48,147 nt of DNA, from NCBI GenBank assembly GCA_029260575.1, contig JAJDDB010000025.1, forward strand, positions 1 through 48,147, read 5' to 3'. The notes beneath the pieces were generated by a model. It searched no databases and had not been told where the DNA came from. It saw only the letters and a list, made by a program, of their open reading frames with translations. This document shows, one piece after another, positions 1-48,147 of the stretch; the stretch's first letter is position 1; every line of letters begins with the position of its first letter. The translations under genes were made by a program, and so were the position numbers. Source of the DNA: Phycisphaerales bacterium. Its GTDB lineage: Bacteria > Planctomycetota > Phycisphaerae > Phycisphaerales > SM1A02.

Positions 1-303
1 AAACCTCACCCCACCTATCCTGAGTTTAATTATGATGACACCTATGCCTTAATGCAGCAGCTAGGATCTTATATTAGAATTGCAGAATACCTGGAAACCA
101 GTCGGCAAGTGGTCAGGGCGAATTGCATCCGACTCGGCGTAAGGCCCAAGAGGCAGCGATATCAGTCGCCACCTCGACAGCCGGTTTACCGTCCCAAGCT
201 GCTGACAGACCTTGAGTGTGAAGCGGCATACAAAGGCAGAACCTACGAGGACAGCCCCATAGCTGCTCGACCAGAGGGTAGGTGGCGCGGAATTAGTCCT
301 TGA
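1..303 (+). CDS. Helix-turn-helix protein, C-terminal part (cut by left edge)
   Basis: Frame 1 is open from the first base, so the gene begins outside the window. The visible 100 residues align along their length with the C-terminal half of the 195-aa protein at 43712-44299. Shared features are the helix-turn-helix stretch (AEYLETSRQVVRANCIRLG here, AQYLGVSRDTVRSSCRSLG there) and an almost identical tail, YEDSPIAARPEGRWRG. A methionine at 52 is internal to the homology and not a credible start. It is probably a DNA-binding regulator of the early operon; its target is unknown. The stop codon overlaps the promoter-like start of the RNA element that follows. Confidence 0.8.
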   Translation, partial: KPHPTYPEFNYDDTYALMQQLGSYIRIAEYLETSRQVVRANCIRLGVRPKRQRYQSPPRQPVYRPKLLTDLECEAAYKGRTYEDSPIAARPEGRWRGISP

Positions 304-327
304 CCCCCGTGCCGTAATGTGCATGAT
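300..327 (+). promoter_or_regulatory. Candidate promoter of structured RNA, copy A
   Basis: TTGACC (300-305), a 16-nt spacer and CATGAT (322-327) form a modest sigma70-like promoter overlapping the stop codon of the upstream gene. The 16-nt spacer is identical in copy B (45649-45664), while sequence upstream of TTGAC differs, so conservation starts here. Transcription would begin just before hairpin 1. The -10 matches consensus at only four of six positions, so the block could instead be part of the RNA. Confidence 0.45.
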
Positions 328-478
328 GAAAGAATGTAGGGCGCTCTCCCAAGCGTGGCCCTACTACATACCAGCGAATAACTCTTGCGGGGTTGAGCTG
401 GTACGCAGAAGCCAGTATAGACTCTGCAACAGCAAATGCAAGCAAATCCCCGCCAGCAGATGGAAAGGGGATTTTTTT
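328..478 (+). ncRNA. Structured leader or small RNA, copy A (riboswitch/attenuator-like)
   Basis: P1 pairs GTAGGGC (336-342) with GCCCTAC (358-364). P2 pairs TACCAGC (369-375) with GCTGGTA (397-403). P3 pairs GCAGA (405-409) with TCTGC (423-427). A terminator hairpin follows and its T-run ends at the ATG of the next gene. Copy B (45671-45821) has the same fold with three double compensatory changes in P2 and one in P3. The P2 loop GCGGGG (387-392) is complementary to CCCCGC (448-453) in the terminator's 5' arm, allowing a pseudoknot or antiterminator. I do not recognise a known RNA family. A cis-acting leader is favoured because the Shine-Dalgarno-like GGAAAGGGG lies in the terminator's 3' side. 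Confidence 0.75.
444..478 (+). terminator. Intrinsic terminator abutting a start codon
   Basis: AAATCCCC (444-451) pairs with GGGGATTT (467-474) across a 15-nt loop, and seven T residues fill 472-478. The next base begins the ATG at 479. The GGAAAGGGG ribosome-binding segment (462-470) is partly in the 3' arm, so the hairpin would hide it when formed. Confidence 0.75.
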
Positions 479-1054
479 ATGCCCGACAAACACACATCCG
501 ACTTTACACAATGCGTAGCTGACCACCGCATGACAATTGAGACTGACAATGGGGTGCACCGTAGCGTGTACTTTGGTAGGCCGGGTCAGGGCACCTACCA
601 TTTCAGGCTTAACACATGGCCGGGGCACCTGTGTATCTCCGGCGATATGGGGGCTTACGTCTTCTCTCGCGTTAACGATATGTTTAAGTTCTTTCGTGGT
701 GACAAGGTTAATTTGGGCTATTGGGCTGAGAAGGTGCAAAGCGAAAGTAGGTTCGGCAGCGGGGTGATACAGTATGCCCCTGAACGGCTTAGGGATTGTT
801 TGGTTGACTGGTTAAAGGACCACGAGCGCGGAGAATCGATATTGGCCGATCTTGAACCGTATCTGACTACCGATTACGGGCAAGACGAGGCTTTCCGTCA
901 CATTTACGAGTACGGCGATGGCTTAGAGGAGCTCATCAGTGACATGAGCTGGCGCAGCCACAGTGAATACACTCACCATTTTAAATGGTGCTGCGAGGCC
1001 ATTGTGTGGGGCATCGCAGAGTACGACCAAGCGAGCCAGGCTAATGCGGCTTAA
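479..1054 (+). CDS. Conserved phage protein of unknown function (191 aa)
   Basis: I place the start at the ATG at 479, directly after the leader terminator, not at the upstream in-frame ATG inside the RNA. The protein has a mixed alpha/beta look with the recognisable run YFGRPGQGTYHFRLNTWPG, then LCISGDMGAYVFSR and DMFKFFRGDK. I recall this pattern from phage proteins of unknown function in early operons of Proteobacteria phages. No signal peptide or membrane segment is visible. It should be controlled by the structured leader. It has no counterpart after leader copy B, which is followed by a different, shorter gene. Confidence 0.75.
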   Translation: MPDKHTSDFTQCVADHRMTIETDNGVHRSVYFGRPGQGTYHFRLNTWPGHLCISGDMGAYVFSRVNDMFKFFRGDKVNLGYWAEKVQSESRFGSGVIQYAPERLRDCLVDWLKDHERGESILADLEPYLTTDYGQDEAFRHIYEYGDGLEELISDMSWRSHSEYTHHFKWCCEAIVWGIAEYDQASQANAA

Positions 1055-1188
1055 GCAAATCAAAACGCCCCACCAAATAAATGATGAGGCGCTTGATTCA
1101 GGGGGATGAGCGCTACGCTTGACCCAGCCAAGGACCGCTGCTAGCCGCCGTCCATTAATCTGGGGGCTACCGTTCACAGGAGAGACAA

Positions 1189-1356
1189 ATGGCAAAAATT
1201 CCCGATCTAGTCGACCTCCAAAGCATTGCCCGTGATTTGATCGCGGCTGCACGAAAGGCATATCCAATGGCTGGCGACCAAGCGGTGACTGCTGTGTGCA
1301 GAGCCGCGGTTGAGGTGGAATTGATAGACGATCCCGAAGCGCTTGACGACGCCTGA
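1189..1356 (+). CDS. Small acidic-tailed hypothetical protein (55 aa)
   Basis: ATG follows AGGAGAGACAA, a strong ribosome-binding site. The product starts MAKIPDLVDLQSIARDLIA and ends with a run rich in Glu and Asp (EALDDA); it is probably an alpha-helical protein. No family recognised. Its last codons contain the -35 element of the promoter at 1343-1372, so the gene end and the next transcription unit overlap. Confidence 0.6.
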   Translation: MAKIPDLVDLQSIARDLIAAARKAYPMAGDQAVTAVCRAAVEVELIDDPEALDDA

Positions 1357-1372
1357 GTTTTTAGAGTAAGAT
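1343..1372 (+). promoter_or_regulatory. Sigma70-like promoter, TTGACG-N18-TAAGAT
   Basis: TTGACG (1343-1348) and TAAGAT (1367-1372) are 18 nt apart. Both boxes and the spacing are the same as in the leftward early promoter at 42582-42611, which supports a shared promoter type. The start point would fall near 1379-1380, at the first base of the first hairpin of the RNA below. Confidence 0.6.
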
Positions 1373-1379
1373 TGAAAAA

Positions 1380-1481
1380 GCACTGGACTTACGGGGTTAC
1401 CCGGCCAGTGCGTTGCGCTAAACCGAAGATCTTTGGATGGGGTCAAGGTCTAGCGCGGGAGTAATCTAGCAAGATCCTCCC
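1380..1481 (+). ncRNA. Candidate structured RNA: three nested hairpins at a transcript 5' end
   Basis: Hairpin 1 is GCACTGG (1380-1386) with CCAGTGC (1405-1411), containing CGGG-GTTA-CCCG (1392-1403). Hairpin 2 is GCGCTA (1415-1420) with TAGCGC (1451-1456), enclosing a CCGAAGATCTTTGG near-palindrome. Hairpin 3 is GGGAG (1457-1461) with CTCCC (1477-1481), enclosing ATCT-AGCA-AGAT. The three sit almost end to end, right after a good promoter. Possible roles are a put-like antitermination RNA, a small RNA or a protein-binding leader. There is no second copy in the window to test by covariation. Confidence 0.5.
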
Positions 1482-1887
1482 GAACAATCAAGCGAAAATC
1501 CCCATCAGACATAACCCCACGGCCCCTTATGGGTCCGCCCCGATGAGCAATAGAGTGCTTGGTCGGATCAGCGGTGGTGCAATTCAGGTTATCTGTCCAA
1601 TGTCTCGGTTGGCCTGGATCTAAGGAAAACCCCTATCAAGCAGGAACCGCGGCAGGGGGCTGGAGTGGCTCCCAGTGCGGCGCGAAAGTGAAAATTAGGC
1701 CAACCTTTCTTCCCTGCCGAGCCTCTTCCTGGTTTTTGTAGGGAATGTTGTGGAAAGATTTTAGAATAGAATAAAAGAAACCAACAAGATTGCTCGGCAA
1801 GAGAAGCAAGCAAGAAACCAAAAAAAACAAGTGATAACAAGTAGATAGAATGTTGGACGAAGTTGTGTCCGCAGAAAAGGAGAGGTA
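1482..1887. other. Non-coding stretch upstream of the 1888 gene
   Basis: No convincing gene on either strand. GCCGAGC near 1716-1722 and GCTCGGC near 1794-1800 could pair over about 70 nt. The segment 1741-1887 is A-rich with several AAGA and AACAAG runs, and ends in a strong AAGGAGAGGT ribosome-binding site. A reading frame on the minus strand (1450-1632) has coding-like composition but no good start. Confidence 0.5.
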
Positions 1888-2463
1888 ATGACGATAGAGA
1901 ACGCAGAGCGAATGATGAAAGACGCGGTTGCGACGATGGGAAAGATCCTGCCAGACGACGCGCGTGGCAGGGACGCGGTGCACGTTGCGGTATTTTCGGC
2001 GGTTGCGGGAGTGGTGTTGGCTCCGAGCCAGAAGGTTAAGATCGAGTCCCACGCGGGGGATGATACTGTTGTGGGCCCGGCTGAGGGGGATATTATAGGT
2101 ATCGTAGACCCGTTTATCTCGGACTACGTTATGCCTGGGGCGCGCTTCTGGGTTTACCTGCTTCCACGCACCATCACCGGACTTACACACCAATGGACGC
2201 ACACCGCTTTTAATGAGGTGAGAGACGAGTCTGCGGCCTCAGAGCAGTGGCTGCGTAGTTTCTGTGACGTGGCGGATTGCCCTGGTTATGACAAGGTAAT
2301 GGGGGCGGTCGAGTACGCGGCTGATGGAGGTGAGTATGGATTTGTTCTTGGCGAGGACGCAACTGGGGAGATCCCGCCTGAATTTTGGGATCATGCAGAG
2401 GTAGTATTAGGGAAGGTGATCCCTGCGGGAGTGCGAAGCGAATGGTTCAGGTGTGCCTGCTAG
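1888..2463 (+). CDS. Conserved phage protein of unknown function (191 aa)
   Basis: The ATG has an excellent ribosome-binding site (AAGGAGAGGTA). An alpha-helical N-terminus is followed by a beta-rich centre with WVYLLPRTITGLTHQWTHTA, a run I have seen in uncharacterised phage proteins, and an acidic C-terminal half ending RSEWFRCAC. Three cysteines are near the end or in SFCDVADCPG, so metal binding is possible but not shown. It lies alone after the 530-nt non-coding region and is likely expressed from the promoter at 1343. The stop codon is inside the hairpin at 2459-2476. Confidence 0.7.
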   Translation: MTIENAERMMKDAVATMGKILPDDARGRDAVHVAVFSAVAGVVLAPSQKVKIESHAGDDTVVGPAEGDIIGIVDPFISDYVMPGARFWVYLLPRTITGLTHQWTHTAFNEVRDESAASEQWLRSFCDVADCPGYDKVMGAVEYAADGGEYGFVLGEDATGEIPPEFWDHAEVVLGKVIPAGVRSEWFRCAC

Positions 2464-2515
2464 GGAGTGCCCTAGCGATGAGGAAAGTGCCGCGCTGTGC
2501 CTAAAGCAAAGGAGA
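2459..2515 (+). repeat. Hairpin plus conserved 36-nt box, copy A
   Basis: A perfect 7-bp hairpin, GCTAGGG-AGTG-CCCTAGC (2459-2476), is followed by a 36-nt box (2480-2515) starting GAGGAAAGTGCCGCGCTG. The same box, with one base different, is at 46285-46320, also just after a hairpin. In both places it supplies the AGGAGA ribosome-binding site of the next gene, although the genes on either side are unrelated. Confidence 0.6.
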
Positions 2516-2519
2516 TTGG

Positions 2520-2843
2520 GTGACAGACGACAAGATTGTAAGGCTGCGGCCAGTCACCAGGCGTGACGACAAAGGCAAAATGCTTGAGGAGACAAAGTGG
2601 AATCGCGCTTGCAAGCACCGCCTGTTTGAATTCGACCTGGCTTTGAATGAGGTTGAGTGCCGCGATTGTCATGAAAAGCTAAGCCCGATGTGGGTACTAT
2701 CGGAACTGGCGAAGCAGGAGTCAATATGGATGAGTTCGCGGCAGAGTTACCAAGACGAGATGAAGCGCTTGTCGGAGCGTTCGAGGACGCAATGCGACCA
2801 CTGCGGGAAGATGACGCAGATCAGCCACGGACGGAGACGATGA
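2520..2843 (+). CDS. Zinc-ribbon-like phage protein (107 aa)
   Basis: Starts at GTG with AAAGGAGATTGG upstream. Cysteine pairs occur as RACKHRLFEFD, VECRDCHEKL and QCDHCGKMTQI, giving two possible zinc knuckles, one at about residues 31-52 and one near 93-96. The arrangement resembles small phage zinc-finger proteins of unknown role. Probably cytoplasmic and possibly nucleic-acid binding. Its position is taken in copy B by the 46326 gene, which also has a CxCxCG-type metal site but no sequence similarity. Confidence 0.65.
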   Translation: MTDDKIVRLRPVTRRDDKGKMLEETKWNRACKHRLFEFDLALNEVECRDCHEKLSPMWVLSELAKQESIWMSSRQSYQDEMKRLSERSRTQCDHCGKMTQISHGRRR

Positions 2844-2858
2844 GCAAAGGAGAGAGTG

Positions 2859-3065
2859 ATGGATGAGATGCAACGCGGATATCTTGACGGGCTTGTCAAG
2901 GGATCGCCGGAACCGGGTGGGAACACTAGCTTTAGCTACCGCCATGGATTTTGGAACGGCAGGGACGATGCGAGGGGTGAAGCCAGGGCTTCAGCGAGCG
3001 AGTTGCGAAATATGGCGCGGATTGCGGTTGCAAAGGACCGTGGTCTTATGAACCCATGTTTTTGA
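2859..3065 (+). CDS. Small hypothetical protein inserted as an exact gene cassette (68 aa)
   Basis: Starts at ATG 2859 after AAAGGAGAGAGTG. The product begins MDEMQRGYLDGLVKG and contains SFSYRHGFWNGRDDARGE, a tract seen in short phage proteins of unknown function. In copy B the sequences flanking this gene are joined with a single base between them (46552-46602). The gene therefore differs between copies from its start codon to its stop codon. Confidence 0.65.
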   Translation: MDEMQRGYLDGLVKGSPEPGGNTSFSYRHGFWNGRDDARGEARASASELRNMARIAVAKDRGLMNPCF

Positions 3066-3081
3066 TGGGCGAGGAGATGAC

Positions 3082-3300
3082 ATGACAGAGTGGCAGGATA
3101 TAGCAGGCGCTCGAACAGATGGCAGGCCAATCGCCGTGACGCACCTCCCGTTTGATGGCAACAACATGCCGATTGCGATGGTGCGGTGGTCGAAGGGCAA
3201 GGGGTCGGCATATCGATGGCGTGAGGCTGGCGGGCGTCCGCTGAGGTGGGCACCAACGCATTTTTTTGACCCAGAAACTCTCCCGGAGCCCCTAGAATGA
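3082..3300 (+). CDS. DUF551-like short phage protein (72 aa)
   Basis: Begins MTEWQDIAGARTDGRPIAV and ends PTHFFDPETLPEPLE. The Trp-containing start and the terminal T-H-[FYW]-x-P-L-P-E-P pattern match the DUF551 type of small phage protein. The homologue at 46589-46804 shares start, end and the RWSKG core. The ribosome-binding site GAGGAGATGAC is identical in the two copies. Function unknown. The stop overlaps the next start by ATGA. Confidence 0.7.
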   Translation: MTEWQDIAGARTDGRPIAVTHLPFDGNNMPIAMVRWSKGKGSAYRWREAGGRPLRWAPTHFFDPETLPEPLE

Positions 3301-3533
3301 CAGAGTGGATGCTGATAGACGAGAACGCGCCGCGGGATGGAACCGAGGTGCTGGGCTACGGTGAATGGGCTGGAGAGATATCTGGCTCAGAGCCAGGGAA
3401 TTATGTGTACGCTGTAATACGCTGGACGGGTGGCCGGAGCTACCCAGGGTATGAGTGGTCAGTAACGGCCACAGACGGCTATGCGGCCTGGTTCAAGCCC
3501 ACCCACTATGCCCTTGTGGAGCCACCGGAATGA
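3297..3533 (+). CDS. DUF551-like short phage protein, second tandem member (78 aa)
   Basis: Starts MTEWMLIDENAPRDGTEVLG and ends PTHYALVEPPE, the same architecture as the preceding gene, so the two look like an old tandem duplication. ATGA overlaps on both sides imply coupled translation. It has no counterpart in copy B, where the 46589 gene is followed directly by the homologue of the next gene. Confidence 0.7.
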   Translation: MTEWMLIDENAPRDGTEVLGYGEWAGEISGSEPGNYVYAVIRWTGGRSYPGYEWSVTATDGYAAWFKPTHYALVEPPE

Positions 3534-3919
3534 CTGACAACTGGCTTGAGAAAGAAATTAAATCGGCCAAGTGTGAGGTTGATAGTTGGCCAGTATGGAA
3601 GCGTGAGGCCATGAGGCGGGAAGTCGGCGAGGACCACTTCGAGAGCCTGTGGTTCAAATACACCACCACCCTAAAGCGCGGCGGTGGTAGCCAAGGGGTC
3701 AAAGCTAAGGCACGGAAATCATACGATAAAGCTGTAAAAGAGGTGCCGCAAGAGGACTTGGACATAGCTCTAGACCGCTATATTGCCATGTGTCGTCACC
3801 AGGGCATCATAGGGCAGTGCTACGTGATGATGGCCCAGACGTGGTTTTGTAGCGGCTGGAAAGCAGAAATCGAGCCAGACCCAACGGATGGGCTGATCAG
3901 ACGACTTCGTGATTTATGA
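3530..3919 (+). CDS. Modular early protein, WPxWKR plus RGGGSQG halves (129 aa)
   Basis: The start is ATG 3530, inside the stop of the previous gene. The N-terminal third (MTDNWLEKEIKSAKCEVDSW, then WKREAMRR) is shared with the 44666 gene. The C-terminal two thirds (from EDHFESLW through TLKRGGGSQG to the end) are shared with the 46801 gene. The two modules therefore occur separately at the other end of the window. Function unknown; the conserved lysine- and arginine-rich middle suggests nucleic-acid contact. Confidence 0.75.
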   Translation: MTDNWLEKEIKSAKCEVDSWPVWKREAMRREVGEDHFESLWFKYTTTLKRGGGSQGVKAKARKSYDKAVKEVPQEDLDIALDRYIAMCRHQGIIGQCYVMMAQTWFCSGWKAEIEPDPTDGLIRRLRDL

Positions 3920-4033
3920 AAAAGAAAACTGATCTAACGTGTACTCGTCTCAGGGAGGTATAAAGATGCGGCCAAGGCGTATGCGGAGTTCGCCGAAGAA
4001 CATTTCCCAGAATTTGCGAGGTTGAGGGCATGA
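3916..4033 (+). pseudogene. Remnant of an HNH/AP2 homing endonuclease gene
   Basis: ATG 3916 begins a frame that reads MKKKTDLTCTRLREV and stops at 3961-3963. This looks like the first residues of a phage HNH endonuclease. From 3959 a second frame reads YKDAAKAYAEFAEEHFPEF and ends at 4033 in an ATGA overlap with the next gene. That resembles the last residues of HNH-AP2 proteins. The nuclease core between them is missing. In copy B the flanking genes are joined directly by ATGA, so the remnant marks an inserted gene that has since been deleted internally. Confidence 0.55.
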
Positions 4034-4302
4034 GTGACAAGAGTAAGCTGCGGGAGTTGGCTTTCAACATTGAATATGACTATCGCATAGAGGACGAAGA
4101 GGCCAAGCAATGGTTGAAGACCCTAGCCGAAGCCATAGCCGATGAGGTGGAGCGGGTAGACAGTGAAGCGGCGCAGTACAAGCGTAATCAGCAGGAGATC
4201 CGCCGCAATGAGTTCAAGGCCATCTCTGATCGGCTGGACCAGAGTGAGCATGACCTGCTCGAATTGGCCAATCACACAAAACTGCCAACGCCTGGAGAAT
4301 GA
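4030..4302 (+). CDS. Coiled-coil early protein with LAEAIADEVER module (90 aa)
   Basis: Mostly alpha-helical. MSDKSKLRELAF leads into LAEAIADEVERVDSEAAQYK and a coiled-coil stretch rich in Gln, Arg and Glu. It ends LANHTKLPTPGE. The start and coiled coil match the 47202 gene; the LANHT-LPTPGE tail matches the 44666 gene instead. Function unknown. ATGA coupling on both sides. Confidence 0.7.
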   Translation: MSDKSKLRELAFNIEYDYRIEDEEAKQWLKTLAEAIADEVERVDSEAAQYKRNQQEIRRNEFKAISDRLDQSEHDLLELANHTKLPTPGE

Positions 4303-4820
4303 CTGATCTCGCCCCATTTGGCCAAAACGCAGCCTTTGAGGAATCAAAGAACGCCGTTAAGGCCATGATCGTGGTGCTTGCAAAGCAGTTCCCCCAGGAC
4401 GCAGAGGCTATTGAGGCCTTCGCACAGGGATACATTGATACGTTGTGCGGTGTGAACCCTGGTGGAAAACCGCTCTTAACTGCCGAGCAGATCTTGACGG
4501 TGGCCAGAGAGGTAACCGCGGCGTGGCAGTACAAGAACTTTCCAGTCCCAGGTAAATTCAAGAAGGCCAGGGATGAGGAAATCAAGCACACGAAATTTAA
4601 GCCCGCGCCAGTCGATGAATCTACGCAGGCTTGGCAGGACATGGTGTATGCAGCCAAGAAATGGGTTCGCAACGGATCAATCGAAGTAATGGCGGATTAT
4701 TGGAACGCGAAGGGCAGAGAGGCATTTAACCGGCTTCCAGAGAAATACAAGGAGCGCGCCAAGGCCCGAGTTGTGGAGATAAAAAGAAATTCTCCACGAT
4801 GGGTGGACAAGCAGGATTGA
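4299..4820 (+). CDS. Conserved early protein, possibly replication-related, copy A (173 aa)
   Basis: The gene at 47551-48072 encodes a nearly identical protein, the most conserved pair in the window. The order is a helical N-terminus (AVKAMIVVLAKQFPQDAEA), then VAREVTAAWQYKNFPVPGKF, then WVRNGSIEVMADYWNAKGRE and a basic end. The Phe-Pro spacing followed by a F-P-x-P-x-x-F turn recalls lambda P-type helicase loaders. That resemblance is weak and there is no O-type partner, so the function stays open. Confidence 0.7.
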   Translation: MTDLAPFGQNAAFEESKNAVKAMIVVLAKQFPQDAEAIEAFAQGYIDTLCGVNPGGKPLLTAEQILTVAREVTAAWQYKNFPVPGKFKKARDEEIKHTKFKPAPVDESTQAWQDMVYAAKKWVRNGSIEVMADYWNAKGREAFNRLPEKYKERAKARVVEIKRNSPRWVDKQD

Positions 4821-4923
4821 ACTAGGTATGTTGGTTGGGACCACCCGAGGCCAAAGGAGAGAGACATGGCACACCATTGCATTGACGAGTCCTGACCACC
4901 AGACAGCAGAGGACGTGAGGACG

Positions 4924-5016
4924 ATGGAATTGTGGGAGAAGTTGTTGGCCATAGCAGTGATAGGCGCCGCTGTCGTCGCATTCGTCATGCATATAGCAAC
5001 GTTGGCAGCCTCATGA
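4924..5016 (+). CDS. Tiny single-pass membrane protein (30 aa)
   Basis: MELWEKLLAIAVIGAAVVAF continues to VMHIATLAAS, one hydrophobic helix with a short acidic head. GAGGACGTGAGG precedes the ATG. The stop overlaps the next start (ATGA). It resembles other short membrane proteins of this phage. Function unknown. Confidence 0.55.
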   Translation: MELWEKLLAIAVIGAAVVAFVMHIATLAAS

Positions 5017-5192
5017 CGGCGCAGCGGCAGGAGGGGGAGGTGCAGTGCCGTCAGTGCGGGGGTCGTGGTGGGAACTGGGTTCTTAGCAGACATCTTGGCA
5101 AGTGGGAGCCGTGCGCATCGTGCCTGGCCACCGGTGCTGTGTTCGAGGCAACCTACGAGCCAGCAGACACCGCAGAGCAAACGGAGGGGTAG
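5013..5192 (+). CDS. DnaJ-type zinc-ribbon protein (59 aa)
   Basis: CRQCGGRGGNW and CASCLATGA give two CxxCxxxG motifs 22 residues apart, the pattern of a DnaJ-like zinc-binding hairpin. It is short, with no J domain. The ATG at 5013 overlaps the stop of the membrane protein. Probably a small metal-binding protein of unknown role. Confidence 0.65.
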   Translation: MTAQRQEGEVQCRQCGGRGGNWVLSRHLGKWEPCASCLATGAVFEATYEPADTAEQTEG

Positions 5193-5387
5193 ATGCTAGT
5201 CGCACTGACGAAGAGGGATCGTGAGTATTTGTGTTCTGCGCTCACGCGTGAGATTGCGGGCTGCGACAACATCATAGGAACGTCGCTAGATGTCTCAATC
5301 AAGGAGGCCGCCGTCTGTACGCGGGTTCATGCGAAGGAATTGCGCGCGACGCTACTAGCGGAGATCGGGGGCAAGGCTGATGGGTAG
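5193..5387 (+). CDS. Small hypothetical protein (64 aa)
   Basis: Starts directly after the previous stop. MLVALTKRDREYLCSALTRE suggests a helical protein; it contains three cysteines but no clear metal site. No family recognised. It overlaps the next gene by 8 nt. Confidence 0.5.
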   Translation: MLVALTKRDREYLCSALTREIAGCDNIIGTSLDVSIKEAAVCTRVHAKELRATLLAEIGGKADG

Positions 5388-5586
5388 GTACCGGGTCGAG
5401 ACGACGGTCATCGAAACGACTGCTAAGGGTGTGATTGTCGATGCGCCAAACTATTTCCAGGCCAAAGCTGCGGCGCAACGAGGCGAGGGTGAACCGGATG
5501 GTCGTGGCTCAAGCTGGAGCATTGAGCGAACGGCTGGGGCGGTGATTGAGGTCGAGCCAGCAGAGGAACCAGCGGATGACGGGTGA
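5380..5586 (+). CDS. Small hypothetical protein (68 aa)
   Basis: MGRYRVETTVIETTAKGVIV begins a predicted beta-strand segment, followed by a helix (AKAAAQRGEGE) and an acidic end (EVEPAEEPADDG). It resembles small phage proteins with an N-terminal beta-hairpin. Function unknown. Confidence 0.5.
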   Translation: MGRYRVETTVIETTAKGVIVDAPNYFQAKAAAQRGEGEPDGRGSSWSIERTAGAVIEVEPAEEPADDG

Positions 5587-5755
5587 GGTGGCGACAAGAA
5601 TTCGAGAGAAATACGTACGGATGTTGTGGTGCTGGATCGTTGGACACGCCTGGACGCCTCGCACGATCCTTCGGTCGCCGAGGACCTACTCGCTGACGCG
5701 GCCGGTCTGTGCCCGGTGCGGTGCAGCCACTGACTTATCGAGGCCTGCCACATGA
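5576..5755 (+). CDS. Small Cys/Trp-rich phage protein (59 aa)
   Basis: Contains MLWCWIVGHAW and CARCG, together a C...H...CxxC set that could bind zinc. This W-C-x(3-4)-G-H-x-W plus CxRCG arrangement is common in very short phage genes. The ATG at 5576 overlaps the previous gene; an ATG at 5621 is an alternative start. Confidence 0.55.
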   Translation: MTGEVATRIREKYVRMLWCWIVGHAWTPRTILRSPRTYSLTRPVCARCGAATDLSRPAT

Positions 5756-5967
5756 CTGACGCGACGCACAATCCTGGACCTGGGAATTCCCCATGCCCAG
5801 AACGAAGCCCAGACGACCGCGCCGCCGCCAATGAGGCGCTGGTTAAGGCATGTCAGTCTGTGGACGGATTATGGGTCACAACGGGTTATGACGACTATGA
5901 GCCCGTGGGAGCCCTAGACGCGGCGGAATTCTTACCGCGCTTAAACTACTCGGTTTTGACCTTGTGA
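5752..5967 (+). CDS. Small hypothetical protein (71 aa)
   Basis: ATGA overlap with the previous stop. Proline-rich start (MTDATHNPGPGNSPCPERSP), then a helical part. No recognised motif. A short gap separates it from the next gene. Confidence 0.45.
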   Translation: MTDATHNPGPGNSPCPERSPDDRAAANEALVKACQSVDGLWVTTGYDDYEPVGALDAAEFLPRLNYSVLTL

Positions 5968-5980
5968 AGTTGGAGGGTGA

Positions 5981-6178
5981 ATGACCCATTTCGTTGAGGT
6001 AGAGGACATCCCGGCTGGTAAGATATTCTTGGCAGAGGGCGACAAATACCTGATGTTGAACCCGGACATCGCGTGGCCGAAGGCGGTGACCATGGGCGGC
6101 GTGGTGACGGCGCTTAAGCCCGGCACGCTGTGCCGACGGGCCGACAAGGGCTCGACTATCACCGTGAGGCAGTTGTGA
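5981..6178 (+). CDS. Small hypothetical protein with ADKGSTITVRQL tail (65 aa)
   Basis: GGAGGGTGA precedes the ATG. The C-terminus, RRADKGSTITVRQL, resembles the last residues of the next gene, RLADKGATITIKQA. This suggests a partial duplication connected with the homing endonuclease insertion. Function unknown. Confidence 0.55.
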   Translation: MTHFVEVEDIPAGKIFLAEGDKYLMLNPDIAWPKAVTMGGVVTALKPGTLCRRADKGSTITVRQL

Positions 6179-6780
6179 CCCCTTGGCTTGATGTCGCTGA
6201 CCTGAAGGGGTTGCTCCATTACGACAGCGAAACTGGTAGGTTGTATTGGAGAAAGCGAGAGTGCGCAGCGACCGAACGGGCGCTGAAATCCTGGAATACA
6301 AAATTTGCTGGCAAGGAGTACGGGGGTTTGGTGTACGGCTATCGAGTGGGATCAATCATGGGACGCCCGTGCCCGGCACACATAATTGTTTTCGCTATGG
6401 AGCACGGTCGCTGGCCGCAGCAGGAAATAGACCACATCGACGGGGATAGATCCAATAATCGGATCTCCAACCTGCGGGATGTTAGCACTACTGAAAATCG
6501 CAGAAATTCTAGAATGAGGCACAGCAACAAGTCTGGCACGACTGGTGTGTGCTGGATAACGAAAACAAAGAAATGGCGAGCCGACATAAGCTGTGACAAA
6601 GGGCGGCTTTATCTAGGCGAGTTTGCAAACAAGGCGGACGCCATCATCGCCAGGAAGGCGGCAGAAAGGCGTCATGGCTACCATCCAAACCACGGCAGTA
6701 AACCCGTTCCGGAAATGGCCGGCGCTAGGCGGGTGCGACTGGCAGATAAAGGCGCTACAATCACCATCAAACAAGCATGA
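6175..6780 (+). CDS. HNH homing endonuclease with AP2-like domain (201 aa)
   Basis: Starts at GTG 6175, overlapping the previous stop (GTGA). The N-terminal part LKGLLHYDSETGRLYWRK is typical of phage HNH proteins. The HNH core contains EIDHIDGDRSNNRISNLR, and the AP2-like DNA-binding part runs from NKSGTTGVCW to ERRHGYHPNHG. The last 18 residues do not belong to the usual fold and resemble the end of the upstream gene. The protein should cut DNA at a specific site and spread its own gene. It may have inserted at, or captured, the 3' end of a neighbouring gene. Confidence 0.85.
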   Translation: MTPWLDVADLKGLLHYDSETGRLYWRKRECAATERALKSWNTKFAGKEYGGLVYGYRVGSIMGRPCPAHIIVFAMEHGRWPQQEIDHIDGDRSNNRISNLRDVSTTENRRNSRMRHSNKSGTTGVCWITKTKKWRADISCDKGRLYLGEFANKADAIIARKAAERRHGYHPNHGSKPVPEMAGARRVRLADKGATITIKQA

Positions 6781-7298
6781 GCATAGCATTTATGGCGAGA
6801 CCCGGCAGGAAAGCTAAATCCAAAGGAATCATGCCAGAGAGAGGTAAGAAGCGCTCGCCAGACAGAGGCACACAGGAGTTTCAGGCACGAAGGATTGCTG
6901 CGGTGGGGGTTGAATTAGCCACACACCAGGCCGCGGGAGATGTTTTAGGTATACTAATGCTCAAAGGTCACATCACAGAGGCACAGAGAGCCGCTGGTGC
7001 GCGTTATGCGCTTTTGAGGGGTAGGGTATGCGGATCGCCTCACGGCTCCACAGGGAGCTATGGGGAGCGTACAGAGGCATCCACGAATGATGGTCCGAGT
7101 AAGAAGGACCAGAGGGCGTGGGAGAGGTGCCTGGCAGCAGTTTATACGCTGGGCAGCATAGCCAAGATGAGATTGGACGATGTAGCTGTGTACAACTACC
7201 GTCCAACATGGTCGTATGGATCGCCGATGCGGTTTGACCAATTAGCAGAACGCAGCCTATTGGTAGCAGCATTAAGGAAGCTGGAGGACGTGACGTGA
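6777..7298 (+). CDS. Conserved phage hypothetical protein (173 aa)
   Basis: The basic N-terminus (MARPGRKAKSKG from the second Met) is followed by a helical domain with HITEAQRAAGARYALL, a tract I recall from uncharacterised proteins of Alphaproteobacteria phages. The C-terminal half is helical and begins KKDQRAWERCLAAVYTLG. Its basic leader would also fit a DNA-binding role such as a packaging or replication accessory. ATGA overlap with both neighbours. Confidence 0.6.
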   Translation: MSIAFMARPGRKAKSKGIMPERGKKRSPDRGTQEFQARRIAAVGVELATHQAAGDVLGILMLKGHITEAQRAAGARYALLRGRVCGSPHGSTGSYGERTEASTNDGPSKKDQRAWERCLAAVYTLGSIAKMRLDDVAVYNYRPTWSYGSPMRFDQLAERSLLVAALRKLEDVT

Positions 7299-7567
7299 AG
7301 AATGTACTTCTGTGGTTTTTAGTGGCGCTAACTATAGCTGTGGTCGTAGTATCTTTTGGACTTGGTGAACTCAATGAGAGAATTACGGCGAATACGGCGT
7401 TGTTATCCAATCAACAAGAGCGATTGAATGGTAATGAGCAGAGGCTTCGGGCCTTGAGGACATTCAAATTGCGCACCTGTGGGCCGGGTGATGCCACCGC
7501 AGACTTTTTTAGCGGCAATTGTGAATTGCCCCGCGAGCAAGCGCTTACCGGCGAAATTAATCCTTGA
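7295..7567 (+). CDS. Membrane-anchored small protein (90 aa)
   Basis: An N-terminal hydrophobic helix (VLLWFLVALTIAVVVVSFG) is followed by a coiled-coil tract (LLSNQQERLNGNEQRLRALR) and two cysteines. It is probably an inner-membrane protein with a periplasmic tail. Last gene of the left early run; the stop codon is part of a TTGACG sequence. Convergent to the leftward islet that follows. Confidence 0.55.
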   Translation: MKNVLLWFLVALTIAVVVVSFGLGELNERITANTALLSNQQERLNGNEQRLRALRTFKLRTCGPGDATADFFSGNCELPREQALTGEINP

Positions 7568-7612
7568 CGACCACGAGGAACAAAGCATAAACTCGAAATA
7601 GAAGCTACAGGA

Positions 7613-7813
7613 TTACGGCCAATCATCGGGCCGATACCCTGCCAAGTAGGCGTTAACTAGCCTAGACTGAGCTCCCCGAATAGTTCTAAGGCCATGTTCG
7701 AGCGCATATTGAGTATGTTTGCGCTTGTTGCCTGAATAGCCCAACAGCCCCGCCATTTGATCGAGTGACAGTCCTAGAGAGAGTCGGGCAGTCCTGAGTT
7801 CATCCGGGCTCAT
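7613..7813 (-). CDS. Small XRE-like helix-turn-helix regulator (66 aa)
   Basis: MSPDELRTARLSLGLSLDQM continues to AGLLGYSGNKRKHTQYALEHG, the spacing of an XRE/Cro DNA-binding domain with little else. It is the last gene of a four-gene leftward islet. It may repress its own promoter at 8318-8346 or the early genes on either side. ATGA overlap with the gene upstream. Confidence 0.7.
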   Translation of the reverse strand: MSPDELRTARLSLGLSLDQMAGLLGYSGNKRKHTQYALEHGLRTIRGAQSRLVNAYLAGYRPDDWP

Positions 7814-7887
7814 GAGTCAATAAGCCAATACACAGCACACACGAATGCAATGGCGAGTGCGGCGTATCCTGCGAGCATCTGGATCAT
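7810..7887 (-). CDS. Tiny membrane protein (25 aa)
   Basis: MIQMLAGYAALAIAFVCAVY then WLIDS: a single hydrophobic helix. It is linked by ATGA to both neighbours, which argues that it is translated. Similar in size and design to the tiny membrane protein at 41855-41932. Confidence 0.5.
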   Translation of the reverse strand: MIQMLAGYAALAIAFVCAVYWLIDS

Positions 7888-8048
7888 GGTGTTTCGCCCT
7901 TCCAGTGATCGGGGCCACGGTGAACGTGGATGTGCTTTTCAGGCACTGTTTGATCTTGCCTAGCAGTGTCGCGGGCTAGTTTCGCGGCTGGTTTGTTGCA
8001 GAAATACTCATCGGCTCCAAACGCTGTGATCTTGAATAGTAGTTTCAT
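7884..8048 (-). CDS. Small hypothetical protein (54 aa)
   Basis: Starts MKLLFKITAFGADEYFCNKP with GGAATTG upstream. The part KPAAKLARDTARQD resembles NAAAKIASDHDAAL of the next upstream gene, so the pair may be related. His-rich end. Function unknown. Confidence 0.5.
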   Translation of the reverse strand: MKLLFKITAFGADEYFCNKPAAKLARDTARQDQTVPEKHIHVHRGPDHWKGETP

Positions 8049-8123
8049 GTTCAATTCCTCTATATGCGCCTACCTGGCGCGTGGGTTGCCTAGTGTAGAT
8101 AAAGACGCTGCGCGAACAGCGCC

Positions 8124-8291
8124 TTAATCTCTGTCTACTGGGTTTTGGCTGGTGACGGCGCCATGCTCTAGCTCATAGTCGTGCAAGGCCGCGTCGTGGT
8201 CGCTGGCGATCTTAGCAGCAGCGTTTCGCTGTAGAAAGATAGGCTCACCATCGTCGCGGGCTTCGAAGGCTTGATCGGCTGTAAATTTCAT
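8124..8291 (-). CDS. Small hypothetical protein, first gene of leftward islet (55 aa)
   Basis: MKFTADQAFEARDDGEPIFL, preceded by AAGGGGAAAG. Acidic and probably helical. The 75-nt gap to the next gene holds two short hairpins (GCGCC-TACCT-GGCGC at 8066-8080 and CGCTG...CAGCG at 8106-8121). Confidence 0.5.
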   Translation of the reverse strand: MKFTADQAFEARDDGEPIFLQRNAAAKIASDHDAALHDYELEHGAVTSQNPVDRD

Positions 8292-8317
8292 ATTCTTTCC
8301 CCTTGGTTGATGATCTT

Positions 8318-8346
8318 AATGTATCTACTGCCACACAGCATGTCAA
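8318..8346 (-). promoter_or_regulatory. Leftward promoter of the XRE islet, TTGACA-N17-TACATT
   Basis: On the minus strand a perfect TTGACA (8341-8346) lies 17 nt from TACATT (8318-8323), followed by a short leader and the ribosome-binding site of the 55-aa gene. This is one of the best sigma70 matches in the window. Confidence 0.65.
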
Positions 8347-8364
8347 CAGCTATTTTGGTGAACC

Positions 8365-8814
8365 ATGAAAAAAGATGAATTACCGGAGTTGACTGAGCAA
8401 GAATGCATGTTTGCGGTATGGCTGCTGAAGGGTAAGTCGGGCATAGATGCTATGCTCTTGGCGTGGCCAGAGCGCAAGGATTGGCAGAAAAACAGTCTTT
8501 ATGCTAAATCCAGTACGCTGAGGAACTCAGAAAAGATCCAGGTATGGATGCAAGAGCTCAGCAGGACAAACATCGAGCGCGAGGCATTCAAGATCGAGGA
8601 GTACCTTGCGCAGCTGACTGGATTGGCCATGAGAGCAGAGCAGGCGGGCAATTACGGCGCCGCGGCGATGGCGCTAAAGACTGCCGGCCAGGCAAGTGGC
8701 TTGCACAAGGAGACTGTAGAGCACATTGACAAGCGCACGCCACAGGAACTTAAGGAGCAGCTACAGCTGTTAAGAAAACAAGCGGAAGAAGAGGGTATCG
8801 ACAAGCTACACTAG
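8365..8814 (+). CDS. terS: Terminase small subunit (149 aa)
   Basis: The N-terminal segment LTEQECMFAVWLLKGKSGID and KNSLYAKSSTLRNSEKIQVW give the helix-turn-helix layout of Terminase_2-type small subunits (x-L-T-x-x-x-x-F...A-x-x-x-x-x-L...I). The C-terminal half is a long helical oligomerisation region ending KQAEEEGIDKLH. It would bind the packaging site and recruit the large subunit. The large subunit lies more than 11 kb downstream, which is unusual spacing. Confidence 0.7.
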   Translation: MKKDELPELTEQECMFAVWLLKGKSGIDAMLLAWPERKDWQKNSLYAKSSTLRNSEKIQVWMQELSRTNIEREAFKIEEYLAQLTGLAMRAEQAGNYGAAAMALKTAGQASGLHKETVEHIDKRTPQELKEQLQLLRKQAEEEGIDKLH

Positions 8815-8853
8815 GTGATATGGTGTGCCTCCAAACCAATGGAGGGTGCAGAT

Positions 8854-9048
8854 ATGGGCTGGTGCAAGAGATCATCGGGCTTGATAACAAGCCATTACTG
8901 GGTGCAAGTTGGCAGTACGGGCGCGATGTGTAGGCATTGTGGCGAGCAGTCAGATGACGCTAACAGCAAGGCCGTTGCACAAATAAACTCGGTGGAAGCT
9001 AGAGAGGCGGACAGGGCATTCTGGGCGCGGGTCGAGCAAGCCCTATGA
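8854..9048 (+). CDS. Small CxxC hypothetical protein (64 aa)
   Basis: I chose ATG 8854 because GGAGGGTGC precedes it; in-frame starts at 8815 and 8842 are alternatives. MGWCKRSSGLITSHYWVQVG and CRHCGEQ suggest a small metal-binding fold. The end is helical. Function unknown. Confidence 0.5.
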   Translation: MGWCKRSSGLITSHYWVQVGSTGAMCRHCGEQSDDANSKAVAQINSVEAREADRAFWARVEQAL

Positions 9049-9182
9049 AATGGGATCTGATGTTCTTGATAGGAATGCTAGCAGGAGCCATTTACACGGG
9101 CCTAGAAACGGTAGAGAGCCTAGAGTTAGTGGCTTATGAGGTAGAGGAGCATCATTCAGAGGTGTACCCGGATGAGTTGTAA
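9045..9182 (+). CDS. Small membrane protein with acidic tail (45 aa)
   Basis: MKWDLMFLIGMLAGAIYTGL begins a hydrophobic helix; the rest (ETVESLELVAYEVEEHHSE) is strongly acidic. ATGA overlap with the preceding stop and an 11-nt overlap with the next gene support translation. Confidence 0.5.
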   Translation: MKWDLMFLIGMLAGAIYTGLETVESLELVAYEVEEHHSEVYPDEL

Positions 9183-9663
9183 CAACGTTGTAGACGAGGC
9201 TGGCATGAGACTGGCCGGCGAGATCTTGAAGAAGCGTCGCGAGGCGTATCAGGTTCAAGTACGCAATGCCCGCAGACGCAGCATAGAGTTCATGTTCAGC
9301 TATGAGGAATGGCTAGACTTCTGGGAAGGCGACCTAGAGCAGCGCGGCGTCAACGGCCTGGTGATGGCGAGAAAGGGCGATGTAGGCCCATACTCAGTAG
9401 AGAACTGCTACATCATCACGGCACAACAGAACATCGCCGAGCGAGACAAAGACAAGCACTCAGAGGCGCTAAGAGCGTCGTGGGTGGGTAGAGAGTGCTG
9501 GCTAAGCAATACCACCACGCATCCGTGCAACAAGCGCGTGCGTAGCCCTGAGGGCCAGGAGTTCAACAGTGCAGCCGAAGCAGCTAGAGAACTAGGGCTG
9601 ACAGGGCAGGCCATAGGGGCAAGGTGTCGGAGCAGCAGGAGTGAGTGGGCGTACATAGGGTAG
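9172..9663 (+). CDS. Homing-endonuclease-like protein with NUMOD1-type end (163 aa)
   Basis: The N-terminal half has FSYEEWLDFWEGDLEQRG, LVMARKGDVGPYSVENCYII and TAQQNIAERDK, the pattern of phage endonuclease-like proteins related to HNH families. The C-terminal part VRSPEGQEFNSAAEAARELG followed by IGARC fits a NUMOD1 DNA-binding helix-turn-helix. It is likely a selfish nuclease sitting next to the terminase small subunit gene. Catalytic residues cannot be assigned with certainty. Confidence 0.6.
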   Translation: MSCNNVVDEAGMRLAGEILKKRREAYQVQVRNARRRSIEFMFSYEEWLDFWEGDLEQRGVNGLVMARKGDVGPYSVENCYIITAQQNIAERDKDKHSEALRASWVGRECWLSNTTTHPCNKRVRSPEGQEFNSAAEAARELGLTGQAIGARCRSSRSEWAYIG

Positions 9664-10133
9664 TGTGCTTGATTAGTGTTCATTGTGCTGTGTGGTAGTG
9701 ACGGAAACGGCCAGTGTGTGTTGGTGTTTGAAATGCCCTGTGAGCGTGCCTTAGAGATCATTACGACAGCGATTGTATTCCCATAAGGTCACTTATCGGC
9801 GTTTGCTTAAGGCTGACTATCCAACAATATCAATGACTTACACCGCAGGCAATAATGTCTGGGTGTTATCCCAACGCATGTAGTGGGTCGTTTAGCTGTA
9901 CGTGTGGGATTAATCTAATATTTGTGGGAAAGACCCCCCGGGGCACCCCAGGCACCCTCGGTCTCAGGTTCACGTGCCCCAACAGTGCGTTCTCAAATAT
10001 GAAGCCCACCTTAGCCCCTGCACAATCAGGCCCTAAAAATAGGCCCCACCCTAATTCAATTCGTGACATCTCATCTGTAACGTGACACATTGATTGTCAC
10101 CACTAGTGACTGATCATCTGTTACGGAGAAATC
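9664..10133. other. 470-nt non-coding region before the virion operon
   Basis: No credible gene. GGGGCAC (9940-9946) can pair with GTGCCCC (9974-9980), and a GGCCCTA-AAAA-TAGGCC hairpin lies near 10031-10047. Four GTGAC half-sites cluster at 10062-10110. I could not find a confident promoter, yet the long virion operon must start in or upstream of this region. Confidence 0.5.
10082..10110. promoter_or_regulatory. GTGAC inverted-repeat cluster (operator-like)
   Basis: GTGACA (10082-10087) and TGTCAC (10095-10100) form an inverted repeat with a 7-nt centre. TGTCAC is followed by CACTAGTGAC, making a second overlapping inverted repeat. Another GTGAC lies about 20 nt upstream. The position, 25-50 nt before the first gene of the virion module, suits a regulator-binding site. 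Confidence 0.4.
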
Positions 10134-10436
10134 ATGCCATACTGTTCATCTTGCGACCGTCAAATCCCTTGGGCTGGACTTTGCGCTCTCTGTCGTGGGG
10201 GCGAGGAGAGCCCAGGAATGGCCGCCGCTGAGATTGTTGTTCCTGCCAAGAAGATCACTCAGGGAGACGTAGACAGGCTCACGGCGTCTCTGGAGCGTCC
10301 TCCCGCCGAATGGAACGGGAAGACGCCGGTTATTGGCCAGCCTTGTCCTTGTTGTGGACGGAAGGTTCAGAAGCGTGGTTTGAGTGGCGCTGAGCGTCAG
10401 CGTAAATACAGGGCGAAGAATGCGAAGGTTCCTTAA
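10134..10436 (+). CDS. Zinc-ribbon protein at the head of the virion operon (100 aa)
   Basis: The N-terminus MPYCSSCDRQIPWAGLCALC has two CxxC pairs, and CPCCGRK occurs near residue 73. The C-terminus is basic (LSGAERQRKYRAKNAKVP), as in small HNH or zinc-ribbon phage proteins. A nucleic-acid-binding role is likely. CGGAGA lies upstream of the ATG. Confidence 0.6.
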   Translation: MPYCSSCDRQIPWAGLCALCRGGEESPGMAAAEIVVPAKKITQGDVDRLTASLERPPAEWNGKTPVIGQPCPCCGRKVQKRGLSGAERQRKYRAKNAKVP

Positions 10437-10501
10437 CCACCTGCGGGCTGTCAGCCCTAAATTATTCCTACGCTGGCTATTCAGCTTCAAGAGGCATTGA
10501 C

Positions 10502-10819
10502 ATGGATATAGAAGAACAAACGGTGAACTTCCGTAAGGCTAAACGCTCAGCTGAAGCTGCTATTGCACAGTCGAGTGCGAAGGAGCAGCGGGCTCAGGGT
10601 CTCTTGGCTGAAGCTTTAGGATCTCAGAGGGAGGCCGCGGACCTTGGCGAGAGGCTTAACCGGGAAACAAATCTCATGCGTGCGAAGACTGAGGAATTGA
10701 ACGGTCTGATCGCAGAGGCGAAGAAAGACCGCGACGAAGCAAAATCCATGTTGGAGAGCCAGAAAGCCATTGGCGAGGGGATTAAACATCTCCTCTCAGA
10801 GTTTGGGAGAATTACATAA
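10502..10819 (+). CDS. Coiled-coil protein (105 aa)
   Basis: Almost entirely heptad-like: FRKAKRSAEAAIAQSSAKEQ to LNGLIAEAKKDRDEAKSMLE. It is coupled by a 1-nt overlap to a virion-type protein, so it is probably a minor structural or chaperone-like factor. No enzyme motif. Confidence 0.6.
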   Translation: MDIEEQTVNFRKAKRSAEAAIAQSSAKEQRAQGLLAEALGSQREAADLGERLNRETNLMRAKTEELNGLIAEAKKDRDEAKSMLESQKAIGEGIKHLLSEFGRIT

Positions 10820-11127
10820 TGGCGAAAACCCCTCCTAGCTTAGCCAAGGACCAAACTGGTCATCGCATCCAAGCCTTAAGGCCTCTTTCTACTCAGAAAG
10901 CAAGTTTCACGGGAACTTCTGCTGCGATTACATCCGCGGTGGATGGCGTTGTGATGATCACGGCCACGACTGATTGCCATGTTCGCTTTGGAGAAACTCC
11001 TACGGCAGTAGCGACGGATGCGTATATTGTCGCTGACACCCCCTATTACTTCCGCATCCAGGATGAGAAAATTGCAGCAATCCGGGATACGGTTGACGGT
11101 GACCTCTGGGTCACGTTGATGGACTGA
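10819..11127 (+). CDS. Small beta-rich virion protein (102 aa)
   Basis: The central part ITATTDCHVRFGETPTAVAT and the ending DGDLWVTLMD match a short family found among phage head and tail genes. It would form a small beta-sandwich, perhaps a head decoration or head fibre. It overlaps its neighbours by one base on each side. Confidence 0.6.
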   Translation: MAKTPPSLAKDQTGHRIQALRPLSTQKASFTGTSAAITSAVDGVVMITATTDCHVRFGETPTAVATDAYIVADTPYYFRIQDEKIAAIRDTVDGDLWVTLMD

Positions 11128-12926
11128 TGCTAGGAGGTCCTGGGCGGCTCCTCAATCCTGGTATTAAGCCCACGCCCTGGCTAGAGGGCTTCCTTATTCG
11201 TTGGCCCTACACGACCTTGAACGGCCTTACGAGTGACCATGTTCCAGGGCTCTCATTTAGTAGATCCTCGGTTCTGGGTTATTTTGACAGTTCCGGAGAT
11301 TGGGATGAGGTTGGGGTTAATCTTTCGGCCCTGGACCATGACCCGGACGATTCCAACGCAGCACTCGGACTGCACTGCGGCGGTCAAGCGACGAACCAGA
11401 TCCGTAACCCGGTGATGGCGGGTGCAGTCGCGGCGACGGACACGCTGCCGAACTTCTGGTCGGTCACTGCCGGCGGAATCACGCCAACCGTCGAATCCGT
11501 CACGACATCAAACGGTACGACGCGCATCAGCCTGCGGTTTAACGGCACACCCTCGGCGGATCCGATCCTCTCGTTTGAAGATGATGACCGGGTCGCGGCG
11601 GTGCAGAACGACGTTAATACGATCTCGGCCAGAATCGCAATGAGTGCCGGCGACCTCACCAACGTCACCGACATCAATTTACAGATGGAGGAATACAGCG
11701 CTGTTCCGGCGTTGCTGGCCACCCAGTCGGGCGCCGCCATCACGCCCACGGCCACGCTGAAGACATACAGCGATCCCTTGACCGCGGCCAATGCGAGCAC
11801 TGCGACGGGGCGTCCGGGTTTAAAGATTAATTGGGATGGCTCCGGCGCGATCGATCTGACGCTGGATATCGAACTAACGCAGATGGAATCCGGGCCGATC
11901 CGCACGGCGTTCATGGAAAGCGACGGGGTCAATGCCGAAACCCGGCAGGCTCAGTTAGTCACTGGGACCATCGCAGATCTTCCTGACGAGGGAATTCTAA
12001 CGATCACCGCCACCGCCCCTGATGGAGTCCACGCTTCGGGTGATGCGACGGTATTTGAGATGGGCGCCGACGCGACCGACCAAGTTACTATTTCAAGGCA
12101 ATCAGACAAAGACGTTCGTGTGTTGATGGACGTTAATAATAGCAATCCCGTCACAATTGATATTGCAAACTGGTCTGATGGCCAGACTATGACGCTGGTA
12201 GTATCTTGGGCGGGGAATGAGCTATCTGTTGTGCGCGATGGAGGTTCCGAGGTGTTACGGGTGCTTGGAGATGTTGCCTTTAATGCTGGAGCCAACAACG
12301 GTGTATCTATAGGCCACGATACGTCATCAGGGACGTTCTTTGACGGTGGCCACGTTGGGTCCGTGGTGCTCCAGCCACAAACTGCCGTTGCCCCAACGGC
12401 TAACTTGTTCGCTGTATCGGAAGATCTGTCTGATGCGGCCTGGTCGAAGTCGAACACCACGATCACGGTCAATGACGCGGTTGCTCCCAATGGCACGACC
12501 ACGGCCGACAAGGTACAACACTCTACCAGTTCTGGAATTGTCCAAGAGGCAATTACTGCTGCTTCGACCAATGAGCATACCGGAAGCGTGTTTATCAAGA
12601 AGACCGGCGACCATCAATGGCTGAGGGTAGGCTTGCAGACTGGTGGCGGGCAGTCTCAGGGCTGGTTCGACATTACGAACGGAATAGTGGGAGCGAATAC
12701 AGAGACTGGCGGCGCCCCACCGACTACCACCGCGCACTCGATTCTTGATTATGGAGATTATTACAGGGTTGTTTTGGGCGCCGAGGGCTTTTCATCGACA
12801 GCGATTACTTATTTCTTTTCGTTGGTTACGGCTGACGGCGGCGCTACGGAGGCCACGGCCACGTTCCTGCACATGTGGGGCTTTAAGCTCGAGGCCGGGG
12901 GCTTGACTGGGTACGAGCCTGCATGA
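11127..12926 (+). CDS. Tail fibre or adhesin with lectin-like domain (599 aa)
   Basis: The segment FSRSSVLGYFDSSGDWDEVG followed by LGLHCGGQATNQIRNP is the N-terminal pattern of phage fibres that carry carbohydrate-binding or LamG-like domains. Residues of about 100-270 (NPVMAGA...) are repeated in related form near the start of the next protein. The C-terminus ends FKLEAGGLTGYEPA, again typical of such adhesins. Likely a virion protein that binds cell-surface sugar next to the two glycosidases. Confidence 0.7.
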   Translation: MLGGPGRLLNPGIKPTPWLEGFLIRWPYTTLNGLTSDHVPGLSFSRSSVLGYFDSSGDWDEVGVNLSALDHDPDDSNAALGLHCGGQATNQIRNPVMAGAVAATDTLPNFWSVTAGGITPTVESVTTSNGTTRISLRFNGTPSADPILSFEDDDRVAAVQNDVNTISARIAMSAGDLTNVTDINLQMEEYSAVPALLATQSGAAITPTATLKTYSDPLTAANASTATGRPGLKINWDGSGAIDLTLDIELTQMESGPIRTAFMESDGVNAETRQAQLVTGTIADLPDEGILTITATAPDGVHASGDATVFEMGADATDQVTISRQSDKDVRVLMDVNNSNPVTIDIANWSDGQTMTLVVSWAGNELSVVRDGGSEVLRVLGDVAFNAGANNGVSIGHDTSSGTFFDGGHVGSVVLQPQTAVAPTANLFAVSEDLSDAAWSKSNTTITVNDAVAPNGTTTADKVQHSTSSGIVQEAITAASTNEHTGSVFIKKTGDHQWLRVGLQTGGGQSQGWFDITNGIVGANTETGGAPPTTTAHSILDYGDYYRVVLGAEGFSSTAITYFFSLVTADGGATEATATFLHMWGFKLEAGGLTGYEPA

Positions 12927-15085
12927 GGGTCAGTGTTCCTACGTCGGTAGAGATGTACGTGCGCGGCGCTCTCTCTGCGTTTAACGACAAAATGACATCT
13001 CTGGGCTATACGTTTGGCAGCAACACCTTTGCATTCAAAGATGGGGACACAGCCAACACCCGGGCGGATGTGCTCTCGATCTCTGATCTTCACGTTGTCA
13101 GCGGCACCCTGGATGGGCCGCATCAACTGGTGCGGTTTACAGGTCCAAACGCAGCACGAGACGCTGCGATTGTTGAGATGTCCTGGTATCGCAAGAGCGC
13201 CACCGCGGCCCCTCAAGATGCAAACGATACTGGCCTAACGATCCACGAGGCACCGATACCTGCGACTGATGCTACTAACCTTGTCTCGAATAGTGTGATG
13301 ACGGGTGCGGCGGACGACAGCCCCGGACCACAGGCCTTCCCGACTGACTGGTCGGTCATTGGCAGCAGCACGATCACCCCCGCCATCAAGGCTGTGGACA
13401 CTACATCAGGCGCGGAAACGATCACGTTGGAAATGATTGATTCAGGATCTGGGTCGGCGAAGATATGGTTTACGGCGTCTACTGCCGATATTCCCGCGGT
13501 GGTGGGTGAGGTTCTTTTCCTCGAAAGCGACCTTCGTCTTTCTGCGGGGTCGCTAACTAACGTGTCGGAGATCCATCACGCGCTCCACCAGTACAGATCA
13601 GATGGCACGACCGCTACGGACTTCAGTTTCCTGACAGGCGATGACTTTTTGTCGGGGCTTGATGGAACGATGCGGACGTTCGATTGGTCGCCAAGGATTT
13701 CTACTGACCAAAACACTAGTGGAAACGCGCCGCCAAATGATATCGCGTTTGTCCGGTACTCAATCTATTTTGTCTGGACCGGCGCGGTGAATTTCACCGT
13801 GGAACTACGCCGGCCCAGGGCATCGAACGTTGTCAGCGCCATTTATGACCGCCGCCCGGTGTTCTTTGGCCATAACGCGAGGTCTGAAACGCGCGCATCG
13901 CTACCTGACATCACGACGCTGAGCTTGAAGGGCTTCAACTTGGCGGGTGCCGAATTCGGGAGTGTCAGGCCCGGCACGCACGGGATAGATTACGTCTATC
14001 CATGGTCGGGCGCCGCTGGATCGAAGTATCGCTTCGGCGAGGACATGATCAAGCGCGGCTTTAACTGCTTCCGCATCCCGTTCAAAGGGCAGCGTCTCCA
14101 AAGGTCAAGGCTCGGCGCGTTCGACGCAGGCGAGCAGGCACGATTGATTGCGTGTGTTGAGCACTACACCAACCTCGGTGCCTATGTGGTGTTGGACCCG
14201 CATGACTTTGGGGCATTCGCCGGCGCGGTGATCAATCGGGTTGACGCAACGGGCACGGTTATAAGCTCGACGGACACCACGGTGGTGCTAAGCGGCGCGT
14301 CGGAGATCACGGGGTGGCTGGCCGGCCTCACGATTGTCATAGACGGCCAGTCACGCACGATCAGCGACTACACGGTGGTGCCAGACCCAATCACCAAGAC
14401 GGCGACTGTGAGCGCTTGGGACGCCAACCCCGTAGCAGGTGAGGCGTGGGAGGTTGTCGGCGGCGGCGCAACGATTGCGGACTTCGAGGACTTTTGGAAC
14501 AAGCTCGCGACGCTGTTTAAGGACAATCCGCGTGTGATCTTCGGGTTGATGAACGAGCCCACCAGCAGCGTCACAATTGATGAGTGGTTCCCGGCTCAGC
14601 AGGCGGCGATCAACGAGATCCGCAACGTGGTCGGTGCGAATAACCTGATCCTCGCGACCGGAGTGGACTTTGCAGGCGCGCATTCATGGATCACGAGTGG
14701 AAACGGTGCTGCGGCGCTGACGACTACCGATCCGGGCGACAACCTCGTGTGGGAGGCCCATCAGTATTTCGATTTAGACAGTTCTGGAACGAGCACGGTA
14801 AGCGTGTCGTCTGACGAGGTTATTGGGCGAATTTTGGTGTTTACGAATTGGCTAAGAGCGAACGGCCTCAAGGGCTTCATCGGAGAGTTCGGGGGCGAGG
14901 GGAATGAAGACACGAAATTAGTCATGCGTGATTTCCTGGCTCACATGCAGGACAGTGCTGATGTGTATGTGGGCTGGGTGGTGTGGTCCGGGGGTCCTTG
15001 GTGGGCAACCACTTACGTCAATCGGGTTGAAACTGTGGACTATGGTGGGCGTGAAGAATTCCACCCATTCGCGGCGGTGTCCTGA
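12923..15085 (+). CDS. Virion protein with C-terminal GH5 glycosidase domain (720 aa)
   Basis: Residues 1-325 are a beta-rich virion part sharing NSVMTGA...SAGSLTNVSEI with the upstream fibre. From residue 326 (LPDITTLSLKGFNLAGAEFG) the chain is a glycoside hydrolase family 5 barrel. It has FRIPFKG, the acid/base Glu545 in LMNEP, WEAHQY, and the nucleophile Glu655 in IGEFGG. Between DPHDF and the acid/base, about 90 residues of a beta-rich domain are inserted. GH5 enzymes hydrolyse beta-glucans such as cellulose. Here it probably cuts a host exopolysaccharide during adsorption. Confidence 0.85.
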   Translation: MRVSVPTSVEMYVRGALSAFNDKMTSLGYTFGSNTFAFKDGDTANTRADVLSISDLHVVSGTLDGPHQLVRFTGPNAARDAAIVEMSWYRKSATAAPQDANDTGLTIHEAPIPATDATNLVSNSVMTGAADDSPGPQAFPTDWSVIGSSTITPAIKAVDTTSGAETITLEMIDSGSGSAKIWFTASTADIPAVVGEVLFLESDLRLSAGSLTNVSEIHHALHQYRSDGTTATDFSFLTGDDFLSGLDGTMRTFDWSPRISTDQNTSGNAPPNDIAFVRYSIYFVWTGAVNFTVELRRPRASNVVSAIYDRRPVFFGHNARSETRASLPDITTLSLKGFNLAGAEFGSVRPGTHGIDYVYPWSGAAGSKYRFGEDMIKRGFNCFRIPFKGQRLQRSRLGAFDAGEQARLIACVEHYTNLGAYVVLDPHDFGAFAGAVINRVDATGTVISSTDTTVVLSGASEITGWLAGLTIVIDGQSRTISDYTVVPDPITKTATVSAWDANPVAGEAWEVVGGGATIADFEDFWNKLATLFKDNPRVIFGLMNEPTSSVTIDEWFPAQQAAINEIRNVVGANNLILATGVDFAGAHSWITSGNGAAALTTTDPGDNLVWEAHQYFDLDSSGTSTVSVSSDEVIGRILVFTNWLRANGLKGFIGEFGGEGNEDTKLVMRDFLAHMQDSADVYVGWVVWSGGPWWATTYVNRVETVDYGGREEFHPFAAVS

Positions 15086-16314
15086 TGGCGCTTCCGGATC
15101 TAACAACCCTCTCACTTAGAGGGTTTAACCTAGCAGGTGCTGAATTCGGCACTGTCCCTGGCACGCACCTTTCCGACTATTTCTGGCCGGACGAGGAATA
15201 TAGGCCATACATAGCCTCGTTTCGTCATATCTATAGATCGCCACAGAGAGCGATAGAACAAGGCTACAATTGTTTCAGAATTCCATTCAAGGGATTGCGG
15301 ATACTCAGGTCTCGAACCGGTGAACTAGACACCGCAGAACTTGCGTTGATGACCACGACGGTAAATCGGCTAACCGCCCTTGGCGCTTACGTTCTTCTTG
15401 ACCTGCACGATTTCGCCCAGGTCGGCGGGATGGTCTTGAACGGCGGCAACGGGGCGTTTAGCAGCGACGCCACCGGAACCTGCCAGGCCGGCAGCACGGC
15501 GACGACGATTGTGCTGGGGTTCGGCAGTAGCCAGAGCGCCAAACTGGACGACTGGCATAACGGCGAGACGGTCACGCTAGACACTGGTCCTGGTGCCGGA
15601 GAGAGCGCTACCATCCTGGACTATGACTCGGACACGCAGACAGGAACGGTCGATTCGGCCTGGACAGTCACGCCGACCGACGCGACGACCTACACGGTCA
15701 CAGGAGGTGGCGCGACCAGTGCTGATCTAGCCCATATCTGGACGAAGCTGGCTGAGCAGTTTAAGGCCAACGATCACGTCATCTTTGACATCATGAACGA
15801 GCCGAATTCGATCATTGCGACCAACTGGTACCCAGCGGCTCAGGCCGCGATAACAGCCATACGAGCCACGGGAACCACCAACCTGATCATGGTCGAGGGC
15901 ATTGGCTTTAGCGGCGCTCACTCCTGGGAGGACAACGACAATGGGATTCAGGCACTGACGCTGACCGACTCCGGCGACAACATGATTTTCCAGGCGCATC
16001 AATACTTTGACAGCGACAATTCAGGCACGTCGGAAACGTCGGTAGACGTTGCAGTGGTGATTAACCGCATCGAGGTTTTCACCGATTGGCTAAGGCGTAA
16101 TTCGAAGAAGGGTTTTATTGGCGAATTCGGGCCGAGCAAGGCGACAACGGGACGCACTTCAACGCGGGCGTTTCTCGCGCACATGGAAGCCAATCAAGAC
16201 GTTTATGTCGGCTGGACTGCCTGGGCGATGGGTCCAGCGTGGGCGGACAACTACATCTTCCGGCTGGATGACACGCGAGACCCGATGTTGACCGTAATAG
16301 AGGAATTTGTTTAA
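15085..16314 (+). CDS. Second GH5 glycosidase, endoglucanase-like (409 aa)
   Basis: Nearly the whole chain matches the GH5 half of the preceding protein: LPDLTTLSLRGFNLAGAEFG, FRIPFKG, acid/base Glu239 in IMNEP, FQAHQYFD and nucleophile Glu347 in IGEFG. It carries the same kind of beta insertion (TATTIVLGFGSSQSA, then DTGPGAGESATILDYD) between LLDLHDF and NEP. There is no signal peptide and no N-terminal virion domain. It is probably a virion-bound or lysis-released depolymerase that arose by tandem duplication. Confidence 0.85.
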   Translation: MALPDLTTLSLRGFNLAGAEFGTVPGTHLSDYFWPDEEYRPYIASFRHIYRSPQRAIEQGYNCFRIPFKGLRILRSRTGELDTAELALMTTTVNRLTALGAYVLLDLHDFAQVGGMVLNGGNGAFSSDATGTCQAGSTATTIVLGFGSSQSAKLDDWHNGETVTLDTGPGAGESATILDYDSDTQTGTVDSAWTVTPTDATTYTVTGGGATSADLAHIWTKLAEQFKANDHVIFDIMNEPNSIIATNWYPAAQAAITAIRATGTTNLIMVEGIGFSGAHSWEDNDNGIQALTLTDSGDNMIFQAHQYFDSDNSGTSETSVDVAVVINRIEVFTDWLRRNSKKGFIGEFGPSKATTGRTSTRAFLAHMEANQDVYVGWTAWAMGPAWADNYIFRLDDTRDPMLTVIEEFV

Positions 16315-17153
16315 TGGCATCCAAAACTGCTGCTGAGTTTGCGGCGCTCCTGGCAGATCCTGGGAAGCGAAACCTCGACAGGCCGATTATCGAGGCCTTG
16401 ATAGATACATTCTTCTCCACTGCGATGAGCGATCAATCCGGCACGACGTATGACATTGTATCTGGGGACGCAGGCTCGATCATTCGTGGGGACAATGCCT
16501 CTGCACAGACTTACACGGTGAATAACAGTGATTTTGCTATTGGAGACTCCTTCAAGGTCAAGCAGATCGGCGCAGGACGAATCACTGTCTCAATTAATGC
16601 AACGATTGTCTCCCCGAATGGAACGTTCACGACGCGAAACGCCGGATCTGAACTGACCTTTAGCAAAGTTTCTGAAACGGGCTGGGAATGTAACGGGGAC
16701 GAGCTGGTCCCGGCCTTTCGCGTGCATCTTGGTGCCGCTACAAACAACGTCACCGGTAACGGCGCTGACTATAAGGTCACGTGGGACGTTGTGGACTTTG
16801 ATCACGGCAGCAACTTCAACGTCTCAGCGGGCAATGAGAACTTCACTGCGCCGGTAGCCGGCACATATTTTTTCAGCGCTTCGATCCGCCTGAACAACCT
16901 AACTGCGGCGGCTGATCAGGCCGAGGTCCAGATCAAGAATACGGGCGACGATGATTCGTTGTTTGCGATCCATGAAGACACCGACAACATGCCTGTTGAT
17001 ATTAGTATGTCCATTTCAGGGGTCTTGAACCTCGCGGTCGGCGATGTCGTGCATGTACAGGCCACGGTCGATGGCGAGGCCGGAGACACGGTTGACATCA
17101 CGGGGGCGAACTCTCCAAACGTGACGTTTTTCAGCGGCCACCTTATCACCTGA
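16314..17153 (+). CDS. Fibre protein with C1q-like jelly-roll domain (279 aa)
   Basis: The N-terminal part (IIRGDNASAQTYTVNNSDFA, then VKQIGAGRITVS) is a common phage fibre repeat. From about residue 140, PAFRVHLGAATNN, then NFTAPVAGTYFFSASIRLNN and VVHVQATVDG, fit a C1q/TNF-like jelly roll. Such domains usually make trimeric tips that bind ligands. Likely a receptor-binding or spike-tip protein. Confidence 0.7.
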   Translation: MASKTAAEFAALLADPGKRNLDRPIIEALIDTFFSTAMSDQSGTTYDIVSGDAGSIIRGDNASAQTYTVNNSDFAIGDSFKVKQIGAGRITVSINATIVSPNGTFTTRNAGSELTFSKVSETGWECNGDELVPAFRVHLGAATNNVTGNGADYKVTWDVVDFDHGSNFNVSAGNENFTAPVAGTYFFSASIRLNNLTAAADQAEVQIKNTGDDDSLFAIHEDTDNMPVDISMSISGVLNLAVGDVVHVQATVDGEAGDTVDITGANSPNVTFFSGHLIT

Positions 17154-18727
17154 TGCCAACACCTGTTTCTCGCACCAAGGAAGAATTATTAGAGATAGGG
17201 GATGACCCCGGCGAGGAATTCGGGACATATGACCTTCTGCGCGACACTATCGAGTCTATGTTCGGGCAGTTTCAGAGGAAGGAAGACTATCCAGCCCCGA
17301 GAGCGCTGACGAGCTTTGACGATCAGGCTGGGTTTGGAAATACTGCACAGAAGGGCGCAGCAAATACACGGGCGTTGATAAACTGGGTTTCGTCTGGCGA
17401 ACATCTGTACATAGATCCAGACGATGACAATCTGGGTTTTTGGGTAGATCACTTCCCCAGGCCGAAACGGAGCATTTTCGGGCATTCCCACACAAAGAGT
17501 AGGCTGAACGCAGCCGTTGGCTTCACGCCAGTGTCCGACACGTTTCTTGATCTGCACGAGCCCTTAGCTCGGAGCGTGTTCCAAGATTTCTCGCTTCTCT
17601 GTGGTCAGAAGGCGGCGTTTTGTGTCGGCAACGACCAGGAGGCGTCAGCAACACCGACATCTGCCAATGTGCTGCGCCGGTTGAATATCAATGGTGGGTC
17701 CGACTACGCACTCGGCTTTAACGGCGACGACGCATTTCTTGGTGGGCCTGGTGTCGGGATGCGGGTTGAAGACTGCATCATTAAACCCGGTGTTAGCACG
17801 GCGGGCTGGATTAAGATCCAGAAAGCCTCCGATGACATGGTTTTCGACCATCTGCGCTTTTCCATGCCGGGCGGGAAGATGGACAACCCGCTGATCCATG
17901 TAGACGGCACGATTGTTAACATAGCGTTCAAGCACTTCTTTATCTCGACTTTAGACGATTACGATTCAGGGTCTTCCTCAGACGCGATATTCAAGGTCAA
18001 ATCCGGTTCGAAAGCGATCACCTGGGACGGCGGTTACATCGAGCTAACGCCATCCGGAAAAACGCACACGAAGCTCCGGTATTTTGCCGATATTGAGTCT
18101 GGGAACGCCTCTCTCAGGGACGTATGGATGCAGAACCAGGGAAGCATCATCTTCCCCGCCAACTCTGCATTTATCAAGCACCGATCTGGCAATGTTCAGG
18201 TGCACAACTGCATAAGCCAGATTGAGAACATGGACCACATTGTCGGCCTTGAGAGCGGCGCGACATCAACGGGTGATGCGGAGTTGCACTTCTCTGGCAA
18301 CTCGATGGGTGCCAATACTGGAGTTGTAAATGGCTTCAACAACCTTGATTCGAGCGGGGAGAAGCCGCTTCACCTGTTCGGAACCCACCGTGGCGTTTCT
18401 TACGATCACGATGTTTCTCACGACGGGTCGGTAGTCATTCTAACGCCTGCTGATACCGTTTCTTTGATAAACACAGATTCGCCGTACACCGTTACCCGAG
18501 AGAAGCTGGTTCTCTGCGATGCTACCTCCGGGGCGATTACAGTTAATCTCCCAGCTGCAAGCAGTGGCGTCATAACGACGGTCAAAAAGACAGACTCCTC
18601 AGGAAACGCCATTACAATAGACGGAAGCGGCTCAGAGACAATCGACGGAACAACGACCAAGGTAATTACAACCCAATATGCCTCGTTAACTATGTCGCCC
18701 CAGGGAGGGGCTTATCACATCGTATGA
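17153..18727 (+). CDS. Tailspike with right-handed beta-helix (524 aa)
   Basis: A helical N-terminal head-binding part (KEELLEIGDDPGEEFGTYDL) is followed by about 300 residues of short beta-strand repeats (VEDCIIKPGVSTAGWIKIQK, VQVHNCISQIEN), as in pectate-lyase-type tailspikes. The C-terminal domain LVLCDATSGAITVNLPAAS to the end is a known fibre module. Catalytic residues cannot be placed from sequence alone. Confidence 0.7.
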   Translation: MPTPVSRTKEELLEIGDDPGEEFGTYDLLRDTIESMFGQFQRKEDYPAPRALTSFDDQAGFGNTAQKGAANTRALINWVSSGEHLYIDPDDDNLGFWVDHFPRPKRSIFGHSHTKSRLNAAVGFTPVSDTFLDLHEPLARSVFQDFSLLCGQKAAFCVGNDQEASATPTSANVLRRLNINGGSDYALGFNGDDAFLGGPGVGMRVEDCIIKPGVSTAGWIKIQKASDDMVFDHLRFSMPGGKMDNPLIHVDGTIVNIAFKHFFISTLDDYDSGSSSDAIFKVKSGSKAITWDGGYIELTPSGKTHTKLRYFADIESGNASLRDVWMQNQGSIIFPANSAFIKHRSGNVQVHNCISQIENMDHIVGLESGATSTGDAELHFSGNSMGANTGVVNGFNNLDSSGEKPLHLFGTHRGVSYDHDVSHDGSVVILTPADTVSLINTDSPYTVTREKLVLCDATSGAITVNLPAASSGVITTVKKTDSSGNAITIDGSGSETIDGTTTKVITTQYASLTMSPQGGAYHIV

Positions 18728-19515
18728 CGTACATACCATCGAGTAACTTTGGCCTTGAGGTGTCTAAGGGCAATGTTCCTGGTCATTCGCCTGTCATTAA
18801 GTTCGGGCGTGCGCCTGATGGCGTTCAGTCGTCTCTTACTGATATTTGGGACCGTGCCGATGCCACGCCAACTCAACAAATCTGGGTGGCGCCAACACAA
18901 GCCAGGATACACGCGATTGTCTCGACCAGCACAGACGACGATGGCAGCCCGGTCGGCACTGGCGCGCGAACGGTTCAGGTGTACGGGTTGACTGATTGGG
19001 ACACGGCAGAAGTCTCTGAGACCGTTACAATGGACGGCACGACGCCGGTAAATACTGCGAATAGCTATGTAATCATTCATCGGCTGTGGGTAGCCTCGTG
19101 GGGCTCTGCCGGGCCGAATGTTGGCACGATCAGCGCCACCGCGGCGACGGACGCAACAATAACGGCCATTGTTAGACCCACAATTGGCTCTACGGAAATG
19201 GCGGTGTATGGCCTGCCGTCTACGCAGAAGTTTTACATAGAAGCGTGGCAAGCAAGCCTGATGAAGGCCTCCGGTGGAGCTGCGGATGTAACCATGAGGC
19301 TGTGCGTTAATACTCAGCCGGAAACGTCTCTGACGGGCTTCACTGAGCGTGAAACAGAGGGCCTTCAATCGACTGGCGTTTCATCAAAGACATGGACGAT
19401 TAGCCCGCCTCTGCAAATAACCGGCCCGGCAATCGTTAAAATGCAGGGTATTGGCAGTACTAACGATCTTGATGTAACTGGATCGTTTCACGGCACGCTA
19501 GTAACGAATTCCTAG
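18724..19515 (+). CDS. Conserved virion protein, fibre or decoration type (263 aa)
   Basis: The start FGLEVSKGNVPGHSPVIKFG and the tract DDDGSPVGTGARTVQVYGL are hallmarks of a family I recall from environmental podovirus genomes, usually near capsid or neck genes. The whole protein looks beta-rich. Exact place in the virion unknown. Confidence 0.65.
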   Translation: MTYIPSSNFGLEVSKGNVPGHSPVIKFGRAPDGVQSSLTDIWDRADATPTQQIWVAPTQARIHAIVSTSTDDDGSPVGTGARTVQVYGLTDWDTAEVSETVTMDGTTPVNTANSYVIIHRLWVASWGSAGPNVGTISATAATDATITAIVRPTIGSTEMAVYGLPSTQKFYIEAWQASLMKASGGAADVTMRLCVNTQPETSLTGFTERETEGLQSTGVSSKTWTISPPLQITGPAIVKMQGIGSTNDLDVTGSFHGTLVTNS

Positions 19516-19567
19516 GAATCGCCACACTGCCGGGCGTTATCGGCAGCTTAACCAGGAGAGTGACTAC

Positions 19568-20029
19568 ATGAAAAAGCTTGTTGTCCTACTGGGTGCCGCC
19601 ATTCTCTTGGCTAGCCCAGTTTTAGCCCAGGATTTCCCCACTAACTCAGACAACCGCGGCCAGATCGACAATCCCAGTGCATTTCGGGTGAATCGGGCCT
19701 TTGGCGAGCACTTCGGCTTGGATTCAGCCGCAGACGCCACCAGGAACGCCGTGGATTTCGGTTTCGAGGCCGATTACGTCGAGATCTGCCTAGAAGACGA
19801 TGCATCGCGTGCATATTTCCGCTTCGGTACGACCCTGCCAGCGAATGCAACGTCGAGCTCGAACTTCATCAATGGAGTAACGGGTTCACTGAGCGGGCAA
19901 GCGGTTCCGATCTTTGGCGGCGGTGACGGCACGGACGTGAAGTGCATCTCCGGCCCGTTTGCGACGAATGGCCTGGTGTTCCACAGCCCAGGTACAGCGT
20001 CAATCGACGTGCGTGCATACGCTGAGTAA
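19568..20029 (+). CDS. Secreted protein with signal peptide (153 aa)
   Basis: MKKLVVLLGAAILLASPVLA is a clear Sec signal peptide with an ALA-like cleavage site before QDF. The mature part is beta-rich with two cysteines. It lies between a virion protein and the large terminase. A periplasmic phage protein here could act in superinfection exclusion or cell-surface change; that is inference. The ribosome-binding site is AGGAGAGTGACTAC. Confidence 0.65.
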   Translation: MKKLVVLLGAAILLASPVLAQDFPTNSDNRGQIDNPSAFRVNRAFGEHFGLDSAADATRNAVDFGFEADYVEICLEDDASRAYFRFGTTLPANATSSSNFINGVTGSLSGQAVPIFGGGDGTDVKCISGPFATNGLVFHSPGTASIDVRAYAE

Positions 20030-21461
20030 GTCCATTGAGGAGCAGGAAGTAGAGATACTTTCTGCTCTTCTTCTCGACAAACGGCGGAACCGTGCGGTTT
20101 ATTACGAACCGTATGACAAACAGAGAGAGTTCCACCGTGCCGGCAAGCTGTACAGAGAACGATTATTAATCGCAGGCAACCAGCTGGGAAAAACGTACTC
20201 AGCTGGGATGGAAGTATCGTTCCACGCAACGGGGAAATATCCCCATGACTGGGACGGCAAGCGCTTCGACAGAGCAACGTTAATCTGGACTGGCTCTGAG
20301 ACCAACGAAAGTTCAAAAGAGCTTATCCAGGGCGTTCTGTTAGGAACTGAGAGCACATCTAAGGCAGATCCTGACTTTGGGACTGGCTCAATCCCGCACG
20401 ATGCAATATTCAAGGTCTCAACCCGCCAGGCTGGCGTCAAAGATGTTGTACACGAAATCCTTGTACGCCACGTTTCAGGTGGTCTGTCGAGAATCGTTCT
20501 AAAGACCTACGAACAGGGAAGAAAGACCTGGCAGGGTAAACAGGTCGATGTGGTCTGGTTCGATGAGGAGCCGGAGTACTCAATTTATTCTGAGGGTGTG
20601 ACGCGAACGAACACCACGGGCGGTATCGTCATGATGACGTTTACCCCTCTGTTGGGTGTGACGAAGGTCGTGGAGAGCTTTTTGTCCCCGTCTGAGGGGG
20701 ATATTCCCAAATCAGTCACGACAATGACGATCTATGACGCCGGACACTACACTGATGAGAAACGAGCGGAGATCATCTCCAGTTACGCGGAGTGGGAGCG
20801 GGACACCCGAGCTTTTGGAGTCCCGATGGCAGGTGAGGGCAGAGTATTCCAGATAGCCGAAGAAACCATTAAGTGCGATCCATTCGAGATTCCCCGGCAC
20901 TACGCCAGGATCTGCGGCATCGACTTTGGCGCCGGAGGAGCAACATCGCATCCAGCAGCGGGCACTTGGCTAGCATGGGATCGCGATGCAGATATCATCT
21001 ACGTTTACGATTGCTACAAGAGATCAGGAGAGACCCCAGTTTACCACTCCAGCGCGATAAACTCGCGAGGAAAGTGGATTCCAGTGGCGTGGCCCCATGA
21101 CGGCGTGAATAACGAGTCAGATGGCAGGCCCCTGAAAGATAAGTATCTGGAACACAACGTGAACATGCTATCAAGGTCGGCGAGATACGATGAGGACCGC
21201 GGGGGCAGTCAGGATGTCGAGCCCGTGGTTCTAGAGATGCTTGAGAGAATGCGGACTGGGAGATTTAAAGTCTTCTCTCATCTTCACGAGTGGTTTGACG
21301 AATTCAGGATGTATCACCGGAAAGACGGGAAGATCGTCAGGGTGAAGGACGACATCATGTCAGCAACGAGGTACGCGACGATGGATCTGAGATGCGCGCG
21401 GCCTCAAGAGTTGACCGTTCAGAAGCGTCATGTCCCGCAGGGTCTGAGGATGGTTGGATGA
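20013..21461 (+). CDS. terL: Terminase large subunit (482 aa)
   Basis: The ATPase domain has Walker A GNQLGKT at residues 55-61 and Walker B VVWFDEEP around 179-186. The nuclease part has GIDFG near 295-300 and a late Asp pair in VKDDIMSATRY. I use GTG 20013, which overlaps the secreted-protein gene by 17 nt, because no ATG occurs before Walker A; the start is uncertain. The protein packages DNA into the prohead and cuts it. It is followed by coupled virion genes. Confidence 0.9.
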   Translation: MHTLSKSIEEQEVEILSALLLDKRRNRAVYYEPYDKQREFHRAGKLYRERLLIAGNQLGKTYSAGMEVSFHATGKYPHDWDGKRFDRATLIWTGSETNESSKELIQGVLLGTESTSKADPDFGTGSIPHDAIFKVSTRQAGVKDVVHEILVRHVSGGLSRIVLKTYEQGRKTWQGKQVDVVWFDEEPEYSIYSEGVTRTNTTGGIVMMTFTPLLGVTKVVESFLSPSEGDIPKSVTTMTIYDAGHYTDEKRAEIISSYAEWERDTRAFGVPMAGEGRVFQIAEETIKCDPFEIPRHYARICGIDFGAGGATSHPAAGTWLAWDRDADIIYVYDCYKRSGETPVYHSSAINSRGKWIPVAWPHDGVNNESDGRPLKDKYLEHNVNMLSRSARYDEDRGGSQDVEPVVLEMLERMRTGRFKVFSHLHEWFDEFRMYHRKDGKIVRVKDDIMSATRYATMDLRCARPQELTVQKRHVPQGLRMVG

Positions 21462-21850
21462 CTCCACTGGAGGGAGAGGTTGTCGGCAAAACCAAGGAGG
21501 GCCGCAACATTTTCAAAAACCCAGACGGGTCATTCTCAACGGAGCGGACAACAACCATCGTTCATCCCGCGATCAACGGCGGTGCGCCGACGAATATCCC
21601 GACTATTTTTGCAGGGCAGGAACTAACGCCTGACGAGGCCACGGAGTTGATTGTTGAGATCGTCCGTCGTAACGGCTCTGCTATTGATCCAGAAACAGGC
21701 CGGGAGTTGGTCGGGTTCCCTTCCATGAAGGCCGCGGTTGCCGGTGCAAAGAAGAGATCGGCGACTATAGGCAAGGAACTGAATGCGCTGACAGCCCCTC
21801 GTCCGAAAATCAAGCCGACCATGTTGGGTGGGGAGTTGCCGTTAAGATGA
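21458..21850 (+). CDS. Conserved phage virion-associated protein (130 aa)
   Basis: Starts at the ATGA overlap with terL. The sequence has NIFKNPDGSFSTERTTTIVH and GAPTNIPTIFAGQELTPDEA, then DPETGRELVGFPS, a pattern found in many podovirus-like genomes near portal and terminase genes. Function unknown; possibly a minor virion protein. Confidence 0.65.
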   Translation: MTPLEGEVVGKTKEGRNIFKNPDGSFSTERTTTIVHPAINGGAPTNIPTIFAGQELTPDEATELIVEIVRRNGSAIDPETGRELVGFPSMKAAVAGAKKRSATIGKELNALTAPRPKIKPTMLGGELPLR

Positions 21851-22176
21851 AGACATCAACTCTAAACTTCGAGGCAATGGTTAACGAATCCAATTTCAGG
21901 ACTCTTCCAAAGCAGTTCACTGACAAGGGAAATGTCCTGTTGGCTGAGAAGTACTCGGTATGGGACGCGAAGTTCAAAAAGCCGCACTATCAAGTTCTGT
22001 GGGCAATCGAGAGGAACGAAAAGATGCAAGTTGGCCGCGTCCTCTACATTGAACCCGTAGAAACCAAGAAGGGTGTTTACAGGCGGCAGACGGAAGAAGA
22101 ACGGATTAACGCGGCAATGATGGACGCAATGCAGTTCATGGCTGACGAGGGTGTTAGGCCCATGGTCGTTGGCTAG
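21847..22176 (+). CDS. Hypothetical protein between terL and portal (109 aa)
   Basis: Mixed alpha/beta protein. ATGA overlap with the preceding gene and a 26-nt overlap with the portal gene. Contains KYSVWDAKFKKPHYQVLWAI. No family recognised; the location suggests head assembly. Confidence 0.55.
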   Translation: MKTSTLNFEAMVNESNFRTLPKQFTDKGNVLLAEKYSVWDAKFKKPHYQVLWAIERNEKMQVGRVLYIEPVETKKGVYRRQTEEERINAAMMDAMQFMADEGVRPMVVG

Positions 22177-24025
22177 ACGCATCTCCGCTGCGGACTGGAA
22201 GCTAGTAGCCGAGTTCATTTCCGATGAGGCCTCACGCCGTCAGAACAAGAGAAAACATCTTGAGAAGGTCTGGAAGGAAATCGACCGTCAGTTACGCATG
22301 GAGCCAATGCCGAAGCTGGATGAGGAGGGAAAACCTCTTACGGGTGCCGGCTGGATGTCAGCTTTGGAACTTCCCCTTCAAGCTGGGGCGTTAGAACTTT
22401 TAAACTCAGACTCTCGCAGGTTGATGTTCCCGACCGAGCAGAACTTCTTCTCTGCCCATTCTGCAATTAATGATGAGGAAATCAGGGATTTAGAGGAATC
22501 AATTATAGTTCCCGGATTGGATGAATTCTCCAAGAGGGCTGTGGAAGCAATAAACCCTGGCCAGAAACAGAAGATCGATCAAGACGCCCTGGATGAGATC
22601 GTTGAGGGCTCGTTAAATCATCATCATGGTCTGTATGACTTCAGGGGCGCATGGGACAATTTAAACGCCGAAGCGTTGAAATACGGCACTCTCGTAGGCA
22701 GGATGGCCATGGTTCGGCCAGATGTCTCGTATAATCAATTCAGAGGAACTTCAAAGAACCCGATTCCAGTAGTCATTCCTCAGTCGATCAAGAACACTCT
22801 GTTAGACGACACCATGATAGCGACCCTGCACGAGGGGTTGATGATTGGGCCGTCCACGATCTATCGGTACTGGCATACCCTAGAAGACCTCAGGAAGGCC
22901 GCTGCGAAGGGGTCTAAAGATCCAGCTAGTCCTACTGGGGGCTGGATGGGTGCGAACCTACGGGGCTTAGAACCGCTCTCAGAGGACACCCGTTCAATCC
23001 AGGTTTTGAAGTACGAGGGCGATCTTCTCGTTCCAAGATCCACTGGCCAGCCGATCTTCGTTGAGAACGTGATGATTTCTGTCGTGGTCGGGAAGTCAGA
23101 CAGCAAAACCACCTCAAGAGTATTCAGATACCAGGAGCAGGCGTTCCCGTTCCGTTCTACTTTCCACCATCCGTATCATCAGGAGGATTTGAATTCTCCA
23201 TACGGGTCGTCTCCGTTGATGAAGGGAATGCCGGTTCAAGCCGCTGCGTCAGATGCGCTGAATAAAACAATGGATGCCGCGGCACTGAAGAACAAGCCGC
23301 CAGTAGCGTGGAACCCGCAAGACCATTATCTTGAAGCCATGGGCGGTCCTGACTTGTTCCCTGGGGCTCAGTGGAAGGCGCAGAAGAACAGTATCGAGGT
23401 TTTCGACCGTATCGGCGATCCCTCAGCGATGTTTGCCATTTTCTCCGGCCTCTTGCAGCAGTACGCAGATGTGACAGGTGTTTCGGCCCCGAGATTGGGA
23501 GCACAGACTAAATCTCACCAAACGGCGTTCGCGATTGACACCGAACAAACCCGTGGAATGACGCGCACGACGGATTACGTCAGATCTGTCAACCAGGGGC
23601 CGATGCAGACCATGCTGAGCATGGAATACGAGATGATTCGTGAGAACATGAAGAAGACGATGGTTTATCTCCCGAAACAGCGGGGATACATCGAGATTGA
23701 CGGAAGTATGCTCCCCTCGGTCGCGTGGTTTGAGCCACACGGCGCCGGCGGGCCGATTGAAGAGCAAGAGCTTCTACAGACCAGATTTGCTGCACTACAA
23801 CAGGCTCTCCAGATCGAGGTTCAGCGTCGTGATGCTGGCGAGCAAGGAATGGACTTCGAGGCGGTGCAGAAAGAGATCCTAGAAAAGGGAATGTGGCAGG
23901 ATGTCGAAAAGTTCTTTGCCTCCGCAGATACTCCTCCTGAGGGAGGACCCGGCGTTCCAGGCAGCAGTGGCATCATTAGCGAAGAACCGCTTGCGGCCCT
24001 TGCCCAGCTACAGGGAGGGGGATGA
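22151..24025 (+). CDS. Portal / head-tail connector protein, T7-like (624 aa)
   Basis: Long helical protein with NKRKHLEKVWKEIDRQLRME, ALELPLQAGALELLNSDSRR, YLEAMGGPDLFPGAQW and an acidic, glutamine-rich C-terminal stalk. Length and gene order (after terL, before scaffold and capsid) fit a portal of the head-tail connector family. Start at GTG 22151 is tentative; the TTG at 22169 is possible. Confidence 0.8.
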   Translation: MLGPWSLARRISAADWKLVAEFISDEASRRQNKRKHLEKVWKEIDRQLRMEPMPKLDEEGKPLTGAGWMSALELPLQAGALELLNSDSRRLMFPTEQNFFSAHSAINDEEIRDLEESIIVPGLDEFSKRAVEAINPGQKQKIDQDALDEIVEGSLNHHHGLYDFRGAWDNLNAEALKYGTLVGRMAMVRPDVSYNQFRGTSKNPIPVVIPQSIKNTLLDDTMIATLHEGLMIGPSTIYRYWHTLEDLRKAAAKGSKDPASPTGGWMGANLRGLEPLSEDTRSIQVLKYEGDLLVPRSTGQPIFVENVMISVVVGKSDSKTTSRVFRYQEQAFPFRSTFHHPYHQEDLNSPYGSSPLMKGMPVQAAASDALNKTMDAAALKNKPPVAWNPQDHYLEAMGGPDLFPGAQWKAQKNSIEVFDRIGDPSAMFAIFSGLLQQYADVTGVSAPRLGAQTKSHQTAFAIDTEQTRGMTRTTDYVRSVNQGPMQTMLSMEYEMIRENMKKTMVYLPKQRGYIEIDGSMLPSVAWFEPHGAGGPIEEQELLQTRFAALQQALQIEVQRRDAGEQGMDFEAVQKEILEKGMWQDVEKFFASADTPPEGGPGVPGSSGIISEEPLAALAQLQGGG

Positions 24026-24116
24026 CCCCACCAAAGAATTCCACGACTGGATCTATCAGTCTGGATACCGCCAGGGCCTGTTGGCCCTTTTAACTGACTT
24101 AGGCTACGAGGAATAG
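23989..24116 (+). CDS. Small acidic protein overlapping the portal end (about 42 aa)
   Basis: The part after the portal stop reads DPTKEFHDWIYQSGYRQGLL and ends ALLTDLGYEE, which looks like a real protein. It runs up to the scaffold gene with no gap. The start is unclear: TTG 23989 or 23998 inside the portal gene are the best options. Function unknown. Confidence 0.4.
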
Positions 24117-24117
24117 C

Positions 24118-24681
24118 ATGGAAGATACTGCTGTTGAGCAGGTGCAGAAGGCGACCGAGGAACCGACCCCGGATGCGCCGGTTGAGAAGAGCCTTGATGA
24201 TATTCTTAACGAATATGACGAGGGCTCTAAACCCGAACCGACCCCAGAACCGAAAACAGAGGAAAAGCCTGATTCGGAAGTTCTCAATTACATCCGGTCA
24301 CGACAGGCAAAAGACACGGTGGACGACATCAATTCCGCCGTGGATGTTGTCAAAAAGGCCGGTGTTGATGGGATCTCGGACAAGCTTATTGCCGCGCGTC
24401 TCAACCTAGAGGCGCAAGAGGATAAGCGTGTGCAGCAAGCCTGGCTACAACGGGACTCCAATCCTGCGGGGTGGGAGACTGTTTTGAAGGGCATGGCGAA
24501 GAAGATCTCTGGAGAGGTTTCGATTCCAGACACTAACTCTGCCTCTGATAGAGAGGCGGTACGGGACTCCGTTCGGAATGTTTCAACCGAGCCCCCGGAA
24601 GCGGCGCCAATAACGAACGAGAAACTGGACGAAATGACCGGTGCCGAGTTCAAGGCGTACAAACGAAAGTTAGCTTCATAG
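24118..24681 (+). CDS. Scaffolding protein (187 aa)
   Basis: Acidic, proline-rich N-terminus (TEEPTPDAPVEKSLDDIL, KPEPTPEPKTEEKP), a helical middle, and a C-terminus with EMTGAEFKAYKRKLAS. Composition and place just before the major capsid gene are typical of podovirus scaffolds, which shape the prohead and then leave. Confidence 0.75.
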   Translation: MEDTAVEQVQKATEEPTPDAPVEKSLDDILNEYDEGSKPEPTPEPKTEEKPDSEVLNYIRSRQAKDTVDDINSAVDVVKKAGVDGISDKLIAARLNLEAQEDKRVQQAWLQRDSNPAGWETVLKGMAKKISGEVSIPDTNSASDREAVRDSVRNVSTEPPEAAPITNEKLDEMTGAEFKAYKRKLAS

Positions 24682-24701
24682 GGGCCTTCTAGGAGAGCCC
24701 A

Positions 24702-25757
24702 ATGGCTATCACAAACCAGGCTGTAATCGCTGGTCCCGTAAACTTTGTTTTTCAGCAGACTCTTCTGCGTAACGCAAAGCCGCGTGCCCCGCATTTCGCA
24801 GGATCAACGCCCGGAGATATCTCAAGTAACTCCGGTACGTTTTCCGTTAAATGGCGCCGTGTCGAGAACATGACGCCGACCACCACCGCATTAACTGAAT
24901 TGACAGGTAATCTTAGCCTGCCGACTCGCAATGCGTCTCAACCGAGCGTCACCGACGTGACGGCCACGGTTGCGAAGTATGGCGATTTCATCTTCCTCAC
25001 TGAGGAAGTCGATCTTGTTAACTTCAACGGCCAGACCGACAAGTTGGTTGAGGTTCTCGGCATCCAAGCTGGACGCTCGCTGAATCGACTTCAGCGTAAT
25101 GTCTTGGAAGACAATGCTACTCTGGTGTACCCAGATAGCGTTGCCGCGGATGCCGATGTTGTAAGCGGCATGACCCGAACGGTAATCCGTAATGTCGTGA
25201 ATACGTTGAACCGGGAATCCGGCATGACGTTCACGCCGGAGACGACTGGCTCCACGAATGTCGGAACCGCTGCGCAGCGCCCGGCCTTCATGGGCATTTG
25301 TCATTCGGATGTTGAAGAGGACATCCGTGATATCACCGGCTTTATTGCGTCGGAGAATTACGCCAGTCAGACTGCAACGGCTGAAGGTGAGTTCGGTGCG
25401 GTTGCTGGGGTTCGTTGGGTATCTACTCCGGAGGCATCGATTGATGCTGACTTGGGTGGTGATCCGGGCAACCTGCGGTCAACCACTGGTGTGAGTGCAG
25501 ATCTGTATACGTCCATGATTATCGCCATGGACTACCACGGTGCGTTGTCGCTCGACACCTCGTTGATCAAAGAGATTTACACTGCTGGGGATTCAATTCC
25601 TGGTATTGTGATGATCAACAAGGAGAAGGGCTCTGCCGGCACAGGCGATCCGCTCAATGAAGTTTCTTCGTTGGGCTGGAAGGCTTGGCACGCTGGTACG
25701 ATCCTCAACTCCGCTTGGGGTCGTGGTGTCCGCACTGGCGCGACCGATCTTCAGTAG
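24702..25757 (+). CDS. Major capsid protein, N4-gp56 family type (351 aa)
   Basis: GTFSVKWRRVENMTPTTTAL, TEL and NLSLPTRNASQPSVTDVTAT are followed by VAKYGDFIFLTEEVDLVNF and LGIQAGRSLNRLQRNVLED. The ending is LGWKAWHAGTILNSAWGRG. This order matches N4-gp56-type HK97-fold capsid proteins. AGGAGAGCCCA precedes the ATG. Confidence 0.85.
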   Translation: MAITNQAVIAGPVNFVFQQTLLRNAKPRAPHFAGSTPGDISSNSGTFSVKWRRVENMTPTTTALTELTGNLSLPTRNASQPSVTDVTATVAKYGDFIFLTEEVDLVNFNGQTDKLVEVLGIQAGRSLNRLQRNVLEDNATLVYPDSVAADADVVSGMTRTVIRNVVNTLNRESGMTFTPETTGSTNVGTAAQRPAFMGICHSDVEEDIRDITGFIASENYASQTATAEGEFGAVAGVRWVSTPEASIDADLGGDPGNLRSTTGVSADLYTSMIIAMDYHGALSLDTSLIKEIYTAGDSIPGIVMINKEKGSAGTGDPLNEVSSLGWKAWHAGTILNSAWGRGVRTGATDLQ

Positions 25758-25812
25758 TAACTGTGTTCTGGGCCTCTAAGGCGGGGTCCAGACACTATCT
25801 AGGAGAAAGACT

Positions 25813-26040
25813 ATGGGCGAGACAGTCCTTATTAACGACCCGGGGTCCAAGGTGGACGCCAATTCAACTGACATGAAAAACCGTAAGCCCTATGGGATGC
25901 GGCGCTCCGAGGCTGCTGCGATGGCTGCGGAGATGAAGATCCCCAACGCTGGCACGATGGGCCTAAATGATCTCATGGTTGCAATCGAGATGCAGCCAAA
26001 GAAACCAGCAAAGAAACCAACAAAGAAGGCGAAGAAGTAA
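25813..26040 (+). CDS. Small basic head protein (75 aa)
   Basis: MGETVLINDPGSKVDANSTD opens a short protein with a lysine-rich tail (KKPAKKPTKKAKK). It sits between capsid and adaptor genes, and AGGAGAAAGACT precedes the start. Likely a minor head or DNA-contact protein; no family recognised. Confidence 0.55.
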   Translation: MGETVLINDPGSKVDANSTDMKNRKPYGMRRSEAAAMAAEMKIPNAGTMGLNDLMVAIEMQPKKPAKKPTKKAKK

Positions 26041-26041
26041 C

Positions 26042-26503
26042 ATGGCAGTCATCCGCTTGTTCCAACCCAATCTGGCCCTGTGTCCTGACATCCAGGAGTT
26101 TATCAAGCAGAACATGGATTGCGTGACGATGGAAGACGGTCGTGATGCAGAGTTCTCGCTTGGCTTCGCGTCCCTTCGCAGGGCAGAAATCAAGCGCCTG
26201 GTCAGGAAATACGAGGTTCTTGATGAGGATGGCTTGGCGTCGTTTGAGAGCCTCGCCGGCGAGGAAATGAAAGCCCGTGCTGAGCAGTGGTTTCAGGAGG
26301 GTAAATTCCCAGTTACCCGTCAGACTGACGAGCTCGCCGCTCTGAAGGCTGAGATGGAAGAGATGCGTGTGCTGATGGGCCAGAAACCAGCCATCCCAGT
26401 CGAGAAAATGGAATGGAATGAGCTGCGCAGGCTTGCCGGGGAAAAGGGTGTCCTGGAGCATGGCGACACTGCTGAGATGCTTAGGGCTAAGCTAAATGGC
26501 TAA
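26042..26503 (+). CDS. Head protein with SAP-like C-terminus (153 aa)
   Basis: MAVIRLFQPNLALCPDIQEF starts the protein. The last 30 residues, MEWNELRRLAGEKGVLEHG then TAEMLRAKL, fit the SAP motif, a helix-loop-helix found at the end of several phage head proteins. A coiled coil (ELAALKAEMEEMRVLMG) lies before it. The true start is ATG 26042. Confidence 0.6.
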   Translation: MAVIRLFQPNLALCPDIQEFIKQNMDCVTMEDGRDAEFSLGFASLRRAEIKRLVRKYEVLDEDGLASFESLAGEEMKARAEQWFQEGKFPVTRQTDELAALKAEMEEMRVLMGQKPAIPVEKMEWNELRRLAGEKGVLEHGDTAEMLRAKLNG

Positions 26504-27182
26504 AACGACCACGTTCCTCAGTGCAGTGAACCAGACGCTCAAGCGAGCGAGTGTCATTCAAGGTGCGACTGCGGAGCTAACGTCGTTTACCGGCCATGCC
26601 AATCAGACTGATATCGATCTGATGTTGGATTCATGGAACGAGGTGATTGCTGACTTGTATACCCTGGATGTCCTGAAGGAAGAGATCGCCGAAGGTTCGT
26701 TCACGATCTCTACCTCGGGGACTGACTCTGGTAGAGAATATTCAGTACCCGCTGGGTTCATCAGAATGCGTGGAGACCCGATAAATCAGGAGAACTCGTT
26801 TATTCTGAGGCATTTCGAGGGTGGCTTCGACGCCATGCGTGAGCAGCGGATGGACCCGGACGATTTCACCGGCCAACCGAACTTCTGGGTGATCTCTCCG
26901 GTTTCAGACAATATTCGTATCGACACGACACCAACGTCTGATGAGAATGGTGATATCTACGGATACACTTACGACCAGCGGGTTAATCTCACCGCCACCA
27001 CAGACACCTTCCCAATCGATGATGCAGTGGTAGATGTCCTTCAGAATGCAGTTTGGCAGTGGTGGGTGCTGAAGAGAAAATCAGCGTCGGATTTCAACGA
27101 GCCGCTGTATTCACGGTCTATGGTAAACGCCACGCACATGCTGAGGGACGGCCCTCCCAAGAGGATGTATGGCGCGGCCTGA
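26496..27182 (+). CDS. Head-tail adaptor / tail tube A-like protein (228 aa)
   Basis: The helical start FLSAVNQTLKRASVIQG, the phrase LMLDSWNEVIADLY and the beta-rich middle (YSVPAGFIRMRGDP, GQPNFWVISPVSDN) are as in podovirus adaptor proteins of the gp4/gp11 kind. It is followed immediately by the nozzle protein, as in T7-like phages. Confidence 0.75.
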   Translation: MAKTTTFLSAVNQTLKRASVIQGATAELTSFTGHANQTDIDLMLDSWNEVIADLYTLDVLKEEIAEGSFTISTSGTDSGREYSVPAGFIRMRGDPINQENSFILRHFEGGFDAMREQRMDPDDFTGQPNFWVISPVSDNIRIDTTPTSDENGDIYGYTYDQRVNLTATTDTFPIDDAVVDVLQNAVWQWWVLKRKSASDFNEPLYSRSMVNATHMLRDGPPKRMYGAA

Positions 27183-28767
27183 GCAACCCAATCAGGCACA
27201 ATTCATCCTCAGCTTCGGTGCCGGTAGAAATACCAGAACCAGTGAGACGTTAATCGATCCGCGTGAGTGTGCTGATGGAGAGAATTTCGGACTAGACATT
27301 GAGAATGGGCTGTTTTTCAGACGCAAGCCGTTTGATCTCTCTGGCACGGCTCCGAACACAGCGAGGATCAACGGCGCCGCTCAGTTGATTAAAGCCGACG
27401 GATCAATATCTACTCTGATCCAGGCCGGCACTAACGTGTACGAGTGGGACGGTGGCTCGACATTCACCCTACAGGGGACGGTTAACTCCGCGGCGAGACT
27501 GCGCGGCCATGCTCATCAGAACTGGATCTTGGACGATCTGGTCATCATCACGGATCTACAGCTGAAGGAAAACGTCCTCCAGTGGGACGGTACAACTTTA
27601 TCTGAGATGGCGCACAATCTCGGGGGAGACTTCAAGGCCAAGTACTGCGTGGTTGAGAACGACCGGGCCTGGTATGCTAATGTTACGACATCCATTGCCA
27701 CGCCACATTTGATGGCGGTATCCGAGGTGACGGACTACGACAGCCTGAACATTGCACAGCGTCCAGCGTCTGGCGTGGCAGTGACTGATCCATTCTTTCT
27801 GACAGCCCCTGATCTCAAGCCAATTAACGGATTTATCCCAGCCTTCGGGACGCTCGCGGTTTCAACCCGGAATGGCCGGATGTTCCGTGCCACGGGCTCC
27901 AATTCAACTGACCTGGCTTTAACCCAACTGTACGCTGATTCAGCTGCTGTTTCTGATGAGGCTATGACGTTCATTGGGAATGATATCGCCTATGGAAGAG
28001 TAGGGAAGGTTGAGAGCCTCTTCAGTACGGAAACCTTCGGAAACGTGGAGAGTGATGATCTATCCAGATTAGTTTCCAATTCAATGGAAGATGTTACGGA
28101 CTGGATCGCTGCGTATAATCCAAGGTTCGACAAGGCGTATTTCTTCACACCGGAATTCGGGGAGGTCCACGTTCTACATAGAGCGTTTACCGATGCCCCG
28201 CACAGGAACTCGGCGGCAGATTCGTCCGTCTCCCCGTGGTCGCGATGGAAGACCCAGCACGCGATGGCCTTCCAGCCGACTGCTGTATGGGTGATGAAAC
28301 GGCCTGCGGACGGGCTGGATGCGGTGTTCATGGGCGACAACTCGGGGAACATCTATCAGCTGGACGGTTCTGGAGCACAGGACGGCGGCACTGCGGACAT
28401 CAAGTCTGAGAGACTTTCTCAGGTCATCAGAATGCCCACAGTCGGGCCAGTATATAATTTCACGGGCTGGGTCACGCATAGGAAGATCTTCCCTGCAACC
28501 CTCACGCTGAGCTTCGAATTCGGCGGCTCTGTACTAGACGATTACACAACTACGGTGACACTCGATGGAGCAACAGGCGCCCCAGTTTATGGCGGTGGAC
28601 TCTACTACAACAACAACTCCTACTATTCCACCGCCTTTAAGGGCCGATTCGCCCGCGAGCAATTCAACGTTGCCGGGAAAAGCGAGCAGTTCCAAGTCAG
28701 AGCCACGGTCGATGGGGACGCGGACTTCTTCATCGAGGAGATCGGTATCGACTTCTCGTCGGAATAA
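27169..28767 (+). CDS. Tail nozzle / stabilisation protein (532 aa)
   Basis: Beta-propeller-like: INGAAQLIKADGSISTLIQA, VYEWDGGSTFTLQG, LRGHAHQNWILDDLVIITD and DAVFMGDNSGNIYQLDG are propeller-blade-type repeats. Size and location after the adaptor fit a T7 gp12 or P22 gp10-like protein closing the portal vertex. The start at ATG 27169 overlaps the previous gene. Confidence 0.75.
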   Translation: MARPEQPNQAQFILSFGAGRNTRTSETLIDPRECADGENFGLDIENGLFFRRKPFDLSGTAPNTARINGAAQLIKADGSISTLIQAGTNVYEWDGGSTFTLQGTVNSAARLRGHAHQNWILDDLVIITDLQLKENVLQWDGTTLSEMAHNLGGDFKAKYCVVENDRAWYANVTTSIATPHLMAVSEVTDYDSLNIAQRPASGVAVTDPFFLTAPDLKPINGFIPAFGTLAVSTRNGRMFRATGSNSTDLALTQLYADSAAVSDEAMTFIGNDIAYGRVGKVESLFSTETFGNVESDDLSRLVSNSMEDVTDWIAAYNPRFDKAYFFTPEFGEVHVLHRAFTDAPHRNSAADSSVSPWSRWKTQHAMAFQPTAVWVMKRPADGLDAVFMGDNSGNIYQLDGSGAQDGGTADIKSERLSQVIRMPTVGPVYNFTGWVTHRKIFPATLTLSFEFGGSVLDDYTTTVTLDGATGAPVYGGGLYYNNNSYYSTAFKGRFAREQFNVAGKSEQFQVRATVDGDADFFIEEIGIDFSSE

Positions 28768-28810
28768 CCTCAGCCGAAAGACGGCCCTTGCACGAGGCGC
28801 TAACTTCCAC

Positions 28811-29272
28811 GTGCTTGACCGGCCAGATATGCGGTGGCTGTACGTTGCTTATGTGAAAGGCGCCTTCGACGGCCCCGAGGGGATGTCCCCACAGGAGTTT
28901 GACGGCTGGGTTGAGGCGACGTTGCAGCTTGCGTCTCCTGGCATGGCTTATGTCTTAACATCCCCGTTTGACGGCGACGACCGCCCCGTTGGGTTGGTCG
29001 TGGCCTTCGAGAAGGGGCACATTCTTGAGCCGCATGTGTGGTGGTTCCCCTGGGCGACCCCGAGGAATAAGATTGAGACATCGGTGAAGTTTCTCTCATC
29101 GATGAGGTTTACCAATGTGATAGCGATCTTTGCTCTTAAGGAGGATCGCAAGTTCTACGACCATCTGTTGCGTTATGGAATGATGCACCTGGTGGGGACG
29201 TTCAAGGATTGGCACGGATTAGGGAAAGACGCCCGCGTGTACCAGACCCGTGGTTATGCAGTAGAGGTGTAG
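28811..29272 (+). CDS. Virion-associated GNAT-like protein (about 153 aa)
   Basis: I favour GTG 28811, or ATG 28829, because the longer frame upstream only mirrors the nozzle gene in another frame. The part ILEPHVWWFPWATPRNKIET, then VKFLSSMRFTNVIAIFALKE and YDHLLRYGMM, matches small GNAT-fold or T7 gp13-like proteins in podoviruses. Exact role unknown. Confidence 0.6.
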   Translation: MLDRPDMRWLYVAYVKGAFDGPEGMSPQEFDGWVEATLQLASPGMAYVLTSPFDGDDRPVGLVVAFEKGHILEPHVWWFPWATPRNKIETSVKFLSSMRFTNVIAIFALKEDRKFYDHLLRYGMMHLVGTFKDWHGLGKDARVYQTRGYAVEV

Positions 29273-29273
29273 T

Positions 29274-30071
29274 GTGCCTAAATCAATATCCGGATTGTTC
29301 GGTGGTGGCAGCAGTGGGAATTTCGGCATTAACCCGCCCAATGCCCTGCAAGCCAAGACGCCAGGGTTAAACCTCCAGACAAATCAACCGCGTCCGGGGG
29401 TGTTCGTCACCAACCTGACGAAACGTGGTTCTGACGCGCAGACGGCTCAGGCTGAGAGGTTCCCTAGGATTTTAGGTGACACTGACGCCTTGAGGGAGAC
29501 CCTGACCCCAGGGTTTTCTGATCTTCGCGAGGCGAGCACAAGAGCCATCGGCAACGCGAGAAACAAGGCCATCGGGAACTTGCGGCAGACCCTCACTCAA
29601 CGCAGAGTGTCGGGTAGTTCATTCGGTGAACAAGCCCTCGCCTCTGTTGAGAGAGACTTCGCGGAAGCTGAGGCGGAGTCTCAAGCCCAATCGTTTCTGG
29701 CAGAGCTAGACGCCAACATGAAGGTGCTAGCCTTCGAGACCGCCCAGGTGAATGACGCCCTGAATAGAGAGTTAACTGAGCTCGGAATTGCGACGGGTCA
29801 AACGGCTCAACTCGCTCAACTGAACACTCAGAGCTCTCAGGCGCTAGCCCAACTGAAGGCCCAGGAGGCCTCTTCTAGAGGCTCAGGCATTGGCTCTCTC
29901 CTGGGTACAGCCGCAGGCTTTGCTCTTGGCGGGCCGCTTGGCGGAGCCATCGGTGGGAGCCTCGGTGGTGGCGCATCTGCCGTTGGTGGCTCTCAAGGCG
30001 GCTTTGTCCCATCTGGGGATAGGGGCTTCTTTAGTGGCTTAGGCACATCGATAACCGGCTTGTTCCGTTAG
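29274..30071 (+). CDS. Internal virion protein, glycine-rich end (265 aa)
   Basis: Starts at GTG. The middle is a long helical region rich in Ala, Gln and Glu (QALASVERDFAEAEAESQAQ). Near the end a glycine zipper (LLGTAAGFALGGPLGGAIGG) could insert into membranes. This layout suits an ejection protein that leaves the capsid ahead of the DNA. Confidence 0.6.
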   Translation: MPKSISGLFGGGSSGNFGINPPNALQAKTPGLNLQTNQPRPGVFVTNLTKRGSDAQTAQAERFPRILGDTDALRETLTPGFSDLREASTRAIGNARNKAIGNLRQTLTQRRVSGSSFGEQALASVERDFAEAEAESQAQSFLAELDANMKVLAFETAQVNDALNRELTELGIATGQTAQLAQLNTQSSQALAQLKAQEASSRGSGIGSLLGTAAGFALGGPLGGAIGGSLGGGASAVGGSQGGFVPSGDRGFFSGLGTSITGLFR

Positions 30072-30080
30072 GACACTGAT

Positions 30081-31460
30081 ATGGCAAATGGATTCTTCCT
30101 AGGTGGCTTCGGCCAAGGCTTGCAAGGCGGACTGCAAACCAGTCAGGGCATCCTTGACCAGCGTGCGGGGCGCAAGTTGCAGAGCCGTGGCCTCGATCTC
30201 CAGGAAGAGCAGACCCGCCAGGCGCAGGAGCAAGCAGCAAGGAAGCCCATCGAGGCGGCCCGCACAGGCGCCTTGGAGGCCCTGAAGAGCGTTGAGGACC
30301 TAGTTACCGAGACAGCTAAGAACCGCGGGCCAGAGGCGGCTACTGCGGCCCTACAGTCGCCTGGTATCCTAGGAACGGTCACGCGGCAGGTTGAAGCACT
30401 GAACGGCTTTAATCAAGCTCTAGGAGGTGGGCCAGAGGTCACTGTAGAACAGGTTATGCAGTCGCTGACATCTCGTGCCCAGGCTCAGGCATCCGCTCAA
30501 GACAAGGGCATCCGGTCTGCTGAGGAAACAATAGCTGAGGCTGACGTGATTTCGGGCGCAACCGGAGGCTCAAGTCAGGAGCGCCAGGCAAACTTCGCCA
30601 GGCTTGTGGGCATCTCAGAGAGTAGTCAGCCAGAATTCATACAGTTACTCACTGCCTTGGGCCAAGCCGAACCGGGTTCTCCGGAGTTTACTGCCTTACA
30701 GGGGCGGGTTAACCGGCTTTCGACCGAGGAAGGCGGCGGCCTTTCAATCGAGGTTGGCCCGGACGGGTCGGTCAGGATAGGCCAGGGCGCCGCAGCAGGC
30801 CAGGCCGCAGGCATCAGGCCGATTAGCCCGACAACGAGAGACGAGATTATTGCCGTCCAGCAAGAGCTCACCAGGGGTGTCGAGATCCTTGACTCAGTGA
30901 TTAATCAGGTTACCGAGAACCCGGGGGCGTTTGGGACCACAGGCTCGATTCGTGGGATGATCCAAACGGCTGCCAGCATCTTCGGTGACAACGCCAGGGT
31001 GTTCCCTGCTGCTGAGAATATTGGAGAGGCGGCGGCGTTCCTCAACGACTTTATTCGGGATCAAGTTGAGGATCCGGACACAGCTTCCGACCTACAGCCA
31101 GCGTCTGTTGGTGAAGTCCAAGTTCTTGAGAGCCAGTTGAGGTTCGCCTACGCGAGAACGCTCCAGCCTGAAGGCAAGTTGCTTGCCAGCACCATCGAGC
31201 AGGCCAAGAACAAGGTGAAGCTAACAGGTATTACCGGGTCACGACAGGTCCGGGAGCGATTGGAGGCTTTGAGGCCGATCTTCAACAGTGCCCTGACGGA
31301 TTCTCAGCGGCGGCTTCAATTAGGCCAACAGGGCGCGACGGAAGTAGATCCCGTACCTTCAGTCCAAGCTCCGAGGCCACGCGCGCCCACTTCCGTAGCC
31401 GAGCCAATCAGGCGGCTTAAGTTTGATTCCGAAGGCAACTTGCTGAGCATTGGCGAATGA
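30081..31460 (+). CDS. Internal virion / ejection protein (459 aa)
   Basis: Glycine-rich start (MANGFFLGGFGQGLQGGLQT) followed by long helices (RGLDLQEEQTRQAQEQAARK) and a Ser/Thr/Pro tail. It lies between two other glycine-zipper proteins in the ejection-protein block of the genome. No lysozyme motif visible. Stop overlaps the next start. Confidence 0.6.
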   Translation: MANGFFLGGFGQGLQGGLQTSQGILDQRAGRKLQSRGLDLQEEQTRQAQEQAARKPIEAARTGALEALKSVEDLVTETAKNRGPEAATAALQSPGILGTVTRQVEALNGFNQALGGGPEVTVEQVMQSLTSRAQAQASAQDKGIRSAEETIAEADVISGATGGSSQERQANFARLVGISESSQPEFIQLLTALGQAEPGSPEFTALQGRVNRLSTEEGGGLSIEVGPDGSVRIGQGAAAGQAAGIRPISPTTRDEIIAVQQELTRGVEILDSVINQVTENPGAFGTTGSIRGMIQTAASIFGDNARVFPAAENIGEAAAFLNDFIRDQVEDPDTASDLQPASVGEVQVLESQLRFAYARTLQPEGKLLASTIEQAKNKVKLTGITGSRQVRERLEALRPIFNSALTDSQRRLQLGQQGATEVDPVPSVQAPRPRAPTSVAEPIRRLKFDSEGNLLSIGE

Positions 31461-33454
31461 TCGAAGCTGAATTGCCTGATGGGACTATCATGGAGTTCCC
31501 TGACGGCACGTCAGATGAAGTTATCCAGAAGACGGTAAAGTCCCGTGTCGGGAGTAAGCCTAAGCCGAGATCCCTAGAGGAGCTGTCCGGTGGGCTCTTA
31601 ACACGACCCGCCTTCGAGATGGCTGGAGGCACGGGTGGCGCTGTCCTCGGTGCTGGGGCTGGTGGTGTCGCTGGTGTCGCTGGTGGCCCTGCTGCGCCTG
31701 CTACGGTCCCTGGGGGCGCTATCGGTGGTGGGTTGATCGGCGGCGGCTTAGGGACCGCGGCAGGCTCACTGCTGTTCGACTCGATTGAAGATGTCTTGCG
31801 GTTCTCGGGGGTCATTGAATCAGAATCCCCCGGCGTTGGCGAGAGATCAATTCAGGCCCTGAGAAGTGGCGCAGAAGACATTGCTTTCGCAGGCGGTGCC
31901 CAAATCGTCGGCAAGGGGCTTGGTGCGGTCAAGCCTGGCATCGGGCGCATCCTAGGATTGAGAAGCGCGGATGTTGACGCGGCGGTAGACGCTGCCGCTG
32001 CGGCTGGAATCCCCGTAGGCGCGGTTGATGTTGGCACGCACACCGGAGGTAGGGTAGTTAGGGGCACGGCGAGGGTTCTAGGTATCTTCCCCTGGATAGG
32101 CGGGCCGTTTCGCAAGAGTGCGGCGGAGAAGGCCGATGTCGTCACTACGAAGTTTGGCGAGATCCTCGACAGCATGGCCCCGAATGCAACGCTCTCCAGT
32201 GATTTAGGGCTGGACATGGCTGAAGCTGCACGAGGCTCCATTAAGGAATTCCGTGACGTTTCCTCTCGCCTGTATGGGAACTTCGAAACGTTGGCTAAGG
32301 ACGCCGGATCTATTGTGCCGACGAACGTTGGCGTGGATGACATTCCGTCAATCAAAGAAGCGGCTCAAACCCTGGTTGACAGGACTGCCGCAGGTAAAAT
32401 CATTCTGGAGGACGGCACGGAGCTTGTCGGCCCCGCCGCGGATGAGATGGGCCAGTTCATAGAGGCTCTGACGAAGCTTCCAGACAACCTGACGATCGCT
32501 CAGTACCGCCAGCTTTCGACCGATCTCAGAGGGTTCATCGGGCTTGCCGGCTCAAACGGCCTGGATGTCTCAAGGTTCGCCACGCTAAAGCAGTCCATGG
32601 AAGGCGCATTAGCCTCTATCGATCCAAATGTAGCGGGTGCAGAGGTTGTAGACGCCCTACAGACAGCCAATTCGTTCTATTCCAAGGGGATCACTCAGTT
32701 CCAAACACCTACTGGCCAGAAGTTCGGCAGGATTGACAGGAACATCTTCCAGCCTGGTCCGGTTAGGCCGGGGACGATCAACGAGGATGAGATTGCCCGA
32801 GTCGCGGTTAATCTGAAGAGCCCGCAGGCGATTGCAGATTTACGTGCATTGGTTGGCGATGATCTGATGGGCCAAGCTGCGAGACGGCACTTCGAAACTG
32901 CCTGGCAGGGGTCTATTAAGTCTGACCCGGCAGGCGACTTGATTGGTTTCAACTGGAAGAAGTTCGGTGATGACGTTGGGCTTACCGGCAAGGGCGAGAA
33001 CGCCGGAGCCCTACAGGAGTTCATTAAGGGTTCGGGAACGGACCTGGATGAGTTGAAGGCATTCGTAGGGGCGGCTAGCAAGGTTCAGGTGCCACAAAGC
33101 GTGAGCACGTTCATTGCTCGCCGTGCTGCACTGGGTGGTTTTTCAGCAGCGCTGGGGGGCGCAGTCGTGGCGGGGCTTATTCCTGGCTCTGCCTTGGGAA
33201 GCGTTGCCGCGGCGCTCTCGGCACGACACGTCACGAAGATCATTTCTGATCCGGCTCAGCTAAGGGCCATGCGCCGGGCTCTCTCGCCAGAAGTCCCGGT
33301 AGCCCAGAGGAGGGCCCTGCTGGGCAGGCTCATAGAGGCGTTTGATGACGAGCCCGACAGTGAGTTCAGGGATAAGCAGATCGACCGTAATCTCACTGAC
33401 ATTCGACAGAACATCTCGTTACCCACTGTGCCGTTGCCGCAAGGAATACAGTAG
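31457..33454 (+). CDS. Large internal virion protein with glycine zipper (665 aa)
   Basis: Begins with IEAELPDGTIMEFPDGTSDE, a short motif shared by the N-termini of many phage ejection proteins. Residues about 55-105 form a glycine/alanine zipper (GGTGGAVLGAGAGGVAGVAG and more). A second hydrophobic patch lies near 550-590 (AALGGFSAALGGAVVAGLIP). Both could cross the host membrane during DNA entry. The rest is helical. Confidence 0.7.
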   Translation: MIEAELPDGTIMEFPDGTSDEVIQKTVKSRVGSKPKPRSLEELSGGLLTRPAFEMAGGTGGAVLGAGAGGVAGVAGGPAAPATVPGGAIGGGLIGGGLGTAAGSLLFDSIEDVLRFSGVIESESPGVGERSIQALRSGAEDIAFAGGAQIVGKGLGAVKPGIGRILGLRSADVDAAVDAAAAAGIPVGAVDVGTHTGGRVVRGTARVLGIFPWIGGPFRKSAAEKADVVTTKFGEILDSMAPNATLSSDLGLDMAEAARGSIKEFRDVSSRLYGNFETLAKDAGSIVPTNVGVDDIPSIKEAAQTLVDRTAAGKIILEDGTELVGPAADEMGQFIEALTKLPDNLTIAQYRQLSTDLRGFIGLAGSNGLDVSRFATLKQSMEGALASIDPNVAGAEVVDALQTANSFYSKGITQFQTPTGQKFGRIDRNIFQPGPVRPGTINEDEIARVAVNLKSPQAIADLRALVGDDLMGQAARRHFETAWQGSIKSDPAGDLIGFNWKKFGDDVGLTGKGENAGALQEFIKGSGTDLDELKAFVGAASKVQVPQSVSTFIARRAALGGFSAALGGAVVAGLIPGSALGSVAAALSARHVTKIISDPAQLRAMRRALSPEVPVAQRRALLGRLIEAFDDEPDSEFRDKQIDRNLTDIRQNISLPTVPLPQGIQ

Positions 33455-34444
33455 ATGCCAAATTCACCTTACACTGAACAGAACGACACTGGGTATAATG
33501 CATCGCCACCCCCGGACGGAGGCGAGCAAACCTCTGCCAATGAAATCACGTGGGCCGGCATCAAGACCAAGTTGGCAGACCCCATCCTGGCGTTTGTCGA
33601 GGCGGTTGACGATGCGGTTGCGGGCGCCTTCGCTAAGGTCATCAACACAGACGCAGATGAAAACAACGCGGTAGCCGGCTCGATTGCCTTCACGTCGAGT
33701 GAGCTAACGATCTCTTCGGGGTCCGTCACGGCGGCAAGGTCTCATCATACAATAGACACAGAAGCCGATGCTGCGTCTGACGACCTCGATACTATCGTGG
33801 TTACAGGGGTGAGCGACGGCGCCCTTTTATTTGTCCGCGCGGAGAACACGGCAAGAACGATTGTCGTCAAACACGGCACGGGAAATATCCAAACCGCCGA
33901 TGGTGCTGATTTCTCAATAGACGATGCGGTCAAGTCCCTGACCCTACAGAGGCGGGGAACGGATTGGCACGAACTCAACCGTTCCGTGGTTCCATCGGAC
34001 AATTACGTTCAGACAGTGAACGTCACTGACGGCGCCGTAGCCACAGGGACCACGACCCTGGCAGCAGACGACTCGATCCCTCAGAATACAGAGGGTGACG
34101 AGTACATGACGCTGGCCATCACCCCGAGCTCGGCCACGAGCCAGCTGGTGATTGAGGTTGTCGCGCTGGTGTCGCCGTCAAACAACAACACCGTCACTGT
34201 TGCTCTGTTTCAGGACGCTACCGCAGGCGCTCTCGCAGGCATCCCGAATGTCATGCTAGCCAGTCAGATGCAGCCAGTGGTCTTCCGGCACGTCATGACT
34301 TCTGGTACAACCATCGCAACAACGTTTAAGGTGCGAGCAGGTGTTAACTCAGCCGCCACGTTGACGTTCAACGGCGTCGGCGCTGCTCGTGTACTGGGAG
34401 GCGTTTGCTCATCTTCAATTACAATCAGAGAAGTCTTAGCCTAG
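33455..34444 (+). CDS. Tail fibre protein (329 aa)
   Basis: The N-terminal segment YTEQNDTGYNASPPPDGGEQ then ITWAGIKTKLADPI is a known virion-attachment start in podovirus fibres. The rest is beta-rich with IVVKHGTGNIQTADG and a jelly-roll-like C-terminus (YMTLAITPSSATSQLVIEVV). It would be the second fibre type beside the 16-19 kb spikes. Confidence 0.65.
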   Translation: MPNSPYTEQNDTGYNASPPPDGGEQTSANEITWAGIKTKLADPILAFVEAVDDAVAGAFAKVINTDADENNAVAGSIAFTSSELTISSGSVTAARSHHTIDTEADAASDDLDTIVVTGVSDGALLFVRAENTARTIVVKHGTGNIQTADGADFSIDDAVKSLTLQRRGTDWHELNRSVVPSDNYVQTVNVTDGAVATGTTTLAADDSIPQNTEGDEYMTLAITPSSATSQLVIEVVALVSPSNNNTVTVALFQDATAGALAGIPNVMLASQMQPVVFRHVMTSGTTIATTFKVRAGVNSAATLTFNGVGAARVLGGVCSSSITIREVLA

Positions 34445-35484
34445 TCTTCCTGCTGCTTCCGGTACTGTACTGGGGCGCCCTGGATCATCCATCAAGCTCC
34501 CCGCGGTGGGCACTGCTCTCCGTAGCACTTCCGATACTGTGGCTTTATTGCAAGCCTCAGTGGAGAAATGTACACTGGCTTGGCGTAATATTCATGCTAT
34601 CGGTCTACGCGACACTCTCATTTGAGCAGTCGTGGCGATTCACCATTCTTGCACTGGCATTTATTCTCGGCACGTCCCTTGAGAGAATTAAGCCTGTCGT
34701 GTGGGCGTTCTTCATTGGAATTATTCTAAACATACCATTTCTGATCTTTCAATTATTTGGCTGGGAAGGCCTGCTGCGAGCGGATGACCCTGGTGGGTTT
34801 TTCTTCAATGGCACTTTCCTGGCCGATGCAGCCGCACTGGCGGCCATCTCGCTCTCTCCCCTACTGCCCCTACCCCTAACGGTCTTGGCTCTCCTGACGG
34901 CCCTGAGCGTCTCCTTAGCCGCAGGCGGAAAGGGTGCCATAGTCGCACTGGGAATGTGTGGGATTGTCGCCATACCTAATAAACCAGCTAAAATAGTTCT
35001 TGCGGTCACAGGTTTATTGTTGTTTACTGCCTTTATCGTATTGTCTGGTTCAAACAGTATCGAGGTTAGAATACCACTATGGGTTAATTCCCTCCTGCTC
35101 ATTGATTTCTTTGGGAGGGACTTCTGGGCATTATATCCAACGGTGCATGATGCGATTCTTCCTACAGATCCAGGGATTTTCGATTCATACGTCCGGCCCA
35201 GAACGGCTCATAATGACATCTTAACTGTTGCGGTTGAATTTGGTATAATAGGTATAGTATCGTTAAGTGCTTTAGTAGTAGGGATCATCACGGGACCAAA
35301 GAAAACGAGAGAAGACTGGTCGGCTTATTATGGTGTTTTGGCATTCGTATTCCTGGGATTGTTTAACTTCCCGCTCTTTACTCCGACGAGCGCGTTTGCT
35401 GCTTTGCTTCTTGGCTATCTCTCTCGGAACTCTGTACTCGTATTCCCTGATCCGCGGCGAATATTTATTCGCTCAGGCAAGTAG
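34405..35484 (+). CDS. O-antigen ligase / polymerase-like membrane protein (359 aa)
   Basis: TTG start with GGGAGG five bases upstream, overlapping the fibre gene by 40 nt. About ten hydrophobic helices are visible. A large periplasmic loop ends in RPRTAHNDILTVAVEFGIIG, the H-N-D...E-x-G signature of the Wzy_C/WaaL family. These enzymes join or polymerise O-antigen or similar glycans on the periplasmic side of the inner membrane. A phage copy could alter the host surface to block other phages. Fold assignment is good; substrate unknown. Confidence 0.75.
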   Translation: MLIFNYNQRSLSLVFLLLPVLYWGALDHPSSSPRWALLSVALPILWLYCKPQWRNVHWLGVIFMLSVYATLSFEQSWRFTILALAFILGTSLERIKPVVWAFFIGIILNIPFLIFQLFGWEGLLRADDPGGFFFNGTFLADAAALAAISLSPLLPLPLTVLALLTALSVSLAAGGKGAIVALGMCGIVAIPNKPAKIVLAVTGLLLFTAFIVLSGSNSIEVRIPLWVNSLLLIDFFGRDFWALYPTVHDAILPTDPGIFDSYVRPRTAHNDILTVAVEFGIIGIVSLSALVVGIITGPKKTREDWSAYYGVLAFVFLGLFNFPLFTPTSAFAALLLGYLSRNSVLVFPDPRRIFIRSGK

Positions 35485-35809
35485 GCTCGCTCAACAGGGC
35501 GATCTTGCCAGGGCTTACATGCTTCACCACCAAGCGGTGGCGCTGTATCCCGGCTCAAGGCAGCGCGAGTCTGTAGCCCAGCTCCACATCGCCCTGCCTG
35601 GGATACACCCTGATCTAGCCAAGGAAGCCTTGGAAAGGGCACTAAAGCATGACCCATTCAGCCCGATTTTATTGTCGCACATGGCATTTCACCAGGTCAG
35701 ACGTAATGACTTGGAAGCAGTTGAGGCTATCCGCGATACGATGGTTAACTTATTCCCAGAACTGGGCGAGACGGCATTTGTAGAACAACTCTTAGAGGAA
35801 GCACGATGA
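35330..35809 (+). CDS. Membrane-anchored TPR-like protein (159 aa)
   Basis: A basic head (LTSRSLLRRARL) and one hydrophobic helix (LLLCFLAISLGTLYSYSLI) are followed by TPR-like repeats (FAQASRLAQQGDLARAYMLH, LAKEALERALKHDPFSPILL). Bacterial O-antigen ligases often carry TPR domains at the C-terminus, so this may be the detached partner of the ligase-like protein. The first 155 nt overlap that gene in another frame, so a later start is possible. Confidence 0.6.
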   Translation: MVFWHSYSWDCLTSRSLLRRARLLLCFLAISLGTLYSYSLIRGEYLFAQASRLAQQGDLARAYMLHHQAVALYPGSRQRESVAQLHIALPGIHPDLAKEALERALKHDPFSPILLSHMAFHQVRRNDLEAVEAIRDTMVNLFPELGETAFVEQLLEEAR

Positions 35810-36108
35810 GATTTATCATTCCTTTCTTAGCCTTGATAGTCCTAGGTATGGCTGTCATCCCCGCCCAAGCCCAGCAGCGAGGGTGTAATAGCAGTCATGA
35901 GGCTGCCGTTCAGTTCCTGGCAAAAACCTACAATGAGGTTGTGATTAGCATGGGACTGGCGAGCACCGGCAACGTCCTTGAAGTACTGTCCAGTGACAGC
36001 GGCTCGTGGTCGATTCTTATTACTGCGCCGAATGGCCGAAGCTGCTTGATAGCCTCTGGTCAGGCGTGGGAGCGACTGCCAGTGATCACCGTGGGTAGCG
36101 ATTCATAG
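35806..36108 (+). CDS. Secreted protein with signal peptide (100 aa)
   Basis: MRFIIPFLALIVLGMAVIPA followed by QAQQ is a Sec signal peptide. The mature 75 residues contain two cysteines and SDSGSWSILITAPNGRSCLI with W near the end. This resembles short secreted proteins of unknown function that are common in Alphaproteobacteria. It forms a coupled block with the ligase and TPR genes. Confidence 0.65.
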   Translation: MRFIIPFLALIVLGMAVIPAQAQQRGCNSSHEAAVQFLAKTYNEVVISMGLASTGNVLEVLSSDSGSWSILITAPNGRSCLIASGQAWERLPVITVGSDS

Positions 36109-36348
36109 ATGGTAGCAGCTAAGTTTGCCCCCAATAAATTACAGTGGGTGGTGATCCTTCTAGGAATAGTTAGCCCAGTCGCGGTGCTGGGCTTTCTGCT
36201 GAGCCTTGAGGCGAGACTTACCAGTCTAGAGACTAAACTTGATTTCATCACCAGATCAGTGTCGGTCGGTATTCTACCGCACGCAGACCGCCGCTTATCT
36301 GTCCTTGAGGAGAGAGTCAGACGACTAGAGGACTTTGTCCCTCGCTAA
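36109..36348 (+). CDS. Membrane coiled-coil protein, first of tandem pair (79 aa)
   Basis: One N-terminal membrane helix (LQWVVILLGIVSPVAVLGFL), then LEARLTSLETKLDFI, GILPHADRRLSV and a final coiled coil. It is a close relative of the 36411 gene. Location before the endolysin suggests a holin or inner-membrane spanin part. Starts directly after the preceding stop. Confidence 0.6.
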   Translation: MVAAKFAPNKLQWVVILLGIVSPVAVLGFLLSLEARLTSLETKLDFITRSVSVGILPHADRRLSVLEERVRRLEDFVPR

Positions 36349-36410
36349 TTCATAGCATTGCCAGAAAGGCTCTGTTCAATTCGGGAGAAGCCCAAACATC
36401 TGGAGATATT

Positions 36411-36668
36411 ATGCCCGAACCTAGGGCACCAAATTACAAACTACAATGGACTGCGATAGCTCTCGCAATTTTAAGTCCAGTCGCGGTTCTCACATTTCTC
36501 TTAAACCTAGAAGCCAGACTCACCCGCTTAGAGACCACTACTGGGTTTATCGCGGCATCGATTAGTGATGGGATTCTGCCTAACGCAGATCGTCGGCTAT
36601 CGGTGGCTGAGGATCAGATTAGGCGCCTACAAAGGCTGATGCCGAGGTCGTCTTATGAGGAGAATTAA
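36411..36668 (+). CDS. Membrane coiled-coil protein, second of tandem pair (85 aa)
   Basis: Shares LQW, SPVAVL-FLL-LEARLT-LET, GILP-ADRRLSV and a C-terminal coiled coil with the preceding gene. The membrane helix is followed by a periplasmic heptad region. It overlaps the endolysin start by 14 nt. Candidate holin or i-spanin; the duplicated pair may have split these roles. Confidence 0.6.
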   Translation: MPEPRAPNYKLQWTAIALAILSPVAVLTFLLNLEARLTRLETTTGFIAASISDGILPNADRRLSVAEDQIRRLQRLMPRSSYEEN

Positions 36669-37056
36669 CCTCATTGTTATCCACTGCTCGGCCACGCCGC
36701 CAGACATGGACGTTGGGGCAGACGAGATAGCCCGTTGGCATATCAAGAGAAAGTTCCGCACAATAGGCTACCACTACGTCATTCGCAGAAGCGGATTGGT
36801 GGAGAAGGGCAGACCCATTGCAGAGCAGGGCGCACACGTCAGGGGCCACAACAAACACTCAATCGGAATCTGCCTTGTTGGAGGACTAAACGAAGCCAGA
36901 AAGCCATATTGTAACTATACTGCGGCTCAGTGGGAGTCACTGGACACGCTCGTTACTAGCTTGTCTGTGCGCTTCTTTGACGCTAAGATAGTTGGTCACA
37001 GAGATCTAGCCAAGAAGGCATGCCCGTGCTTTGACGTGGCAGCCTGGCGCAACTAG
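36655..37056 (+). CDS. Endolysin, N-acetylmuramoyl-L-alanine amidase, T7-lysozyme type (133 aa)
   Basis: All key residues of T7 lysozyme are present at matching spacing: zinc ligands His10 (VIHCSAT), His115 (VGHRDLAKKACPC) and Cys123, plus catalytic Tyr39 and Lys121. The enzyme cuts the amide bond between MurNAc and the stem peptide. There is no signal peptide, so it needs a holin. The T7 protein also inhibits RNA polymerase; no phage RNA polymerase gene is seen here. Confidence 0.9.
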   Translation: MRRINLIVIHCSATPPDMDVGADEIARWHIKRKFRTIGYHYVIRRSGLVEKGRPIAEQGAHVRGHNKHSIGICLVGGLNEARKPYCNYTAAQWESLDTLVTSLSVRFFDAKIVGHRDLAKKACPCFDVAAWRN

Positions 37057-37066
37057 GAGATTATTA

Positions 37067-37237
37067 ATGTTCTCGGGTAAGAAGACATACGCTGTATCGG
37101 TCTTGTTCCTTGCTTATGCAGGGCTTGGCTTTTTCATTGGTGAGATTGACGGCGCAGAGGCGGCTAAGCTGGTTCTAGAGGGCGGTGGATTTGCTGCGCT
37201 ACGAGCGGGTGTCGCACAGCGCATAGGACTGTCATGA
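37067..37237 (+). CDS. Small membrane protein, holin candidate (56 aa)
   Basis: MFSGKKTYAVSVLFLAYAGL begins a hydrophobic helix, then a short acidic loop and a second weakly hydrophobic helix. The ATG at 37067 is used; the longer frame overlaps the endolysin. Size, charge at both ends and place directly after the endolysin suit a holin. Confidence 0.5.
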   Translation: MFSGKKTYAVSVLFLAYAGLGFFIGEIDGAEAAKLVLEGGGFAALRAGVAQRIGLS

Positions 37238-37281
37238 TCGGCGGCGGCACTGGTCCGTTCTTAGAGGGGTACGGCGGATGA
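37234..37281 (+). CDS. Possible glycine-rich coupling micropeptide (15 aa)
   Basis: ATG 37234 overlaps the preceding stop by ATGA, and its own stop overlaps the next ATG at 37278 by ATGA. The product would be MIGGGTGPFLEGYGG. It fills an otherwise non-coding gap exactly, so it may keep ribosomes moving between the two lysis genes. Confidence 0.4.
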   Translation: MIGGGTGPFLEGYGG

Positions 37282-37559
37282 AGGCCCTCCTCATTGGAAC
37301 TGCACTGATCCTAGCAGGCTGTGCAGGATCACAGTCACAACAGCTCCTGAGTGCCTGTGAGGGGCACGACACGTTTGTCCGTGCAATGGCACCCCAAGCA
37401 GCCGTAGGCGCTCTCACGCAGCGCCAGGTGGACGCTGTGACCCAATCCATTGCGGTGGCGGATTCGATATGCAACGGAACGGCACAGAACTACTCGACCG
37501 CTCTCTCCGTCATGGAAGCTGAGTTGTTGAGAATGGTTATCGTAGGAGGTGAGCAATGA
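37278..37559 (+). CDS. Lipoprotein, outer-membrane spanin candidate (93 aa)
   Basis: MKALLIGTALILAGC is a lipoprotein signal with lipobox LAGC. The mature part is short and helical with two more cysteines. In a lysis cassette next to an endolysin and small membrane proteins, a small lipoprotein is most likely an o-spanin or a spanin-like protein. Confidence 0.6.
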   Translation: MKALLIGTALILAGCAGSQSQQLLSACEGHDTFVRAMAPQAAVGALTQRQVDAVTQSIAVADSICNGTAQNYSTALSVMEAELLRMVIVGGEQ

Positions 37560-37750
37560 CAGTATCAGCAGCTACAGCAGCATCATTAGTCTCGCTGGCA
37601 ATCTATGCCATGGATCAAGTCCGCCTCCATCAGGCCGGAGAGATCACTGACGAGGAACTACAGTCTCGTTGGGATGCACTCCAAGTCAGGCGCAACGACA
37701 CAAGGGGCATCTGGGCTGATGCCCGCGCCCAGGGTGGCTATAGTGGGTAA
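37556..37750 (+). CDS. Small hypothetical protein of lysis cassette (64 aa)
   Basis: MTVSAATAASLVSLAIYAMD starts a short amphipathic helix, then EITDEELQSRWDALQVRRND. A possible membrane-associated helix is followed by a charged tail. ATGA overlap with the lipoprotein gene. Role unknown. Confidence 0.55.
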   Translation: MTVSAATAASLVSLAIYAMDQVRLHQAGEITDEELQSRWDALQVRRNDTRGIWADARAQGGYSG

Positions 37751-38162
37751 GTTCATTGATTCTAGCCCGCTCCTAGTGCGAATGATTCTCATCATCGCCG
37801 TTCTGTTGGCCATCTTCTGGGTTGCCGGCGCACGTGCTGATCACAATGGCCCAGCCCATAGGGACTCATGGACCATCGCAGGGGTATGTGACGCTCCGGA
37901 ATACATGCGAACCATTATGAACGAGCCCACCCGTGCCGGCAGGCGAATGGGCTTCATGGCCTCGGTAGCCACTGGGCTGTGCAGAGACGATATCATTACG
38001 ATAGACAGCGGCTGCACGCTAGAGACGGCTGAGGATCATCCAATGGGGCTATGGCGGCTGTACCGCGTGGTGTCATCTTTGGGGGAAACGTTCTTTGCAG
38101 CGATGGACTCCCGCAACCCCTTTGCTAATGAGGTTGAGGCGTGGTCAGACGGTATCTGTTAG
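37743..38162 (+). CDS. Secreted or membrane-anchored protein (139 aa)
   Basis: The GTG at 37743 overlaps the previous stop; an ATG at 37782 is an alternative. MILIIAVLLAIFWVAGARA forms a signal peptide or anchor. The mature part has cysteines in GVCDAPEYM, GLCRDD, SGCTLE and the final DGIC, so disulphides are likely. Last gene of the late operon. Role unknown. Confidence 0.55.
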   Translation: MGKFIDSSPLLVRMILIIAVLLAIFWVAGARADHNGPAHRDSWTIAGVCDAPEYMRTIMNEPTRAGRRMGFMASVATGLCRDDIITIDSGCTLETAEDHPMGLWRLYRVVSSLGETFFAAMDSRNPFANEVEAWSDGIC

Positions 38163-38362
38163 CTCTCAATCACGTTGAGAGTTCCTGATTTGGTCACGCA
38201 GAACTCGTAGTTCCCGGTGGGGTCGTTGATCTCACCGGACTCCTGGCCAAGAGAGACGCGGCTCTCGGCTTTCATAAGAGCCTGAGCACATCCACGGAAG
38301 TTGTCAGAGTACGTGAACAGAGATGCCTTGTTCATGAACTTGCTTGCAGCCTTGCTGGTCAT
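38159..38362 (-). CDS. Small hypothetical protein (67 aa)
   Basis: MTSKAASKFMNKASLFTYSD and GNYEFCVTKSGTLNVIES. Basic start and beta-rich end. Last gene of the leftward operon; ATGA overlap with the HNH gene upstream. No family recognised. Confidence 0.5.
   Translation of the reverse strand: MTSKAASKFMNKASLFTYSDNFRGCAQALMKAESRVSLGQESGEINDPTGNYEFCVTKSGTLNVIES
38163..38181. terminator. Hairpin between convergent operons, possible terminator
   Basis: CTCTCAA-TCACG-TTGAGAG is a perfect 7-bp hairpin between the ends of the rightward late and leftward early operons, overlapping the last codons of the 38159 gene. Neither side has a strong T-run, so intrinsic termination is uncertain. Confidence 0.3.
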
Positions 38363-38694
38363 TTCGCCCTCTTTTCAAAACCTCTGCTGGGGATCTTCCG
38401 TTTGATCCGTGGCTTATTCTCCCCCCGCAACCGCCTGACCTTGGCGATGCGATGCTTAGAGCTGCCGGCGCTAGTGGCCTTACTGCCATTGGTGATTTTG
38501 GCATGGCACTCAGAATGGCTGTAACGCCAGTTCTCTGGTTCGTCTGAGCCTTCCAGTGCTAGCTCTAAGACATGCTCCCTCTCGATCTTCTCCCCCACCA
38601 CGAATGCAGTCCTGCAACGAAAACAGGGGATCACTGCGCCTTGACCTAGTAGGACGGTCAGGACTTGTCCCTCAGTGGCGCGTCTGCGGGTCAT
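38359..38694 (-). CDS. HNH endonuclease (111 aa)
   Basis: CFRCRTAF supplies one metal pair. EREHVLELALEGSDEPENWR has the conserved histidine of the HNH core. YSHSECHAKITNG supplies the last HNH histidine and a cysteine. The tail is basic (KHRIAKVRRLRGENKPRIKR). Such small HNH proteins either aid DNA packaging or act as nicking or homing enzymes. It is far from the terminase genes. Confidence 0.75.
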   Translation of the reverse strand: MTRRRATEGQVLTVLLGQGAVIPCFRCRTAFVVGEKIEREHVLELALEGSDEPENWRYSHSECHAKITNGSKATSAGSSKHRIAKVRRLRGENKPRIKRKIPSRGFEKRAK

Positions 38695-39026
38695 CTCGTC
38701 AGGCTTCTTCTGCTGCTTTCTTCCGTTTGGCGGGCCGAGGCCAGTGCCTGATAGTTTGAATATTTAGCCCTGGCCCTCTGCGCGGCATTGCGTGCGATGA
38801 CCTCACCTTGAATGTGTACCTGCCACTCAGGGCGAGCTCGCGCTACCTCCTTGCAGATCCCAATCGCATTCCCCGAGTCCTTTGCCTCCAGCATCATTCT
38901 GGAGAGCAATATTTCCCCGTGCTTTTCGAGTTGATCGGCCACGAGCTGAGCCTGCGTCCATTCCTCGGCAGCAGCCTCTAGCCCGTGGTAGATGTGGTTG
39001 GGATCGTATAGGTTGGTGAGATCCAT
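38691..39026 (-). CDS. Helical early protein (111 aa)
   Basis: The real start is MDLTNLYDPNHIYHGLEAAA at 39026, in a TAATG overlap with the HNH gene upstream. Strongly helical: EWTQAQLVADQLEKHGEILL then a C-terminal helix rich in Ala, Arg and Gln. Similar short helical proteins occur beside phage recombination genes. Role unknown. Confidence 0.6.
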   Translation of the reverse strand: MDLTNLYDPNHIYHGLEAAAEEWTQAQLVADQLEKHGEILLSRMMLEAKDSGNAIGICKEVARARPEWQVHIQGEVIARNAAQRARAKYSNYQALASARQTEESSRRSLTR

Positions 39027-39442
39027 TATTTGTATCCTGCATGGTGTCGGTGGTGACACCTGACACACAGCCACATCACGTCCAGCGGCCTTGAATAGTC
39101 TTCGTGGTGCCCTTGCACCTTCGTCTTCCCACATTTTTCACAAGAAGTTCTCTGAACTCGCCCCCTCCGAACTGCGTAGGCGAGAGCCCCCTGAGCCTTG
39201 CGTTTGTGCGGGTTTTCTTTGGCCCACTTATCTGCCACAGCCCTGGAACGTGCCTTCCTTGCGGGGTCTGCATGATACCTACGCCTATCATATTCACGAA
39301 CGCTGTCATTCTCTTCTCGATGCTTACGGACATCTCGTTTGGTGCACTCCTTGCACTTTCCGAGATGTCCGTCGCCCATACTTGGGTGAGCGTAAAAATC
39401 ACCCATAGGCTTCTCTAGCCCACATTTGAAGCACACCTTCAT
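39026..39442 (-). CDS. HNH-type zinc-finger nuclease (138 aa)
   Basis: The N-terminal zinc knuckle CFKCGLEKPMGDFYAH with CKEC is followed by a basic helix. The C-terminal SCEKCGKTKVQGHHEDYSRP and WLCVRCHHRHHAG give the His-His core with two CxxC pairs of HNH proteins. It is the second HNH gene within 1 kb. Likely a homing or nicking endonuclease. Confidence 0.75.
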   Translation of the reverse strand: MKVCFKCGLEKPMGDFYAHPSMGDGHLGKCKECTKRDVRKHREENDSVREYDRRRYHADPARKARSRAVADKWAKENPHKRKAQGALAYAVRRGRVQRTSCEKCGKTKVQGHHEDYSRPLDVMWLCVRCHHRHHAGYK

Positions 39443-39487
39443 GCCTATCTCCCAAGTCTTTCGACTCTATTCTAAGGGAAGACAGGT

Positions 39488-39901
39488 TTAATTAAAAGGG
39501 ATATCTGAATCGCTCAACGCCTCATTATCAAGGCCCTGCACTTGATCTGGTGTTGGCGGGGCAGATGTCGGGATTGGCGGGTTGGGATCAACATGCTGAG
39601 GCACCACTGGCTTGACCCTGATGCACGCAACTTGCTTGCCGCCAAAGTCAGTGTAGGTTGGGAACAGGGTAATTTGCCTCCCAGTCCAGTGGTCGCTTTC
39701 GGCGCCGTGCATCCCGATTATGGTATTAGAATTGGTCTTATTCAGGACCAGTCTCTGGGCCTCTCCCTGGAAGTGAACGACCGGGCGCTGGTCGTCACCG
39801 ATCATCTCAATGGTGACTTTATCGATGGTTAGGGTTCGTTCGTTTCCGCTCAGGTCTGCTGCTTTCAGGTTCTCGCTGGGAAAGGCTGCGTTCATGTCCA
39901 T
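39488..39901 (-). CDS. SSB-like early protein (137 aa)
   Basis: MDMNAAFPSENLKAADLSGN, then KVTIEMIGDDQRPVVHFQGE and LVLNKTNSNTIIGMHG form a well-known phage family near recombination genes. The C-terminus, EALSDSDIPFN, is the acidic D-[DS]-D-I-P-F tip of single-stranded DNA binding proteins, which recruits partners. It overlaps the start of the PD-(D/E)XK nuclease gene, so the pair likely acts in replication or recombination. Confidence 0.7.
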   Translation of the reverse strand: MDMNAAFPSENLKAADLSGNERTLTIDKVTIEMIGDDQRPVVHFQGEAQRLVLNKTNSNTIIGMHGAESDHWTGRQITLFPTYTDFGGKQVACIRVKPVVPQHVDPNPPIPTSAPPTPDQVQGLDNEALSDSDIPFN

Positions 39902-40641
39902 TAGTATTTCCTTTTAGGTTGGGATTGATTCCATCTGTACAGGGTGAGGCACGCTAGAAATGCCTCCATGTCGTTGGGCTTGTCGAATTCTCTGAGGTTG
40001 AGCTTTCCTTCCTTGGTGATGTTGACGATCAGTCTCTTGATGGGGCGATTCTCCCCGGTCATCTCGGTCCAGGCATTCTGGTAGGCCGCTAGCTGTAGCC
40101 CCATGTCATCATAGATCGCCTTGGATGTTTTGAAGTCCACGATGGTCAAATCACCATCAACCTCGCAGATCAGATCGACCGTGCCAGCATACCAGTTTGC
40201 CTTGGAGAATAACACTCTTTCTGATGCTATGACGTTGATATTGTGACCATGCCACCACTCAAAGAATGCCCTCACAGCAGCCGCAGACTCTGGGTTCTCT
40301 GGGGGGTCTTCCTTGGCCCCACCAATCCATCGTTCAATCCATTGATGGGCGATGGTTCCGGTGTCTGCTGCTTTGTCCGTCGTATCTCGGTAGTGGCCCT
40401 TCATGTCTTTGATCAGGCCGTCTATATCGGCACCCTCGGCAGTGAACGAGAGCCAGTTGTCGGCCAGCCACTCCGAACACATTTTGGCCACCCATGGCAT
40501 CAGGGCTGGCTTGTTCATTTGCCCGATAATGGTAGTCACCCCCGGTACATTCTGAGAGGCACCGCCGTCTACTCTAGCCCGGTAGCGGTGCTGCTTGGGT
40601 GAGAAGGTCAGTTCAATTTCTGGGTAGAATTCTGAGATCAT
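39901..40641 (-). CDS. PD-(D/E)XK nuclease, RecB/Cas4-like (246 aa)
   Basis: GTIAH at residues 95-99, Asp156 in YAGTVDLICE, the Asp169-x-Lys171 pair in LTIVDFKTSK and QLAAYQNAW at 183-191 make up the whole active site of PD-(D/E)XK exonucleases of the RecB/Cas4 type. It probably trims DNA ends for recombination together with the SSB-like protein. No RecT-like annealing protein is seen. ATGA overlap with the gene upstream. Confidence 0.85.
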   Translation of the reverse strand: MISEFYPEIELTFSPKQHRYRARVDGGASQNVPGVTTIIGQMNKPALMPWVAKMCSEWLADNWLSFTAEGADIDGLIKDMKGHYRDTTDKAADTGTIAHQWIERWIGGAKEDPPENPESAAAVRAFFEWWHGHNINVIASERVLFSKANWYAGTVDLICEVDGDLTIVDFKTSKAIYDDMGLQLAAYQNAWTEMTGENRPIKRLIVNITKEGKLNLREFDKPNDMEAFLACLTLYRWNQSQPKRKY

Positions 40642-40814
40642 TTGTAGCCAGCCAGTCGTAGTAGGGTATTGGCAGCGCCCTCAATGTCCTGGCGAGTCTC
40701 ATCGGCTACGCACTGAATGAACCTGTCCGAATAAGTCTCAGTCATAATCTTTATTTGAGCTTTCAGTCCCCAAACGTCGCGCTCTAGCTGTTCCGTGCGG
40801 GTTAGACTATCCAT
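40638..40814 (-). CDS. Small helical protein (58 aa)
   Basis: MDSLTRTEQLERDVWGLKAQ, then a helical end ANTLLRLAGYK. ATGA overlap with the nuclease gene and an 8-nt overlap with the gene upstream make it part of the operon. Coiled-coil-like; function unknown. Confidence 0.6.
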   Translation of the reverse strand: MDSLTRTEQLERDVWGLKAQIKIMTETYSDRFIQCVADETRQDIEGAANTLLRLAGYK

Positions 40815-41001
40815 GGTTCGTTAGCCTCTCTGCATTATCCCAGAACACTCGACTGAAATCCCTATAGTATGGGTCGTTTCCGCAAATGTCTGGCCACTCT
40901 AATGCCAACGAAAGTAGTGCTTCTGCCGAGTCGGCTGAGTTCATCTGTGCTTTGAAGATGTCATCACCGCTCATCTGATCCTCTCTGGTCACCTCGCCCA
41001 T
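40807..41001 (-). CDS. Small acidic protein (64 aa)
   Basis: MGEVTREDQMSGDDIFKAQM; acidic and helical with EALLSLALEWPDICGNDPYY. It overlaps the genes on both sides. No family recognised. Confidence 0.5.
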   Translation of the reverse strand: MGEVTREDQMSGDDIFKAQMNSADSAEALLSLALEWPDICGNDPYYRDFSRVFWDNAERLTNHG

Positions 41002-41123
41002 TTCCCCGTACCTCGCTCTGCATCTCTCATGTGAACCGCCAACAGCTTATGGTTGAGCGGTGGCAGGTGGGAGAAGGGCTTGCGCTCAGGCTCCATGAAG
41101 AGCCACTTGAACCATCTGATCAT
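40989..41123 (-). CDS. Small basic protein (44 aa)
   Basis: MIRWFKWLFMEPERKPFSHL to the end RGTGKWAR. An aromatic, amphipathic head and a basic tail. It overlaps both neighbours (13 nt downstream, ATGA upstream), which supports translation. Function unknown. Confidence 0.5.
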   Translation of the reverse strand: MIRWFKWLFMEPERKPFSHLPPLNHKLLAVHMRDAERGTGKWAR

Positions 41124-41419
41124 AGCGACTCGTATGCCTCCTTAAAGCTGCTCACTACATCTTCGTCAGGGGCACTTATGTAGACCCCTGTTGTCTTAGA
41201 GTTTCTTGTGTCGAATGTGTCTGCGAGCTTCTGTGCAGCGATTGCGTTCTCTCTTATTGCCCGTGCGATCTCAGTGACAGCCGCTACGTTCCTCTCATCT
41301 AGGTCACGACCCATGCTAATATGGCAATCTGAGAGACGCGCCCCCAACTCAATTACTAATGGTGCCTTTGCTGCTGGCTTACGGGGCTTGCGAACTGCTG
41401 TCTTCCTGCGCACTGCCAT
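41120..41419 (-). CDS. Hypothetical protein with basic Lys/Ala/Pro head (99 aa)
   Basis: MAVRRKTAVRKPRKPAAKAP is histone-tail-like; the rest is helical (NVAAVTEIARAIRENAIAAQ), ending in an acidic helix. It may bind DNA through the head. ATGA and one-base overlaps with neighbours. Confidence 0.5.
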   Translation of the reverse strand: MAVRRKTAVRKPRKPAAKAPLVIELGARLSDCHISMGRDLDERNVAAVTEIARAIRENAIAAQKLADTFDTRNSKTTGVYISAPDEDVVSSFKEAYESL

Positions 41420-41652
41420 TAGACCAACTTCTCAAATGCAATCTTCAGATTATCCGCTGCCAGCATGGCTATCTGCCGGGCCTGGCGCTGCGCTGTGGTG
41501 CCCTTCTGTTCGTAGTCTACGTACACCTCAATGGTTGCCTCAATGGCCTTCCAGTGGGCTCGCAGGTCCGTGTACAGTGGATCGTGTAACTTGACTACAT
41601 CGGCCATTGCTTCCTCCTCGGTTCGTAGGGGTTTGTCTAGGTACTCGCTCAT
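41419..41652 (-). CDS. Helical hypothetical protein (77 aa)
   Basis: MSEYLDKPLRTEEEAMADVV, then AHWKAIEATIEVYVDYEQKG and LAADNLKIAFEKLV. All-helical appearance, mildly acidic. Coupled to both neighbours. Function unknown. Confidence 0.5.
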   Translation of the reverse strand: MSEYLDKPLRTEEEAMADVVKLHDPLYTDLRAHWKAIEATIEVYVDYEQKGTTAQRQARQIAMLAADNLKIAFEKLV

Positions 41653-41858
41653 TTCTGTTCTCCTTCTGCGTTGGCTATGATTGTGTCGATAGCTGAAAAA
41701 TCGCCAAGGTAGTCATCGAGGAACGGGCGAGCATACTTAAGCGCCGCTAGCAACCCGTCGCGCTGGGCGGTTAGGGCTTCGATCTGTTGCTCCATGCTGT
41801 CTATCGAGCACTCCATACTGTCTATGGAGTGTGTCAGTTCGTCTCTGATCTCGCTCAT
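41649..41858 (-). CDS. Coiled-coil protein with ALKYARPFL module (69 aa)
   Basis: The first part is heptad-like with an internal repeat (IDSMECSIDSMEQQIEAL). The second part, LLAALKYARPFLDDYLGDFS and DTIIANAEG, shares its motif with the 45822 gene (LLHALKYARDQL, DSIIAKAEG). This is a short phage module of unknown function. Confidence 0.6.
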   Translation of the reverse strand: MSEIRDELTHSIDSMECSIDSMEQQIEALTAQRDGLLAALKYARPFLDDYLGDFSAIDTIIANAEGEQK

Positions 41859-41932
41859 TTCCGTTCTCCAAATTCCATTACATATGCCAGCACAAAGCCG
41901 CCTACGATGATTGCTAGTCCGGGGATGATCAT
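41855..41932 (-). CDS. Tiny membrane protein (25 aa)
   Basis: MIIPGLAIIVGGFVLAYVME then FGERK: one membrane helix with a charged tail. ATGA overlaps at both ends place it firmly in the operon. Same size and layout as the 7810-7887 gene. Confidence 0.5.
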   Translation of the reverse strand: MIIPGLAIIVGGFVLAYVMEFGERK

Positions 41933-42087
41933 TTGGCGGTCAGCTTATTAATATCAGCTATAGCCTCAGCCTCACTAGCCGCACGCTTGAGGTGGGCTGA
42001 ATTATCCTCGGGATAGTATACCGCGGCACCCGGAGCAGTGCTGCTCTCACGGATGACGTAGCCCTTGTGATAGTGGACATATGCCAT
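41929..42087 (-). CDS. Small hypothetical protein (52 aa)
   Basis: MAYVHYHKGYVIRESSTAPG begins a beta-hairpin-like segment; the end is helical (AASEAEAIADINKLTAK). It starts right after the stop of the gene upstream and ends in an ATGA overlap. Function unknown. Confidence 0.5.
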   Translation of the reverse strand: MAYVHYHKGYVIRESSTAPGAAVYYPEDNSAHLKRAASEAEAIADINKLTAK

Positions 42088-42294
42088 CTACTTGTCCCTC
42101 GCTTTAATCATCTCATCGGCGATTTCGTATGACACCTGAGCACATAGGGCCGCCCCCTTCGAGAAGCCTGCTGATGCATGGACAACATCGCCGATCACCT
42201 GCCCAGCAAACCAGTCGCGCAGGGACATGCCTGGATCACCGCCCTGTTCCGGGTTGCCGTGTGCGAACGCCGGCCCGCCATCATTTTTCATCAA
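42088..42294 (-). CDS. Small phage protein with GMSLRDWFAGQ motif (68 aa)
   Basis: DGGPAFAHGNPEQGGDPGMS leads into LRDWFAGQVIGDVV. The G-G-P-A-F...G-M-S-L-R-D-W-F-A-G-Q combination is a very common signature of a short phage protein family of unknown role. ATGA overlap with the gene upstream. Confidence 0.7.
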   Translation of the reverse strand: MMKNDGGPAFAHGNPEQGGDPGMSLRDWFAGQVIGDVVHASAGFSKGAALCAQVSYEIADEMIKARDK

Positions 42295-42557
42295 CCATAC
42301 TCCCCATTGAATACCCGCTCATCTTCCTCGTCTTGGGAAATCTCCAATTCCACCCCAACTTTCACGGTCACATTCTCAACCTCATTGAGCAGCACCTTCT
42401 TGACATGCCGCGCTGCTGGGGTTTCGCCCTGGACCGTAGCCATGTCCAGTCGCTTCTCAAGCACACTCAGGCTGGCCTTGAAATAATCCAAGAATGATAG
42501 CGTGTTGTGAAATGATAGGCCGTCAGTGGGTCGATCGACTTTCAGGTTTAACGTCAT
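42291..42557 (-). CDS. First gene of leftward early operon (88 aa)
   Basis: MTLNLKVDRPTDGLSFHNTL, then FKASLSVLEKRLDMAT and a beta-rich acidic end. GGAGGACGGAA precedes the ATG. As first gene after the leftward promoter it should be made at once on infection. No family recognised. Confidence 0.55.
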   Translation of the reverse strand: MTLNLKVDRPTDGLSFHNTLSFLDYFKASLSVLEKRLDMATVQGETPAARHVKKVLLNEVENVTVKVGVELEISQDEEDERVFNGEYG

Positions 42558-42581
42558 TTCCGTCCTCCAATTTCTAAAGCC

Positions 42582-42611
42582 ATCTTACCAGCATACATTG
42601 TACCGCGTCAA
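42582..42611 (-). promoter_or_regulatory. Leftward early promoter, TTGACG-N18-TAAGAT with extended -10
   Basis: On the minus strand TTGACG (42606-42611) and TAAGAT (42582-42587) are 18 nt apart, with TGG just before the -10. It faces the 42557 gene. It has the same box sequences and spacing as the promoter at 1343-1372. Confidence 0.7.
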
Positions 42612-42621
42612 TAACTAATTT

Positions 42622-42641
42622 AATTGTTGCATGAAATAATT
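42622..42641. promoter_or_regulatory. 20-bp imperfect palindrome, likely operator
   Basis: AATTGTTGCATGAAATAATT matches its own reverse complement at 16 of 20 positions, centred on CATG. It lies between the leftward promoter and the Cro-like gene and overlaps TTGCAT, a possible rightward -35. The adjacent Cro-like protein is the natural candidate to bind it. Confidence 0.55.
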
Positions 42642-42661
42642 CAGCGTGCTAGACATGTGGC

Positions 42662-42922
42662 ATGGAACAAGAAAACGGAATTATAAAAATGACCGCACTG
42701 GAGCGCGCTGTGGAAAAAGCAGGCGGTCAAACGAGCTTGGCAAAGAAGCTTACGCTTGACAGCGCCGTAGATGCTGATAGAAGCGATGGGGCCCCAAGGG
42801 TCTATACGCAAAGCCATGTGTGGAACTGGCTCCAGACGAAAGCGCCGGCCAATGTATGCCGGAAAATTGAGAGATTAACTGGGGTCAAATCAGAAGATCT
42901 GCGCCCTGACGTGTTTGGATGA
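42662..42922 (+). CDS. Cro/YdaS-like transcriptional regulator (86 aa)
   Basis: The order ALERAVEKAGGQTSLAKKL, SHVWNWLQT and APANVCRKIERLTGVKSEDL, ending RPDVF, is the YdaS/Cro-type helix-turn-helix pattern. There is an extra loop (DSAVDADRSDGAPRVYTQ) between the first helices. It sits at a divergent promoter pair like lambda cro and should repress one or both directions. The start follows the palindrome by 20 nt. No CI-like partner is seen beside it. Confidence 0.8.
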   Translation: MEQENGIIKMTALERAVEKAGGQTSLAKKLTLDSAVDADRSDGAPRVYTQSHVWNWLQTKAPANVCRKIERLTGVKSEDLRPDVFG

Positions 42923-42973
42923 TCGAGATCCATCCAATGATCACCGACGCAGTGTTCGGTGTGCGGATGGCTA

Positions 42974-43058
42974 GGGGCGGGCTGTGAGGCCATGGGAAGT
43001 CACGTCCGCCCCGCATGTGTTCTGAGATACGGTTCCTGCTACCGTGAGATAAAGCAGG
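42974..43058 (+). ncRNA. Structured leader after cro: long hairpin and H-type pseudoknot
   Basis: GGGGCGG (42974-42980) pairs with CCGCCCC (43006-43012), enclosing GTGA/TCAC. Then ACGGT (43029-43033) pairs with ACCGT (43041-43045). Its loop CCTGCT (43035-43040) pairs with AGCAGG (43053-43058), leaving an A-rich 7-nt crossing loop. That is the textbook order of an H-type pseudoknot. It ends 21 nt before the terminator. It may be an attenuator, antiterminator or ligand-binding leader. Only one copy is present, so covariation cannot be tested here. Confidence 0.5.
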
Positions 43059-43079
43059 TGTTCCCTCCTCCCAGACTGA

Positions 43080-43108
43080 CCCTGGACCTTCGGGTCTAGG
43101 GTTTTTTT
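43080..43108 (+). terminator. Strong intrinsic terminator with UUCG tetraloop
   Basis: CCCTGGACC (43080-43088) pairs with GGTCTAGGG (43093-43101), with one G-U pair, across a TTCG loop, followed by seven T residues. Its place just after cro corresponds to lambda tR1. Genes beyond it need read-through or another promoter. Confidence 0.85.
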
Positions 43109-43121
43109 CTTGGAGATCACA

Positions 43122-43349
43122 ATGCCACAAATGAAGAAATATCAGCCCGGCCATGAGTTCGTCCCACAGCCACGAGTAGACGCAGGAATGCCATGGTCCT
43201 GGCCACCCTCTCATGAGGCGTTCAGGAAGGCTGCAAACAGGTTCGATATCGGTGGACTGGCCTGTTACTTTGGCGTGCCCAGGAGCGAGATAGAGGCCTA
43301 TCGAGAGGCCATGAAACGTAATTCCGCCAAAGACCCCAGCCGGTTTTGA
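43122..43349 (+). CDS. Small hypothetical protein (75 aa)
   Basis: ATG 43122 with TTGGAG seven bases upstream is preferred to the TTG at 43110. The second half (FRKAANRFDIGGLACYFGVP then SEIEAYREAM) could be a small helix-turn-helix. First gene beyond the terminator. Function unknown. Confidence 0.55.
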   Translation: MPQMKKYQPGHEFVPQPRVDAGMPWSWPPSHEAFRKAANRFDIGGLACYFGVPRSEIEAYREAMKRNSAKDPSRF

Positions 43350-43350
43350 A

Positions 43351-43767
43351 ATGCACTATCTTTGCTGGTTGCTCCCATTTCCCCCTTCAGTGAACGGCTT
43401 GTTCGCAGGCAAGGCGCGACGGTTCAAGTCGAAGCCATACAAGGGGTGGATAGAGCGCGCTGGCCTCATGGCGTCTCCACAGGCGCACGTTAGGTTTGAC
43501 GGCCCTGTCAGACTCACAATAGGCCTAGGCGCCCCTGACAAGCGCCGTAGGGACGTATCTAACTACATCAAGGCCCCGGAGGACTTTATGGTCAGGAGCG
43601 CTGTCCTGGCAGACGATAGCCAGGTCATGGACGTTCGAGCCTATTGGGCATCAGACGTGGAGAACGGTTGCAGAATAGAGATCGAAGCCCTGGATTATAT
43701 GGAGACCAGCAATGTGGCCAGTAAGCAAAAAGTCATTCATAGAGAACCGCCAACGACTCGGGTTTAA
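43351..43767 (+). CDS. rusA: RusA-type Holliday junction resolvase (138 aa)
   Basis: LPFPPSVNGLFAG at the start, a basic Tyr-Lys-Gly-Trp stretch, and PDKRRRDVSNYIKAPEDFMV followed by LADDSQV reproduce the RusA family core, with acidic residues at 63, 68, 78 and 88-89. RusA enzymes cut four-way DNA junctions made in recombination or replication. The C-terminal 20 residues are extra and overlap the next gene by 56 nt. Confidence 0.85.
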   Translation: MHYLCWLLPFPPSVNGLFAGKARRFKSKPYKGWIERAGLMASPQAHVRFDGPVRLTIGLGAPDKRRRDVSNYIKAPEDFMVRSAVLADDSQVMDVRAYWASDVENGCRIEIEALDYMETSNVASKQKVIHREPPTTRV

Positions 43768-44299
43768 GCGAGACCAGGACGATGCCGATTATTACGGTGT
43801 CTGCAAGACCACAGTAGGCAAGTTTCGCAGAGAAAATGACATCCCAGCCATACCCAGGACAGGTGGCCCTGACCGCTCCTGGTGTATCTCAGAGGCAGAG
43901 TTCCGGGCCTTACATGAGAAGTACAGAACAGACCCCGCAGTAGCAGCGGCTGCTGGGGTTAACCGCTCATCGGTCAGATGGCAGCGGATGAAGTACAATA
44001 TCAAGCCGTACTTTCACGTTCGTAGATACGAATATGATGACATGTTTGCTCTAGTAGAGAGGCTTGAGTCCTTCGGCAAGGTTGCACAATACCTGGGGGT
44101 TTCCAGGGATACTGTTCGTTCAAGTTGTCGTAGCCTGGGGATTAAATCCAAGATCAAGCAAAACCCTCCACGCCGGCCATTCAAGGTGAAGGGCCCCAAG
44201 CTGCTGACAGATCGTGAGCGGAGGGAGACCTACGGGAGCAAGGTCTACGAGGACAGCCCAATAGCCGCCAGACCCGAGGGTAGGTGGCGTGGGCCATGA
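43712..44299 (+). CDS. Regulator with three helix-turn-helix-like repeats (195 aa)
   Basis: Three HTH-like units are visible: DADYYGVCKTTVGKFRREND (about 24-45), DPAVAAAAGVNRSSVRWQRM (about 74-95) and VAQYLGVSRDTVRSSCRSLG (about 128-150). The tail is YEDSPIAARPEGRWRGP. It is the full-length homologue of the gene cut at the left edge. The repeated HTH arrangement suggests binding to a long or repeated DNA site. It starts inside rusA and ends in an ATGA overlap. Confidence 0.75.
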   Translation: MWPVSKKSFIENRQRLGFKRDQDDADYYGVCKTTVGKFRRENDIPAIPRTGGPDRSWCISEAEFRALHEKYRTDPAVAAAAGVNRSSVRWQRMKYNIKPYFHVRRYEYDDMFALVERLESFGKVAQYLGVSRDTVRSSCRSLGIKSKIKQNPPRRPFKVKGPKLLTDRERRETYGSKVYEDSPIAARPEGRWRGP

Positions 44300-44673
44300 A
44301 AAAGCTCCTATGCGCCTGTGGAGCGAAGACCAAGCTAACGACTCGGCATAAGTACGGCATTGGTGGGCCAGACGTTCCAATATGGGCATGTCAGCCGTGT
44401 GATTCCTGGGTTGGTTGCCATCCTAAGTCAACCAAGCCCCTAGGGACGCCCGCTGATGCCCAACTCCGAAGGGCTAGGGTATTAGCCCACGAAGCGCTAG
44501 ACCCTCTGTGGCAGGCTAAAATGGACAAACACAAGGTGTCTAATGCTCGGGATTTAGCCTACAAGTGGCTTGCCAGGGAGTTAGGCTTAACCAAGGATGA
44601 GTGCCACATCGGCAGGATGGATCTAGAGACCTGTAATCGTGTGGTGGAACTTTGTGAGGAAGTAGATGGGTGA
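44296..44673 (+). CDS. DUF3268-type zinc-finger protein (125 aa)
   Basis: CACG and CQPC give the zinc pairs. GIGGPDVPIWACQPCDSWVG, CHPKSTKPLGTPADAQLRRA and LARELGLTKDECHIGRMDLE are diagnostic of the DUF3268 family found in phages and prophages. ATG 44296 overlaps the preceding stop. No enzyme activity is known for the family. Confidence 0.8.
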   Translation: MKKLLCACGAKTKLTTRHKYGIGGPDVPIWACQPCDSWVGCHPKSTKPLGTPADAQLRRARVLAHEALDPLWQAKMDKHKVSNARDLAYKWLARELGLTKDECHIGRMDLETCNRVVELCEEVDG

Positions 44674-45010
44674 CCAAGATAATTGGCTCGCAGACGAAAT
44701 CGAGTCGGCCCGTGTCGAGGTAGACGGCTGGCCAGCATGGAAGCGGGATACAATGCGGCGTGCAGTAAGCAAGGATGACGGCATGACAAGGAAGAACAAT
44801 TTACGCGCCATCGCCAAGGCCGCGCGAAACAGCGGCCTTCTAACCAAGACTTTTGAGGCTGACTTGATAGCCCGTCTAGCCGAGGCTATGGCTGATGAGG
44901 TTGAACGGATCGTCGCGGCGTTTCAGGCGCACGACAAGCGCATTGCCAACCTTGAGCGTGACGTACTCAGCCTAGCCAACCACACAAATCTGCCGACCCC
45001 GGGAGAATAG
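44666..45010 (+). CDS. Fusion-like early protein: WPAWKR head plus LAEAMADEVER tail (114 aa)
   Basis: Residues 4-32 (DNWLADEIESARVEVDGWPA, WKRDTMRR) match the start of the 3530 protein. Residues from about 70 (LAEAMADEVERI, then LANHTNLPTPGE) match the 4030 protein. In copy A these modules sit in two separate genes, so this gene is a natural fusion of the two or their ancestor. Overlaps the previous gene by 8 nt. Confidence 0.7.
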   Translation: MGDQDNWLADEIESARVEVDGWPAWKRDTMRRAVSKDDGMTRKNNLRAIAKAARNSGLLTKTFEADLIARLAEAMADEVERIVAAFQAHDKRIANLERDVLSLANHTNLPTPGE

Positions 45011-45014
45011 AAGA

Positions 45015-45407
45015 ATGAACCTACTAGCTAAGCTTGAGGCAGCGACAGAGGGAAGTCGGGAGTTGGATGCTGAGATCATCATGGAAATCTGTGATGATGC
45101 AATCATCGGACCTTGGCCATGCGGCGAATCAGAGCCGGTGGTGTTTCATGCCCAGGCAATTGGCATCGTGGACAAGTCGCCGGTGCCAGCCTATACCACC
45201 AGCATAGACGCCGCGCTGACCTTGGTGCCGGAGGGGTGGGCGCTGCTGCGTATCAATCAATATCACGAGACGAGCAATCCCGCGTGGGGATGGGGCGTTG
45301 AGATGCGGTATTACACCAATCCTGAGATTGGTCTTGCCATTGGAGAGTCCAGGGCATCGCTCCCACTAGCCATTTGCATAGCTAGCCTGCGTGCGAGGGA
45401 GGGGTGA
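45015..45407 (+). CDS. Conserved hypothetical phage protein (130 aa)
   Basis: LLAKLEAATEGSRELDAEI, PVPAYTTSIDAALTLVPEGW and SLPLAICIASLRAREG are three conserved blocks of a family I know from phages and prophages of Alphaproteobacteria. Function unknown. It is the best single clue to the host group. Confidence 0.75.
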   Translation: MNLLAKLEAATEGSRELDAEIIMEICDDAIIGPWPCGESEPVVFHAQAIGIVDKSPVPAYTTSIDAALTLVPEGWALLRINQYHETSNPAWGWGVEMRYYTNPEIGLAIGESRASLPLAICIASLRAREG

Positions 45408-45646
45408 TGACTGAGAGACTACGAGAACTGGCAGGGGTGTTTAGCCAGACGTTCGGCGAGGACGCTATTCGCAGCGACACACGCGGCCTACTGTCTGGCT
45501 TGTACTTTGATATGGCCCGCCTAGCCGAGGCCATGGCTGATGAGATTGAGCGAATTGATGGGCGTCTGGCCACGATCAGCAAACGGGTCAACATCGCGAA
45601 CGAGCGCATTGATGTGGTTAATGGCCGCATTAACATCTCGACTTGA
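45407..45646 (+). CDS. Coiled-coil early protein with LAEAMADEIER module (79 aa)
   Basis: TERLRELAGVFSQTFGEDAI, then LAEAMADEIERIDGRLATIS and a heptad repeat in Ile and Val. It shares the LAEA-ADE-ER module with the 4030, 44666 and 47202 genes but has its own head and tail. Its stop overlaps the promoter-like TTGACG of RNA copy B. Confidence 0.65.
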   Translation: MTERLRELAGVFSQTFGEDAIRSDTRGLLSGLYFDMARLAEAMADEIERIDGRLATISKRVNIANERIDVVNGRINIST

Positions 45647-45670
45647 CGCCCGTGCCGTAATGTGCATGAT
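45643..45670 (+). promoter_or_regulatory. Candidate promoter of structured RNA, copy B
   Basis: TTGACG (45643-45648), a 16-nt spacer identical to copy A, and CATGAT (45665-45670). As in copy A it overlaps the stop codon of the upstream gene, although that gene is a different one. Confidence 0.45.
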
Positions 45671-45821
45671 GGAAAGAATGTAGGGCGCCTTCCCAAGCTC
45701 AGCCCTACTACATATCGGTGAAATTCTCTTGGCGGGGAAAACCGATACGCAGGAACACCATACACCCTGCAACAGTAAATGCAAGCAAATCCCCGCCAGC
45801 AGATGGAAAGGGGGTTTTTTT
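45671..45821 (+). ncRNA. Structured leader or small RNA, copy B
   Basis: P1 is GTAGGGC (45680-45686) with GCCCTAC (45702-45708). P2 is TATCGGT (45713-45719) with ACCGATA (45741-45747). P3 is GCAGG (45749-45753) with CCTGC (45766-45770). The terminator is AAATCCCC (45787-45794) with GGGGGTTT (from 45810). The P2 loop GGCGGGG (45731-45737) is complementary to CCCCGCC (45791-45797), one pair longer than in copy A. Arms of P2 and P3 differ from copy A only by paired changes. The ATG of the next gene follows the T-run directly. Confidence 0.75.
45787..45821 (+). terminator. Intrinsic terminator abutting a start codon, copy B
   Basis: AAATCCCC (45787-45794) pairs with GGGGGTTT, including a T-G wobble, across the same 15-nt loop as in copy A. 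Seven T residues end at 45821. The ATG is at 45822 and the GGAAAGGGGG ribosome-binding segment is in the 3' side. Confidence 0.75.
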
Positions 45822-46001
45822 ATGGATAAACCCACTGGTTGGCTCAACACAGAACTAGAGGCTGTGCGGACTAAGCGCCGCCTGGAGGCCGCTGCCCCGG
45901 AGTTGCTTCACGCCCTTAAATATGCGCGTGACCAGCTCAGCGCCGAGGACGACACGGGGTACATTGACAGTATTATTGCCAAGGCGGAGGGCTCAACCTG
46001 A
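45822..46001 (+). CDS. Small protein with LLHALKYARDQL module (59 aa)
   Basis: Start at ATG 45822 after leader copy B. A basic helix (NTELEAVRTKRRLEAAAPEL) is followed by LLHALKYARDQL and YIDSIIAKAEG. The second half matches the 41649 protein on the other strand and is common in short phage proteins. Unrelated to the 479 gene that follows leader copy A. Confidence 0.65.
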   Translation: MDKPTGWLNTELEAVRTKRRLEAAAPELLHALKYARDQLSAEDDTGYIDSIIAKAEGST

Positions 46002-46025
46002 TCAACTAGTCTGAAGGTTAGTTTA

Positions 46026-46229
46026 GTGCCTGTCCTCAAATCTGGGCGCTACCGGGAAAAGAACCGGGCAGACGAAAAATACAAATCCAGGCTCTTTCGT
46101 GGCACTGAAAACCTGGTCACGTGGTGTGATTTATCACAGAAGCCCCGCAGAGATGTGACAGAGTTGACGACTTGGTTGCAGGGTAGAGGGGGTTTAAGCT
46201 CTACCGGGACAGGCTGGAGAGCAGCCTAA
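46026..46229 (+). CDS. Possible small basic protein (67 aa)
   Basis: GTG start with GAAGG upstream. Product: MPVLKSGRYREKNRADEKYK, later DLSQKPRRDVTELTTWLQG. Amino-acid composition is plausible, but there is no homology I recognise. Its 3' part covers two hairpins (46182-46227), so the region may instead be untranslated. Confidence 0.35.
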   Translation: MPVLKSGRYREKNRADEKYKSRLFRGTENLVTWCDLSQKPRRDVTELTTWLQGRGGLSSTGTGWRAA

Positions 46230-46282
46230 CGAGTACTCGCCCCTGACGGGGTCCAGTTAGTCGCTGGTGTGGGGGTTTACCA
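46182..46282 (+). other. Run of four short hairpins before the conserved box
   Basis: GGTAGAG/CTCTACC (46182-46205), AGGCTG-GAGAG-CAGCCT (46211-46227), CCCC-TGAC-GGGG (46240-46251) and TGGT/ACCA (46265-46282) follow one another. None has a T-run. They lead into the 36-nt box. Possibly a structured 5' leader for the 46326 gene. Confidence 0.4.
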
Positions 46283-46284
46283 CA

Positions 46285-46320
46285 GAGGAAAGTGCCGCGC
46301 TGTGCCTAAAGCAGAGGAGA
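46285..46320 (+). repeat. Conserved 36-nt box, copy B
   Basis: Identical to 2480-2515 except for one base (A to G near the end). It starts GAGGAAAGTGCCGCGCTG and ends with the AGGAGA ribosome-binding site of the next gene. Preceded by a hairpin in both copies. Confidence 0.6.
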
Positions 46321-46325
46321 GTAGG

Positions 46326-46547
46326 ATGGACGCGGGCCAGCGATTTGGTCGGTTAGTTGTCATCAAGGAATCGGTAGAGACGGGTAAATTTGTGTGTGCG
46401 TGTGATTGTGGGGGACAGGTGACTGTGGTCAAAGGGCACTTGAAGTCGGGCAATACAAAGTCCTGTGGGTGTTTCAGGCGAGGCAGAGCGTCTCGTGACA
46501 GCCGGAAGAAACCGCCGAAGTGGTACACAGAGTCGATGCGCAAGTGA
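46326..46547 (+). CDS. Small CDCG zinc-binding protein (73 aa)
   Basis: MDAGQRFGRLVVIKESVETG, CACDCGGQVTVVKGHLKSG and TKSCGC are the pattern of the small domain often found at the N-terminus of HNH/AP2 homing endonucleases (R-F-G-R-L...C-x-C-D-C-G...S-C-G-C). Here it stands alone with a basic tail. It may be a DNA-binding remnant or a free-standing module. ATG 46326 follows AGAGGAGAGTAGG. Confidence 0.7.
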   Translation: MDAGQRFGRLVVIKESVETGKFVCACDCGGQVTVVKGHLKSGNTKSCGCFRRGRASRDSRKKPPKWYTESMRK

Positions 46548-46588
46548 ATTGGATGAGCAAAGGAGAGAGTGGTGGGCGAGGAGATGAC

Positions 46589-46804
46589 ATGACAGAGTGG
46601 CAGTTAATCGATGACGATGCAAAGCACGGCGGCAAGGTGCTGCTGTCAAGGTTTCCGTACGATGGCCACCATGCCCCGTACTTCATTGGCCGGTGGTCGA
46701 AGGGTGGATCAAAAACGAAACATTGGCGCGCTAACGGTCGGCCACTGTTATTCATCCCGACCCATTACTTTGACCCAGAAACATTACCGGAGCCACAGGA
46801 ATGA
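46589..46804 (+). CDS. DUF551-like short phage protein, copy B (71 aa)
   Basis: MTEWQLIDDDAKHGGKVLLS to PTHYFDPETLPEPQE, homologous to the 3082 gene with the same ribosome-binding site. An upstream in-frame ATG at 46553 is the relic junction where copy A carries an additional gene. Followed by ATGA. Confidence 0.7.
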   Translation: MTEWQLIDDDAKHGGKVLLSRFPYDGHHAPYFIGRWSKGGSKTKHWRANGRPLLFIPTHYFDPETLPEPQE

Positions 46805-47205
46805 CTGATGCCCTTGCACAAACAATGATCAGTCGGTCACTTGACACACATGGCGTATGTAGGCGGTGCTTGCGTACTGAGGGCATTCACGCGGATTGGT
46901 GTTTCGACAAACCTGAAGAACATTTTGAAACCCTCTGGAGGCGCTACATCGTCACCCTAAAGCGCGGCGGCGGCAGCCAAGGGGTAAAATCGAAAGCCAG
47001 AAAGAGCTACGACAGAGCCTTAAAAAAGGTACCACAAGAGGATCTGGACATAGCGTTGGATAAGTACACCAATCTGTGCCGGCGTGAGGGCAGGATAGGC
47101 ACGTGTTACGTCATGCAGGCCCAGACATGGTTCAGTACCGGCTGGGAGCAACACATAGAGCCAGACCCAACGGATGGTCTGATAGAGAGGTTAAGGGATT
47201 TATGA
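46801..47205 (+). CDS. RGGGSQG early protein with a different head (134 aa)
   Basis: From residue 40 (EEHFETLWRRYIVTLKRGGG, SQGVKSKARKSYDRA and on to DPTDGLIERLRDL) it is homologous to the 3530 protein. The first 38 residues (VCRRCLRTEGIHADWC) are an unrelated cysteine-containing head in place of the WPxWKR module. Function unknown. ATGA overlaps on both sides. Confidence 0.75.
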   Translation: MTDALAQTMISRSLDTHGVCRRCLRTEGIHADWCFDKPEEHFETLWRRYIVTLKRGGGSQGVKSKARKSYDRALKKVPQEDLDIALDKYTNLCRREGRIGTCYVMQAQTWFSTGWEQHIEPDPTDGLIERLRDL

Positions 47206-47558
47206 GTGATAAGAGCAAGCTACGGCACGAGGCGTGGTTGAACCGTGGCAATAGTAACGACGCAGAAGGATGCGTCGGACTATCTGAGACAGAGCGGGTA
47301 TTGTTGCGCAACTTGGCGGGCTTAGCTGAAGCCATAGCCGCAGAGGTGGAGCGGATAGACCGCGAGGCAGCGCAGCACAAGCAGAGCCAGCAGGAGATTC
47401 GTCGCAATGAGTTCAAGATCATCTCTGGACGCCTTGACAAGCTTGAGCAGCGATTGTTGCTCGCTGAGACCGGCCAAATGGTTACGGATGCCATAGTTGA
47501 TGTGCGCACAGGGAACCAGCGCCTCCCCGGTTGGTGTTCAGGGACAGAAAGTGACTGA
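47202..47558 (+). CDS. Coiled-coil early protein, copy B, different tail (118 aa)
   Basis: MSDKSKLRHEAW and LAEAIAAEVERIDREAAQHK match the 4030 protein and its coiled coil. The last 30 residues (TGQMVTDAIVDVRTGNQRLP...) replace the LANHT-LPTPGE tail. Starts by ATGA overlap with the previous gene and overlaps the GTG start of the next gene. Confidence 0.7.
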   Translation: MSDKSKLRHEAWLNRGNSNDAEGCVGLSETERVLLRNLAGLAEAIAAEVERIDREAAQHKQSQQEIRRNEFKIISGRLDKLEQRLLLAETGQMVTDAIVDVRTGNQRLPGWCSGTESD

Positions 47559-48072
47559 TCTCGCCCCATATGGCCAAAACGCTGCCTTTGAGGAATCAAA
47601 GAACGCTGTTAAGGCCATGATCGTGGTGCTTGCGAAGCAGTTTCCCCAGGATGCGGAGGCTATTGAGGCCTTCGCACAGGGATACATTGATACGCTGTGC
47701 GGTGTGAATCCACACCAGAAGCCGCTACTCACTGCCGAGCAGGTCTTGACTGTGGCTAGAGAGGTAACCGCGGCGTGGAGCTATAAAGGGTTCCCCGTGC
47801 CAGGTAAATTCAAGAAGGCCAGGGATGAGGAAATCAAGCACACGAAATTTAAGCCCGCGCCAGTCGATGAATCCACACAAGCTTGGCAGGACATGGTGTA
47901 TGCAGCCAAGAAATGGGTGCGCAACGGATCAATCGAAGTAATGGCGGATTATTGGAACGCGAAGGGCAGGGAGGCATTCAACAGGCTCCCAGAGAAATAC
48001 AAGGAGCAAGCCAAGGCCCGAGTTGTGGAGATAAAAAGAAATTCTCCACGATGGGTGGACAAGCATGATTAA
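47551..48072 (+). CDS. Conserved early protein, copy B (173 aa)
   Basis: GTG start (copy A uses ATG at the same place). It is the same length as the 4299 protein with only scattered changes, such as NPHQKPLLTAEQVL for NPGGKPLLTAEQIL. DNA from about 47790 to 48060 is almost identical to copy A, showing recent exchange or strong selection. Function open; weak similarity to lambda P-like loaders. Confidence 0.7.
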   Translation: MTDLAPYGQNAAFEESKNAVKAMIVVLAKQFPQDAEAIEAFAQGYIDTLCGVNPHQKPLLTAEQVLTVAREVTAAWSYKGFPVPGKFKKARDEEIKHTKFKPAPVDESTQAWQDMVYAAKKWVRNGSIEVMADYWNAKGREAFNRLPEKYKEQAKARVVEIKRNSPRWVDKHD

Positions 48073-48147
48073 ACTAGGTATGTTGGTTGGGCAATGGGCA
48101 AAGGAGGTCCTTGTGGACTTCGGGACGCCTGTTCACTCGCTGGGGAT
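48065..48147 (+). CDS. Unknown gene, start only (cut by right edge)
   Basis: ATG 48065 overlaps the preceding stop and the frame stays open to the end: MIKLGMLVGQWAKEVLVDFG, then TPVHSLG. Too short to name. The corresponding place in copy A has lost this frame, because homology stops about 20 bases beyond the shared gene. Confidence 0.5.
   Translation, partial: MIKLGMLVGQWAKEVLVDFGTPVHSLG

Follow-up and report, generated by a model that had tools for sequence, protein, structure and literature searches.

The contig and the two leader copies

The window, that is, the whole stretch of DNA that was analysed, is a complete contig (C25) of 48,147 bases belonging to a 4.1 Mb assembly of 41 contigs. 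It bears phage marks in the form of a terminase large subunit and a major head protein, and it also encodes a head-tail adaptor, an exonuclease, a RusA-type resolvase, a repressor-like protein and replication-initiation-like proteins. Judged from these predicted products the contig is phage-like. In IMG/VR the head protein has relatives at 42–68% identity, and a megablast search of its first 24 kb against 50,697 phage records gave no matches.

Two copies of a leader, copy A at 325-481 and copy B at 45668-45824, have in common three hairpins (P1, P2 and P3) and a terminator hairpin. A previous sequence-only reading had placed them, with the same elements, at 328-478 and 45671-45821, and all of these are present there. 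According to a search of its own genome, the host assembly holds these two copies only. Their features, all on the + strand, are the following:

Copy A
300..327, +, promoter-like box TTGACC - 16 nt - CATGAT (sequence pattern)
336..364, +, P1, 336-342 with 358-364 and inner pairs 343-344 with 353-354 (alignment)
369..403, +, P2, 369-375 with 397-403, and inner stem P2b, 380-384 with 390-394 (double changes)
405..427, +, P3, 405-409 with 423-427 (one double change)
428..443, +, linker with repeated GCAA, AACAGCAAATGCAAGC (sequence comparison)
444..478, +, terminator-like hairpin, 444-451 with 467-474 and inner pairs 453-455 with 461-463, and U7 (472-478)
464..470, +, AAAGGGG, apparent Shine-Dalgarno (SD) in the right arm, 8 nt 5' of the ATG at 479
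479..1054, +, gene for a protein of 191 aa, phrog_4657, unknown function (profile E 2.7e-45)

Copy B
45643..45670, +, promoter-like box TTGACG - same 16 nt - CATGAT (sequence pattern)
45680..45708, +, P1, 45680-45686 with 45702-45708 and inner pairs 45687-45688 with 45697-45698 (alignment)
45713..45747, +, P2, 45713-45719 with 45741-45747, and P2b from 45724 (alignment)
45749..45770, +, P3, 45749-45753 with 45766-45770 (alignment)
45787..45821, +, terminator-like hairpin, 45787-45794 with 45810-45817, and U7; the right arm holds AAAGGGGG
45822..46001, +, gene for a protein of 59 aa, matching only the C-terminal half of phrog_1273 (E 1.3e-4)

With up to 3 mismatches allowed, the 29-base promoter pattern occurs in the window only at the two copies, and the 16-nt spacer, which had been described as conserved, has indeed the same letters in both. 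Matches to the consensus promoter are without statistical weight (5 sites found, where shuffles of 5 kb gave 3.6 with an sd of 2.1). If the box is used as a promoter, transcription of copy A would start near 334.

Comparison of the contig ends by blastn aligned 299-495 with 45642-45835 (82% over 198), and this homology extends from the promoter-like box to a little 3' of the ATG, where it fades. The leader unit is 84% identical over 182 nt (blastn) and the neighbouring homologous HTH gene is identical at 167/291 positions (57%), so that the leader is either under stronger constraint or more recently exchanged. Within the leader, the terminator, the linker and the promoter are 94–100% identical between copies (15/16 positions in the linker with its GCAA repeats), whereas the free stems vary. 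A protein might make contact with the linker, in which GCAA-like repeats occur four times, or with P1, which does not vary.

The leaders are better read as part of a longer duplicated block, and the simple picture of two copies was dropped. Patches of homology at 57–97% identity, with different genes in between, link the two contig ends (1-4839 and 44003-48091); among these patches are 1-291 with 44003-44293 and 4300-4839 with 47552-48091, the latter at 91%. The contig start falls inside an HTH gene whose homologue lies at 43712-44299, and neither end matched any other contig of the assembly. Either a tandem duplication in a genome that is circular or permuted, or an assembly that ran once round into a second strain, would account for this. 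Since the ends are homologous, the two leader copies might represent a single locus as it occurs in different strains; if the assembly wrapped round, they would be strain alleles and the paired changes described below would count equally.

Other elements were observed in and around this block. A second non-coding island (2480-2515 and 46285-46320), 97% identical, also lies directly 5' of the start codons of different genes, and is accompanied by a further ribosome-binding-site patch (2839-2862 and 46552-46575). The stretch 46002-46330, 3' of the copy B gene, contains many inverted repeats, and its 329 nt have a raw energy of -119.7 kcal/mol. Four small proteins have a LAExMADExERI-like segment in common (4114-4157, 44867-44910, 45512-45555 and 47313-47356), suggesting a shuffling of small genes. 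A strong terminator-like hairpin with T7 occupies 43079-43108, 14 nt 5' of an ATG at 43122; the repressor-like gene at 42662 lies on one side of it and the RusA-side genes on the other. Finally, the HTH protein of 43712-44299 is weakly similar to D5-like regulators in PHROGs and to mad1 of PADLOC (E 7e-6).

The terminator-like hairpin and the genes behind it

The terminator-like hairpin has a computed energy of -13.9 kcal/mol in copy A and -13.3 in copy B, and the CCCC/GGGG pairs of copy A have a probability of 0.99–1.0. A simple terminator scan left the copy A hairpin unlisted. In both copies the ATG comes straight after the U-tract and the right arm of the terminator is the only apparent SD. 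Its duplex with an assumed anti-SD sequence amounts to -7.8 kcal/mol in copy A and -11.9 in copy B.

The ATG behind copy A is supported as a genuine start by the relatives of its protein, as M1 is aligned in 4/4 sequences (the contig protein and three viral relatives), while the start behind copy B is placed by position only. Relatives of the copy A product at less than 60% identity were present in 85 phage records, and its structure model reached a mean pLDDT of 65. The copy B protein aligns through residues 20-58 with positions 53-100 of the 103 of phrog_1273. The two genes are of different families; their proteins start as MPDKHTS (A) and MDKPTG (B), so that the first codons are faintly alike before the sequences diverge. 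This, together with the end of homology near the start codon, fits a cassette serving any gene that follows it. The leader was absent upstream of the copy A gene in the three viral relatives, which indicates that it belongs to this phage and not to the gene.

Coding within the leader was considered and rejected. A leader peptide (MQANPRQQMERGFFY) has no SD 5' of it and its wider frame is not kept, and coding through the entire leader is contradicted by reading frames that shift between the copies.

Paired changes, folding and search for relatives

The alignment of both copies (A2) comprises 158 columns, 29 of which differ (27 substitutions and 2 gap columns), 13/29 lying inside paired columns. 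Among the 37 proposed pairs, six show double changes that keep the pairing, one a single change that keeps it (U-A to U-G, in the terminator) and none is broken. The double changes fall in P2 (three in 7 pairs), P2b (two in 5) and P3 (one in 5), whereas the 9 pairs of P1 are invariant and the copies differ there only in the loop and the 3' bulge. The compensatory changes on which the sequence-only reading had based its claim of a structured RNA were exact in P2 (TACCAGC/GCTGGTA against TATCGGT/ACCGATA, three double changes) and in P3 (GCAGA/TCTGC against GCAGG/CCTGC, one). It had missed the inner stem P2b, taken as loop, in which AACTC/GGGTT becomes TTCTC/GGGAA; the second of these two double changes gives U-G in the MAFFT register and U-A one column over. 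Its statement that the loops are conserved was borne out in part, as 6/8 positions of the P1 loop and 13/21 of the P2 loops are the same and 0/3 of the P1 3' bulge.

When the 27 substitutions were placed at random, six kept double changes were never obtained in 200,000 trials (0/200,000), the maximum being five (12/200,000). Under a stricter null, in which the changed columns were fixed and the new letters permuted, six were obtained in 4,789/200,000 (2.4%) and zero breaks in 2,350/200,000. In a separate shuffle test 16/500 shuffles attained the observed values, and sliding the stem partners by 1-3 columns left at most one double change. The structure tested was drawn from the same two sequences, and the selection thereby built in favours the fold. 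With covariation from two sequences, the paired changes point to conservation of the fold of the RNA as such, and the claim of a structured RNA with compensatory changes is to that extent supported.

Folding energies gave a different picture for each copy. The minimum-energy fold of copy B is the drawn structure, whereas that of copy A rearranges P2 and P3 away from it, the drawn P2 having pair probabilities of about one half (0.44–0.52). When copy A was ended after P3, its fold contained both P2 and P3. Compared with shuffles, copy A had a z of -3.11 (1/200 as good) and copy B of -1.47 (16/200). The fold is thus supported by comparison and not by energy alone.

No known riboswitch or phage RNA had been recognised by the sequence-only reading, and the whole contig gave 0 matches to Rfam 15 at gathering score. 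With the limit relaxed to E up to 10, the region 200-600 gave six sub-threshold matches, the best of which lay outside the leader and had 17.2 bits against the 50 needed, and 45550-45950 gave none. By blastn against the 50,697 phage records copy A had no match and copy B a single one of 24 bases (E 0.7), and a plasmid search with copy A had none. Exact DNA patterns found 0, 2 and 3 loci in IMG/VR, none of which is recognised by model R1, and 84 loci in GTDB contigs, which the same model scored at a best E of 0.79 for 80 of them and 0.38 for the other four. In 201 relatives, blastn gave many matches of 15-35 bases, the best outside the own genome at E 0.006, which were taken as chance.

Model R1 was also run on genome sets of the order, class and phylum, which overlap so that kin reappear. 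In 400 genomes of the order it found the own genome and two matches of 15-16 bits (E 0.37), which aligned chiefly through their terminators; in 397 of the class, the own genome only; and in 392 of the phylum, the own genome and one match of 26.4 bits (E 7e-4). The latter was discarded, being a terminator behind a gene that we take by eye to be PEP carboxykinase, with hardly any P2 and with mispairs in P1. Thirteen viral records gave 0 matches, and 18 loci with head-protein relatives gave four at E up to 5, the best of 12.9 bits (E 0.12). No report of this RNA was found in the open-licence PMC literature. The RNA thus appears to be unlisted, with no convincing homologue beyond its own genome in Rfam, phage, plasmid, IMG/VR and sampled GTDB data, a statement that covers exact DNA patterns, up to 400 genomes per search and a sample of GTDB.

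Proposed regulation and comparison with known systems

The apex of P2 is complementary to the left arm of the terminator in both copies:

387..392, +, copy A, apex of P2, GCGGGG, able to pair with CCCCGC of the left arm at 448-453 (candidate pseudoknot)
45731-45737, +, copy B P2 apex GGCGGGG, complementary to the left arm (candidate pseudoknot)

Because P2 encloses the apex, such a pairing would be a pseudoknot. The duplex amounts to -15.3 kcal/mol in copy A and -21.6 in copy B. Shuffled P2 loops paired as well with the left arm in 50/2,000 cases for copy A and 0/2,000 for copy B, and in 11/2,000 for the copy A apex against CCCCGCC alone. When copy B was transcribed only through the left arm, its minimum-energy fold used this pairing. 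Against the pseudoknot it counts that G-rich and C-rich runs pair easily, and the apex and the left arm are invariant across both copies, leaving no covariation behind it. The apex is also complementary to the 3' side of P3 (-13.1 and -11.9 kcal/mol), the pairing preferred by copy A when cut at the left arm. In the full-length RNA the terminator state wins in both copies. With the apex and left arm tied together, the first SD letters still pair near the U-tract, at 0.76–0.89 in copy A and 0.38–0.72 in copy B.

From these data a switch can be proposed. Transcription would start about 7 nt 3' of CATGAT and the RNA would open with P1, followed by P2/P2b and P3. The emerging left arm AAAUCCCCGCC would then have two mutually exclusive partners. 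Paired with the GGGG of the right arm, it would form the terminator with U7 and bury the AAAGGGG SD, an off state acting on both transcription and translation of the gene; paired with the GCGGGG or GGCGGGG apex, it would form the pseudoknot, blocking the terminator and freeing the right arm as the on state. The ratio might be set by a factor that binds P1-P3 or the linker with its GCAA repeats, or by folding speed alone, and the short attenuated RNA, about 145 nt long, could build up. We consider it just about probable that the element is such a portable cis-acting leader, an attenuator cassette of the phage early/replication region with the terminator/SD hairpin as off state and the P2-apex pseudoknot as on state.

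One alternative is a free-standing small RNA gene with a promoter and an intrinsic terminator of its own, whose structured product of about 145 nt would act on the host or the phage in trans; the ATG that follows would then be read from elsewhere or through read-through. A promoter box and a terminator do frame the RNA in both copies, P1 and the linker are kept at sequence level like binding sites, and the wording of the sequence-only reading is compatible with it. However, such a gene gives no reason for the arrangement of start codon and SD: the ATG follows straight after the U-tract, the sole apparent SD is a terminator arm and the homology includes the start codon. A small RNA could also be a by-product of the leader, and the context of the element suits the leader of a gene better than an RNA standing on its own. 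We regard this alternative as unlikely. The same hairpin bears on control of translation only, in which a helix hiding the SD would act as a thermometer or protein-repressed leader and the U-tract would be incidental. The GGGG of the SD is paired at a probability of about 1 in both copies and the SD of copy B is strong, but eight G+C-rich pairs followed by U7 in both copies are the anatomy of an intrinsic terminator, and we hold this view for distinctly improbable.

An antiterminator of the put type, in which P2 and P3 on the emerging RNA would bind RNA polymerase so that the leader's own and later terminators are ignored, is suggested by the promoter-proximal stem-loops, one base apart, in two copies in an early region. 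It has a parallel in HK022, with putL and putR of about 70 nt and two stem-loops each (PMC9378689). It is nevertheless quite unlikely, as at E up to 1 the phage records showed no DNA similarity save the 24-base chance match, and the conserved overlap of terminator and SD needs no put. Constraint outside the RNA altogether (conservation of a protein-coding sequence, a site acting as DNA, or an assembly that had joined two alleles) could draw on the homologous contig ends, which allow strain variants, and on frames that are all alike near the 3' end. Yet two indels shift the frame between the copies, the peptides of P2 and P3 differ, and six kept double changes are unexpected from coding or DNA binding; the allele reading would leave the covariation argument intact. 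We hold this explanation for very improbable. Taken together, the element is a real, conserved RNA fold in leader position; most likely it is an attenuator, known as a general kind but unlisted in this form.

A bolder proposal is that the element represents a phage riboregulator of a new class. It would be a transferable cassette running from promoter to start codon, with a covarying stem whose apex is pseudoknotted with the terminator left arm. One event would then govern termination and SD exposure, giving a common switch for different early genes. We put this forward tentatively, as a rather doubtful reading. If true, it would be a phage-borne RNA switch travelling with its own promoter and acting on any gene behind, one hairpin would govern termination and ribosome access, and a small testable model of phage early-gene timing through RNA folding alone would be available. 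At present the element stands as a well-supported orphan RNA with two members.

Three known systems invite comparison. The SAS/ESAS elements of cluster K mycobacteriophages (PMC3203893) include a 13 bp SAS in 11-19 copies per genome, and resemble the leader as a phage-specific repeat with inverted repeats directly 5' of the start codons of different genes. The present leader differs in being about 180 bp long, in having two copies and in carrying a promoter box, a terminator and covariation; the 13 bp SAS had 0 matches in the window at up to 2 mismatches. The put sites of HK022 have in common with it the phage early region, stem-loops near a promoter (putL lies just behind PL) and two copies per genome (PMC9378689). 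P2 and P3 occupy 59 alignment columns behind a promoter-like box, where put has about 70 nt. The leader has three hairpins and its own terminator over the SD. The put RNAs bind the zinc-binding domain of RNA polymerase beta' and suppress distant terminators, an activity that would be hypothetical for the leader. The HK022 stretch examined was without put annotation, and blastn of both copies against the 50,697 phage records, a search that a distant relative would escape, showed no similarity for copy A and the 24-base chance match for copy B.

In layout the element resembles leaders of the attenuator or riboswitch type, in which an intrinsic terminator or a hairpin hiding the SD serves as expression platform: it has a structured 5' part, then a terminator-like and SD-hiding hairpin and a candidate competing pairing of its left arm. 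A terminator-like hairpin with a U-tract before the gene, and a hairpin over the SD, are found in both copies. The leader differs from that type in having no apparent ligand or regulated pathway and no Rfam family, in that the competitor is a candidate pseudoknot from the P2 apex, and in that the unit includes the promoter box and precedes two different genes.
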